A stretch of DNA of 38,173 nt, from positions 1 to 38,173 of the forward strand of contig DATMML010000121.1 of NCBI GenBank assembly GCA_035570235.1. Direction: 5' to 3'. A model generated the notes under the pieces. The model was not told the origin of the DNA. It ran no database searches and saw only the letters and a list, made by a program, of their open reading frames with translations. Every line of letters starts with the position of its first letter. Position 1 is the first letter of the stretch. Position numbers and translations under genes: made by a program. Shown here piece after piece: positions 1 to 38,173 of the stretch. Origin of the DNA: Vicinamibacteria bacterium (GTDB lineage: Bacteria; Acidobacteriota; Vicinamibacteria; Fen-336).

Positions 1-552
1 CCAACCCCCCGCCCGCGGGAGCTCTTGCGGAGCTACCTCGACCTGCTGGCCTGGGGCGAGCAGGCGGCTCTCCTCAGCCCCGGTCAGGCCCGGCGGCTGC
101 GCGCCCGGGCTGGGCGGCGCGGGGGGGAGGCGGAGGCGGCCCGGCGGCGCGCCCTTCTCCTGCGGGAGGCGCTCTACTCCGTCTTCTCCGCGGTGGCGGC
201 GGGGCGGGCCATCCCCCCCCGCGCCCTCCTCGTCCTGAACGCCGCCCTTCCTTCTGCGCTGGCCCGGCTGCGGATTGTGGGCACGAGGGGCGCTCTCGAC
301 TGGGGCTTCTCAGCGGATGCGGATTTCGATCGGGTGCTGTGGCCCGTCATCCAGTCGGCGGGGGAGCTCCTCACCTCCCCCGCCCGGGAGCGGCTGCGGG
401 AGTGCGCCGCCCCCAACTGCGCCTGGCTCTTCCTGGACGCGAGCCGGAACCGCTCTCGACGCTGGTGCGACATGAGCGTCTGCGGGAACCGGGCCAAGGC
501 CCGCCGGCATTACCGGCGGGAGAGGGCCCGCCGGAGAAAGGCCGCGCCCTGA
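1..552 (+). CDS. CGNR zinc-finger (ABATE-type) putative transcriptional regulator, 5' end missing
   Basis: The reading frame is open to the left window edge, so the gene starts upstream; a TTG at 25 is only an internal possibility. The visible part has the end of an ABATE-like helical domain (LDLLAWGEQAALLS near the start) and a C-terminal CGNR zinc finger: CAAPNC, then WLFLDASRNRSRRWC, then CGNR followed by a basic tail. The four cysteines (two CxnC pairs) and the literal CGNR signature are characteristic of this family of presumed stress-responsive DNA-binding regulators. The target is unknown. It converges on the next gene with one base between the stop codons. Confidence 0.85.
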   Translation, partial: PTPRPRELLRSYLDLLAWGEQAALLSPGQARRLRARAGRRGGEAEAARRRALLLREALYSVFSAVAAGRAIPPRALLVLNAALPSALARLRIVGTRGALDWGFSADADFDRVLWPVIQSAGELLTSPARERLRECAAPNCAWLFLDASRNRSRRWCDMSVCGNRAKARRHYRRERARRRKAAP

Positions 553-553
553 G

Positions 554-1132
554 TCACGGCCACCGCTCCCCCCGCTTCGAAGCCTCGTACACGGCGCGGG
601 AGCCGGGGTGGTCGTCCAGGGCCGCGGGGTCGAGGCGGAGCGCCTCCTCGAAGGTGGCCACCGCTTCGGCATGGCGACCCAGCGCGTTCAGAGCCGCGCC
701 CAGGGCGAGGCGGGGCTGGGGCTCGGCGGGCGCGAGCCGCACGGCCTCCTGCAAGGGAAAGAGGCCCTCCTCCGGCTTGCCGAGGGCGAAGAGGAGGGTC
801 GAGCCGAGGCGCCAGTTGGCCTCGGGGTCGTTGGGGTCGGCGCGGACCGCTTCCCGGTAGACCGCGGCCAGCTCCTCCCAGCGCTCGAGCGAGGCCAGGC
901 GCAGGGCCAGGAGTTGGCGCAGCGCGGCCGCCCGCTCCCGCCCCAGGCCAAGCGCGATCGCGCTGCGGCAGGCCGCAAGCCCTTCCTCGCCGCCGCGCTC
1001 CTCGCAGAGGCGCGCCTGCTCGCCCGCGGTGGGCTCCTCGGCGCGAGCCCCCGGGGCCGCGACGGCGAGGAGCGTGAGCACGCCCCCGGCGAGGGTGGCT
1101 CGGAACATGGAGGCAGAAGGACTCGATCCCAT
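554..1132 (-). CDS. Exported TPR-repeat protein
   Basis: 192 residues with a signal-peptide-like N terminus (hydrophobic stretch TLAGGVLTLLAVAAPGARA, probable cleavage before EEP), so probably periplasmic. The C-terminal two thirds is tetratricopeptide repeats: copies ending ADPNDPEANWRLG, LAPAEPQPRLALG and LDPAALDD show the usual A/L/G/Y spacing and the P at the helix turn. TPRs act as protein-protein scaffolds; the partner cannot be told. An internal ATG at 1108 (MFRATL) would put the signal peptide right at the N terminus and is an equally good start; neither has a clear ribosome site. It lies 53 bases downstream of the dehydrogenase gene on the same strand and may be the last gene of that run. 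Confidence 0.75.
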   Translation of the reverse strand: MGSSPSASMFRATLAGGVLTLLAVAAPGARAEEPTAGEQARLCEERGGEEGLAACRSAIALGLGRERAAALRQLLALRLASLERWEELAAVYREAVRADPNDPEANWRLGSTLLFALGKPEEGLFPLQEAVRLAPAEPQPRLALGAALNALGRHAEAVATFEEALRLDPAALDDHPGSRAVYEASKRGERWP

Positions 1133-1185
1133 GGGTCGTCCAGTCTACTAGGCCGCCCGCCGGGCGCAAGTCTGCCCCGCCGACC

Positions 1186-2289
1186 TTAGAAGGCCTCCTT
1201 GTTCACGATGTAGGGCATCTTCTTGGGGTCCCCGTCATAGCGCTTCTCGAGGACGTCGATCACCGCCTGCACCGTCCGCCCCGCCATGCCCACATTGGGA
1301 TCCGGGGACAAGCGCGTGGCCCGGCCCGCGGACGCGAAATGGGGGAACAGGCGCAGTTTGAGCTTGAGCCGATCGTCGCGTAGCGGGCTGTCCGCAGGCA
1401 GGGGCTCTGTCTCGAACACGTCCAGGGCCGCCCCCGCGATCCAGCCCTCGTGGAGCGCTCTGGCCAGGGCCTTCTCCTCCACGATCGGTCCCCGCGAGGT
1501 ATTGATCAGGTAGGCGGTGGGCTTCATGAGGCGCAGCCGGCGTTCGTCCATAAGGTGATAGGTGGGCTCCGGTGCCTCCCCCGGGCGCGTCAAGGGCACG
1601 TGGAGGGAGACGAAGTCCGCGCGCCCCAGCGCCTGCTCGAAGGAGACGTAGTCGATCACCTGCAGGCGCGGGCAGAGGCCCTCCCGGTGGCGGACCTCCA
1701 TGACCCTCCGGATCCCGGCCACGAACTTCTGGTCCTGGTAGACGGGGTCGTAGCACAGCAGGTCCATGTCGAGACCCACCGCTTTCTTGGCCAGGCTCTT
1801 GCCGATGCGGCCGGTGCCGATGACGGCCAGGGTCTTCCCCGTCACTTCGTCCCCGAGCCAAGGCTGGTGGGGGTGCCAGGTGGACCACTCCTGGTTTCGT
1901 ACCATCTGCTCCGCGGGCCAGGTCTTGCGGGCCACACAGCCCATGATGAAGAAGGCAAACTCGGCCGTGCACTCCGTGAGCACGTCCGCGGTGTGGCTAA
2001 AGGGGATCTTGTGCCGATTGGCGGCGGCGCGGTCGATGTTGTCGAAGCCCACCGCGAGCTGGGCCACGATCTTGAGCCCGGCCGCGGCCCCCGCCGCGAA
2101 GACCTCCTCGTCGATCCGGTCCCGGAGGGTGGTGATGAGGCCGTCGATCCCGCTCCTCACCTTGTCCAGGATCACGTCTTGGGGCGGGGGCTCGATATGG
2201 TCGTAGACCTCCAGCTCCCAGCCCCGCTCCCGCAGGCGGTCGAGGGCTTCCCGGCCGATGTCGCAGGTGGCGTAGACGCGGAAGCTCAT
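1186..2289 (-). CDS. D-2-hydroxyacid dehydrogenase, hydroxypyruvate reductase/glycerate dehydrogenase-like
   Basis: 367 residues. It has the NAD-binding Rossmann motif GTGRIGKSL (about 158-166) and the D-2-hydroxyacid dehydrogenase catalytic set: Arg266 in NTSRGPIVEE, Glu295 in DVFETEP and His317 in FPHFASAG. The family reduces 2-oxoacids such as hydroxypyruvate or glyoxylate with NAD(P)H. The long segment between DPVYQDQ and VSLHVPL (about 181-231) is bigger than in most bacterial members and resembles the insert of plant peroxisomal hydroxypyruvate reductase, which suggests that substrate. The ATG at 2289 follows the aminotransferase stop codon by one base, so the pair is translationally coupled; this fixes the start and excludes a longer frame reaching back to 2556. 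Exact substrate is inferred. Confidence 0.85.
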   Translation of the reverse strand: MSFRVYATCDIGREALDRLRERGWELEVYDHIEPPPQDVILDKVRSGIDGLITTLRDRIDEEVFAAGAAAGLKIVAQLAVGFDNIDRAAANRHKIPFSHTADVLTECTAEFAFFIMGCVARKTWPAEQMVRNQEWSTWHPHQPWLGDEVTGKTLAVIGTGRIGKSLAKKAVGLDMDLLCYDPVYQDQKFVAGIRRVMEVRHREGLCPRLQVIDYVSFEQALGRADFVSLHVPLTRPGEAPEPTYHLMDERRLRLMKPTAYLINTSRGPIVEEKALARALHEGWIAGAALDVFETEPLPADSPLRDDRLKLKLRLFPHFASAGRATRLSPDPNVGMAGRTVQAVIDVLEKRYDGDPKKMPYIVNKEAF

Positions 2290-2290
2290 G

Positions 2291-3451
2291 TCACCTCGCC
2301 AGGAGCCCGCGCATGCGGCGGAGGGCCTCCTCGATGTTCTCCATACTGTTGGCATAGGAGAAGCGCAAGTGCCCTTCCCCGAACTCCCCGAAGGCGGTCC
2401 CCGAGAGACAGGCCACCCCCGCCTCCTCCAGCAGACGGTCGGCCAGGGCCCGGCTGGAGTAGCCGGTGCCCGTGATGTTGGGGAAGACGTAGAAGGCGCC
2501 CGCGGGGCGGACGCACTGGACCCCGGGGACGGTGCGCAGGCCCGCCACCATGGCATCCCGCCGCCGCCGGAACTCCGCCACCATCCCCTCCACCGAGGAC
2601 TGGTCGCCGCGCAGGGCCGCCACCCCCGCCTTCTGGCTGAAGGTGGCGGTGCAGGAGGTGGAGTTGGTCTGGAGCTTCGCCACCACCTGGGCCATGGGGG
2701 CGGGCATCACCCCGTAGCCCAGCCTCCAGCCGGTCATGGCGTAGGTCTTGGAGAAGCCGTCCAGGACGATGGCCAGGGGCTCCATGCCCGGCATGGCCGC
2801 GATCGAGGTATGCCCGGCGTCGTAGAGGATGCGGCCGTAGATCTCGTCCGAGAGAACGGGCACCCCGTGCCGGGCCGCGGCATCGGCGATGCCCCGGAGG
2901 CCGGCTTCCGAGATCACGCCCCCCGTGGGGTTGTGCGGGTAGTTCAGGATGACGAGCCTTGTCCTTGGCCCCAGCTTGTCGCAGAGCTGATCCACGTCCA
3001 GGTCGAAGCCCTTCTCTTCCCGCAGGCGCACGGGGACGGGCACGCCGCCAATGTAGCGGATCATGGATTCGTAGATGGGGAAGCCGGGGTTGGGGTAGAG
3101 GACCTCGTCTCCGGGGTCGACCAGGGCCAGGATCACGAAGAACATGATCGGCTTCGCTCCTGGCGTGACGACCACCATTTCCGGCGTGGCCTTCACCCCC
3201 CGGCGCCGGGTCGAGTCCTCCGCAACCGCCTCCCGCAACTCGGGTATCCCGGCGGAAGGACCGTAGTGAGTGGCCCCACCCTTCAGGGCCTCTATCGCGG
3301 CCGCGGTGATGTGGGGCGGGGTGTCGAAGTCGGGCTCGCCGATCTCCAGATGCACGATCTGGCGCCCCTGAGCCTCCAGGGCGCGCGCCCGCACGAGCAC
3401 CTCGAACGCGGTCTCCGTGCCGAGCCGCGCCATCCGCTCCGACAGTCTCAT
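2291..3451 (-). CDS. PLP-dependent class I aminotransferase (aspartate aminotransferase-like)
   Basis: 386 residues of fold-type I aminotransferase. Landmarks: EIGEPDFDTP near 36-45, THYGPSAGIPELR (61-73), NYPHNPTGG with Asn174, SDEIYG with Asp202, and FSKTYAMTGWRLG with the PLP Schiff-base lysine at Lys235. HLRFSYANS near the C terminus carries the Arg that grips the substrate alpha-carboxylate. It moves an amino group between an amino acid and a 2-oxoacid; motifs do not give the substrate. It is coupled (one-base gap) to the downstream hydroxyacid dehydrogenase, so the two may work in sequence: transaminate an amino acid, then reduce the resulting oxoacid (serine to hydroxypyruvate to glycerate is one possibility). 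Confidence 0.9.
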   Translation of the reverse strand: MRLSERMARLGTETAFEVLVRARALEAQGRQIVHLEIGEPDFDTPPHITAAAIEALKGGATHYGPSAGIPELREAVAEDSTRRRGVKATPEMVVVTPGAKPIMFFVILALVDPGDEVLYPNPGFPIYESMIRYIGGVPVPVRLREEKGFDLDVDQLCDKLGPRTRLVILNYPHNPTGGVISEAGLRGIADAAARHGVPVLSDEIYGRILYDAGHTSIAAMPGMEPLAIVLDGFSKTYAMTGWRLGYGVMPAPMAQVVAKLQTNSTSCTATFSQKAGVAALRGDQSSVEGMVAEFRRRRDAMVAGLRTVPGVQCVRPAGAFYVFPNITGTGYSSRALADRLLEEAGVACLSGTAFGEFGEGHLRFSYANSMENIEEALRRMRGLLAR

Positions 3452-3517
3452 GGTGGATCCCCCCGGGAGCGCCCTACTCTACCCCAAGCCGCGAGGGCCG
3501 CGGAAGACGCCCACCGC

Positions 3518-5026
3518 TCAGGGAGAGGCGGGTACGCCGTAGACGGCGCGGATGCGGGCGGCGGCCGCCTCCACCTCCGCCGCGTCGAGCACGATCCGGC
3601 CCGGCCCCTGGCCGGGCCGGAACTCCACGACCTGGAAGCCGCCGCGGGGCGAGGCGAAGGCGCGGCGCAGATCCTGGAGGTCCCCCACCTTCGAGCCGTT
3701 CACCCCGCTCACGATGAGGTCCCGGAGATCCTGATACCCGAGGTTGGCGGCATCGGGCAGGACGCTGGTGAGGAGAACGATGCGGGGACGCTCCGGGGAA
3801 GGCTCGGCACCGTCGCGGTCGTAGGCGATGAGCAGGTGGGGAGGCGCCCGCCGCGGCCAGTCGCCCCACGTTGCCAGATAGGGTGCGCTCAGGTCCTGGA
3901 AGACGAGGCCCCCGTAGACCGCGTATTCCGGCCCGCGCCCGAAGATGTAGGGCGGCACGCGGTCCTCCTCCGGCCGCATGGCCCGCAACTCTATCGTCAC
4001 CGTGCGGCGCTCGCCGTTCCGGAGGATGCGGAGGGGCAGTGCATCTCCGGGGTGGTGGCCCTCGGTGAAGAGGAGGGGGAACGACATCTTTCCGTAAAGG
4101 GGGTGTTCGAACTGGCCGGTCTCGTCGAGGACGATTCCGTCCACGGCCAGAACGACATCCCCCTCTTGGAGCACGCCGGACCCGCTGCCATGGGGCAGGA
4201 TCCGGGTGAGCCTTATTCCCCCCTCTCCCGGGGCGAGGCCCAAAGAGGCGCGGAGGGCGGGGTTGCCGAGGTCTTGCCAGGCCACCCCCGCGCGGGGGAA
4301 GCCCCGGTACGATCCTTCGGTGGCGTCGACCAGGAACTGGCGGAGCACCGGCGACGCGATCCCGCTGAGGGTGTCTCCCGACTTTCCGGTGGTCAGAGCC
4401 ACGACCTTCCCGTCCGCCACCACCACCTCGGAGTCCCCCGCCCCCTCCAGGCTGCTCGAGAGATCCAGGGTGAGGAGGCTGACCCGCGAGAAGGCGTGTC
4501 GCCCCACCCGCACCTGCCGAACGGTGGCGGGGGAGGACTCGATCTGCCCCACCCGAGGCCAACGATGCACGGTCACCTCGCCGGCCAGGGGGACGCGCTC
4601 CGCGAGGGGCAGGGGGGACAGTCCCTTCCAGAAGGTGGGGTCGTCCACCTCCAGAAGGGCGAGCGGGCCCTCGTGATCGACCCGGGCCAAGCGCGCGGGC
4701 GTGCGCGTCTCCAGGCCCAGCTTCTGCACTTCGATCAGGATGTGATTGCCCACGGCCGAGCTGGCGATCAGGATGCGGGGGCCGGGGACCACCAGCCCGG
4801 TAAGGCTGCGGGTCCAAGGGCTCTGCTTGGCCCAGGGCGTCTTCCAGTTCCACTCCTGGCCCGTGACCCGCACCGCCACCACCGCCGCCCGCAGTCGATC
4901 AGCGGGGCTCGGCCCCGCGGGCACCGCGACCGCCGTCCCCGGCCGGGAGCGGGCCGCGCAGGCGGCCAGCACCACGGCGGCCAGGAGCGGCCCCCCCCTA
5001 GAGGTTCTTATCCCGTGGGATCGCAT
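3518..5026 (-). CDS. Catalytically dead HtrA/Deg-like lipoprotein (PDZ pseudoprotease)
   Basis: 502 residues from the ATG at 5026, the start that gives a clean lipoprotein signal: hydrophobic run then VLAAC with lipobox Cys23. The body aligns by eye with the neighbouring active protease: trypsin-like domain, PDZ domain (around VLQEGDVVLAVDGIVL), and a C-terminal segment sharing YAVYGGLVFQDLSAPYL with its paralogue. All three catalytic positions are changed: the TNAHVV motif reads IASSAV (His to Ser90), the DLAVL motif reads PLALL (Asp to Pro121), and GNSGGPVV reads AGDSEVVV (Ser to Asp198). It should therefore bind but not cut substrates. The start overlaps the end of the active gene by 29 bases. 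A longer start at 5083 is possible but would bury the signal peptide. Confidence 0.8.
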   Translation of the reverse strand: MRSHGIRTSRGGPLLAAVVLAACAARSRPGTAVAVPAGPSPADRLRAAVVAVRVTGQEWNWKTPWAKQSPWTRSLTGLVVPGPRILIASSAVGNHILIEVQKLGLETRTPARLARVDHEGPLALLEVDDPTFWKGLSPLPLAERVPLAGEVTVHRWPRVGQIESSPATVRQVRVGRHAFSRVSLLTLDLSSSLEGAGDSEVVVADGKVVALTTGKSGDTLSGIASPVLRQFLVDATEGSYRGFPRAGVAWQDLGNPALRASLGLAPGEGGIRLTRILPHGSGSGVLQEGDVVLAVDGIVLDETGQFEHPLYGKMSFPLLFTEGHHPGDALPLRILRNGERRTVTIELRAMRPEEDRVPPYIFGRGPEYAVYGGLVFQDLSAPYLATWGDWPRRAPPHLLIAYDRDGAEPSPERPRIVLLTSVLPDAANLGYQDLRDLIVSGVNGSKVGDLQDLRRAFASPRGGFQVVEFRPGQGPGRIVLDAAEVEAAAARIRAVYGVPASP

Positions 5027-6470
5027 ACTGGCGCAGTATCTCGGAGTGGGCGGCATCGGCTTTCTCGCGGTCGAGGGCCTCAATGCCGGCCAACCCCTCG
5101 AACTCCAGGTGGTGGAAGCGCTCGTGGTTTCCGGCCAGGGCGACGACCACGTCGCCCAGCCCCTTCAGGGTCATGCTGTTGATGCGCGCCACCGCCACCG
5201 GGCCCGCGAAGCTCATCTGCGAATTCACGGGATGGCGCAGGATCCGGGTCAGCACCACCACCTCCCGCTCCGCGGTCTCCGGTTGCTCGGCCTCCCGGAA
5301 CAGAAGGTGCCAGACCAGGTTGCGGTCGGCGGTCTGGGGCCAGCCCCTCCCGTAGGTCTTGAGCATTTCCACGTCCAGGGGCATGAAGACGAGCCCCGCG
5401 TAGACCACGTAGCGGGGAGCGACGCCGTAGCGGTTGCGCCGGCTCTCCAGGCGGGCAATGTGGCGGGACGACGCGTGCAGCTCTTGCTCCTGCCCGTCCC
5501 GCCAGACCCTGATGGTCACCGGCTCCCCCGCCTGTTTCATGTCCAGCAGGTGCTCGAAGGTCACGCGGGCGTCGCCGATCCGGATGCTGCCGTCATCCGC
5601 CACCGGGCTCCCCTCCACGGCCAGGATCACGTCCCCGGGCTTGACCACCCCGTACGCGGTCCCTCCCTGCGAGACCTCGTCCACCACCACCCCGCTCTTG
5701 CCCGCGGGCAGGCCGCGCTCGCGGCGGTAGGCGGGGGAGACCAGGGGCGTGGTCTGCAGGCCCGAATCCGGGAAGCCGTCGTAGTGCCCGTCCTCGAGAT
5801 CCTTCAGGAAGTGCTTGACCACCGGAATCGGGATGAAGAAGCCCATGTTCTCGAAGCCGGGGAAGCCCTGAAAAGCGACCCCCACCACCCGGCCGTCTTG
5901 CACCACCGGACCCCCGCTGTTGCCGGGGTTGATGGCGGCGTCCGTCTGGACCACGAGGTGAGCGTCGATACCGCTGTGGACGTACCCCCGCGACTCCACC
6001 CGGGAGACGATACCCGCGGTGGAGGAGACGTCGTGCCCGCCCAGGGGGAACCCGTAAGTTAGGACCCGGCTCCCCGAGCGGGGCACGTCCCCGAGGGCGA
6101 GGGGCCGCATGCCGGCCGTGAAGGCGGGGTCCCCCACCCTCAGCACGGCCAAGTCGCAGTCGTTGCCCACTGCCTCCACGGTGGCAACGTAGGGATCGGC
6201 CTGTTCGGGGCGCCGGACCAGAATCTGCCGCGCGTCGCTCACCACATGGGCGTTGGTCACGATGCGCCCGCCCTCGATCAGGAAGCCGCTGCCGAGCGCG
6301 GTCTCCACCGGCTCCATGCGCCAGGGCAGGCTCCAGTCGTAGCGGGAGCGGTATTCCTGGAGCAGGACCACGGAGTTGCTGACGCTCGGCTCCGGGATGG
6401 CGGCGGCGGCGAGGAGGAGGCCGGCCAGGATCACAACCGCAGCATAGCCCGCCCAGGTTGGGGGGCGCAA
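4998..6470 (-). CDS. Periplasmic serine protease of the HtrA/Deg family with PDZ domain
   Basis: 490 residues. An N-terminal hydrophobic stretch (about 9-24) acts as a signal peptide or anchor. The chymotrypsin-like domain keeps the whole triad: His75 in VTNAHVV, Asp106 in NDCDLAVL, Ser185 in NPGNSGGPVV. A PDZ domain follows (about 235-335; VKPGDVILAVEG), then a C-terminal block with RYVVYAGLVFMPLDVEML. That block recalls the second PDZ-like domain of plant Deg9/Deg2-type proteases rather than DegP of E. coli. Such enzymes degrade or refold damaged envelope proteins. The start used is TTG at 6470; the ribosome site is weak, and a GTG 12 codons in is an alternative. It sits 26 bases after the MoaD-like gene and overlaps the dead paralogue. 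Confidence 0.88.
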   Translation of the reverse strand: MRPPTWAGYAAVVILAGLLLAAAAIPEPSVSNSVVLLQEYRSRYDWSLPWRMEPVETALGSGFLIEGGRIVTNAHVVSDARQILVRRPEQADPYVATVEAVGNDCDLAVLRVGDPAFTAGMRPLALGDVPRSGSRVLTYGFPLGGHDVSSTAGIVSRVESRGYVHSGIDAHLVVQTDAAINPGNSGGPVVQDGRVVGVAFQGFPGFENMGFFIPIPVVKHFLKDLEDGHYDGFPDSGLQTTPLVSPAYRRERGLPAGKSGVVVDEVSQGGTAYGVVKPGDVILAVEGSPVADDGSIRIGDARVTFEHLLDMKQAGEPVTIRVWRDGQEQELHASSRHIARLESRRNRYGVAPRYVVYAGLVFMPLDVEMLKTYGRGWPQTADRNLVWHLLFREAEQPETAEREVVVLTRILRHPVNSQMSFAGPVAVARINSMTLKGLGDVVVALAGNHERFHHLEFEGLAGIEALDREKADAAHSEILRQYAIPRDKNL

Positions 6471-6496
6471 GATCGCGGGTGGGGGGTGGTCCCGGG

Positions 6497-6778
6497 CTAC
6501 CCGGCGCTCAGGGCGGGAAGGATATAGAGCTCGGCCCCGTCTCCGAGGGGCGTGCGGAGGCCGCCGGTGTGGATGATGCTCTGGCGGCCCACGAACACGT
6601 TCACCTGGGACTGCACCTGGCCCTGCTCGTTCATGACCCGGTCCCGCACCCCGGGGTGGAGGGCGGCGAGAGCCAGGAGCGCCTCGCCCACGGTGGCGGG
6701 CGTGGCCTCGAGCGCGACCATGCTCCTCCCTCCGGTGACATCACAGAGGTAGCCGGGAACGTGCACGGTGATCGGCAT
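6497..6778 (-). CDS. MoaD/ThiS-family ubiquitin-like (beta-grasp) protein
   Basis: 93 residues with the MoaD/ThiS pattern: hydrophobic strand ITVHVPGYL, the helix VGEALLALAALHPGVRDRVM, a middle strand with VNVFVGRQSI, and the final LGDGAELYILPALSAG. Family members carry sulfur as a C-terminal thiocarboxylate after adenylation, or serve as protein modifiers. The usual Gly-Gly terminus is replaced by Ala-Gly; the last glycine needed for thiocarboxylate chemistry is still present. No E1-like or molybdopterin synthase gene is in the window. It is the first gene of a minus-strand run into the Deg protease pair. Function as sulfur carrier is inferred from family only. Confidence 0.8.
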   Translation of the reverse strand: MPITVHVPGYLCDVTGGRSMVALEATPATVGEALLALAALHPGVRDRVMNEQGQVQSQVNVFVGRQSIIHTGGLRTPLGDGAELYILPALSAG

Positions 6779-7218
6779 CAGCTCCTCCTCGCGCGGCGAG
6801 GGAGGATCCGACTCCCCGTCCGCTCCGCGGGGGGCACGCGTCCCCGCTCAACGAAGGCTCCCCTCAGCGCTCCCACCGAAGACAACAAGTCGTCCTCCCT
6901 GACCGTGAGATGGCGGGGACCAACCACGGCCGGACTCCGCGAAATCAGCGTCCGTGCGGAATGTGAAGCCAGGAGCCTACCACGAAGGCCGACACCCGAC
7001 GCAAGACTTTTTGTGCTTGCTCTCTCCTCCGGCGGCGGTCGCGGCGGCATCCCTGGTTGTTAGCCTCGGGAGTCCTCATTGGAGTCACCAGGTTTGGTAA
7101 AGAGCGCCCCATGCAAGCTGACCCCGTACCCCTGCCGGCCGCACGATTGACATTGGGCGCGCGGTGCGGGAAGGTGTGCCGGCGGTCAGGTGCCTCTCTC
7201 CGCGAACCCCGCGCCCCC
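6779..7218. other. Divergent intergenic region between MoaD-like gene and BtuFCD-type importer
   Basis: This 440-base stretch must hold promoters for both flanking transcription units. A 90-codon open frame on the minus strand (6778-7050) ends in a TGATG overlap with the MoaD-like start, but its Arg/Pro/Ser-rich composition looks non-coding. A B12-box-like string, AAGCCAGGAGCCTACC, lies at 6967-6982 on the plus strand, but the other conserved cobalamin riboswitch parts (GGTGNAA, CCGCNACTG) were not found in order. A TTGACA hexamer lies at 7147-7152 with no convincing -10 partner. No gene or RNA is called here. Confidence 0.5.
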
Positions 7219-8058
7219 ATGAAAGAAGGCCTTCTCGCCCTGCTTCTGCTGTCCGCTCCCGCCCGGGTGGTGGAGCCCCCCGCGCGCGTCGCCTCCCTGA
7301 ACCTGACCGCCGACGAGATCCTGGTCGAGCTCCTTCCCCCCGGCCGTCTGGTCGCGGTGACTGCCTGGGCCGACGACCCCCACATGTCCAACGTGGCCGG
7401 GCGCGTCCCGTCCTCCGCCTACAGATTCCAGAAAACCGACTTGGAGCGTCTGGTGGCGCTGTCCCCCGACCTCGTGGTGGTGTCGGAATACACCGACGCC
7501 GACTTCCTCCACCTGCTGGAGACCTCGGGCCTCCGCCACCACCGCATGACGGGGCTCAACTCGCTTTCCGGCTACCGCGCCGCCCTCCTCGAGCTTGGGC
7601 GGGTGGTGGGTGCATCCGAGGCCGCGGCCCGGCTCGCCGCCCGCTATGACGCGGTGTTGGCGGAGCTCTCTCACCGGCTCTCGGGTGCGGTGCCTCCCCG
7701 CGTGCTTTACTGGGCGGATCCCCACACTGCGGGGGAGGGGACGGCATTCGACGCCCTTATCGAGGCGGGGGGCGGGAGGAACGTGGGGCGGGAGCTCGGC
7801 GTCAAAGGTATCATGCCCATCGGCGCGGAGCGCGCGTTTCTGGCCGACCCCGACGTGATCCTCGTCGGGACCTGGGAGGGTGCGGCATCGTCGCTCAAAG
7901 AGCATCCCCTCCTCTCCCGGATGCGGGCGGTGAAGGAGGGACGCATCGTTGAGATGCCGAACGAGCTGCTCGTGACCCTCAGCCACCACGCGGCCGAGGC
8001 CTGCTGGTATCTCGGCCACGCCCTGCACCCGGACCGCGTGCCGCGGGCCCGTCCGTGA
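7219..8058 (+). CDS. ABC transporter substrate-binding protein, BtuF/FepB-type (cobalamin or iron chelate)
   Basis: 279 residues from the ATG at 7219, chosen because the signal peptide (LLALLLLSAPA) then starts at residue 4. The pattern RVASLNLTADEILVELL, LVAVTAWADDP, DLERLVALSPDLVVVS, the long backbone helix AARLAARYDAVLAEL and the end VTLSHHAAEACWYL are those of helical-backbone (TroA-like) receptors for cobalamin, heme or siderophores. It captures the ligand in the periplasm and delivers it to the permease. There is no lipobox cysteine, so it should be soluble. It overlaps the permease gene by four bases (GTGA). Ligand cannot be decided; no TonB-dependent receptor is nearby. Confidence 0.87.
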   Translation: MKEGLLALLLLSAPARVVEPPARVASLNLTADEILVELLPPGRLVAVTAWADDPHMSNVAGRVPSSAYRFQKTDLERLVALSPDLVVVSEYTDADFLHLLETSGLRHHRMTGLNSLSGYRAALLELGRVVGASEAAARLAARYDAVLAELSHRLSGAVPPRVLYWADPHTAGEGTAFDALIEAGGGRNVGRELGVKGIMPIGAERAFLADPDVILVGTWEGAASSLKEHPLLSRMRAVKEGRIVEMPNELLVTLSHHAAEACWYLGHALHPDRVPRARP

Positions 8059-9050
8059 GCGAGCCGGGTCGGCGGCGCCTGGCCTTCGTGGTGCTGGGCG
8101 CCCTGCTGCCTTTGACCATGCTCGTGGCCGTCGCCGCCGGCAGCGTGTCGCTGCCCCTGAGTTCCATCCTCGGCCTCCGCCCTCTGACCCCGGCGGGCGA
8201 GGCCATACTCTGGTCGGTGCGCTTGCCCCGCGTCCTCATCGCCGCCCTCGTGGGGGGCGGCCTGGCCGTGGTGGGGACCGCCTTACAGTCGCTCTTCCGC
8301 AATCCGATGGCGGATTCGGGTCTGCTCGGCGTGGGCTCGGGCGCGGCCTTGGGGGCCGTGCTCGCGGTGAATCTGGGATGGGCCCATCAGATCTTCTTGG
8401 CCGTGCCCCTCTCCGCCTTCGCGGGGGCCATGGCCGCGGTGGTGGTGGTCTACGCGCTGGCCCACCTTGGGGGCCGCCCCTCGTTGCACGGGCTCCTCCT
8501 GACCGGGCTCGCCGTCTCCGCCCTGGCCGCGGCGGGGACGTCGATGCTCCTCGTGGCCACCGAAGAGTTCCGCGTGCGGACCGTTCTCTTTTGGCTGGCG
8601 GGCGGCTTGGAGGGGCGTACCTGGGAGCACCTCCGGTTGGGGGTGGGCTTCATCCTGACCGGCTGCGCGCTCCTTATGATCCTCGCCCGGCCCCTGGACG
8701 TGCTCTCGCTCGGTGAAGACGAGGCGGCGTCCCTCGCCCTCCCCGTCCACGCCACGCGCATGGTCGTCTTCTGCCTGGCCTCTCTGATCGCAGGGCCCGC
8801 CACGGCTCTCGCGGGCTCGGTGCCCTTCGTGGGCCTGGTCGCCCCTCATGCCTTGCGTCCGCTCGTCGGGCCCTTGGCCCGCCATCTCCTCCCCGCCGCC
8901 TTCCTGGCCGGAGCTATCCTGGTGGTGGTGGCTGACCTGGGGGCCCGCACGATCAGCGATCGCCTGGACCTGCCCCTGGGATCGCTCACGGCCCTGGTGG
9001 GCGCGCCCTACTTCCTCCTCGCCCTGCGCGGACAGGAGGGGCGCGCGTGA
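8055..9050 (+). CDS. FecCD/BtuC-family ABC importer permease
   Basis: 331 residues, mostly hydrophobic, with about nine to ten transmembrane segments typical of BtuC/FecCD permeases. Landmarks are LWSVRLPRVLIAALVGGGLAVVGTALQSLFRNPMADSGLLGVGSGA near residues 53-100 and the cytoplasmic loop around FVGLVAPHALRPLVGP that docks with the ATPase. GTG start within the GTGA overlap with the binding protein, and its own stop overlaps the ATPase gene in another GTGA. It forms the inner-membrane channel, probably as a homodimer, for cobalamin or iron-chelate uptake. Confidence 0.93.
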   Translation: MSEPGRRRLAFVVLGALLPLTMLVAVAAGSVSLPLSSILGLRPLTPAGEAILWSVRLPRVLIAALVGGGLAVVGTALQSLFRNPMADSGLLGVGSGAALGAVLAVNLGWAHQIFLAVPLSAFAGAMAAVVVVYALAHLGGRPSLHGLLLTGLAVSALAAAGTSMLLVATEEFRVRTVLFWLAGGLEGRTWEHLRLGVGFILTGCALLMILARPLDVLSLGEDEAASLALPVHATRMVVFCLASLIAGPATALAGSVPFVGLVAPHALRPLVGPLARHLLPAAFLAGAILVVVADLGARTISDRLDLPLGSLTALVGAPYFLLALRGQEGRA

Positions 9051-9829
9051 CTGTGCGGCTGGAAGCCCGCGATCTCTCCGTGGTGCGCGGATCGAGGCAG
9101 GTGCTCCACAGCGTGAGCCTGGCCCTGGGGGCGGGGGAGTCGCTGGCCCTGGTGGGACCCAATGCCGCGGGCAAGTCGACGCTGGTGCGGACGCTGGCCG
9201 GGCTTCTCCCCCCTTCCGGGGGCGTCGTGGAGCTGAACGGCCGGCCTCTGGCTGCGTGGGCGCGAGGCGCCCTCGCGCGGCACGTGGCCCTGGTGACCCC
9301 GGAGGAGGAAGGCCCACCCGCCCTGAACGTGGAGGATCGTGTGGCCCTGGGACGCTACCCGCACCGCGGGCCGTTCTTGCCTCTGACCGCCCGTGACCGC
9401 GCCGCGGTGGCTCAGGCCCTCGAGCGGACGGGCATCGCCCCCCTCGCGCGGCGTCGGCTCGGCACCCTCTCCGCCGGGGAGCGCCAGCTCGCGGCCTTGG
9501 CCCGGGGGCTGGCCCAGGAGCCGGAGGTGCTGCTGCTCGACGAGCCCTCCGCCCATCTGGACATCGGCCACCAGCTCGCCCTCTTCCGCGTCCTCGACGA
9601 GGCGCGCTCGCGAGGGCTCGCGGTCCTGGCCGTCGTCCACGACTTGCAGCGCGCTGCGGCCTGGGCCGGGCGCATGGCCCTGCTGAGCGAGGGACGCATC
9701 GCGGCGGAGGGCTCTCCCGCCGAGGTCCTGGCCGGAGAAGCCGCGTCCGTTGCCTTCGGGGTCTTTATCCGAGCCCACCCTGCCCCGGGGCGGGCCGAGA
9801 TTCTCTACGGCTTCGACGAGCGGCCCTAG
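9047..9829 (+). CDS. ABC importer ATPase, BtuD/FecE/FhuC-type
   Basis: 260 residues with a complete nucleotide-binding domain: Walker A GPNAAGKST, Q-loop region around VALVTPEEEG, signature LSAGERQ (LSAGE instead of LSGGQ), Walker B VLLLDEPSAHLD and the switch histidine in VVHDL. It powers the FecCD-type permease in the same three-gene operon. GTG start in a four-base overlap with the permease. The stop codon overlaps that of the convergent DinB gene by four bases. The TPEE at the usual Q-loop position lacks an obvious Gln, which is a mild deviation. Confidence 0.93.
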   Translation: MTVRLEARDLSVVRGSRQVLHSVSLALGAGESLALVGPNAAGKSTLVRTLAGLLPPSGGVVELNGRPLAAWARGALARHVALVTPEEEGPPALNVEDRVALGRYPHRGPFLPLTARDRAAVAQALERTGIAPLARRRLGTLSAGERQLAALARGLAQEPEVLLLDEPSAHLDIGHQLALFRVLDEARSRGLAVLAVVHDLQRAAAWAGRMALLSEGRIAAEGSPAEVLAGEAASVAFGVFIRAHPAPGRAEILYGFDERP

Positions 9830-10311
9830 GCGTCGCCGACGAGGGCTTTTCGCGCTTCCCCCAACCGGATCATGACGACATAGAGGTGATGCGCTTCGTG
9901 GAGAAGAAAGAACTCCAACCACCCGGGGATGGTCATCTCTCCGAATAGGGGATGGACGCCGACGCGCTCGAGCCGGGCGGGTGGGAGCTCCCGGATGCGG
10001 CCGAGGATCTCGCCCCGGAGCCCTCGCAGGCGGGAGAGCACCTCGTCAGTGGGGAGGGCGGACCAGCGAGGCCAGTCGGGATCCTCTTCGGCGCGATACC
10101 TCGCCAGTTGCGGACGCTCCTCCCCCAGGATCCGGCCGAGCCGCTCCTGGAGGATTTCATGATGCCGGGCCAGGTGGGCAAGGTTCTCGTGCGCCGACCA
10201 CTTTCCCGTAGGCGGCCTCCAGGCCAGGAGCGACGGCCTTGATTCCCCGAGGATGGAAGGCAGGGCCTCGAGCTGCGCAGCGAGGCGGACGAGAGTGGTT
10301 TCGCGGAGCAT
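9826..10311 (-). CDS. DinB-superfamily putative metal-dependent protein
   Basis: 161 residues of a four-helix DinB/YfiT-like fold. WSAHENLAHLARHHEILQERL (about 38-58) and LEFFLLHEAHHLYVVMIRL near the C terminus supply the histidines that form the metal site (one early His, plus the HxxHH pair). Family members include thiol-dependent S-transferases and damage-inducible proteins; the substrate here is unknown. It lies six bases downstream of a second DinB gene on the same strand, so the two are probably cotranscribed. Confidence 0.8.
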   Translation of the reverse strand: MLRETTLVRLAAQLEALPSILGESRPSLLAWRPPTGKWSAHENLAHLARHHEILQERLGRILGEERPQLARYRAEEDPDWPRWSALPTDEVLSRLRGLRGEILGRIRELPPARLERVGVHPLFGEMTIPGWLEFFLLHEAHHLYVVMIRLGEARKALVGDA

Positions 10312-10317
10312 TCTCTC

Positions 10318-10926
10318 TCAGCCGCGGGGCCTCTCCGTCGGCGGGGCCGGGCCCGGCCCGGGGAGCCTCGTCTTTCGTCCCCCCGCCTCCTCCCCCGCAA
10401 GGAGTGCCTCCTCGTCCGGGTAAGCGTAGATCGTCGGGGCCAGCTGCTGCATCAGCCCGCCCGTGTCGGCGCTGGGGCCGTAGGTGCTGTGCAAGTCCCG
10501 TCCCAACATGCGCAGGAGGGCCGTCTGCTGACCCCGATGATGGGCGGTGTGGGCCACCCGCCTCACCATGATCCAGGTGCGAGGCCGGGCGACCTCAAAG
10601 AAGGGCACCGCTTCCTCCCACCACCCCTCGCCCTGCCCGCGCAGGGCCTGAAGGCGACGGGCGGAATCCCGGGCGTACTCCCGGATGAACCCGAGCCGCG
10701 TCTCGGCCTCCGGCAGGGGCCGCGCGCCCACGTCGATGCCAAGCAGCTTTCGAAACCAAAGGTTCTCGCTCATGCACTGGTGAACCATCTGTTCTTGGAC
10801 GCTGCGGCCGCGATTGTCCACGGGATGGGGACGGACGGAGAGGTCCTCGTCCCGGAACATCGCCCATACCCCGAGCACCTTGAGGCGCTCCGTCCCGTAG
10901 GTCTCGGATAGGAAGGCATAGCGCAT
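10318..10926 (-). CDS. DinB-family protein (second tandem copy)
   Basis: 202 residues from the ATG at 10926 (MRYAFLSETYGTERLKVLG); this start follows AAGGTGA and gives the normal DinB N-terminal helix, whereas an upstream start at 11094 would add a low-complexity leader. The metal-binding histidines appear in EQMVHQCMSENLWF and RRVAHTAHHRGQQTALLRMLG, the classic DinB ending. The tail (about residues 180-202) is Gly/Pro/Arg-rich and probably disordered. It is diverged from the downstream copy, so this is an old pair or a pairing of two subfamilies rather than a recent duplication. Confidence 0.83.
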   Translation of the reverse strand: MRYAFLSETYGTERLKVLGVWAMFRDEDLSVRPHPVDNRGRSVQEQMVHQCMSENLWFRKLLGIDVGARPLPEAETRLGFIREYARDSARRLQALRGQGEGWWEEAVPFFEVARPRTWIMVRRVAHTAHHRGQQTALLRMLGRDLHSTYGPSADTGGLMQQLAPTIYAYPDEEALLAGEEAGGRKTRLPGPGPAPPTERPRG

Positions 10927-11086
10927 GATTTCACCTTGGCCCGTGGATGGGGTCAGGCCTCCGGGACGAGCTCCGGCAACGCCGGCGGGATCGTAGCACT
11001 TCTCCCCAAGACGGGGCGTGCCGGCCGGAACTCTCTGGCCATCTGGCGCGTAATAGGGTACGAGGGATCGATCCCGGGGGGTCAGG

Positions 11087-11287
11087 GTGACCAAATTTCT
11101 TCTATGGTGCCTCCTGCTCGTCTTATGCTGGCCTCTGGCCTTGCTTGCGGTCGTACTCTATCCCCTCGTCTGGCTGCTGCTCATCCCCTTCCGCCTGGTG
11201 GGGTTCGCGGTGGAGGGGGTCCTGGGCCTGGTGAAGGGCCTCATCCTCCTACCGGGCCGGATCCTACTGGGGCCCCGGCATCTCTGA
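11087..11287 (+). CDS. Small hydrophobic membrane protein, unknown function
   Basis: 66 residues, GTG start. Nearly the whole protein is hydrophobic, with two likely membrane segments: about 4-32 (LLWCLLLVLCWPLALLAVVL) and about 40-58 (VGFAVEGVLGLVKGLILL), and a short basic end. Similar short proteins occur as conserved hypotheticals in Gram-negative bacteria, from memory. It stands alone between a minus-strand DinB gene and a minus-strand membrane protein. No function is proposed. Confidence 0.6.
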   Translation: MTKFLLWCLLLVLCWPLALLAVVLYPLVWLLLIPFRLVGFAVEGVLGLVKGLILLPGRILLGPRHL

Positions 11288-11323
11288 GCGGGGTCCGGGG
11301 GTGCCCGGGACACAGCCAGGCCG

Positions 11324-11983
11324 CTACCCCGCGATCGCCACCCGGTGCCGATCGACCCTTGCCGCCGCCGCGATGATCAGGCCGACGCCGAAGAGACACA
11401 CGAAAGCCACCGCCTCCGCGCTGGGGGGAGGTGACCCCACCACGTTTGCCACGTAGACGGTGCCCAGAAACCCGACCAGGGCTGCGAGGCCATAGCTGCC
11501 GACCCGATCCCGGGCCCGGGTGGCGGTCAGGTAGAGCGCGACTCCCCCCAGGAAAAGGACGCTCTCCACGACAAGGGTGGCGGGGACGGAGTTCCAGAGA
11601 CCGAGCCCCAGGCGAGGCGAGGGCCCCGGAAAAAGCGGCATGTCCGGCCGATGACTCACGCAATCGAGGATCCAGTGGCTCAAGACCAGCAGCCCGATCA
11701 ACACCGCGGCCGAAGGCCGATGCTTTGAGGCGTAGTGAAGCCCGCCCATCAGGCTGGCCCAGAGGGCGACGGCCAGTAGGCTGTGCGAAAAGGGATAGGA
11801 ATCGAATCTCAGGGGTGTGAACGCGGTATCACCGCGCGCGATCGAAACATGCTCCACTCCCGCGAGGACAAGGCCCGGCCAGAGCATGTCCGGAAGCTGG
11901 GCCGCAAGAAAATAAGTCCCTAGGGACACCTTTGGATCGGCCTTCTTGGCGGCGAATGCGAGGGCAAAGTGTCCCAAGAACAC
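11324..11983 (-). CDS. YdjM-like integral membrane protein (putative metal-dependent hydrolase)
   Basis: 219 residues from a GTG at 11983, selected because GGGGGAG stands eight bases upstream; an ATG at 12022 would add 13 poorly conserved residues. It starts FLGHFALAFAAKK and contains AAQLPDMLWP, DSYPFSHSLLAVALWASL and LVLSHWILDCVSHRPDMP. This His/Asp arrangement within membrane helices is that of the YdjM/PF04307 family, often called metal-dependent hydrolases though activity is mostly untested. Four to six transmembrane helices are likely. Its substrate is unknown. Confidence 0.78.
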   Translation of the reverse strand: MFLGHFALAFAAKKADPKVSLGTYFLAAQLPDMLWPGLVLAGVEHVSIARGDTAFTPLRFDSYPFSHSLLAVALWASLMGGLHYASKHRPSAAVLIGLLVLSHWILDCVSHRPDMPLFPGPSPRLGLGLWNSVPATLVVESVLFLGGVALYLTATRARDRVGSYGLAALVGFLGTVYVANVVGSPPPSAEAVAFVCLFGVGLIIAAAARVDRHRVAIAG

Positions 11984-11991
11984 GTGTTGTA

Positions 11992-11998
11992 CTCCCCC
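11992..11998 (-). promoter_or_regulatory. Ribosome binding site that decides the start of the YdjM-like gene
   Basis: On the minus strand the sequence reads GGGGGAG, then eight bases, then GTG at 11983. The upstream ATG at 12022 has no comparable site. This supports the shorter protein beginning at FLGHFALA. Confidence 0.55.
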
Positions 11999-12276
11999 GA
12001 AAAGACTCCCCTCACGTTCCACCCGGGAAGGGGCGGCTGGCCCCGAGCATAGCTCTTCTGGGCATTGCCTATTAGCCGCTCGCGATCCCTATTCGGGGCT
12101 GGCGGTCCGCACGCTCGAGCGAGAACGCGGGCTCCCTTTTCGCCCTAATCTACACCTGCCCGTTCGCGCGGGCCGCCATCGGGTGCGGGCTGTGAGGGCC
12201 CACACGTCCGCCCCCTCCCCGGTTACCGTCTTTGACTCCGAAGGGTGGCGCGGTTGAGAGGGCTACCGGGGGAATC

Positions 12277-12456
12277 ATGAGGACCATGGGCGCGACCGTC
12301 CCGGAGCCACACGACGGAGGGGAGAAAGACCTCGCTACTTGTGACCATTGTCACCTCCGGCTGGACGCCTCTGAACCGCGGACGACGGTGGGAACGGCCA
12401 TTTTTCACCGCCACCCCAACTGTTACCTGAGGAAGCTCTTTGCCATCCATCACTGA
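12277..12456 (+). CDS. Small Cys/His protein, possible zinc knuckle
   Basis: 59 residues from the ATG at 12277, preceded by GGGGGA. It contains CDHCHLRLD, then FHRHPNCYLRKLF: a CxxC pair followed by His and Cys in a spacing compatible with one zinc site. No recognisable family. The upstream in-frame ATG at 12232 would add residues without a ribosome site. It is divergent from the YdjM-like gene across about 290 bases that should contain both promoters. Because of its small size it could be spurious, but the Cys/His pattern and ribosome site support it. Confidence 0.5.
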   Translation: MRTMGATVPEPHDGGEKDLATCDHCHLRLDASEPRTTVGTAIFHRHPNCYLRKLFAIHH

Positions 12457-12506
12457 GCTGGGTCGGGGGGCCCTCGGCGCACGACGGCCGCTCGGAGTCT
12501 CCCCCG

Positions 12507-13118
12507 CTAGGGCCGCCGTTCAGCCAGGACCAGCCTGGCGACAAGCGCCGCTTGTTTCTGGTCTTGAGCCCAGGGGGGCCCGAGCGGTCGGCCGAGCTCG
12601 ACGATTTCCCGGCCCAGATCTGCCGCCGACAGACGGAGGGCGAGCGAAGCCTGCTTCATGAGATCGCGTTCGCGAACCTCCACAACCGGAAGGTCGAGAT
12701 GCTCAGCCGCGCTCTTGAGCGCCTCGCGGAAGTGGTTCCCGTCCGCGGTGTGAATGAGGGCGTGAGAGGCCAGGGTGGTGGCCAGGCTCGCTCCGACCCG
12801 GCCCGAGCTCTGGAGAATGCCGCAGCCCACGATCCCCTGGCCACGTTCGCGAGCCTCCGCGATGACGTCCCCCAGAGCCCGCACGGCCATCCGCTCAGCC
12901 GTCTCCCGGAAACGCTTCAGCAGAGCCGACGCCTTCGCGAGCTCAAGGCCCTCCGCCGCGTGGTAGGGCTGTTGTGATCCGGGCAGTTGGGGATCCGCCA
13001 TCTCGATGCGCCGCCGCGCGCTGATCTCGGGCGCGCGAGCCGGTCCGCCGACCACGACCAGCGCCGCCCAGCCCGAGTGGACGCGCAGGCCAAGCGCGGC
13101 CGGAATGGTTCTCGCCAC
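12507..13118 (-). CDS. Conserved-looking protein of unknown function
   Basis: 203 residues, GTG start with GGAGG six bases upstream. The N terminus AALGLRVHSGWAALVVVGGPA looks like the first strands of an RNase H/actin-type or similar alpha/beta domain, followed by ARRRIEMADPQLPGSQQPYHAAEG and a helical region of about 100 residues. The middle contains VGCGILQSSGRVG and LASHALIHTADGNHFREAL with scattered His and Asp. There is no signal peptide, so it is cytoplasmic. I do not recognise a family with confidence and propose no function. Confidence 0.65.
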   Translation of the reverse strand: MARTIPAALGLRVHSGWAALVVVGGPARAPEISARRRIEMADPQLPGSQQPYHAAEGLELAKASALLKRFRETAERMAVRALGDVIAEARERGQGIVGCGILQSSGRVGASLATTLASHALIHTADGNHFREALKSAAEHLDLPVVEVRERDLMKQASLALRLSAADLGREIVELGRPLGPPWAQDQKQAALVARLVLAERRP

Positions 13119-13275
13119 CGAGTGCCTCCTCCCCTGCTGGCTTTGCGGTTACGGGAGTCCCGCCCCCCCCCGTGGGGCGGGCTCGAAGCTCTAGGGCACC
13201 AAGCCGCTATCGTCCGGATGACCGCGGGGTGGCCCACCCGGGAAGGTGTCGACACGGAAGTACCCCCAGATCCGT

Positions 13276-13743
13276 CTAGCGCACCCTAGAGAGGAGCAGG
13301 GGGTTGTACTTGGCCGCATAGAGTCGGGTCAGCATTTGGAAGCGCTGCTGGTACTTTGTTCCCGGGTTGTCGCTGGTTCCCGCCACGGCCACGACCCGGC
13401 AGCCCTTGGGAAGGTTCTGCCGATCACCCTCGACTCCGGGCGCTTCCAGAACCGATCCCCGGAGTCCAAAGAGCCGGTGATCCCCGCTCTTGACCGCCTG
13501 CTCCACGTCCGCGTTCACGTCCGCGGCCTCCAAGATGGCGATGGCCTTCATGTAGTCCTCATCCATCAGCTTGGCTTTCATGAGCATTGCCGCCGTCACG
13601 CTCGGCTCGGGAGTGGCGGCGGGTGTTTCCATCACCGCGCCCAGCTGTTTGGGCTGCTCCGTCGCTTTGCGCGAGCAGGACGTGAACAGGCCGGATACGA
13701 CAACGAGGCCCCAGATCACACCCCTTGACCAAGGCACCTTCAT
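13276..13743 (-). CDS. Small lipoprotein, unknown function
   Basis: 155 residues. The N terminus is a lipoprotein signal: MKVPWSRG, a hydrophobic run, then GLFTSC with Cys23 as the lipidated residue. GGAGGG lies a few bases upstream of the ATG. The mature part is a Pro/Thr-rich linker (to about 50), a helical stretch (MKAKLMDEDYMKAIAILEAADVNADVEQAV) and a C-terminal part with GCRVVAVAGTSDNPGTKYQQRF. Nothing gives a function. It lies downstream of another hypothetical gene on the same strand, separated by 134 bases. Confidence 0.65.
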   Translation of the reverse strand: MKVPWSRGVIWGLVVVSGLFTSCSRKATEQPKQLGAVMETPAATPEPSVTAAMLMKAKLMDEDYMKAIAILEAADVNADVEQAVKSGDHRLFGLRGSVLEAPGVEGDRQNLPKGCRVVAVAGTSDNPGTKYQQRFQMLTRLYAAKYNPLLLSRVR

Positions 13744-13877
13744 TGGCCCTCCTTCATGGCTTACCTCACCGATACGTGGTTCTTTGGCGTCCCGCCACTA
13801 CCAATGCCGCCGGCCGGGGACGACTCGTCAGATCAAGCGCCGGTCAAGTATTGCCGAGGGTTTCGGCCTTCCGTCGA

Positions 13878-14318
13878 TCAGTGCGTTGGCTCACGCACGC
13901 TCTTCAAAAACGTCCCTAGGACCGAGAGGGCGTCCGGCCCAAAGGGCGCCTCGAACGTGACGAGCATGAGGCCCCCGGAGGCCTGGAGGATGGCGGTTGC
14001 AAAGAGAACCGCTCCGTCCAGAGTCTTTGCGAGGACCGTCCAACAGGGGAGGTCCGAGGCTCCTTCGTCGCGAAAGAGTGGTTTGAAGACCTTCAAGCCC
14101 GCTCGCTTCATCCCTTGCTTGGCTACTCGGAGCGCCGTCTGCAGGCGCTGTTCCCCGACGCTCGACCGCGTGGGCGACAGCCCCTGAGCGTCGTCGATTG
14201 TCGTCGAGATGGTGAGCTCCTCGTTGCGGGCTCCTCGGTAGACGTAACGGCTGTCGTTCACCGCCTCCGCCCAGCCCTCGGGAGCATCGTACTGGAAGTA
14301 GTGACCTCTCCTCAGCAC
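13878..14318 (-). CDS. Hypothetical protein with DcrB/DUF1795-like features
   Basis: 146 residues, GTG start preceded by GGAGG. The start GHYFQYDAPEGWAEAVNDSRYVYRG and ELTISTTIDDAQG, plus the end LQASGGLMLVTFEAPFGPDALSVLGTFLKSV, resemble small alpha/beta proteins of the DcrB/PsbP-like type that begin with a yxxpxgW strand. That resemblance is by eye only. No signal peptide is present with this start. Function unknown. Confidence 0.55.
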   Translation of the reverse strand: MLRRGHYFQYDAPEGWAEAVNDSRYVYRGARNEELTISTTIDDAQGLSPTRSSVGEQRLQTALRVAKQGMKRAGLKVFKPLFRDEGASDLPCWTVLAKTLDGAVLFATAILQASGGLMLVTFEAPFGPDALSVLGTFLKSVREPTH

Positions 14319-14774
14319 CCTTCATGCCTCCGACCAGGGTCTCCTGAGGCCCGCTTGCCTCGCCGAGACGGCCCGGCCTCCGGGACCCCGGCGCCCGCGG
14401 CGCGCCTAGACTCCATCGGAGTCGGCGTCCTCGGCGTGCCGTTCACGCGGCGTCCGCCAAACGTCAGCGGGGATCTCACGCTCCACGTCCTTAACCTCCG
14501 GCCCTCGTGGCCGTAGCCCCCGGTCATGTGGGCGAGTCAGGATGCCACGCTACCACGAACCGACACCGAATCAGGTCCGATAGCCTTGGGCAACCTCTGC
14601 TCGGTCGCAACCGGCGGTCGGGGGTCGCGTTCGATCGGGCGCTCCAAGGCCACGTCGGATGCCCGAGCGCCGCCCGACTGCTGTTGTCTCTCGCCCAGGC
14701 TCGGTGGCTCCCCGCAAAGGTTCCGGTCCGGTGAGGCTGGCGCGTCGGGAGGCGGGCGGGCCGCCCTGGACTCC
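14319..14774. other. 456-base intergenic stretch without a supportable gene
   Basis: Open frames crossing this stretch have skewed, Arg/Pro/Gly-rich compositions and no recognisable domain. The only structure noticed is a perfect six-base inverted repeat with a three-base loop (GACTCC-ATC-GGAGTC) at 14409-14423. It lacks a T-tract, so a terminator is not claimed. A hairpin here could mark the end of the minus-strand PAS-like gene. Confidence 0.4.
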
Positions 14775-15311
14775 TTACCTTTGTCTGGCCACCGTGAGGC
14801 CGGCCCACAGCGCTTCTTTGCACGGGAGGCAGATCCCGTGGGTCAATTGCGGAGCCTCCCCGAGGAAGAACTCGAGTCGCTGCGCCGCGGCCTCCACTTC
14901 AACCCATGGGCCCTCCGGCAGCTTCACCTTCTTGCACCAGCTGCACAGGGTCAGCAGCGGCTGCGACCCGGGGGCACCGTCGGAAGACGCTCCCGGGACC
15001 AGTTGCTCGACCAGCACGGTGTGATACCGGCACTCCAGCCCCCCCCCTTCGAGGGGCAGCACCTCTATCTCCATATGGCGCCGCTCGCTCGAAGACTCGG
15101 AGGTGAAAGGAATGCGAATCGGCTGTCCCGTCCTCCGGACGCGCCGGAACACCAGCTCGTAGAGAGGGAAAAGCCGCGCCTCGGGGGCGAAGTCGAAGAA
15201 GGGTCGACCCACGACCGAGCCCGGCGCATGGGCCTGAGTGTCGTTGCCCCGGGCCAACTGAAGCCACTCCTCGCTTGCAAAGACAATGGCATCAGCAACA
15301 TCCAGGTGCAC
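14775..15311 (-). CDS. PAS-like domain protein with C-terminal double-CxxC zinc module
   Basis: 178 residues from a GTG at 15311 that follows GGGGAG; a GTG at 15332 is an alternative without a ribosome site. The first 110 residues look like a PAS-type sensor: ASEEWLQLARGN, VVGRPFFDFAPEA, LYELVFRRVRRTGQPIRIPF and an MEIEVLPLEGGGLECRYHTVL ending. The C-terminal part has two cysteine pairs, CSWCKKVKLPEG and THGICLPC, about 45 residues apart, which could bind zinc or iron. There is no kinase or output domain, so it would act as a small sensor or partner protein. The ligand is unknown. Confidence 0.7.
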   Translation of the reverse strand: MHLDVADAIVFASEEWLQLARGNDTQAHAPGSVVGRPFFDFAPEARLFPLYELVFRRVRRTGQPIRIPFTSESSSERRHMEIEVLPLEGGGLECRYHTVLVEQLVPGASSDGAPGSQPLLTLCSWCKKVKLPEGPWVEVEAAAQRLEFFLGEAPQLTHGICLPCKEALWAGLTVARQR

Positions 15312-15457
15312 GACACTCCCCAGAATTATCACACCATTATCTTAACACGGGCATCCGAAAGGGGCACGCGCCGGGCCCAGCGACCCGGAGGCGCCCCGGC
15401 GGGGCGGGGCGGGTCTCGCCCGCCGCTCGAGACCCCAAAAGCCCCACAGTCCCATCG

Positions 15458-16165
15458 CTAGCCGAGCGCCCTGGCGACCGCGTCGGCCAGCGTCTTCACT
15501 ACCTTCAGCCGGGCGTGGAGCTTGTCGTTGGCTTCCACCACCGTCCAGGGGGCGTAGGGAGTGGATGTCCGGGCCAGCATCTCCTCCACCGCCTCTAGAT
15601 AGTCGCCCCAGCGCGCGCGGTTCCGCCAGTCCTCGGCAGTCAGCTTGTAGGAGCGGAAGGGGTCGCGCTCGCGGCCGCGGAAGCGGCGGAGCTGCTCCTC
15701 CCTCGAGATGTGCAGCCAGAACTTCTGGATCACCATGCCGAACGAGGCCTGCTGGGCTTCGAACTCGTTGATCTCACGGTACGCCCGCCTCCACTCGTCC
15801 ACCGAGCAAAAGCTCTCCACGCGCTCCACTAGGACCCGGCCGTAGTAGGAGCGGTCGAAGACTCCGAGGTGCCCGGCCCGGGGCAGCGCCCGCCAGAACC
15901 GCCATAAATGATGATGCGACCGCTCCTCCCCCCGGGGGGCCGAGAACGACGACACCGTGAAGCCCCGCGGCTCCAGGGTCTCCGTGACCCGCTTGATGGC
16001 CCCGCCTTTGCCGGCCGCATCCCAGCCCTCGAACACGGCCAGGAGGGGGACCTGGTGCTCGTACATCTGGAAGTGGAGCCCCCGCAGGCGGAGTTGTTGG
16101 GTAGCGATGCGGGTCCGATAGGCGCGCTCGCCCACGCGCTTGCCCAGATCGACGCTCTCAAGCAC
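15458..16165 (-). CDS. Polyphosphate kinase 2 family protein, similar to C-terminal half of Pap
   Basis: 235 residues, GTG start. Walker A FEGWDAAGKGGAIKR (about 45-59), Walker B FDRSYYGRVLVERVE (about 103-117), and the family blocks KFWLHISREEQLRRF, DWRNRARWGDY and TPYAPWTVVEANDK are all intact. PPK2 enzymes transfer phosphate between polyphosphate and nucleotides. The pattern LWRFWRALPRAGHLGVFDRS and FCSVDEWRRAYREINEFE is closest, from memory, to the second domain of two-domain polyphosphate:AMP phosphotransferase. The start overlaps the upstream PPK2 gene by eight bases, so the two are cotranslated. Nucleotide preference (AMP, ADP or GDP) cannot be fixed from sequence. Confidence 0.9.
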   Translation of the reverse strand: MLESVDLGKRVGERAYRTRIATQQLRLRGLHFQMYEHQVPLLAVFEGWDAAGKGGAIKRVTETLEPRGFTVSSFSAPRGEERSHHHLWRFWRALPRAGHLGVFDRSYYGRVLVERVESFCSVDEWRRAYREINEFEAQQASFGMVIQKFWLHISREEQLRRFRGRERDPFRSYKLTAEDWRNRARWGDYLEAVEEMLARTSTPYAPWTVVEANDKLHARLKVVKTLADAVARALG

Positions 16166-17021
16166 CGCCGCCCTCCTCCTCCATCGGCAGGCCCGCCTCC
16201 TGGGCGACGGAGCGTGCCCTTGCCAGCCCCTCCTGCTCCCTCCGCGCGCGCTCCGCGCGGGTGGCCTCCTCGGCCAAGCGGGTGCGGCTCACCGCGGCCG
16301 GGGTCTCCTTCCGCCGACCGAGGGTTTCCTCCATCCGTCGAATCAACGTCTCGAAGACCTTCACCCGCGCCCAGCGGGCGTCGGTGGCCTCCACGATGGT
16401 CCAGGGGGCGTAGGGGGTGTCCGTGCGGGTCAACATCTCCTCCCCCGCCTCCACCCACCGGTCGTAGTGCCGGTTGCGGCGCCAGTCCTCCTTCGCCACC
16501 TTCCAACGCTGCAGGGGGTCCTTCTCCATCTCCTTGAGCCGTCGACCCTGCTCGGCGCGGGAGATGTGAAAGAAGAACTTGAGCAGGACCTGGCCGTCGT
16601 CCGCCAGCCAGCGCTCAAAAGCGTTTATCTGCTCGTAGGCCTCGCGCCACACCTTTTTCCTCACCACCTTGTCGACCCGCTCCACGAGCACGCGTCCGTA
16701 CCAGGAGTGGTCGAAGAGGGCCATGTGACCGTCCTCGGGAAGCCGGATCTGGTAGCGCCAGAGCCAGTGGTAGCGCCGCTCCAGCTCGGAGGGCGGGGAG
16801 GCGGGATAGGCGCGGAAGGCGCGGGGGTCCAGGCCCCCGGTCAGGCGCTGGATGACGCTGCCCTTCCCCGCCGCATCCCAGCCTTCGAACACGACGAGGG
16901 TGGGGATCTCCGCATCCCGGAGCCGGTATTGGAGCTGACGGATGCGCTCCTGCAGCCCCGGAAACACCTTCTGATAGCGGGTGCGGGAAAGGCTCCGTCC
17001 GAGATCGATGGTCTCCAGCAA
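16158..17021 (-). CDS. Polyphosphate kinase 2 family protein with charged C-terminal extension
   Basis: 287 residues from a TTG at 17021. That start gives LLETIDLGRSLS, which matches the MLESVDLGKRV start of the downstream paralogue; the frame open to 17126 would run into the PilT promoter. Walker A EGWDAAGKGSVIQR (about 46-59), Walker B FDHSWYGRVLVERVD and the blocks KFFFHISRAEQ, DWRRNRHYDRW and TPYAPWTIVEATDARW are intact. After the catalytic domain comes an approximately 60-residue Arg/Glu/Ala-rich helical tail not found in the partner. It is the first gene of the PPK2 pair and resembles the N-terminal position of fused Pap enzymes, although its own motifs look fully catalytic. Confidence 0.88.
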   Translation of the reverse strand: MLETIDLGRSLSRTRYQKVFPGLQERIRQLQYRLRDAEIPTLVVFEGWDAAGKGSVIQRLTGGLDPRAFRAYPASPPSELERRYHWLWRYQIRLPEDGHMALFDHSWYGRVLVERVDKVVRKKVWREAYEQINAFERWLADDGQVLLKFFFHISRAEQGRRLKEMEKDPLQRWKVAKEDWRRNRHYDRWVEAGEEMLTRTDTPYAPWTIVEATDARWARVKVFETLIRRMEETLGRRKETPAAVSRTRLAEEATRAERARREQEGLARARSVAQEAGLPMEEEGGGA

Positions 17022-17072
17022 GCCGCCCCAGCATAGGCACGGGCGGGGCTGGCCTGTCAATGGAGCGCAGCG

Positions 17073-17101
17073 TCGATGAAGGACAGGAGCCGTGCTATGA
17101 T
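17073..17101 (+). promoter_or_regulatory. Possible promoter for the PilT gene
   Basis: TATGAT at 17096-17101 is a good -10 hexamer. Seventeen bases upstream is TCGATG, a weak -35 match. The start codon is 24 bases downstream, with GGAGG at 17113-17117. Assigned on spacing only. Confidence 0.3.
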
Positions 17102-17124
17102 CGCCGTTCCCCGGAGGTCCAGGC

Positions 17125-18336
17125 ATGGCTTACTTCGACGTCGATCCCTTGCTCGAGGCCATGCTGGACGCCGCGCCCGGCATTTCGGACCTCAACCTCT
17201 CGGTGGGCCGGCCGCCCCAGGTGGAGGTGGACGGAGCTCTCCGGCCCGTTTCTTTCGCCGGCATCGAGCGTCTGCTCCCCTACCACACGGAACTGATCGC
17301 GATGCGGCTGCTGGCCGGCAAGCGCGACAACGCGGACAAGCTGGTGCGCACGGGCTCGGTGGACCTCTCTTACAGCCTGGCCCGTCGGACCCGCTTCCGG
17401 GCGAACGTGTTCTCCCAGAGGGGCAGCTTCTCGATTGCCCTCCGCGTGATCCCGAACAAGGTGCCCAGCATCGAGGAGCTCGGGATCCCGTCCCAGCTCA
17501 ACGAGATCGCGGGTGAGCGAAACGGGATTGTCCTCGTGACGGGTCCGACCGGCTCCGGAAAGTCGACCACCCTCGCCGCCATCATCAACAAGATCAACCG
17601 CGAGGAGAGCATCCACGTCATCACCATCGAGGACCCCATCGAGTACCTCCACCCCCACCAGAAGGCGACCATCAACCAGCGCGAGGTGGGCTCGGACACC
17701 CAGACCTTCGCCCTCGCCCTCCGGGCCGCCCTCCGCCAGGCTCCCAAGGTCATCCTGGTGGGCGAGATGCGGGATGTGGAGACGATCTCGATCGCGCTGG
17801 AGGCCTCGGAGACCGGGCACCTGGTCCTCTCCACCCTCCACACCATCGACGCCGCCAAGACCGTGGACCGCATCGTGGGCGTGTTCCCCAAGAATGAAGA
17901 ACGCCAGGTCCGGACACGCTTCGCCCAGTCCTTCAAGTGGATCGTGAGCCAGCGCCTGGTCCCCAAGATCACGGGAGGGCGGATGGCGGTGTGCGAGATC
18001 TTGCGCAACAACTCCCGCACCAAGGAGTACATCGCGGAAGGGGAGCGGGAGGGCAAGAGCCTGGTCGAGGCCATGGAGGACGGCGTCCTGGAAGGAATGC
18101 AGAGCTTCGACCACGAGCTGGAGCGCCTCATCAACACGGGCGTGATCGAACGCGAGATCGGCCTGTCTTACGCCACCAACCGAACCAACCTCCAGCTCCG
18201 GTTGGACACCCAGGGTTCGGACGCGGAGGAGAAGAAACCCGCCCCCCGGCCCAGCCCCACCCCCGCCCAGGGCGTGCGCCGGGCGACGAACCCCCCGGCC
18301 GTGGATGGCGGGTTCGACGACCTGATCGAGAGGTAG
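17125..18336 (+). CDS. pilT: Type IV pilus twitching ATPase, PilT/PilU family
   Basis: 403 residues. N-terminal PAS-like part (DLNLSVGRPPQVEVDGAL), then the RecA-like secretion ATPase core: Walker A GPTGSGKST (140-148, Lys146), Asp box ITIEDPIEYLH, Walker B ILVGEMRDVET, and His-box SETGHLVLSTLHT. GEMRD rather than GEIRD and the retraction-type C terminus (MQSFDHELERLINTG) point to PilT/PilU, the hexameric motor that pulls pili back for twitching. A Pro-rich tail of about 40 residues follows. ATG with GGAGG seven bases upstream. The next gene begins three bases after the stop. Whether it is PilT or the accessory PilU cannot be settled. Confidence 0.93.
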   Translation: MAYFDVDPLLEAMLDAAPGISDLNLSVGRPPQVEVDGALRPVSFAGIERLLPYHTELIAMRLLAGKRDNADKLVRTGSVDLSYSLARRTRFRANVFSQRGSFSIALRVIPNKVPSIEELGIPSQLNEIAGERNGIVLVTGPTGSGKSTTLAAIINKINREESIHVITIEDPIEYLHPHQKATINQREVGSDTQTFALALRAALRQAPKVILVGEMRDVETISIALEASETGHLVLSTLHTIDAAKTVDRIVGVFPKNEERQVRTRFAQSFKWIVSQRLVPKITGGRMAVCEILRNNSRTKEYIAEGEREGKSLVEAMEDGVLEGMQSFDHELERLINTGVIEREIGLSYATNRTNLQLRLDTQGSDAEEKKPAPRPSPTPAQGVRRATNPPAVDGGFDDLIER

Positions 18337-18339
18337 AGC

Positions 18340-19032
18340 GTGCAGGCCCTCTGTCCGCAGTGCTCGCAGCGGATCGTGATCGACGACGCCAAGGTCCCGG
18401 ACCGGCCCTTCAGCGTGAAATGCCCCAAGTGCCAAGGGGTGGTGAAGCTGCAGGGCAAGGGGGCGGGCCCCGAGGCGGCCGCTCCCCCTCCCCCGCCCCC
18501 GGAATCCGCTCCCGCATCACCCTCCGCCCCCGCCACGGACGAGCTGCGGTCGCACATGATGAGCCAGATCCGCCGGGAGCTAGCCGGGGGGGAGGCGCAC
18601 CAGCCGCGCGCGCTGGTGTCCTTTCCCGACCACAGCCCCGCGGCCGGCGTCGCCCCCCTCCTGACCCGCCTGGGCTTCGTGGTGGACTCCGCGGAGGGGC
18701 ACGACGAGGGGGCGCGCCTCGTCGAGCAGGGGGTCTATTCGCTGGTGGCCACGGCTCGGGTGCAGGCCGCCCCCGGAAAAGGGGAGACCCTCTACCAGCG
18801 GATCAGCCGCTTGAGCCCGGAAGCGCGGCGTCGGCTCTTCTTGCTCCTGGTGGGGGACGAGTTCAAGAGCGGGGACGGCACCCAGGCCTTCGTGGCTCTG
18901 GCCGACCTCGTCTTGAGCACTCGTGACGCGGCGGCGGCGGAGGGCACCATCCGCAACACCCTGGCCGAGCGCACCCGCGTGTACCAAGCCTTCACCGACG
19001 CCCGGCGGCGTTTCGAGGCCGCGGCGACCTAG
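18340..19032 (+). CDS. MJ0042-type zinc-ribbon protein with receiver-like C-terminal domain
   Basis: 230 residues, GTG start three bases after pilT. An N-terminal zinc ribbon, CPQCSQRIVIDD and CPKCQGVVKL (Cys at about 5, 8, 28 and 31), is joined by a Pro/Ala-rich linker (about 45-70) to an alpha/beta domain (ALVSFPDHSPAAGVAPLLTRLGFVVDSAEGHDEGARLV) that looks like a degenerate response-regulator receiver. A helical C terminus follows (AAAEGTIRNTLAERTRVYQAF). The tight coupling suggests it regulates or partners the pilus motor. Such zinc-ribbon plus low-complexity proteins occur in myxobacteria and acidobacteria. No phosphoacceptor Asp is obvious. Confidence 0.75.
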   Translation: MQALCPQCSQRIVIDDAKVPDRPFSVKCPKCQGVVKLQGKGAGPEAAAPPPPPPESAPASPSAPATDELRSHMMSQIRRELAGGEAHQPRALVSFPDHSPAAGVAPLLTRLGFVVDSAEGHDEGARLVEQGVYSLVATARVQAAPGKGETLYQRISRLSPEARRRLFLLLVGDEFKSGDGTQAFVALADLVLSTRDAAAAEGTIRNTLAERTRVYQAFTDARRRFEAAAT

Positions 19033-19082
19033 CCGCTCCCGGTGTCGCTCTCGGGGCGGCCGCGCCGCCGAGCCAGCTCCGT

Positions 19083-19110
19083 CTCGCGAGGAGGGGGCTA
19101 CTCCCGCGAG
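19083..19110. terminator. Hairpin between convergent genes (possible bidirectional terminator)
   Basis: CTCGCG (19083-19088) pairs with CGCGAG (19105-19110), and GGAG (19090-19093) with CTCC (19101-19104), with one bulged A and a seven-base loop. It overlaps the last codons of the phosphorylase gene. No T-run follows on either strand, so intrinsic termination is uncertain. Confidence 0.35.
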
Positions 19111-21215
19111 GCGGCCGCGGGCAGGTAGGTGGTGAGCACGTAGTCCCGGACCATGCGGTGGGCGCTGAACGGGCCCACGATGGACTCGATGGAGGCCTTC
19201 ATGGTCTCGATCCAGAGGCCGGGGAGTCCGCCCGCCTCGCGGGCGAAGAAGCGGGGAACGACCTCCTCCGCCAGCACCTGGTAGAGGGCCTGCGCATCCG
19301 CGCGGTCCTGGGCCGTGACGTCGGGGTCCACCCGGCCGTCCCCGATGGCCCAGCCATTGTCCCCCCGGAAACCCTCCACCCACCAGCCGTCCAGGATGCT
19401 CACGTTCACGCCCCCGTTGATGGGGCTCTTCTGGCCGCTGGTGCCGCTGGCCTCGTGGGGCCGCCGCGGGGTGTTGAGCCAGACGTCGCAGCCCTGCACC
19501 ATCATCCGGCCCATCTCGATGTCGTAGTCCTCCAGGAACACCAGCTTTCCCTTGAACTCCCCCTGGGTGAGCACGACCAGTCGCCGGATCACCTCCTGCC
19601 CCTCGCGGTCCGCGGGGTGGGCCTTGCCCGCGAAAATGAACTGCACCGGGCGGTCGGGATCGGAGAGGAGGGCGCGCAGCCGTTCCAGGTCGGAGAGGAT
19701 CAGCACCGCGCGTTTGTAGGTGGCAAACCGGCGGGCGAAGCCGATGGTGAGGGCGTGGGGGTCGAGGAGACCTTCCACCGTCCTGAGCTCGCCCGGGGAG
19801 AGCCCGTGGCGCGCGGACTGCAAGCGCACGCGCTCGCGAACAAAGCGAACCAGGCGCTCCTTCTGCGAGCGGTGGGCGGCCCAAAGCTCGCCGGCCTGTA
19901 CCCCGCGGATGCCCGTCCAGTACTCCGGCTCCAAGAGGTGATCGTTCCAGTCTGGGCCCAGGTGGTGGGCGTAGAGGGCGCGCATCTCGGGGCCCACCCA
20001 GCTCTCGGTATGGACCCCGTTGGTGATGGACCCCACCGGCTGCTCGGGCGCCCCCGGCCAGAGGTGGCGCCACATCGCAGAGGAGACCTGTCCGTGCAGC
20101 TTGCTCACCCCATTGACGCGGGAGGAGAGCCGGATGGCGAGGGCGGTCATGTTGAAGTTGCCGTTGTCGGCGCCCAGGGCCAGGGCCTCATCCGGCTCGC
20201 AGCCCACCTCTCGGATCCAGAAGTCGAGGTAGCGGCGCACCAGCGCGCGGTCGAAGGTCTCGTTGCCGGCGGGGACGGGGGTGTGGGTAGTGAAGACCGC
20301 GTCCCGGGCCACGGCTCTCAGGGCTTCGGCCAGGCCCTCGCCGTGGTGCACCCGCTCGCGGGCCCGCTCCATGCCCAGGAAAGCCACGTGGCCCTCGTTC
20401 ATGTGCCAGACGGCAGGAAAGATGCCGAGGGCGCCCAGGGCCCGCACCCCACCCACCCCGAGCACGATCTCCTGGCAGAGCCGCATCTCCCGCCCTCGAA
20501 CGTAGAGGACGCCGGTGATGGGGCGGTCGGCGGGGTCGTTCAGGGGGATGTCGGTATCCAGCATGAGGACGGGGACCAGACCCACCTGTGCCTTCCAGAC
20601 CGCGGCCTGGACGATACGGCCGGGCAGGTCGATGGGCACGGTGAGGACGCCCCCCCCGGGGGCCTGCACGGGCCGCACGGGCAGGCGGGCAAAGTCGTAG
20701 TCCGGGTAGATGTGCTGCTGGAAGCCGTCGGCATCCACGGTCTGGCGGAAATACCCGGAGCGGTAGAGAAGACCCACCCCCACCAGGGGCACCCCCAGGT
20801 CGCTGGCCGCCTTGCAGTGGTCGCCGGAGAGCACGCCCAAGCCGCCCGAGTAGACGCCCAGGGACTCGTGGAGGCCGAACTCCATCGAAAAATAGGCCAC
20901 GGGGGCGGACAGGGCCTGCGCGGTCTTGGCGAACCAGCGCGAGCGGGAGCGGTAGGCGTCGAGGGCGAGGATCACCGCCTCGTAGGTGCGCCGGAACTCC
21001 GGATCGGCCAGGAGCCGGCCCCACTGTTTCGGCTCCACGTTGATCAGGAGCTGGACCGGGTTGTGGTACCGGCGCCAGTGCTCGGGGTCGATCCAGGCGA
21101 AGAGGCGGGGGGCCAGGGGCGACCAGCTCCACCAGAGGTCGTAGGCCAGCTCGCGCAGGCGCGCCAAGTCCGGGGGGAGCTCGATGTCGGCGGTCTCGAG
21201 AGTATGGATCTCCAT
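19098..21215 (-). CDS. glgP: Alpha-glucan (glycogen/maltodextrin) phosphorylase, GT35
   Basis: 705 residues of the bacterial alpha-glucan phosphorylase type (TIGR02094-like), with the N-terminal YDLWWSWSP block rather than the longer rabbit/E. coli form. Substrate and catalytic motifs: FSMEFGLHESLGVYSGGLGVLSGDH, WHMNEGHVAFLGMER, FTTHTPVPAGNETF and NGVHTESWVGPEM. The PLP lysine lies in SGTSGQKSPINGGVNVS, at about Lys596. It releases glucose-1-phosphate from stored glucan with inorganic phosphate. It follows two receiver-PilZ genes on the same strand after 71 bases and may belong to that transcript. No other glycogen genes are visible. Confidence 0.95.
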   Translation of the reverse strand: MEIHTLETADIELPPDLARLRELAYDLWWSWSPLAPRLFAWIDPEHWRRYHNPVQLLINVEPKQWGRLLADPEFRRTYEAVILALDAYRSRSRWFAKTAQALSAPVAYFSMEFGLHESLGVYSGGLGVLSGDHCKAASDLGVPLVGVGLLYRSGYFRQTVDADGFQQHIYPDYDFARLPVRPVQAPGGGVLTVPIDLPGRIVQAAVWKAQVGLVPVLMLDTDIPLNDPADRPITGVLYVRGREMRLCQEIVLGVGGVRALGALGIFPAVWHMNEGHVAFLGMERARERVHHGEGLAEALRAVARDAVFTTHTPVPAGNETFDRALVRRYLDFWIREVGCEPDEALALGADNGNFNMTALAIRLSSRVNGVSKLHGQVSSAMWRHLWPGAPEQPVGSITNGVHTESWVGPEMRALYAHHLGPDWNDHLLEPEYWTGIRGVQAGELWAAHRSQKERLVRFVRERVRLQSARHGLSPGELRTVEGLLDPHALTIGFARRFATYKRAVLILSDLERLRALLSDPDRPVQFIFAGKAHPADREGQEVIRRLVVLTQGEFKGKLVFLEDYDIEMGRMMVQGCDVWLNTPRRPHEASGTSGQKSPINGGVNVSILDGWWVEGFRGDNGWAIGDGRVDPDVTAQDRADAQALYQVLAEEVVPRFFAREAGGLPGLWIETMKASIESIVGPFSAHRMVRDYVLTTYLPAAASRE

Positions 21216-21286
21216 CTTTGGGATGGGTTCCTGGTTAGGGAGGGAACAGCCGATGGCGGCGGCGCAAGGCCGGATTCATACCGCCC

Positions 21287-21955
21287 TCAGGAGGTGGCGA
21301 AGGCGCCCACGAACTGGGCCACCCGCTCCTCCCCGTCCGCGGCGAAGCGGTGGAACTCCACCCCGAAGCGCTCCCCCTTGGCCTGCCGCACCACGCGACC
21401 CAGGACGGCGACGGGGGGGTCCGTGTCCAAGAGGCGGAAACCCAGATCGAGGTCGTCCCCTATCCCGAGAGGCAGAGAGGATTGGATCAGCATCCCGCGC
21501 ACGCTCAGGTTCAGGGCGAGGGCCAGCCCGGAGGTGCGTGGGGAGCCGGTGTCGGCCTCCACCTCGAAATGCACGGCGAAGCGGGTCTCCCTGCGGGTGG
21601 GCACCTGGATCAGCTTGACCAGCCGGTCGTCCCACTCGGGTCCGGCGGGCAGGCGCAGGATGGCGTTCGCCCCCGCCTCCAGCAAGTCGAGCTCCCCGGC
21701 GTCGAAGTCGCCCCGCCCCATAACCACGATGGAGAGGGGACGGGTCATGGGGTCACGGCGCAGATCCGCGATCAGCTCTCCCGCTCCCGACAGGTCGCGG
21801 TCTACCAAGGCCATCTGGGGCCGGGCGGCCACGGCCAGCGTGCGCGCGTAGTCCACGCGGGTGGCCACGACACGCGCGATGTCATCGCGCCAGAGGAGGG
21901 TCTGGCCGAGGTCTCCCTCCAGGTCCGACGTCGAACAGAGAAGAACCGTGGGCAT
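21287..21955 (-). CDS. Receiver-like plus PilZ domain protein (copy 1)
   Basis: 222 residues. The N-terminal 115 residues have a receiver-type alternation: VLLCSTS, then MALVDRDLSG with an Asp at the phosphoacceptor position, then LSIVVMGRGDFDAGELDLLEAGANAILRLP. The usual lysine before the last proline is missing (RLP instead of KP). The C-terminal PilZ domain has the c-di-GMP motifs RRETRF (about 120-125) and NLSVRG (about 148-153). It probably couples a second-messenger signal to an output, perhaps pilus motility. It is a paralogue of the neighbouring upstream gene, 30 bases away. Confidence 0.83.
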   Translation of the reverse strand: MPTVLLCSTSDLEGDLGQTLLWRDDIARVVATRVDYARTLAVAARPQMALVDRDLSGAGELIADLRRDPMTRPLSIVVMGRGDFDAGELDLLEAGANAILRLPAGPEWDDRLVKLIQVPTRRETRFAVHFEVEADTGSPRTSGLALALNLSVRGMLIQSSLPLGIGDDLDLGFRLLDTDPPVAVLGRVVRQAKGERFGVEFHRFAADGEERVAQFVGAFATS

Positions 21956-21985
21956 GGATGGGGGAGTGTATCACCGCCGGGGGTG

Positions 21986-22669
21986 TCAGCGGCCTCCGAC
22001 GACCATCCCTTCCGCCTCCACGTACTTCTTGATACGGACCCGGCCGTCGTCCTTGACGTGGGTCAGCTCGATGCCGTACTCGAGGGGCTCCGCCCCCTGG
22101 CGCACCACCGTTCCCGAACCGTCGATGACGACCGGATCGCCGGGGACACGGAAAGCGTAGTGCACGTCGTCACCAATCTTGAGAAGGCGGGAGGACACCA
22201 CGAAGATGCCGTTAACGCTCAAGTTGAGGGCGTTGGCCGGGAAGGCCTCCCCCCCCGCGTCAAACTCGGCATCGAGCCGCAGGGAGACACCGAAGCGACC
22301 CTCGCGGCGCTGGGGGACGTGCATGAGGCGGACGAGGCGATCGTCCCAGTCCGGCCCGGGCGGGATGCGAAGAATGCCGTTGGCGCCCGCCTGGAGCAGA
22401 TCCAGCTCGGCGGGATCGAAGTCGCCGCGGGCCAGAGCCACGATCGAGATCCGGCGCGTGTAGGGATCTTCACGAAAAGCGCTCACCAGCCGAGCGGCCC
22501 CGTCGAGCTCCTGGTCGACCACGATGATGTCCGGTCTCCGCTGCGCGGCCAGGAGGCGGGCCTGTTCGCGGTCCCGGGCTAGGCGCCGCTCCACGTTCTG
22601 GCCCCAGAGCACGGTTTGGTTGAGCTCGCTCTCCAGCGAGCGGGGAGAGCAGACGAGCACCACGAGCAT
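21986..22669 (-). CDS. Receiver-like plus PilZ domain protein (copy 2)
   Basis: 227 residues with the same plan as the adjacent copy. The receiver-like part has DIIVVDQELDGAARL and ISIVALARGDFDPAELDLLQAGANGILRIPPG; the conserved lysine is again lost. In the PilZ part, QRREGRF and NLSVNGIFV give the c-di-GMP pattern RxxxR ... NxSxxG. About 40% of residues look identical to copy 1 by eye, with GDFD-ELDLL-AGAN-ILR fully shared. It is the upstream member of the pair and lies 77 bases after nadE on the same strand. Partner and output are unknown. Confidence 0.83.
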   Translation of the reverse strand: MLVVLVCSPRSLESELNQTVLWGQNVERRLARDREQARLLAAQRRPDIIVVDQELDGAARLVSAFREDPYTRRISIVALARGDFDPAELDLLQAGANGILRIPPGPDWDDRLVRLMHVPQRREGRFGVSLRLDAEFDAGGEAFPANALNLSVNGIFVVSSRLLKIGDDVHYAFRVPGDPVVIDGSGTVVRQGAEPLEYGIELTHVKDDGRVRIKKYVEAEGMVVGGR

Positions 22670-22746
22670 TGCGCCCGCGAGTGTAGCACTGGCCGGGAGC
22701 GGGGTCGGGCGGGCCGCGGGCGGCCCCTAGCCGCGGCGAGGCGAGG

Positions 22747-24690
22747 CTAGACCTCGCGCAGCCAGGCTTCCTTGGAGGCGTCGCTGGGCATCCGCCAGTC
22801 TCCGCGTGGAGAAAGGCTGACGGAGCCTACCTTGGGCCCGTCGGGCATCACGGATCGCTTGAACTGACTGTCAAAGAAGCGCTCGATGAAGACGCGCAGC
22901 CAAGTCCGGAGGGTCTCCGTCGGGTAGCGATCGGCGAAGGCGTGCTCGGCCAGGAAGAGCGTCTTGCGCGGACCCGCCCCCAGGCGGACGAAACTGAAGA
23001 GGAAGAAGTCGTGGAGTTCGTAGGGGCCCACGATCTCCTCCGTTCGCTGGGCGATGGCCCCGTCGGCTCGGGGGGGGAGGAGCTCCGGGGAGACCGGCGT
23101 CTCCAGGACCGCCTGCAGCACCGCGCGCTCGGCCTCTCCCGCCTGATGGTCGGCCACCCAGCGCACGAGCTGGCGCACCAGGGTCTTGGGCACACCCCCG
23201 TTCACGTTGTACATCGCGATCTGGTCTCCGCCGAAGGTGTAAAAGCCCAGCGCCAGCTCCGAGAGGTCCCCCGTGCCCACCACCAGGCCCCCCTCCTGGT
23301 TGGCCAGGTCCATCAGCACCTGGGTGCGCTCGCGAGCCTGAAGGTTCTGGTAGGTCGCGCTCGTGCGGTCCTCGGGATCGAGTCCGATGTCGCGAATGTG
23401 CTGGGTGCAGGCGGGCCGGACGTCGATCTCGCGCAGGCTGGCCCCGGTGGCGGTGGCCAGGCGGCGCGCGTTGGTGAGGGTCTGCTCGCTGGTGCCGAAG
23501 CCGGGGAGCGTCACGGCCAGTACGCCCGGGCGGGGCAGCCCCAGGAGGTCGGCCGTTCGCACCGCCACCAGCAGGGCCAGGGTCGAGTCGAGTCCGCCCG
23601 AGAGCCCGAGCACCGGGCGGCGGATCCCGGTGTGCTCGAGGCGCCGGGCCAGGCCCGCGGTCTGGATGGAGAAGACCTCGCGGCAGCGCTCGTCGAGGAG
23701 GCCCGGGTCGGAGGGCACGAAGGGATGCGCATCCACCGCCCGCAGAAGGCGGTGGGGGTCGGGGGGGGGGATGGGCCGGAGGGCGACGCGGCGTGGATCG
23801 CGACCGCGGGGATGAACGGCATCCGCGAAGGAGGTCTGGCGCATCCGCTCCACCAGGAGCCGCTCGGTGTCCACGTCCGTCGCGATGAGGTCCCCGCTCC
23901 TCCGGAACCGCTCTCCCTCCGCCAGGAGCACGCCATTCTCTGCCACCATCAAGTGGCCCCCGAAGACGAGGTCGGTGGTGGATTCGTGGACGCCGGCGTT
24001 TGCGTAGACGTAGGCGGAAAGGGTCCGCCCCGACTGCTGCCGCACCAGTTCCCGGCGGTAGTCCGCCTTCCCCACCAGGTCCGGGGAGGCGGAGGGGTTG
24101 AGGAGGACGGTAGCCCCCGCCACCGCCTGTCGGCTGCTGGGGGAGATGGGCGCCCACAGGTCCTCACAGATCTCCAAGGCCAGGGTCACCCCCGGCTCGC
24201 TCTCCGCGCCGAAGAGGAGGTCGGTGCCGAAGGGCACGTCCGCGCCCGCCAGGCGGACGGTGTCGCGGGTGGCTTCCCGTGCCGAGGAGAACCAGCGCTC
24301 CTCGTAGTATTCGCCGTACCCGGGCAGGAAGGTTTTGGGGACCACGCCCAGCAGCCGCCCTCCCTGGATCAAGGCCGCGGCGTTGAAGAGCCGGCCGTCC
24401 AGGGCCACGGGCAGGCCCACCGCCACCACCATGGGCAGAGAGGCGGTCTCGCGCAGCAGCCACGCCAGGGCCCGCTCCGCACCCGCGACCAGGGTGGAGA
24501 GGCTGAAGAAGAGGTCGCCCGCGGTATAGCCCGCGAGGCCCAACTCCGGGAGGACGAGTACCTGCACTCCCCGCTCCCGCGCTTGGTGCACGGTTCGCAG
24601 GGACTCCGCGGCGTTGCGCTCGGGGTCGGCCACCGCCACCGGGGGACAAGCCGCCCCCACGCGCAGGAAGCCGAAGGGCGCGGTGGTCAT
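22747..24690 (-). CDS. nadE: Glutamine-dependent NAD(+) synthetase
   Basis: 647 residues, two domains. The N-terminal nitrilase-like glutaminase carries the Glu-Lys-Cys triad: Glu49 in LVLPELGLAGYT, Lys119 in VVPKTFLPGYGEYYEERWF, Cys175 in LALEICEDLWAP. The C-terminal synthetase has the PP-loop SGGLDSTLALLV, then LPGFGTSEQTLTNA, YQNLQARERTQVLM and VVGTGDLSELALGF. It makes NAD from deamido-NAD, ATP and glutamine in the last step of NAD synthesis, channelling ammonia between domains. The length matches the bacterial/mycobacterial glutamine-dependent class. ATG start. Confidence 0.97.
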   Translation of the reverse strand: MTTAPFGFLRVGAACPPVAVADPERNAAESLRTVHQARERGVQVLVLPELGLAGYTAGDLFFSLSTLVAGAERALAWLLRETASLPMVVAVGLPVALDGRLFNAAALIQGGRLLGVVPKTFLPGYGEYYEERWFSSAREATRDTVRLAGADVPFGTDLLFGAESEPGVTLALEICEDLWAPISPSSRQAVAGATVLLNPSASPDLVGKADYRRELVRQQSGRTLSAYVYANAGVHESTTDLVFGGHLMVAENGVLLAEGERFRRSGDLIATDVDTERLLVERMRQTSFADAVHPRGRDPRRVALRPIPPPDPHRLLRAVDAHPFVPSDPGLLDERCREVFSIQTAGLARRLEHTGIRRPVLGLSGGLDSTLALLVAVRTADLLGLPRPGVLAVTLPGFGTSEQTLTNARRLATATGASLREIDVRPACTQHIRDIGLDPEDRTSATYQNLQARERTQVLMDLANQEGGLVVGTGDLSELALGFYTFGGDQIAMYNVNGGVPKTLVRQLVRWVADHQAGEAERAVLQAVLETPVSPELLPPRADGAIAQRTEEIVGPYELHDFFLFSFVRLGAGPRKTLFLAEHAFADRYPTETLRTWLRVFIERFFDSQFKRSVMPDGPKVGSVSLSPRGDWRMPSDASKEAWLREV

Positions 24691-24776
24691 GACTCAGGAT
24701 ACAACGGAACCGACCAGCGACCGCGGGCGGCGCACCCCCGAGCCAACCTCGACGGAAACGGCTGGAACGACGTGCT

Positions 24777-25412
24777 TTAGGGCCGGTCCAGGAGGCGACT
24801 CAGGTGCTGTTTCACGGCTGGCCATTCCGACGCCAAGATCGAAAAGCGCACCGAGTCGCGAGCAACGTAATCGGCCGCCATCCGGTGGGAGCGGAGAATC
24901 CCCTCGAACTTGGCGCCGATGCGTTCGAGCGCCGCGCGAGAGCGCTGGTTTCGCGCATCGGTGAAGAAGGAGACGCAGAGAACCTGCCAAGTCTCGAAGG
25001 CATGCGTCAGCATGAGCTTCTTGGCCTCGGTATTGGCGGCGGTCCGGATTGCCGAGTGGTTCAGCCAGGTGTAGCCGATCTCGCAGACGTCGGGAGCGTG
25101 CTGGCCGTGCCGCGGGTGATGCGGCGGCCACGACCATCGCTCTAGGTTCCAGAATCGCGTCGACCCGATGATGACGCCGTCACTCTTGCGGACGATGGCA
25201 AAGGGCACCGCGCTCCCCGCGTCACGCCAGGTCAGCGCGGTATTGACGTAGCTTCTGGTCTCAACCTCGCCCCGCGGGACGGGACTCCACTGATAGAGAG
25301 AGGGGTCGGTTGCCGACGCGGCGACCAAGCCGTCGACGTGGCGCTGCTCAAGCGCTTCGAGACGAACGTGCCCCCCGATGAGCACAAGACCTTCGGTTCC
25401 CATGTCGTCCAC
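24777..25412 (-). CDS. GNAT-family N-acetyltransferase, RimJ/RimL-like
   Basis: 211 residues. The beginning GGHVRLEALEQRHVDGLVAAS and the later EIGYTWLNHSAIRTAANTEAKKLMLTHAFE (acetyl-CoA-binding strand and helix) with RVSFFTDARNQRSRAALERIGAKFEGILR-type C terminus are typical of RimJ/RimL N-acetyltransferases that act on N-terminal amines or small amines. GTG start at 25412 with GGGAGA about ten bases upstream; the ATG three codons later is an alternative. It stands 86 bases upstream of nadE's start on the same strand. The acceptor substrate is unknown. Confidence 0.85.
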   Translation of the reverse strand: MDDMGTEGLVLIGGHVRLEALEQRHVDGLVAASATDPSLYQWSPVPRGEVETRSYVNTALTWRDAGSAVPFAIVRKSDGVIIGSTRFWNLERWSWPPHHPRHGQHAPDVCEIGYTWLNHSAIRTAANTEAKKLMLTHAFETWQVLCVSFFTDARNQRSRAALERIGAKFEGILRSHRMAADYVARDSVRFSILASEWPAVKQHLSRLLDRP

Positions 25413-25529
25413 TATGCAATTAGTCTCCCAAGGGCCGCAAACGGTCGGCGGGTGGCGCGTACCGCCCCGGGATCGTGGTCCGGGCCGAGGCAGGAGCGCC
25501 GGAGCGCCACCCTCATGGCCGGGGGAGGC

Positions 25530-25943
25530 TCAGGGGCCCGAAGGTGTGGAGAGGGTCTTGAGGAACGTCACCAGCTGCCAGCGCCGGGCGTCCGGCAGAC
25601 GAGACCACGACGGCATTCCCGCGCCCAAATCGCCGTTGGTCAGGAACCAATAGAGGTCGCCCGGGGGTGCGCCCTGTACCCGCCGGGACAGGAGCGGGGG
25701 TGCCTTGCCCCGGCCCCGGGCGTCATCGCCGTGGCACTCTGCGCAATGACGCAGGTAGAGCTTGTGGCCCGCCCGGATCGCCGACGGATCGCCCGCGAAG
25801 GGATTCGACCGCGAAGCGGCGGTCGACGGCGCTCTCGTCACCCCCACCGCATCCGTCCCCCGCTCGTCGTCACTCCCTTCCGCCAAGCCGAGCGTGGCCC
25901 ACATCGGGAGGAGCAGGGTCATCAGGGCCAGACGGCGGCTCAT
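25530..25943 (-). CDS. Periplasmic c-type cytochrome (single heme)
   Basis: 137 residues with a signal peptide (LALMTLLLPMWATLGLA). The heme attachment motif CAECH is at Cys67/Cys70/His71, and the sixth ligand is probably Met110 in GAGMPSW. The pattern AGHKLYLRHCAECHGDDARGRGKAPPLL is class I cytochrome c. It overlaps the barrel gene upstream by four bases (ATGA), so the two are translationally coupled and share the palindrome-controlled promoter at 26887-26922. It would pass electrons in the periplasm; partner oxidase or reductase is not in the window. Confidence 0.9.
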   Translation of the reverse strand: MSRRLALMTLLLPMWATLGLAEGSDDERGTDAVGVTRAPSTAASRSNPFAGDPSAIRAGHKLYLRHCAECHGDDARGRGKAPPLLSRRVQGAPPGDLYWFLTNGDLGAGMPSWSRLPDARRWQLVTFLKTLSTPSGP

Positions 25944-26824
25944 CTTCCCTCCCCCCCAAAAAGCCCGAGCCGGCGCCCCAGGCCTGGGATCTCATAGGAC
26001 ACGCCGAAGCGGAGCAGGAAGCGGTGGCTGTTGCTGTTCAGGCCGAAGGTCGGGGAAACGCGGAACGTCACCCCGCGTGGATGCATCCAAGCCAGCAGGG
26101 GCGCGATGTAGTGGGAGGTGTCCCTGAGCCCGAGGCCTTGGGCGTCGCCCAGGCCGCCATACATCTCCACCCCGAGGACGAAGTTCTCCCGACAAAAGCT
26201 GCAAGGGTCGGGCGAAGCGGCCAGGGCCAGCGGCCGGCTGATGCCCACGGAGTAGCCGAACTCCCAGGGGCTATTGGCCAGATTCTTCTCGGCAATGATG
26301 TTCTCCGCCAGGTTGAAGCCCCTAAAGTTGCTAGAGAGGATCAGCTTGATCTCCATCTCCCGCTTTCTTACCCGTCGCGCCTGGTCGTTGGGTACAGCGT
26401 GGTCCGCTTCGCCGTCGTGCCCCACCACTTCGAGAAGGGTCTTGTCCGCCTCGTTGATGCTTTCAAACTCCATGTAGAGAACGGGGTTGATGCGGTGCTC
26501 CAGCCTCTCCAGCCGGAGTCGGTTCTCCCAGCGGAACCCGGTGAAGATCGCGCTGTCGTTCCGGGTGCCCTGGCCGTCGAGATAGAACTCGGTTGTCCAC
26601 CACCCCTTGACGCCGTACTCGAGCTCGGTCCAGGAAGCCAAGAAGGCACCCCCTCCCCGCTGCGTCCCAAAAATGGGATTGACGGCAATCTCCAGGCTGT
26701 CCGGTTCCTCCATCTGGTGGTTGTAAGTAATGAAGAAGGGCCGCTCCTGGGCCTGGGCCTTTTGAGACATGAGGCTCGTGAGCACGATCAGGGAAAGGAC
26801 TAAAATCCGAATCCCTCGGCTCAT
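25940..26824 (-). CDS. Predicted outer-membrane beta-barrel protein
   Basis: 294 residues. Signal peptide MSRGIRILVLSLIVLTSLMS ends at AQA, then ERPFF. The mature part has repeated amphipathic strands with alternating aromatic and polar residues: ASWTELEYGVKGWWTTEFYL, IFTGFRWENRLRLE, INPVLYMEFESI, and the closing FRVSPTFGLNSNSHRFLLRFGVSYEI. A small CSFC pair (about 208-211) is in one loop. ATG with GGGAGC four bases upstream. It is coupled to the cytochrome c gene and is the first gene after the AT-rich palindromic promoter. Function is unknown; iron-linked regulation is suggested by the operator only. Confidence 0.75.
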   Translation of the reverse strand: MSRGIRILVLSLIVLTSLMSQKAQAQERPFFITYNHQMEEPDSLEIAVNPIFGTQRGGGAFLASWTELEYGVKGWWTTEFYLDGQGTRNDSAIFTGFRWENRLRLERLEHRINPVLYMEFESINEADKTLLEVVGHDGEADHAVPNDQARRVRKREMEIKLILSSNFRGFNLAENIIAEKNLANSPWEFGYSVGISRPLALAASPDPCSFCRENFVLGVEMYGGLGDAQGLGLRDTSHYIAPLLAWMHPRGVTFRVSPTFGLNSNSHRFLLRFGVSYEIPGLGRRLGLFGGEGR

Positions 26825-26851
26825 TGTTGCTCCCAGTAGATCATATTCAAG

Positions 26852-26873
26852 TAGTTATATTTAAACTAGTTAT
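26852..26873. repeat. Direct repeat TAGTTAT pair within the AT-rich leader
   Basis: TAGTTAT occurs at 26852-26858 and again at 26867-26873, 15 bases apart. The first copy also forms a partial dyad with AACTA at 26864-26868. It lies between the predicted promoter and the barrel gene start codon, so it could be a second operator or simply AT-rich leader. Confidence 0.4.
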
Positions 26874-26886
26874 GGGTTCGGTCACG

Positions 26887-26915
26887 GTCATAATGAAAAT
26901 GAAATTGAATTTCAT
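26887..26915 (-). promoter_or_regulatory. Predicted sigma-70-type promoter of the barrel/cytochrome operon
   Basis: On the minus strand ATGAAA (26910-26915, 4/6 match to TTGACA) is followed by a 17-base spacer and TATGAC (26887-26892, 4/6 match to TATAAT). The palindrome at 26892-26922 covers the -35 and the spacer, so a bound repressor would block RNA polymerase. Predicted start of transcription is near 26880. Confidence 0.45.
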
Positions 26916-26922
26916 ATTCATT
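26892..26922. promoter_or_regulatory. Fur-box-like inverted repeat (metal-responsive operator candidate)
   Basis: A 31-base dyad centred on G26907. The left arm (26892-26906) and right arm (26908-26922) are each 15 bases and pair at 14 of 15 positions; the core ATGAAATT-G-AATTTCAT is perfect. The ATGA/TCAT hexamer rhythm is like classic Fur boxes. It lies in an AT-rich island that stands out sharply from the surrounding DNA. Fur is an inference; another Fur-family member (Zur, PerR) or an unrelated dimer could bind. Confidence 0.6.
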
Positions 26923-27111
26923 TAAAGTCCGCACTCTATCGAGCCGGTGGTCGCTTGTCAACCGGCCCGGAGGTGGGGCGGAAGAAGTGTGCGCGCCGGG
27001 CGCGCTCGGCGCGGAAAAACGCCCGCGTCTTCTTCGGGGGAGGAGCTATACTACGCCCCAATCACAGGGTCCCGATAGCTGCGGTCGGAAGAGCACCCGT
27101 GCTCCTTCGAC

Positions 27112-27120
27112 AGGGAGGAG
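27112..27120 (+). promoter_or_regulatory. Strong ribosome binding site that decides the CsgG-like start
   Basis: AGGGAGGAG stands three bases before GTG at 27124. It supports the GTG over the later ATG at 27184, even though the GTG adds about 20 residues before the hydrophobic signal. Confidence 0.6.
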
Positions 27121-27123
27121 ATC

Positions 27124-27891
27124 GTGAGACACGTCCATGGTGCGCAGGCGCTCGAAGCGCGCGGCCGGGTGGGGCCGGATGGCATGAGGTGGCCCTTCGC
27201 CGGGCTCGGACTGCTGGCGCTCGCGGGGGTCTTGGCCCTGCCCGGGACCGCCCGGCCCGAGCCCTCGCCGAAACGCATCCCGATCGCGGTCCTGGACTTC
27301 GACTACGGGACCATCCAGGACCGCTGGTGGGGACAGGCCGACATCGGCAAGGGGTTGGCGACGCAGGTCGTGGACGCCCTCGTCGAGGACGGGACGTTCC
27401 GGGTCATCGAGCGAGCCAAGCTCGCCACCATACTCGGTGAGCAGGACTTCTCAAAGACCAACCGGGCGGAGCCGGACGCGGCAGCTCTGGCCAAGGTGGG
27501 CAAGGTGCTCGGCATCCGCTACATCTTGGCGGGCTCCATCACCAAGTTCGCGAGCTCGGCCAAGAAATTCGGGGGCGGTGCGGCGGGGGCGGTGGCTCGG
27601 AGTGTCACCCCTTTGGGAGCCTTCTCCTTTCGGAAGGTCAAGCATGAGGTGGAGCTGACGGCGCGCCTCATCGACACCAAGACCGCGGAGGTGGTGGCTT
27701 CGTTCAAGGGCGCCGGCCTCTCCAAGAAGGGCGGCGGGATCGGGCTCGAGACCGGCGCGGGCGGAGAGGGCGCGACCTTGAATATGACCTCGGGCGACTA
27801 CAAGATCAGCGGCCTCGGCGAGGCCCAGGAACAAGCCGCCCTCGAGCTGGTGCGCAACCTGCTCGCCCAGAGGAGCGAGATCCCCGACTAG
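27124..27891 (+). CDS. CsgG/HfaB-like exported protein
   Basis: 255 residues. After a long polar N-region, a hydrophobic signal (FAGLGLLALAGVLALPGTA, about 26-44) precedes RIPIAVLDFDYGTIQDRWW. The motifs IGKGLATQVVDALVEDGTFRVIERAKL and ALAKVGKVLGIRYILAGSITKF are the CsgG fold that forms secretion nonamers for curli or acts as a periplasmic nucleoside-like domain. There is no lipobox cysteine, unlike true CsgG, and no CsgE/F/A genes are near. A Gly-rich insert ([15 protein letters not shown]) breaks the domain. -10-like TATACT at 27047-27052. Role in secretion is not established. Confidence 0.8.
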   Translation: MRHVHGAQALEARGRVGPDGMRWPFAGLGLLALAGVLALPGTARPEPSPKRIPIAVLDFDYGTIQDRWWGQADIGKGLATQVVDALVEDGTFRVIERAKLATILGEQDFSKTNRAEPDAAALAKVGKVLGIRYILAGSITKFASSAKKFGGGAAGAVARSVTPLGAFSFRKVKHEVELTARLIDTKTAEVVASFKGAGLSKKGGGIGLETGAGGEGATLNMTSGDYKISGLGEAQEQAALELVRNLLAQRSEIPD

Positions 27892-27903
27892 GCGGAGGCG
27901 GGC

Positions 27904-28557
27904 CTAACGCGCGGGAAGGAGGCCCACCGGGCAACTCACGCCCGTGCCGCCGAGGCCGCAGTAGCCCTGGGGGTTCTTGGCCAGGTATTGCTGGTGGTAC
28001 TCCTCGGCGTAGTAGAACTCCGGCGCGTCCAGGATCTCGGTGGTGATGGTGCCGTGGCCGGCGGCCGCGAGCGCCTCCTGGTAGGCGGCGCGGGAGGCCT
28101 CGGCGGCGGAGCGCTGGGCCGGGTCGGAGGCGTAGATGCCCGAGCGGTACTGCGTTCCCACGTCGTTTCCCTGGCGCATCCCCTGGGTGGGGTCGTGGCC
28201 CTCCCAGAACGCCTTGAGCAGCTGATCGTAGCCCACGACCGAGGGGTCGAAGATCACGCGCACGACCTCGTTATGGCCGGTCTGCCCGGTGCACACCTCC
28301 GGGTAGGTGGGGTTGGGGGTGAAGCCACCCGCGTAGCCCACGGCCGTGGTGTGCACGCCCTTGGTCTTCCAGAACTGCTTCTCCGCCCCCCAGAAGCAGC
28401 CCATGCCGAAAAGCGCCATCTGCATCCCGGCGGGGAAAGGAGGAAGCAGCGGCGTGCCCAGCACGAAGTGGCGGGCGGGCACGCTCATACGCTCCGCCCG
28501 GCCCGGCAGCGCCTCCGCCGGGGACGTCATCTTCAGCTTGCTGCCGCCAAACCTCAT
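27904..28557 (-). CDS. msrA: Peptide methionine sulfoxide reductase A
   Basis: 217 residues. Catalytic GCFWG with Cys54, followed by [59 protein letters not shown] and [12 protein letters not shown], the full MsrA core. Resolving cysteines are near the C terminus (GYCGLGG and GVSCPVG). It reduces methionine-S-sulfoxide in proteins using thioredoxin. No signal peptide is clear, so it is probably cytoplasmic. GGAGGTGA lies just upstream of the ATG. It begins 32 bases after the RND pump stop codon and is probably the last gene of that operon. Confidence 0.97.
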
Positions 28558-28589
28558 CGCTCACCTCCGCCCAGGTCCATTGTCACCCA

Positions 28590-31500
28590 TTAGCCCTCTA
28601 CCTCCGAGGGCCGCACCCGCCGCGCGCGCAGGGCGCGAAGCTCGGGAATGAGGGCGGCTCCCCGGCGGCGCCGCTCCTGGTTCCACACCACGACGTCGTC
28701 GAGCACGCTGTAGGCGGCGGGCACGACGAAGAGGGTGAGGATGGTGGACACGAACATGCCCCCCACGAGGGCGAGGGCCATGGGCCGCTGGGTCTCCGCC
28801 CCGGGGCCGAGGGCGAGGGCGGCGGGCAGCGCGCCCGCGATGGTGGCCATAGAGGTCATGAGGATGGGCCGCAGCCGAATGGGGCAGGCCTCGAGCAGGG
28901 CCTCCTGGCGGCCGCGCCCCCGTTCCCGGATCTGGTTAGTGAAGTCGACGAGGAGGATCGAGTTCTTCTTGGCGATGCCCATGAGGAGGATGAGCCCCAG
29001 CATGCTGTAGACGTTCATGGACTGGCCGCTCACCCAGAGGACGAGAAGGGCGCCGCTCATGCTGAAGGGGAGGGCGAGAAGCACGGTCAGGGGGTGGGTG
29101 AAGGCGTTGAACTGGGCGGCCAGGACCATGTAGGCCACGGCGAGGCCCATGATGAAGGCGAAGAACAAGGAGTTGAAGGACTCCTGGAAGGCCTGGCTGC
29201 TCCCGGAGGGGATGGCCCGATAGCCGTCGGGGAGGATCTTCCGCGCCAGGTCCTGGGAGACCCGGATGGCCTCGGCCTGGGAGACCCCCGGGAGCACGTT
29301 CGCGAAGACCGTGATCGCGCGTTCCCGGTCCTTGCGGGTGATGGCCTGGAGAGTCGGGCGCTGCTCGATGCGCACCAGATCCCCCAGGCGCACCAGCGAT
29401 CCGCTCGCCGTCCGCACCAGAAGGCGGTCGATGTCCTCGGGCCGACCCCGCTGGGGGGCGAGGAGGCGCACGCGGATGTCGTAGCGGCGCCCCTTGTCCT
29501 TGAACTTCCCCACCCGCTCCCCCCCGATGGCGGCGTTGACCGTCTCTCCGATGTCCGCCATGCTGACCCCGAGGTCGGCGGCCCGGTTGCGGTTGGGCAC
29601 GACCTGGACTTCGGGCATCCCCACCTGGTAGTCGCTGTCCACGTCGGTGACGAGGCCGGACTGGCGCATCTGCTCCATCAGCTCCTGGGTGGCGTGGGCG
29701 AGGGTCTCCCAGTCCCGGCCCCGGATGGCCAGCTCCACCGGGAACCCGCGGCTGGTGCTGAAGCCCTGCTGGGAGGGATCCTGCATGATCGCGCGTACGC
29801 CTGGTATTTGGTTCCAGGCCCGGCGCACCACGTCCATCAGCTCCTCCTGGGTGAGGCGGCGCCCCTTGCCGGGATCGCGCGGGCGCTGCCCGGGCTCCTT
29901 CAGGGTCACGAAGACGAAGCCGGTGTTGACCTCGCCCCCTCCGAAGCCCCCGATGACGCCGAAGTAGCGCTCCACCTCGGGCCGCGTGCTCAGGAACTCC
30001 TCGGCCTGCTTGAAAGCGCGGTTGGTGGCGTCGAGGCTCGTGCCCACCGGGGTCAGGATCCGGGCCATGAACATGTTCGTGTCCTGGCTGGGGATGAACT
30101 CCATGCGGAGCAGCTTCAGAAGCCCGAGGGAGAGCACGAAGAAGACGAGCGCACCTGCGAGGACCCAGAGCCGGTGCTGAAGCGCCGGCTTCAGCCACTC
30201 CAGGTAGGACGCGGACAACCGGTGGAATAGGCGCTCCACGGCCCGGCCGAACCGCCCCTGCCGCTCCCCCACCTCCAAGAACTGGGAGCAGCGCATGGGG
30301 GCCAGGGTCAGGGCCTCGAGGAGCGAGAGGAGCACGGCCACGGAGATAGTGACCCCGAACTGGAAGAAGAACTTGCCGATGATGCCCTTCATGAAGGCCA
30401 CGGGGAGGAAGATGGCCACGATGGCGGCGGTGGTGGCGGCGGCGGCAAAGGTGATCTCCCGCGCTCCCACCGAGGCGGCGGTGACCTTCCCCAGACCCTT
30501 CTCCCGGTGCCGGTAGATGTTCTCGAGGACCATGATCGCGTCGTCCACCACGATCCCCACGGTCAGGGAGAGGCCGAGGACGGTGAAGGTATTGAGCGTG
30601 AAGCCGAAGAAGTACATCACGATGAAGGTGCCCAGGATGGAGGTGGGGATGGCCAGGAGCACGTTCAAGGTGGAGGAGAGGGAGCCCAGGAACAGCCAGC
30701 AGACGCAACCGGTCAGGAGGGCGGCCAGGAAGAGCGTGAACAGGATCTCGTGGATGGCGTCCTCCACGTAGGTGGTGGCGTCGAAGTTGACGGTCAGGGT
30801 GAGCCCCTCCGGGAGTTGGCTCTGCAGTTCCAGCATCTTCGCCTTGGCGTCCCGCCCCACCTGGACGGCGTTGGCTCCCCGCAGCTTCTTGAGTCCGAAG
30901 CCCACCGAGGGGAGGCCGTTGGCCCGGGCCATGCGACGCCGGTCCTCGAGGCCGTCCTCCACCACCGCCACGTCCTTGAGCCGGACGGGGGCCCCGCTCT
31001 TGTAAGTCACGACCAGGCTGCGGAAGGTCTCGACGTCGATCGCCTCCCCCTCCGCGCGGACGTTCATCTCCCGCTCCGGGGTCTCGATGCGGCCCGCGGG
31101 CACCTCCAGGTGTTCGCGCTGGATGGCCCGGGTCACGTCCTGTACGGTCAGCCCCAGGGCCTCCATCCGTCCCGCGTCGAACCAGACCCGGATGCTGCGC
31201 TCCCGGTACCCTCCGAGCTGGATCTCGCCCACCCCCTCGATGGTCTGGAACTGGGGTTTGAGCACGTTGCGGATGTAGTCGGCCATGAAGTTGGGGGGCC
31301 GGTTCCCCGCCAGCGCAAACCAGAGGATGGGCTGGTCTTCGGGATTGGTCTTGGTGATGATGGGCGGGTCTATCTCGCGGGGGAGGCGGCGGGCGGCCTG
31401 GGCCACCCGGGTCTGAACGTCCTGGAGGGCGGCGTCGATGTTGCGGGAGAGGTCGAACTCCACCGTGATGTTGGCCGCGCCCTGCCGGGAGGTGGAGGAG

Positions 31501-31838
31501 ATCTGCTTGATTCCTTCGATCGAGGTCACCGCGTCCTCGATGAAGTCCACTACGTCCGTCTCCATGATCTCGGGGGAGGCCCCCTCGTAGGTCACGGCGA
31601 TGTTGACGACGGGGAAATCCACGTCGGGGTTTTCGCTCACCCCCAGCCCCTTCACCACCCCCCCGAAGCCGGTGTAGCAGATCAGGCCGAAGCCGATGAG
31701 GGCCGCCATCAGCATCCAGGCAAAGACATGGTTGCGGATGGAGATGTCGGCGAGGGTCATGCCGGTGGCAATCTTCTGCGGATCCTCCTTCCCCTCCGGA
31801 TCCTCCCCGCGCCCGCCCGGCCGCTCTTCGTCCGTCAT
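28590..31838 (-). CDS. RND multidrug efflux pump inner-membrane subunit (HAE1/AcrB family)
   Basis: 1082 residues from the ATG at 31838. It has the twelve-helix, two-large-periplasmic-loop RND plan: first helix near 40-60 ([17 protein letters not shown]), second-helix family motif after [16 protein letters not shown], and the proton-relay aspartates Asp432/Asp433 in [19 protein letters not shown]. The matching lysine is in [16 protein letters not shown]. The N-terminal 30 residues are hydrophilic and charged. It exports drugs or lipids driven by proton flow. Its start overlaps the adaptor stop codon by four bases (ATGA). The frame stays open upstream into the adaptor, but coupling and the helix position fix the start. 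An outer-membrane channel is not adjacent. Confidence 0.96.
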
Positions 31839-32932
31839 TCCGACTTCTCCGGTCGCGGGGACTCCGGCGCGGCCTGAAGAGGAACGCCCTCCGAGAGGCG
31901 GTCCGAGCCCTCCACCACCACCGTTTCCCCGCCCTGGAGCCCGGAGACGATCTCCACCCGCCCCCCCGTCGTGCGCAGACCGATCTGGACCGGGCGCAGG
32001 CGCGCCTTGCCGTTCTCCACCGCGTAGATCACGAAGCCGCGCTCGCTGGCCTGGACCGCCCCCTCCGGCACCACGAGGGCGTTCTTGCGAGACTCCGCGG
32101 CCAGGGTCACCTCCGCGAAGAACCCGGGCTTCAGGACCCCGGGGTTCGCCACCCAGGCCAGCACCTCGACCTGGCGCGTGGTGGGGTCTGCCACCTGGCC
32201 CACATGGTAGATGCGGGCGGGAAAGTCCTTTGAGGCCACCCGGAAGCCCACGGTGTCGCCCTCCTTGGCGTGGAGGGACTCCACCTCCGAGACTTTGAAG
32301 CGCAGGCGCAACCGGCTCACATCCACCAGGGTGGCGAGGACGTTGCCGTTCTTCACGAACTCGCCCGTATCCACGGCCCGGGTATTGATGACGCCGGCCT
32401 GGGAGGGCCGCACCTCGGAGCGCCGCCGGTTCTGCCGCGCCCAGTCCCAAGCCGCCTTGGCGGCGGCCGTCTCCGCGCTCAGGCGCTCCGTCTCCTGACG
32501 CGAACGGTTGAGCTCCTCGTGCGCGACCAGTTGGTCGCGGGCCAGGTCCTCGCGCCGTTGGAGATCCCCCTCCGCCCGGTGGAGGTCGGCCAGGGTCTTC
32601 TTATAGGTGGCCTCGGCTCCCTCCGCCTCCAGCCGGTATCGCTCGGGGTCGATGCGGAGCAAGACCGTTTCCGGCGTGACCCGGTCGCCCTCGTGGAAGC
32701 GAACGTCGGTCACCGCCCCCTCCACCTCGGCCGTGACGTGGACGAGATCCTGGGCCTCGAGGGACCCCAGGGCCTTGATCTGGTAGACGACGTCCTCGAT
32801 CACGACCGGCGCCACCCGCACCGTGAGGGACGGACGGCCGCCGGCGGCCCGGGTCGCCGGCTGCGCCCCCCCGCAGCCCGGGGAGAAGACGGAGGGCAGC
32901 AGGACGAGACCGAGGAACCGGATGTAAGGCAC
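31835..32932 (-). CDS. RND efflux periplasmic adaptor (membrane fusion) lipoprotein
   Basis: 365 residues from a GTG at 32932, which gives a signal peptide FLGLVLLPSVFSPGC with a lipobox-like Cys20. It has a barrel-sandwich (lipoyl-like) half VTAEVEGAVTDVRFHEGDRV, a coiled-coil hairpin of about 100 residues (GAEATYKKTLADLHRAEGDL ... AKAAWDWARQNRR), the second lipoyl half VRPSQAGVINTRAVDTGEFV, then beta-barrel and membrane-proximal domains ending GLQGGETVVVEGSDRL. It bridges the pump to an outer-membrane channel. It is first in the adaptor-pump-msrA run; an upstream start at 33004 is possible but less likely. Confidence 0.92.
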   Translation of the reverse strand: MPYIRFLGLVLLPSVFSPGCGGAQPATRAAGGRPSLTVRVAPVVIEDVVYQIKALGSLEAQDLVHVTAEVEGAVTDVRFHEGDRVTPETVLLRIDPERYRLEAEGAEATYKKTLADLHRAEGDLQRREDLARDQLVAHEELNRSRQETERLSAETAAAKAAWDWARQNRRRSEVRPSQAGVINTRAVDTGEFVKNGNVLATLVDVSRLRLRFKVSEVESLHAKEGDTVGFRVASKDFPARIYHVGQVADPTTRQVEVLAWVANPGVLKPGFFAEVTLAAESRKNALVVPEGAVQASERGFVIYAVENGKARLRPVQIGLRTTGGRVEIVSGLQGGETVVVEGSDRLSEGVPLQAAPESPRPEKSE

Positions 32933-33088
32933 GATGTGACCTTTCCCGGGCAGGCTTCCCACCCGGCAACATCGCATTCTCCGCGAGTAGGGGACGCTTT
33001 CCAAGCGCGGGCGGCTCGAGGGGACGTAAAATGATGTGCTGCCCCTTCAAGAGATTGATCTTCTCCAGGAGGGTGCGGGGGAAGCCTG

Positions 33089-34282
33089 ATGCGGGAGACC
33101 AGCCTCATCGTGACCCTGGCCGTGGCCGTGGCCGCCGGTTGCGGCCACGAGGCGCCGACCGTCACCGCCACCCCTACGCCCGAGGCTTGCGCCGCGGGCA
33201 CGCCGCTAGCGGGAACGCCCCCCCTGACCGCGACCCTGGTGGCCAGCGGCTTCGAGATCCCGCTCGACCTTCAGGCCCCTCCCGGGGACCGGGACCGCGT
33301 CTTCGTGGTGGAGCAGGTCGGGGTCATCAAGATCGTGAAGGCGGGAACGGTCCTGGCCACGCCCTTCCTGGACATCCACACCAAGACCCGCCCCGGAGGG
33401 GAGCAGGGGTTGCTCGGCCTCGCCTTCCACCCCCAATACGCAACCAACCACCGCTTCTATGTGAACTACACGGATCGACAGGGGGATACCCACATCTCGG
33501 AATTCCAGTCCTCCTCCACCAGCCCCGATTTCGCGGACCCCGCGACGGAGAGGGAACTCCTTTACCAGCATCAGCCCTTCCCCAACCACAACGGCGGAGG
33601 GCTGGCCTTCGGCGGGGACGGCATGCTCTACGTCGGCCTGGGCGATGGAGGGTCGGGCGGCGATCCTTTTGGCAACGGCCAGAACTTGAAGACACCCCTA
33701 GGCAAGATGCTGCGCTACGACGTGGATCACGGCGTCCCCCCCGACAACCCATTCCTGAGCTCCCCCGGGGCCTTCCCCTACATCTGGGCCTACGGCCTGC
33801 GCAATCCTTTCCGCTTCGCCTTCGACCGCGCCACGGGAGACCTCTACATCGGGGATGTGGGGCAGAACCTCCACGAGGAGGTCGACGTGGCGCTGGCCCC
33901 TCGCCACGGAGGCGAGAACTACGGCTGGAACATCATGGAGGGGCTCTCCTGCTACGCCCCCTCTTCGGGCTGCAACCAGGCGGGCCTCACCCTGCCCGTG
34001 CTCGACTACGGCCACGATCAAGGCTGCGCCATCATCGGGGGCGTGGTATACCGCGGCTGCCTCATGCCCGGCTATGCGGGCACGTATTTCTACGGGGACG
34101 AATGCAGCGCATTCGTGCGCTCTTTTCGTATGAAGGGAGGAACGGTGACGGAGCAGAAGGACTGGACGGCGAGCGTGGGTAAGGGACTTCAGAACATCTC
34201 CTCCTTCGGGGTGGACGCCGACGGCGAGATTTACATCGTGGAGTACGCGGGCCGGCTCTTCAAGATCGTTCCCGCCCCCTGA
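33089..34282 (+). CDS. PQQ-type soluble aldose sugar dehydrogenase, lipoprotein
   Basis: 397 residues. Lipoprotein signal: LIVTLAVAVAAGC with Cys18. The six-bladed GSDH propeller is recognised by FVVEQVGVIKIV, EQGLLGLAFHPQY, RFYVNYTDRQGDTHISEF, PFPNHNGGGLAFGGDGMLYVGLGDGGSGGDP, YGLRNPFRFAFDRATGDLYIGDVGQN and HGGENYGWNIMEG. The His of NHNGGG is the expected catalytic base. It would oxidise aldose sugars in the periplasm with PQQ. Seven bases separate it from the AsmA-like gene. No PQQ synthesis genes are in view, so cofactor use is inferred from the family. Confidence 0.92.
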   Translation: MRETSLIVTLAVAVAAGCGHEAPTVTATPTPEACAAGTPLAGTPPLTATLVASGFEIPLDLQAPPGDRDRVFVVEQVGVIKIVKAGTVLATPFLDIHTKTRPGGEQGLLGLAFHPQYATNHRFYVNYTDRQGDTHISEFQSSSTSPDFADPATERELLYQHQPFPNHNGGGLAFGGDGMLYVGLGDGGSGGDPFGNGQNLKTPLGKMLRYDVDHGVPPDNPFLSSPGAFPYIWAYGLRNPFRFAFDRATGDLYIGDVGQNLHEEVDVALAPRHGGENYGWNIMEGLSCYAPSSGCNQAGLTLPVLDYGHDQGCAIIGGVVYRGCLMPGYAGTYFYGDECSAFVRSFRMKGGTVTEQKDWTASVGKGLQNISSFGVDADGEIYIVEYAGRLFKIVPAP

Positions 34283-34289
34283 GCGGCCC

Positions 34290-35639
34290 ATGCTGAAGAA
34301 AGTCCTCATCGCGGGAACCCTCGCCGGCGGCCTTCTCTTTGCGCTGCTGCTCATTCTTCTCCTGACGAACTTCGACTCACCCCGTCTAGGGAAGGCCGCT
34401 CTGGATCGAGCGAGCTCGGCCACGGGCGTGCAGCTGCATGCAAAGGCCTTCCGGCTGAACCTCTTGCGAGGTCTGGTGCTGGAGGGAGTGGAAGCCGCCG
34501 CCACCGCACCCGTCCACGCGGAAGTGCACCTGGATCGGCTCGTGTTCCAGCACCGATGGTTGCCGCTGCTCACGGGCCGGGTGGCCGTGGACCGGGTCCT
34601 CGTAGACGGGCTGCGGCTCAAGGTGAGCCTGCCCAGCGCGGCCAGGGGGGCGAGCGCGGCCCCCGCTCGGGCCCGGCCCACGCCCGCCCAGGGCGCGGCC
34701 GCCCTCGCGGTCGAGGTCTCCGAGGTCGCGCTCCGGCGCGCCTCCATGGAGGTCTTCACCGAGGGCCAGAAACAACCGACCGCCACCCTGAAGGGCCTCG
34801 ACCTGCTCCTCCGCAACCTGGACCTCGAGCCGGGGGCGGAGGGCGTGGCGGCCGCCCTGTCCGGGGAGGGCAACCTCCGGATCGAGGAGATCGCGTTCGC
34901 GACCACGCACGTGCGCGACGTGCAGGGCGAGCTCAACCTTCGGAAGGGGCACCTCGAGGTGCGGGGAGCGCGCTTCACCACCGAGGAGGGTCGGTTCGAG
35001 GCCGGGTTCACGGCCGAGCTCGCCCGCACCCCCCTGCGCTACACGCTCACCCTCAAAGGGGACTTGGACATCAACGCCTCGGCGGGGGCGGGCAAAGGGG
35101 GCGGATTCGGTCCCGGCTCTCTGGACATGAAAGGGGAGGGCGAGGGGGTGGAGTCGACGGGCCTCAAGGGGACGGGCGTCTTCAAGCTCGCCGCGGGCCG
35201 GCTCCCCGCCACGCCCCTGCTGGCGGGGATCGAGAAGGCCCTGGGCCGGACAAGCCTGGCCGGATCTCCCTACAAGGCCACCCAGACCACGTTCCGGGCC
35301 GAGAACGACCGCATCTCCTTCGACCGCTTTCCCATCGAGTCGGAGAAGCTGGCCCTCGACTGCGAGGGCTGGTCGAGCATGGAGGGGGCGATCGGGATGA
35401 GCCTGATCGTGCGCACTCCCCGCCAGGGGCTCAGGATCGCGGGGGTGCCGGACGAGGTCTTCGATGGCCTGACCGACGAGAAAGGCTGGGTGGCCATACC
35501 CCTCAAGGTCACGGGGACCGAGCTCCAGCCAAGGGTCCTGCCCGACACCGAGGCCCTCATGGGCGAGGCGCGCAAGGGAGCCAAGAAGGCGCTCGAGAAG
35601 AAGGCCGCCGGCCGGTTGAAGGACCTGTTCAAGCGCTAG
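34290..35639 (+). CDS. AsmA-family protein
   Basis: 449 residues. An N-terminal membrane anchor (about 5-26, VLIAGTLAGGLLFALLLILLL) is followed by the AsmA-type beginning LGKAALDRASSATGVQLHAKAFRLNLLRGLVLEGVEA. Then come repeats of beta strands (VHLDRLVFQHRWLPLLTGRVAVDRVLVDGLRLKV, DVQGELNLRKGHLEVRGARFTTEEGRFEAGF), which form the elongated groove of AsmA/TamB/VPS13-like lipid-transfer proteins. The end is Lys-rich (KKALEKKAAGRLKDLFKR). It probably helps carry lipid or maintain the outer membrane. It is cotranscribed with the sugar dehydrogenase, seven bases upstream. Confidence 0.85.
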   Translation: MLKKVLIAGTLAGGLLFALLLILLLTNFDSPRLGKAALDRASSATGVQLHAKAFRLNLLRGLVLEGVEAAATAPVHAEVHLDRLVFQHRWLPLLTGRVAVDRVLVDGLRLKVSLPSAARGASAAPARARPTPAQGAAALAVEVSEVALRRASMEVFTEGQKQPTATLKGLDLLLRNLDLEPGAEGVAAALSGEGNLRIEEIAFATTHVRDVQGELNLRKGHLEVRGARFTTEEGRFEAGFTAELARTPLRYTLTLKGDLDINASAGAGKGGGFGPGSLDMKGEGEGVESTGLKGTGVFKLAAGRLPATPLLAGIEKALGRTSLAGSPYKATQTTFRAENDRISFDRFPIESEKLALDCEGWSSMEGAIGMSLIVRTPRQGLRIAGVPDEVFDGLTDEKGWVAIPLKVTGTELQPRVLPDTEALMGEARKGAKKALEKKAAGRLKDLFKR

Positions 35640-35717
35640 CCACCTCGGATCGTGATCGAGTCCGGTCTCCTACCCCCGGGGCACTCCTCGGCTCGGTCGC
35701 AACCAACGGCCCGGGCG

Positions 35718-35730
35718 TCACCTTCGGTGA
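35718..35730. terminator. Short UUCG-loop hairpin between convergent genes
   Basis: TCACC-TTC-GGTGA gives a five-base stem with a stable C(UUCG)G cap. It lies in the 100-base gap where the AsmA-like gene (plus) and multicopper oxidase gene (minus) converge. No T-run follows, so termination is only suggested. Confidence 0.3.
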
Positions 35731-35739
35731 ACGCGCGGC

Positions 35740-37140
35740 TCACGGCCCCTTCCCGCCGGGCGGTGGTGGCGCCTCGTGGTGATGTTCGTGCGCCGGCTTG
35801 GCCGCGTCCTTAGGGGGGCCGTCCACCTTGAAGGCACGGGTGCCCTTCGGCTGCTCGTACCAACCAGGGTCCTCGTAGCTCGTGATCCCCTCCCGGATCT
35901 TGACCACCGTGAACATCCCTCCCATCTCGATGTTTCCGAAGGGGCCGGTGCCGGTCATCATGGGCAGGGTGTTCTCGACGCCCCGCGCGTGCTCGGCGTG
36001 GCTGGCGTGCTCGGCCATGCCGTCCGAGCCCATCGCGGTATAGCCGGGGATGAGCGCGCCGATGCTTCGCTCGACGGCGGGGCGGTCGATCCCGATCATG
36101 TTGGGGATCGCGTGGTTCATGGCGTTCATGGCGTGGTGGGTCTTGTGGCAGTGCAGGATCCAGTCCCCGGGCACCTCGGCCACGAACTCGACGGCGCGGG
36201 TCGTGCCCGGAGCCACGTCGACCGTGGTCTCCGGCCACTGGGCGGTCTTCGGGATCTGGCCGCCGTCGGTCTCCACGACCCAGAAGCGATGCCCGTGGAC
36301 ATGCAGGGGGTGGCTGTCCATGCTGACGTTCGCAAAGCGCAGCCGCACCCGGTCGCCCCGTCGCGCCACCAGGGGGGCCGTTCCCGGGAAGGCCCGGCTG
36401 TTGAAGGTGAAGATGTTGAAGTCCGTCATGACGCTCGGGTTCGGGGTGTAGGTCCCGGGCTCCACCAGCCACTCGTGGGCGAAGATGCAGAAGTCCCTGT
36501 CAATCGGGGGGTCGGGCGGCTGTTTGGGATGGATGATGAAGAAGCCCATCATCCCCAGCGCCATCTGCACGGTCTCGTCGGCGTGCGGGTGGTACATGTA
36601 CGTGCCGTGCTGCCGGAGCGTGAACTCGTAGGAGTAGGTCTCCCCGGGCTCGATCGGGGGCTGGTTGAGGCCGGCCACGCCGTCCATGCCATTGGGCAGG
36701 AAGATCCCGTGCCAATGGATGCCCGTGTGCTCCGGTAGCCTGTTGGTGACCAGGATGCGCACGCGGTCGCCCTCCACGGCCTCGATCGTGGGCCCCGGCG
36801 TGAGGCCGTTGTAGCCCCAACAGTTCACGACCATGCCCGGCGCGAACTCGCGCTTGACCGGCTCCGCGATCAAGTGGAATTCCTTGGCCCCGTCCTTCAT
36901 CACCCAGGGCAGGCTTGCGCCGTTGGGGGTGACGACCGGCGTGTAGGGCAGCCGGCCGGGGCGGGGTCCGGTCGCCCGGGAGGGCACCGACGCCTCGGAC
37001 CCGCCGGGCCTATCGTGGCCGGCATGCGGATCCTCCTGGGCCAGCGCGCGGCTCCCCGCGCCGCGGCCCAGGCGATCCAGGAACGCCGAGCCCGCGGTGA
37101 GGGCGCATCCGAGCAGGTATCGCCTCCTCGTGAACGTCAC
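35740..37140 (-). CDS. Tat-exported multicopper oxidase (CueO/CopA-like)
   Basis: 466 residues from GTG at 37140. Twin-arginine signal TRRRYLLGCALTAGSAFL. Copper-ligand motifs: HWHGIFLPNGMDG (T2/T3), YMYHPHADE, HPLHVHGHRFWVVE (T1/T2/T3) and WILHCHKTHHAMNAM (T1/T3), so all four copper sites are present. A Met/His-rich part after that (MAEHASHAEHARG, MMTGTGPFGNIEMGG, HEHHHEAPPP at the end) would bind extra copper. Such enzymes oxidise Cu(I) or phenolics in the periplasm. Its GTG overlaps the stop of the TolC-type channel gene (GTGA). A copper-resistance role is inferred from this pairing. Confidence 0.93.
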   Translation of the reverse strand: MTFTRRRYLLGCALTAGSAFLDRLGRGAGSRALAQEDPHAGHDRPGGSEASVPSRATGPRPGRLPYTPVVTPNGASLPWVMKDGAKEFHLIAEPVKREFAPGMVVNCWGYNGLTPGPTIEAVEGDRVRILVTNRLPEHTGIHWHGIFLPNGMDGVAGLNQPPIEPGETYSYEFTLRQHGTYMYHPHADETVQMALGMMGFFIIHPKQPPDPPIDRDFCIFAHEWLVEPGTYTPNPSVMTDFNIFTFNSRAFPGTAPLVARRGDRVRLRFANVSMDSHPLHVHGHRFWVVETDGGQIPKTAQWPETTVDVAPGTTRAVEFVAEVPGDWILHCHKTHHAMNAMNHAIPNMIGIDRPAVERSIGALIPGYTAMGSDGMAEHASHAEHARGVENTLPMMTGTGPFGNIEMGGMFTVVKIREGITSYEDPGWYEQPKGTRAFKVDGPPKDAAKPAHEHHHEAPPPPGGKGP

Positions 37141-38173
37141 GGGTTGCCTCCTTCCTTCGATGCCGCGCTCGGCTCCCCCCCGGGGTGAAGCCGCCCCCCC
37201 ACCGCCCGCTCGAGCTCGGTGCGGGCGATCCAGTAGTCCCGCCAGGCCTGGATATGGGCGCGTTCGGTCTGCGCTTCCGCCTGCTTGGCCAGCAGAAGCT
37301 CGTAAGTGCCCTTGAGCATCATGTTGTAGCCCTTGAGGGTCAGGTCCAGGATCCGCGCGCGCTCCGGGAGCAGGACGCGCGCGTAGTAGCGGGCCAGGTC
37401 GCGGGTGGCGAGGACGAGATCGCGCGCGTGGCGCACCTCCGAGCGGGCGTTGATGGCCAGGGCCTCGAGCTGCCGCTGGGCCTGCCGGTGCTGGGCCTCC
37501 AGGCGGGCGATGGAAGCCCGGCCGGTGTCGAAGATCGGCAGCTGCAGCGCGAGCGACGGGCCCGTCACGAGCTGCCCGGCGGTGTCCCGCTCGCCCTGCA
37601 AACCGACGTTGATGCCCAGGGGGAAGTAGCGGGTCCCTCGCTTCAGGGCGAGCGCCCGGCCCACGAGGTCCACCCCCCACCGCGCCGCCGCCACGTCCAG
37701 GCGCTGGGAGATGGCCAGTGACTCGAGCCCCGAGAGGGGGATCTCCTCGTCGGGGATCTCCGGGAGCTGGCTCGCCATTCTCCAGTTCGTGTCGGGGCCC
37801 CAGAGCCCGAGGAGGCGGTTGAGGCGCTCCCGGTCGGCGCGCACCTGCATGCCTTCGAAGGCCACCTCGACTCGCGACTGGTCGAGGGCGGCTCGATAGT
37901 TCGCAAGGTCGAGGTCGTTCAGGGTGCCCGCCTCGTGCTGCTTCTGCGCAAACTCGGCGGCGGCGCGGTTCACCTCCACGACCAGCTCCAGCCGCGTGCG
38001 AAGCTGCTCCCCGGCCTGCAGGTTGAAGTAGGCGGTCTTGACCTCGGCCATGAGCCCGAGAACCTCGTTTCCGAGGCGAAGCTTGGTCTGCTCGAGCTCG
38101 GCGGCGCGGATCTTCCTGCGGAGAGGCCGCGTGAGGATGTCGAGCACGTCCTCGACAAGGCCCACCTCCACGT
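37137..38173 (-). CDS. TolC-family outer-membrane efflux channel, N-terminus beyond window
   Basis: 345 visible residues; the frame is open to the right window edge, so the signal peptide and first repeat lie outside. The visible part has TolC coiled-coil patterns: KTAYFNLQAGEQLRTRLELVVEVNRAAAEFAQKQHEAGTLNDLDLANYRAALDQSRVEV, and in the second repeat LQLPIFDTGRASIARLEAQHRQAQRQLEALAINARSEVRHA and LLPERARILDLTLKGYNMML. LQLPIFDTG is the usual TolC strand. It is coupled by GTGA overlap to the multicopper oxidase, which fits a Cus/Cop-type copper efflux locus. Adaptor and pump genes may lie upstream. Confidence 0.92.
   Translation of the reverse strand, partial: VEVGLVEDVLDILTRPLRRKIRAAELEQTKLRLGNEVLGLMAEVKTAYFNLQAGEQLRTRLELVVEVNRAAAEFAQKQHEAGTLNDLDLANYRAALDQSRVEVAFEGMQVRADRERLNRLLGLWGPDTNWRMASQLPEIPDEEIPLSGLESLAISQRLDVAAARWGVDLVGRALALKRGTRYFPLGINVGLQGERDTAGQLVTGPSLALQLPIFDTGRASIARLEAQHRQAQRQLEALAINARSEVRHARDLVLATRDLARYYARVLLPERARILDLTLKGYNMMLKGTYELLLAKQAEAQTERAHIQAWRDYWIARTELERAVGGRLHPGGEPSAASKEGGNP

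Follow-up and report, generated by a model that had tools for sequence, protein, structure and literature searches.

A putative Fur operator at a barrel/cytochrome c operon in Acidobacteriota, with counterparts at FTR1 permease genes

The window, that is the whole 38,173-base stretch of DNA analysed here, carries on its minus strand an outer-membrane barrel gene followed by a gene for a small c-type cytochrome (Table 1). An earlier note, made from the sequence, had described such a coupled pair below an AT-rich dyad, and the two reading frames do overlap, by 4 bases. The cytochrome ORF matches Cytochrome_CBB3 (E 1.2e-13) and holds one CxxCH motif, while the barrel finds no match among Pfam families, NCBIfam models or PDB sequences. 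An AlphaFold2 model of the barrel, built on 61 sequences, has a mean pLDDT of 90.4; with its 12 strands and its matches to solved barrels, the computed fold is a closed, even-stranded antiparallel barrel with a signal sequence, the N-terminal helix of residues 3-19 being the presumed signal peptide. Seven glutamates and one CxxC are invariant in all 61 sequences. The CxxC lies between strands 8 and 9 of the model, and would face the periplasm if both chain ends are periplasmic. Assigned by strand parity, the lumen side bears about 15 acidic and 7 basic residues. The GNAT and NAD synthase genes further downstream were considered as operon members and rejected, as they belong to other families and lie beyond a gap. 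No P19/FtrA, FtrB or EfeO/EfeB partner was recognised in the window operon.

Table 1. Coordinates of the operon and of its control region, in positions of the window
Feature	Position	Strand	Remarks
Small monohaem cytochrome c (Cytochrome_CBB3), 137 aa	25530..25943	-	frame overlaps barrel stop
Outer-membrane 12-strand beta-barrel (model), 294 aa	25940..26824	-	invariant CxxC, acidic lumen side
Extended Fur box (predicted)	26892..26922	.	31-base dyad, 14/15 pairs, three overlapping 7-1-7 sites
7-1-7 site, first of three	26894-26908		step of 6 bases to the next
Core 7-1-7 site TGAAATTnAATTTCA	26900..26914	.	perfect; middle of three overlapping sites
7-1-7 site, last of three	26906-26920		step of 6 bases from the core
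-10 hexamer TAGAGT	26933..26938	-	17-base spacer from TTGACA
-35 hexamer TTGACA	26956..26961	-	TTGAC at like distance from dyad in relatives

In front of the barrel gene lies the AT-rich island that the earlier note had seen in this GC-rich DNA (26% GC vs 69% for the window). The near-perfect dyad that it reported there, centred on 26907, holds up well: it is the only odd dyad in the window with at least 14 of 15 pairs, and none of 5000 dinucleotide shuffles of the region reached 14. Its inverted repeats have the TG ends and the 7-1-7 arrangement by which a Fur box is recognised, and they overlap in 6-base steps. The Fur box consensus is given as GATAATGATAATCATTATC in PMC4506495, which also treats the base contacts of Fur. 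By its sequence, the dyad is an extended Fur box of the ordinary kind.

The position of the dyad relative to the promoter differs from the one first proposed. The earlier note had laid it over the -35 element and spacer, a placement that we reject: within 26780-27130 just one stretch looks like a promoter, the minus-strand TTGACA-N17-TAGAGT at 26961-26933, and it lies upstream of the dyad. The expected start site therefore falls just ahead of the dyad, which would span about +5 to +35 if transcription begins some 7 bases past the -10 hexamer. Computation finds this position conserved. Among promoters that have a site, 54/75 show TTGAC 20-90 bases ahead of the dyad centre, and 47 of its 56 occurrences fall at 48-56 (controls, 2/22), so the architecture in the window is the common one. 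The pair of TAGTTAT repeats nearer the start codon, also pointed out in the note, exists (26852 and 26867); its proposed role as a second site was dropped, as the pair has no counterpart upstream of the two nearest orthologues and nothing else speaks for it.

Searching the window's genome for TGAAAWTNAWTTTCA with at most one mismatch, the kind of scan that the note had called for, gives two places: the barrel operon and G000:C37:203287-203307, a site that overlaps the start of an ORF whose 646-aa product has FTR1 (iron permease) and cytochrome c domains. The only other perfect 7-1-7 core in the genome is this one in front of FTR1. Allowing two mismatches adds three sites, of which one marks the start of a PerR-like gene and the others fall within long ORFs, and at three mismatches the search is unspecific (56 matches vs 19 for a backward control). 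The FTR1 box (L012 1480-1530; L027 around 5687) overlaps the start codon and also encodes the first residues, MKLKFNFI; at the barrel of another genome, G084, the operator overlaps the start in the same way. As for regulators, the genome encodes one canonical-clade Fur (G000:C137), whose best PDB matches are Fur proteins, and a PerR-like protein. The gene of the latter (G000:C85:13524-13895; L030 8525-8980) has the 7-1-7 box TGAGAATAATTATCA immediately ahead of its start, and a rubrerythrin-like ORF comes after it, an arrangement that is likely to be a self-regulated peroxide unit.

How widespread is the barrel? Among 84,980 species genomes, a scan turned up at least 64 barrel loci, and all the matches listed are titled Acidobacteria or taxa within; of 396 genomes drawn from the phylum, 28 contained a barrel match of any strength. 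In the 61 listed loci that extend far enough, a cytochrome c comes after the barrel in 59; a Fur-family gene adjoins the barrel in 28 of the 64 listed, five of them divergent. FTR1 was tried as a neighbour of the barrel and rejected, tblastn giving no match in the flanks examined. A search of 73 genomes with the barrel found no permease in 25 (5/19, 11/28 and 9/26), some of them at least 96% complete (G170, G304, G497, G383), and is thus not an obligatory partner everywhere. At four FTR1 loci (L159, L160, L164, L168) the gene upstream on the same strand encodes a conserved protein, some 228 aa long, that has a YHEMLHLKHPVR-like motif.

Conservation of the dyad upstream of orthologous operons was scored with a 7-1-7 pattern (maximum 21, cut-off 18), a degenerate pattern written after many of these promoters had been viewed, with shuffles and controls scored alike. 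All half-site types together, a score of at least 18 is reached by 40/65 barrel promoters, 29/39 FTR1 promoters, 12/344 control ORF upstreams and 6/2060 shuffles, counts that come from related genomes and are not independent. Classic Fur boxes precede the barrel in the two nearest relatives and in further lineages, and variant 7-1-7 dyads in others. Orthologous barrels that had not been read before reach 18 in 5 of 11 cases, at least two of the loci (L048, L051) resembling species already covered, and more distant barrel relatives in 0 of 6. The remaining 25 of the 65 barrel promoters have no dyad at this score, and at L088, L094, L095, L097, L100, L108 and L119 it is missing despite an adjacent Fur gene. 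The 39 FTR1 promoters do not include those of G283, G379, G338, G468, G216, G477 and G175, which on reading hold three classic boxes, three Rrf2-like sites and one with neither; also left aside were second FTR1 fragments in G509, G510 and G124, a fragment in G541 and a truncated copy in G543. With sites upstream of orthologues, the 7-1-7 geometry, a canonical Fur gene and FTR1 as co-target, the Fur-box-like reading of the earlier note is well supported, and neither outcome that the note had named as refuting it, a lack of further copies before metal genes or a lack of the dyad at orthologous operons, was observed.

Other repeats were seen at some of these loci. Between the fur gene and the barrel promoter of L102, L104, L118, L121, L125 and L130 there is a further repeat, TTGCA-N4-TTGCA(A), whose spacing is unlike that of the 7-1-7 operator; in many cases TGAAAC and an AT-rich stretch come after it. 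At L094, L100 and L108, where a Fur gene is adjacent and no 7-1-7 dyad is present, a long inverted repeat immediately ahead of the barrel gene has the probable ribosome-binding site in its loop (GGTTTTGCC-AAAAGGA-GGCAAAACC in L108), and might act on translation.

The half-sites vary between genomes, and so do the Fur proteins. In a tree, the Fur proteins of barrel genomes fall into two groups with 100/99 support, canonical Fur (clade 1) and a clade 2 that holds all barrel-adjacent Fur genes in the tree, from which 9 Fur loci and 5 adjacent Fur genes are omitted; the fur beside the barrel in L104, outside the tree, is placed in clade 2 by adjacency. Operators were tabulated against clades for the surveyed genomes other than 8 of the 50, which had no Fur, a weak Fur or an unassigned one. 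The 8 genomes with clade 1 only, the window's among them, have TGAAATT-type boxes at the barrel (8/8) and at FTR1 (8/8). In the 21 with clade 2 only, this type is found at 0/21 barrels and 0/18 FTR1 genes; the barrel has C-type sites in 18 and none in 3, and FTR1 has 10 C-type sites, 4 hybrids and 4 with none, the gene not being found in 3. The 10 genomes with both clades combine the two, with TGCAAC-type or similar sites at 9/10 barrels, one being a hybrid, and TGAAATT-type boxes at FTR1 in all 9 that have the gene. Three genomes with a further Fur variant, Vicinamibacteria-like in our reading, have TGAGA half-sites at FTR1 (3/3) and at the barrel (1/3). The idea that barrel and FTR1 of any one genome always share an operator type was considered and fails in the two-clade genomes, where types are mixed; the Fur clade accounts for the mixture. 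The computation shows that operator type follows Fur clade.

In 12 clade-2 genomes, TTGCAACTNAGTTGCAA occurs genome-wide at 1 to 5 sites each, and TGCAACTnAGTTGCA matches in 12 genomes lie at fur, at the barrel and, in six, also at FTR1, with some elsewhere. Among the TTGCAACTNAGTTGCAA matches read (loci L157-L174), those besides fur and barrel include six that precede FTR1, one that precedes a protein with a TonB-receptor-like start, as judged by that start only, and a few elsewhere; L165, L169 and L171 are examples of loci away from all three targets.

Some promoters without a Fur-type dyad carry instead GAC-N7-GTC sites, which we take to resemble IscR/RirA motifs. This Rrf2-like motif is found in 8/104 barrel and FTR1 promoters vs 2/344 controls, by a pattern that was written after promoters had been viewed and with 13 test promoters picked because the motif had been seen in them. 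A Fisher value of 5.7e-8 from the same analysis uses a hand-tallied table and ignores relatedness. The site of Occallatibacter savannae (L112), a cultured relative with the barrel/cytochrome unit, is also Rrf2-like. Across six Fur-poor or Fur-lacking genomes there are four exact GACCRAWTTAGTCNNNA matches, all in barrel or FTR1 promoters: at the barrels of G540 and G541, at FTR1 of G283 and at an FTR1-like gene of G541. G540 and G541 gave no Fur match in the Fur survey. A one-mismatch site precedes feoA-feoB in G540 (L284, G540:C1:518725); most of the other one-mismatch sites, when read, had no evident iron gene. The feoA-feoB site suggests that an Rrf2-type iron regulator may operate in the lineage of G540.

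What would such an operator control? Common control with FTR1, by Fur operators with two or three kinds of half-site and by Rrf2-like sites alike, is best explained if the barrel and cytochrome serve iron acquisition, and FTR1, with feoAB in one genome, as fellow targets would indicate iron rather than another metal. We consider it quite likely that the dyad is the Fur operator of an envelope iron-uptake unit working with FTR1, in keeping with the earlier note's metal-regulated uptake or electron-transfer unit, for which the FTR1 co-target and the conserved Fur-type sites speak. In iron-replete cells, iron-loaded Fur dimers would bind two or three of the overlapping 7-1-7 sites past the start and block transcription. 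Under iron limitation, the barrel/cytochrome operon would be released together with the FTR1 permease encoded elsewhere in the genome. The barrel would then most probably let iron cross the outer membrane, and the periplasmic monohaem cytochrome c would move the electron of the Fe(II)/Fe(III) change required by an FTR1-type permease. FTR1 permeases are thought to work with ferroxidation.

Could the box answer to another Fur-family regulator, of the PerR, Zur or Mur type, and hence to peroxide, zinc or manganese? The 7-1-7 sites of Fur-family paralogues look alike, and the PerR-like gene of this genome carries the related box TGAGAATAATTATCA at its start, ahead of the rubrerythrin-like ORF. However, the co-target here and in many relatives is an iron permease, the canonical-clade protein finds Fur proteins as its best PDB matches, and in genomes without a clear Fur the Rrf2-like sites mark barrel, FTR1 and feoAB, so that we regard this option as improbable. 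It is harder still to credit that the dyad is an intrinsic feature of AT-rich DNA or RNA, such as a hairpin, an UP-like element or a chance palindrome, with no repressor involved. An island of 26% GC might yield such things, but shuffles of the region never did (0/5000), the dyad keeps its place downstream of the promoter, and its half-site varies from one Fur clade to the other although the 7-1-7 geometry is kept.

A different question is the direction in which electrons flow. The cytochrome might send them to Fe(III) outside the cell, through the barrel or across it, which would make the unit an assimilatory iron reductase or electron conduit; a barrel and a c-type cytochrome in one operon do recall porin-cytochrome complexes, and the invariant CxxC between strands 8 and 9 would be periplasmic if both chain ends are. 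Yet 12 strands are far below the 26 of MtrB, a cytochrome with one CxxCH is by itself no wire across a membrane, and the pairing with FTR1 fits electron acceptance better. We judge the conduit unlikely, though deserving of more weight than the other two options.

Acidobacteriota are abundant in soil, and to our knowledge their iron uptake has been little studied. The tie between the barrel/cytochrome pairing and FTR1 across Acidobacteria points to an unstudied iron-uptake route. Going further, we tentatively propose, as an idea that has merit but is slightly more apt to be wrong than right, a previously unrecognised iron-uptake system of Acidobacteriota, made of a dedicated outer-membrane channel, its lumen acidic, and a periplasmic cytochrome c to accept the electron of Fe(II) during FTR1 import, and whose control was rewired at least twice with the same targets kept. 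Canonical Fur would have been replaced by a dedicated clade of Fur with an altered half-site and, in other cases, by an Rrf2-like iron regulator. If true, the rewired control is a natural experiment in the joint change of Fur proteins and operators. The gene pair, of which the literature listings and abstracts covered (subscription journals mostly outside their scope) hold no account, gains a testable role; the link of barrel and cytochrome to FTR1 is one of regulation and not of gene neighbourhood; and sets of genomes in which Fur clade and half-site change together make Fur specificity directly testable.

Several known systems share parts of this arrangement. The modelled barrel resembles in fold FapF (Z 21.3, rmsd 2.7 A over 214 residues, 8% identity), KdgM of the KdgM/NanC group (Z 19.6, rmsd 1.8 A over 170 residues, 11% identity) and a COG4313 channel (Z 19.6, rmsd 3.0 A over 215 residues, 7% identity), but shares no family model with them and has other operon partners. 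Like the MtrCAB and Pcc conduits, the operon encodes an outer-membrane barrel together with a c-type cytochrome. Such conduits combine a large barrel with multihaem cytochromes, whereas with one CxxCH and a 12-strand barrel no multihaem cytochrome able to span the barrel is found here. FTR1 in Acidobacteria and the P19/FTR1 system are treated in PMC7661733 and PMC6083913. With FtrABCD, EfeUOB and P19/FTR1 the unit has in common an FTR1 permease (PF03239), co-regulated with the barrel in the window's genome and in relatives, and fused to an FtrD-like PF10080 domain in the two clade-2 genomes tested. It differs from them in that FTR1 of the window's genome carries a cytochrome c domain and in that an outer-membrane barrel and a separate cytochrome c are added. 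The closest likeness in control is to the Fur regulon, with its overlapping AT-rich 7-1-7 dyads, TG...CA ends and iron-transport promoter, and with a canonical Fur in the genome; unlike there, a barrel/cytochrome c pair that lacks annotation is controlled, from a box placed downstream of the start site, and in relatives the half-sites are TGCAACT, TGCAAAT or TGAGACT, in company with another Fur clade or variant. New against this background are the controlled unit, the link that it has with FTR1 throughout the phylum, and an operator that changes as the Fur clade does.
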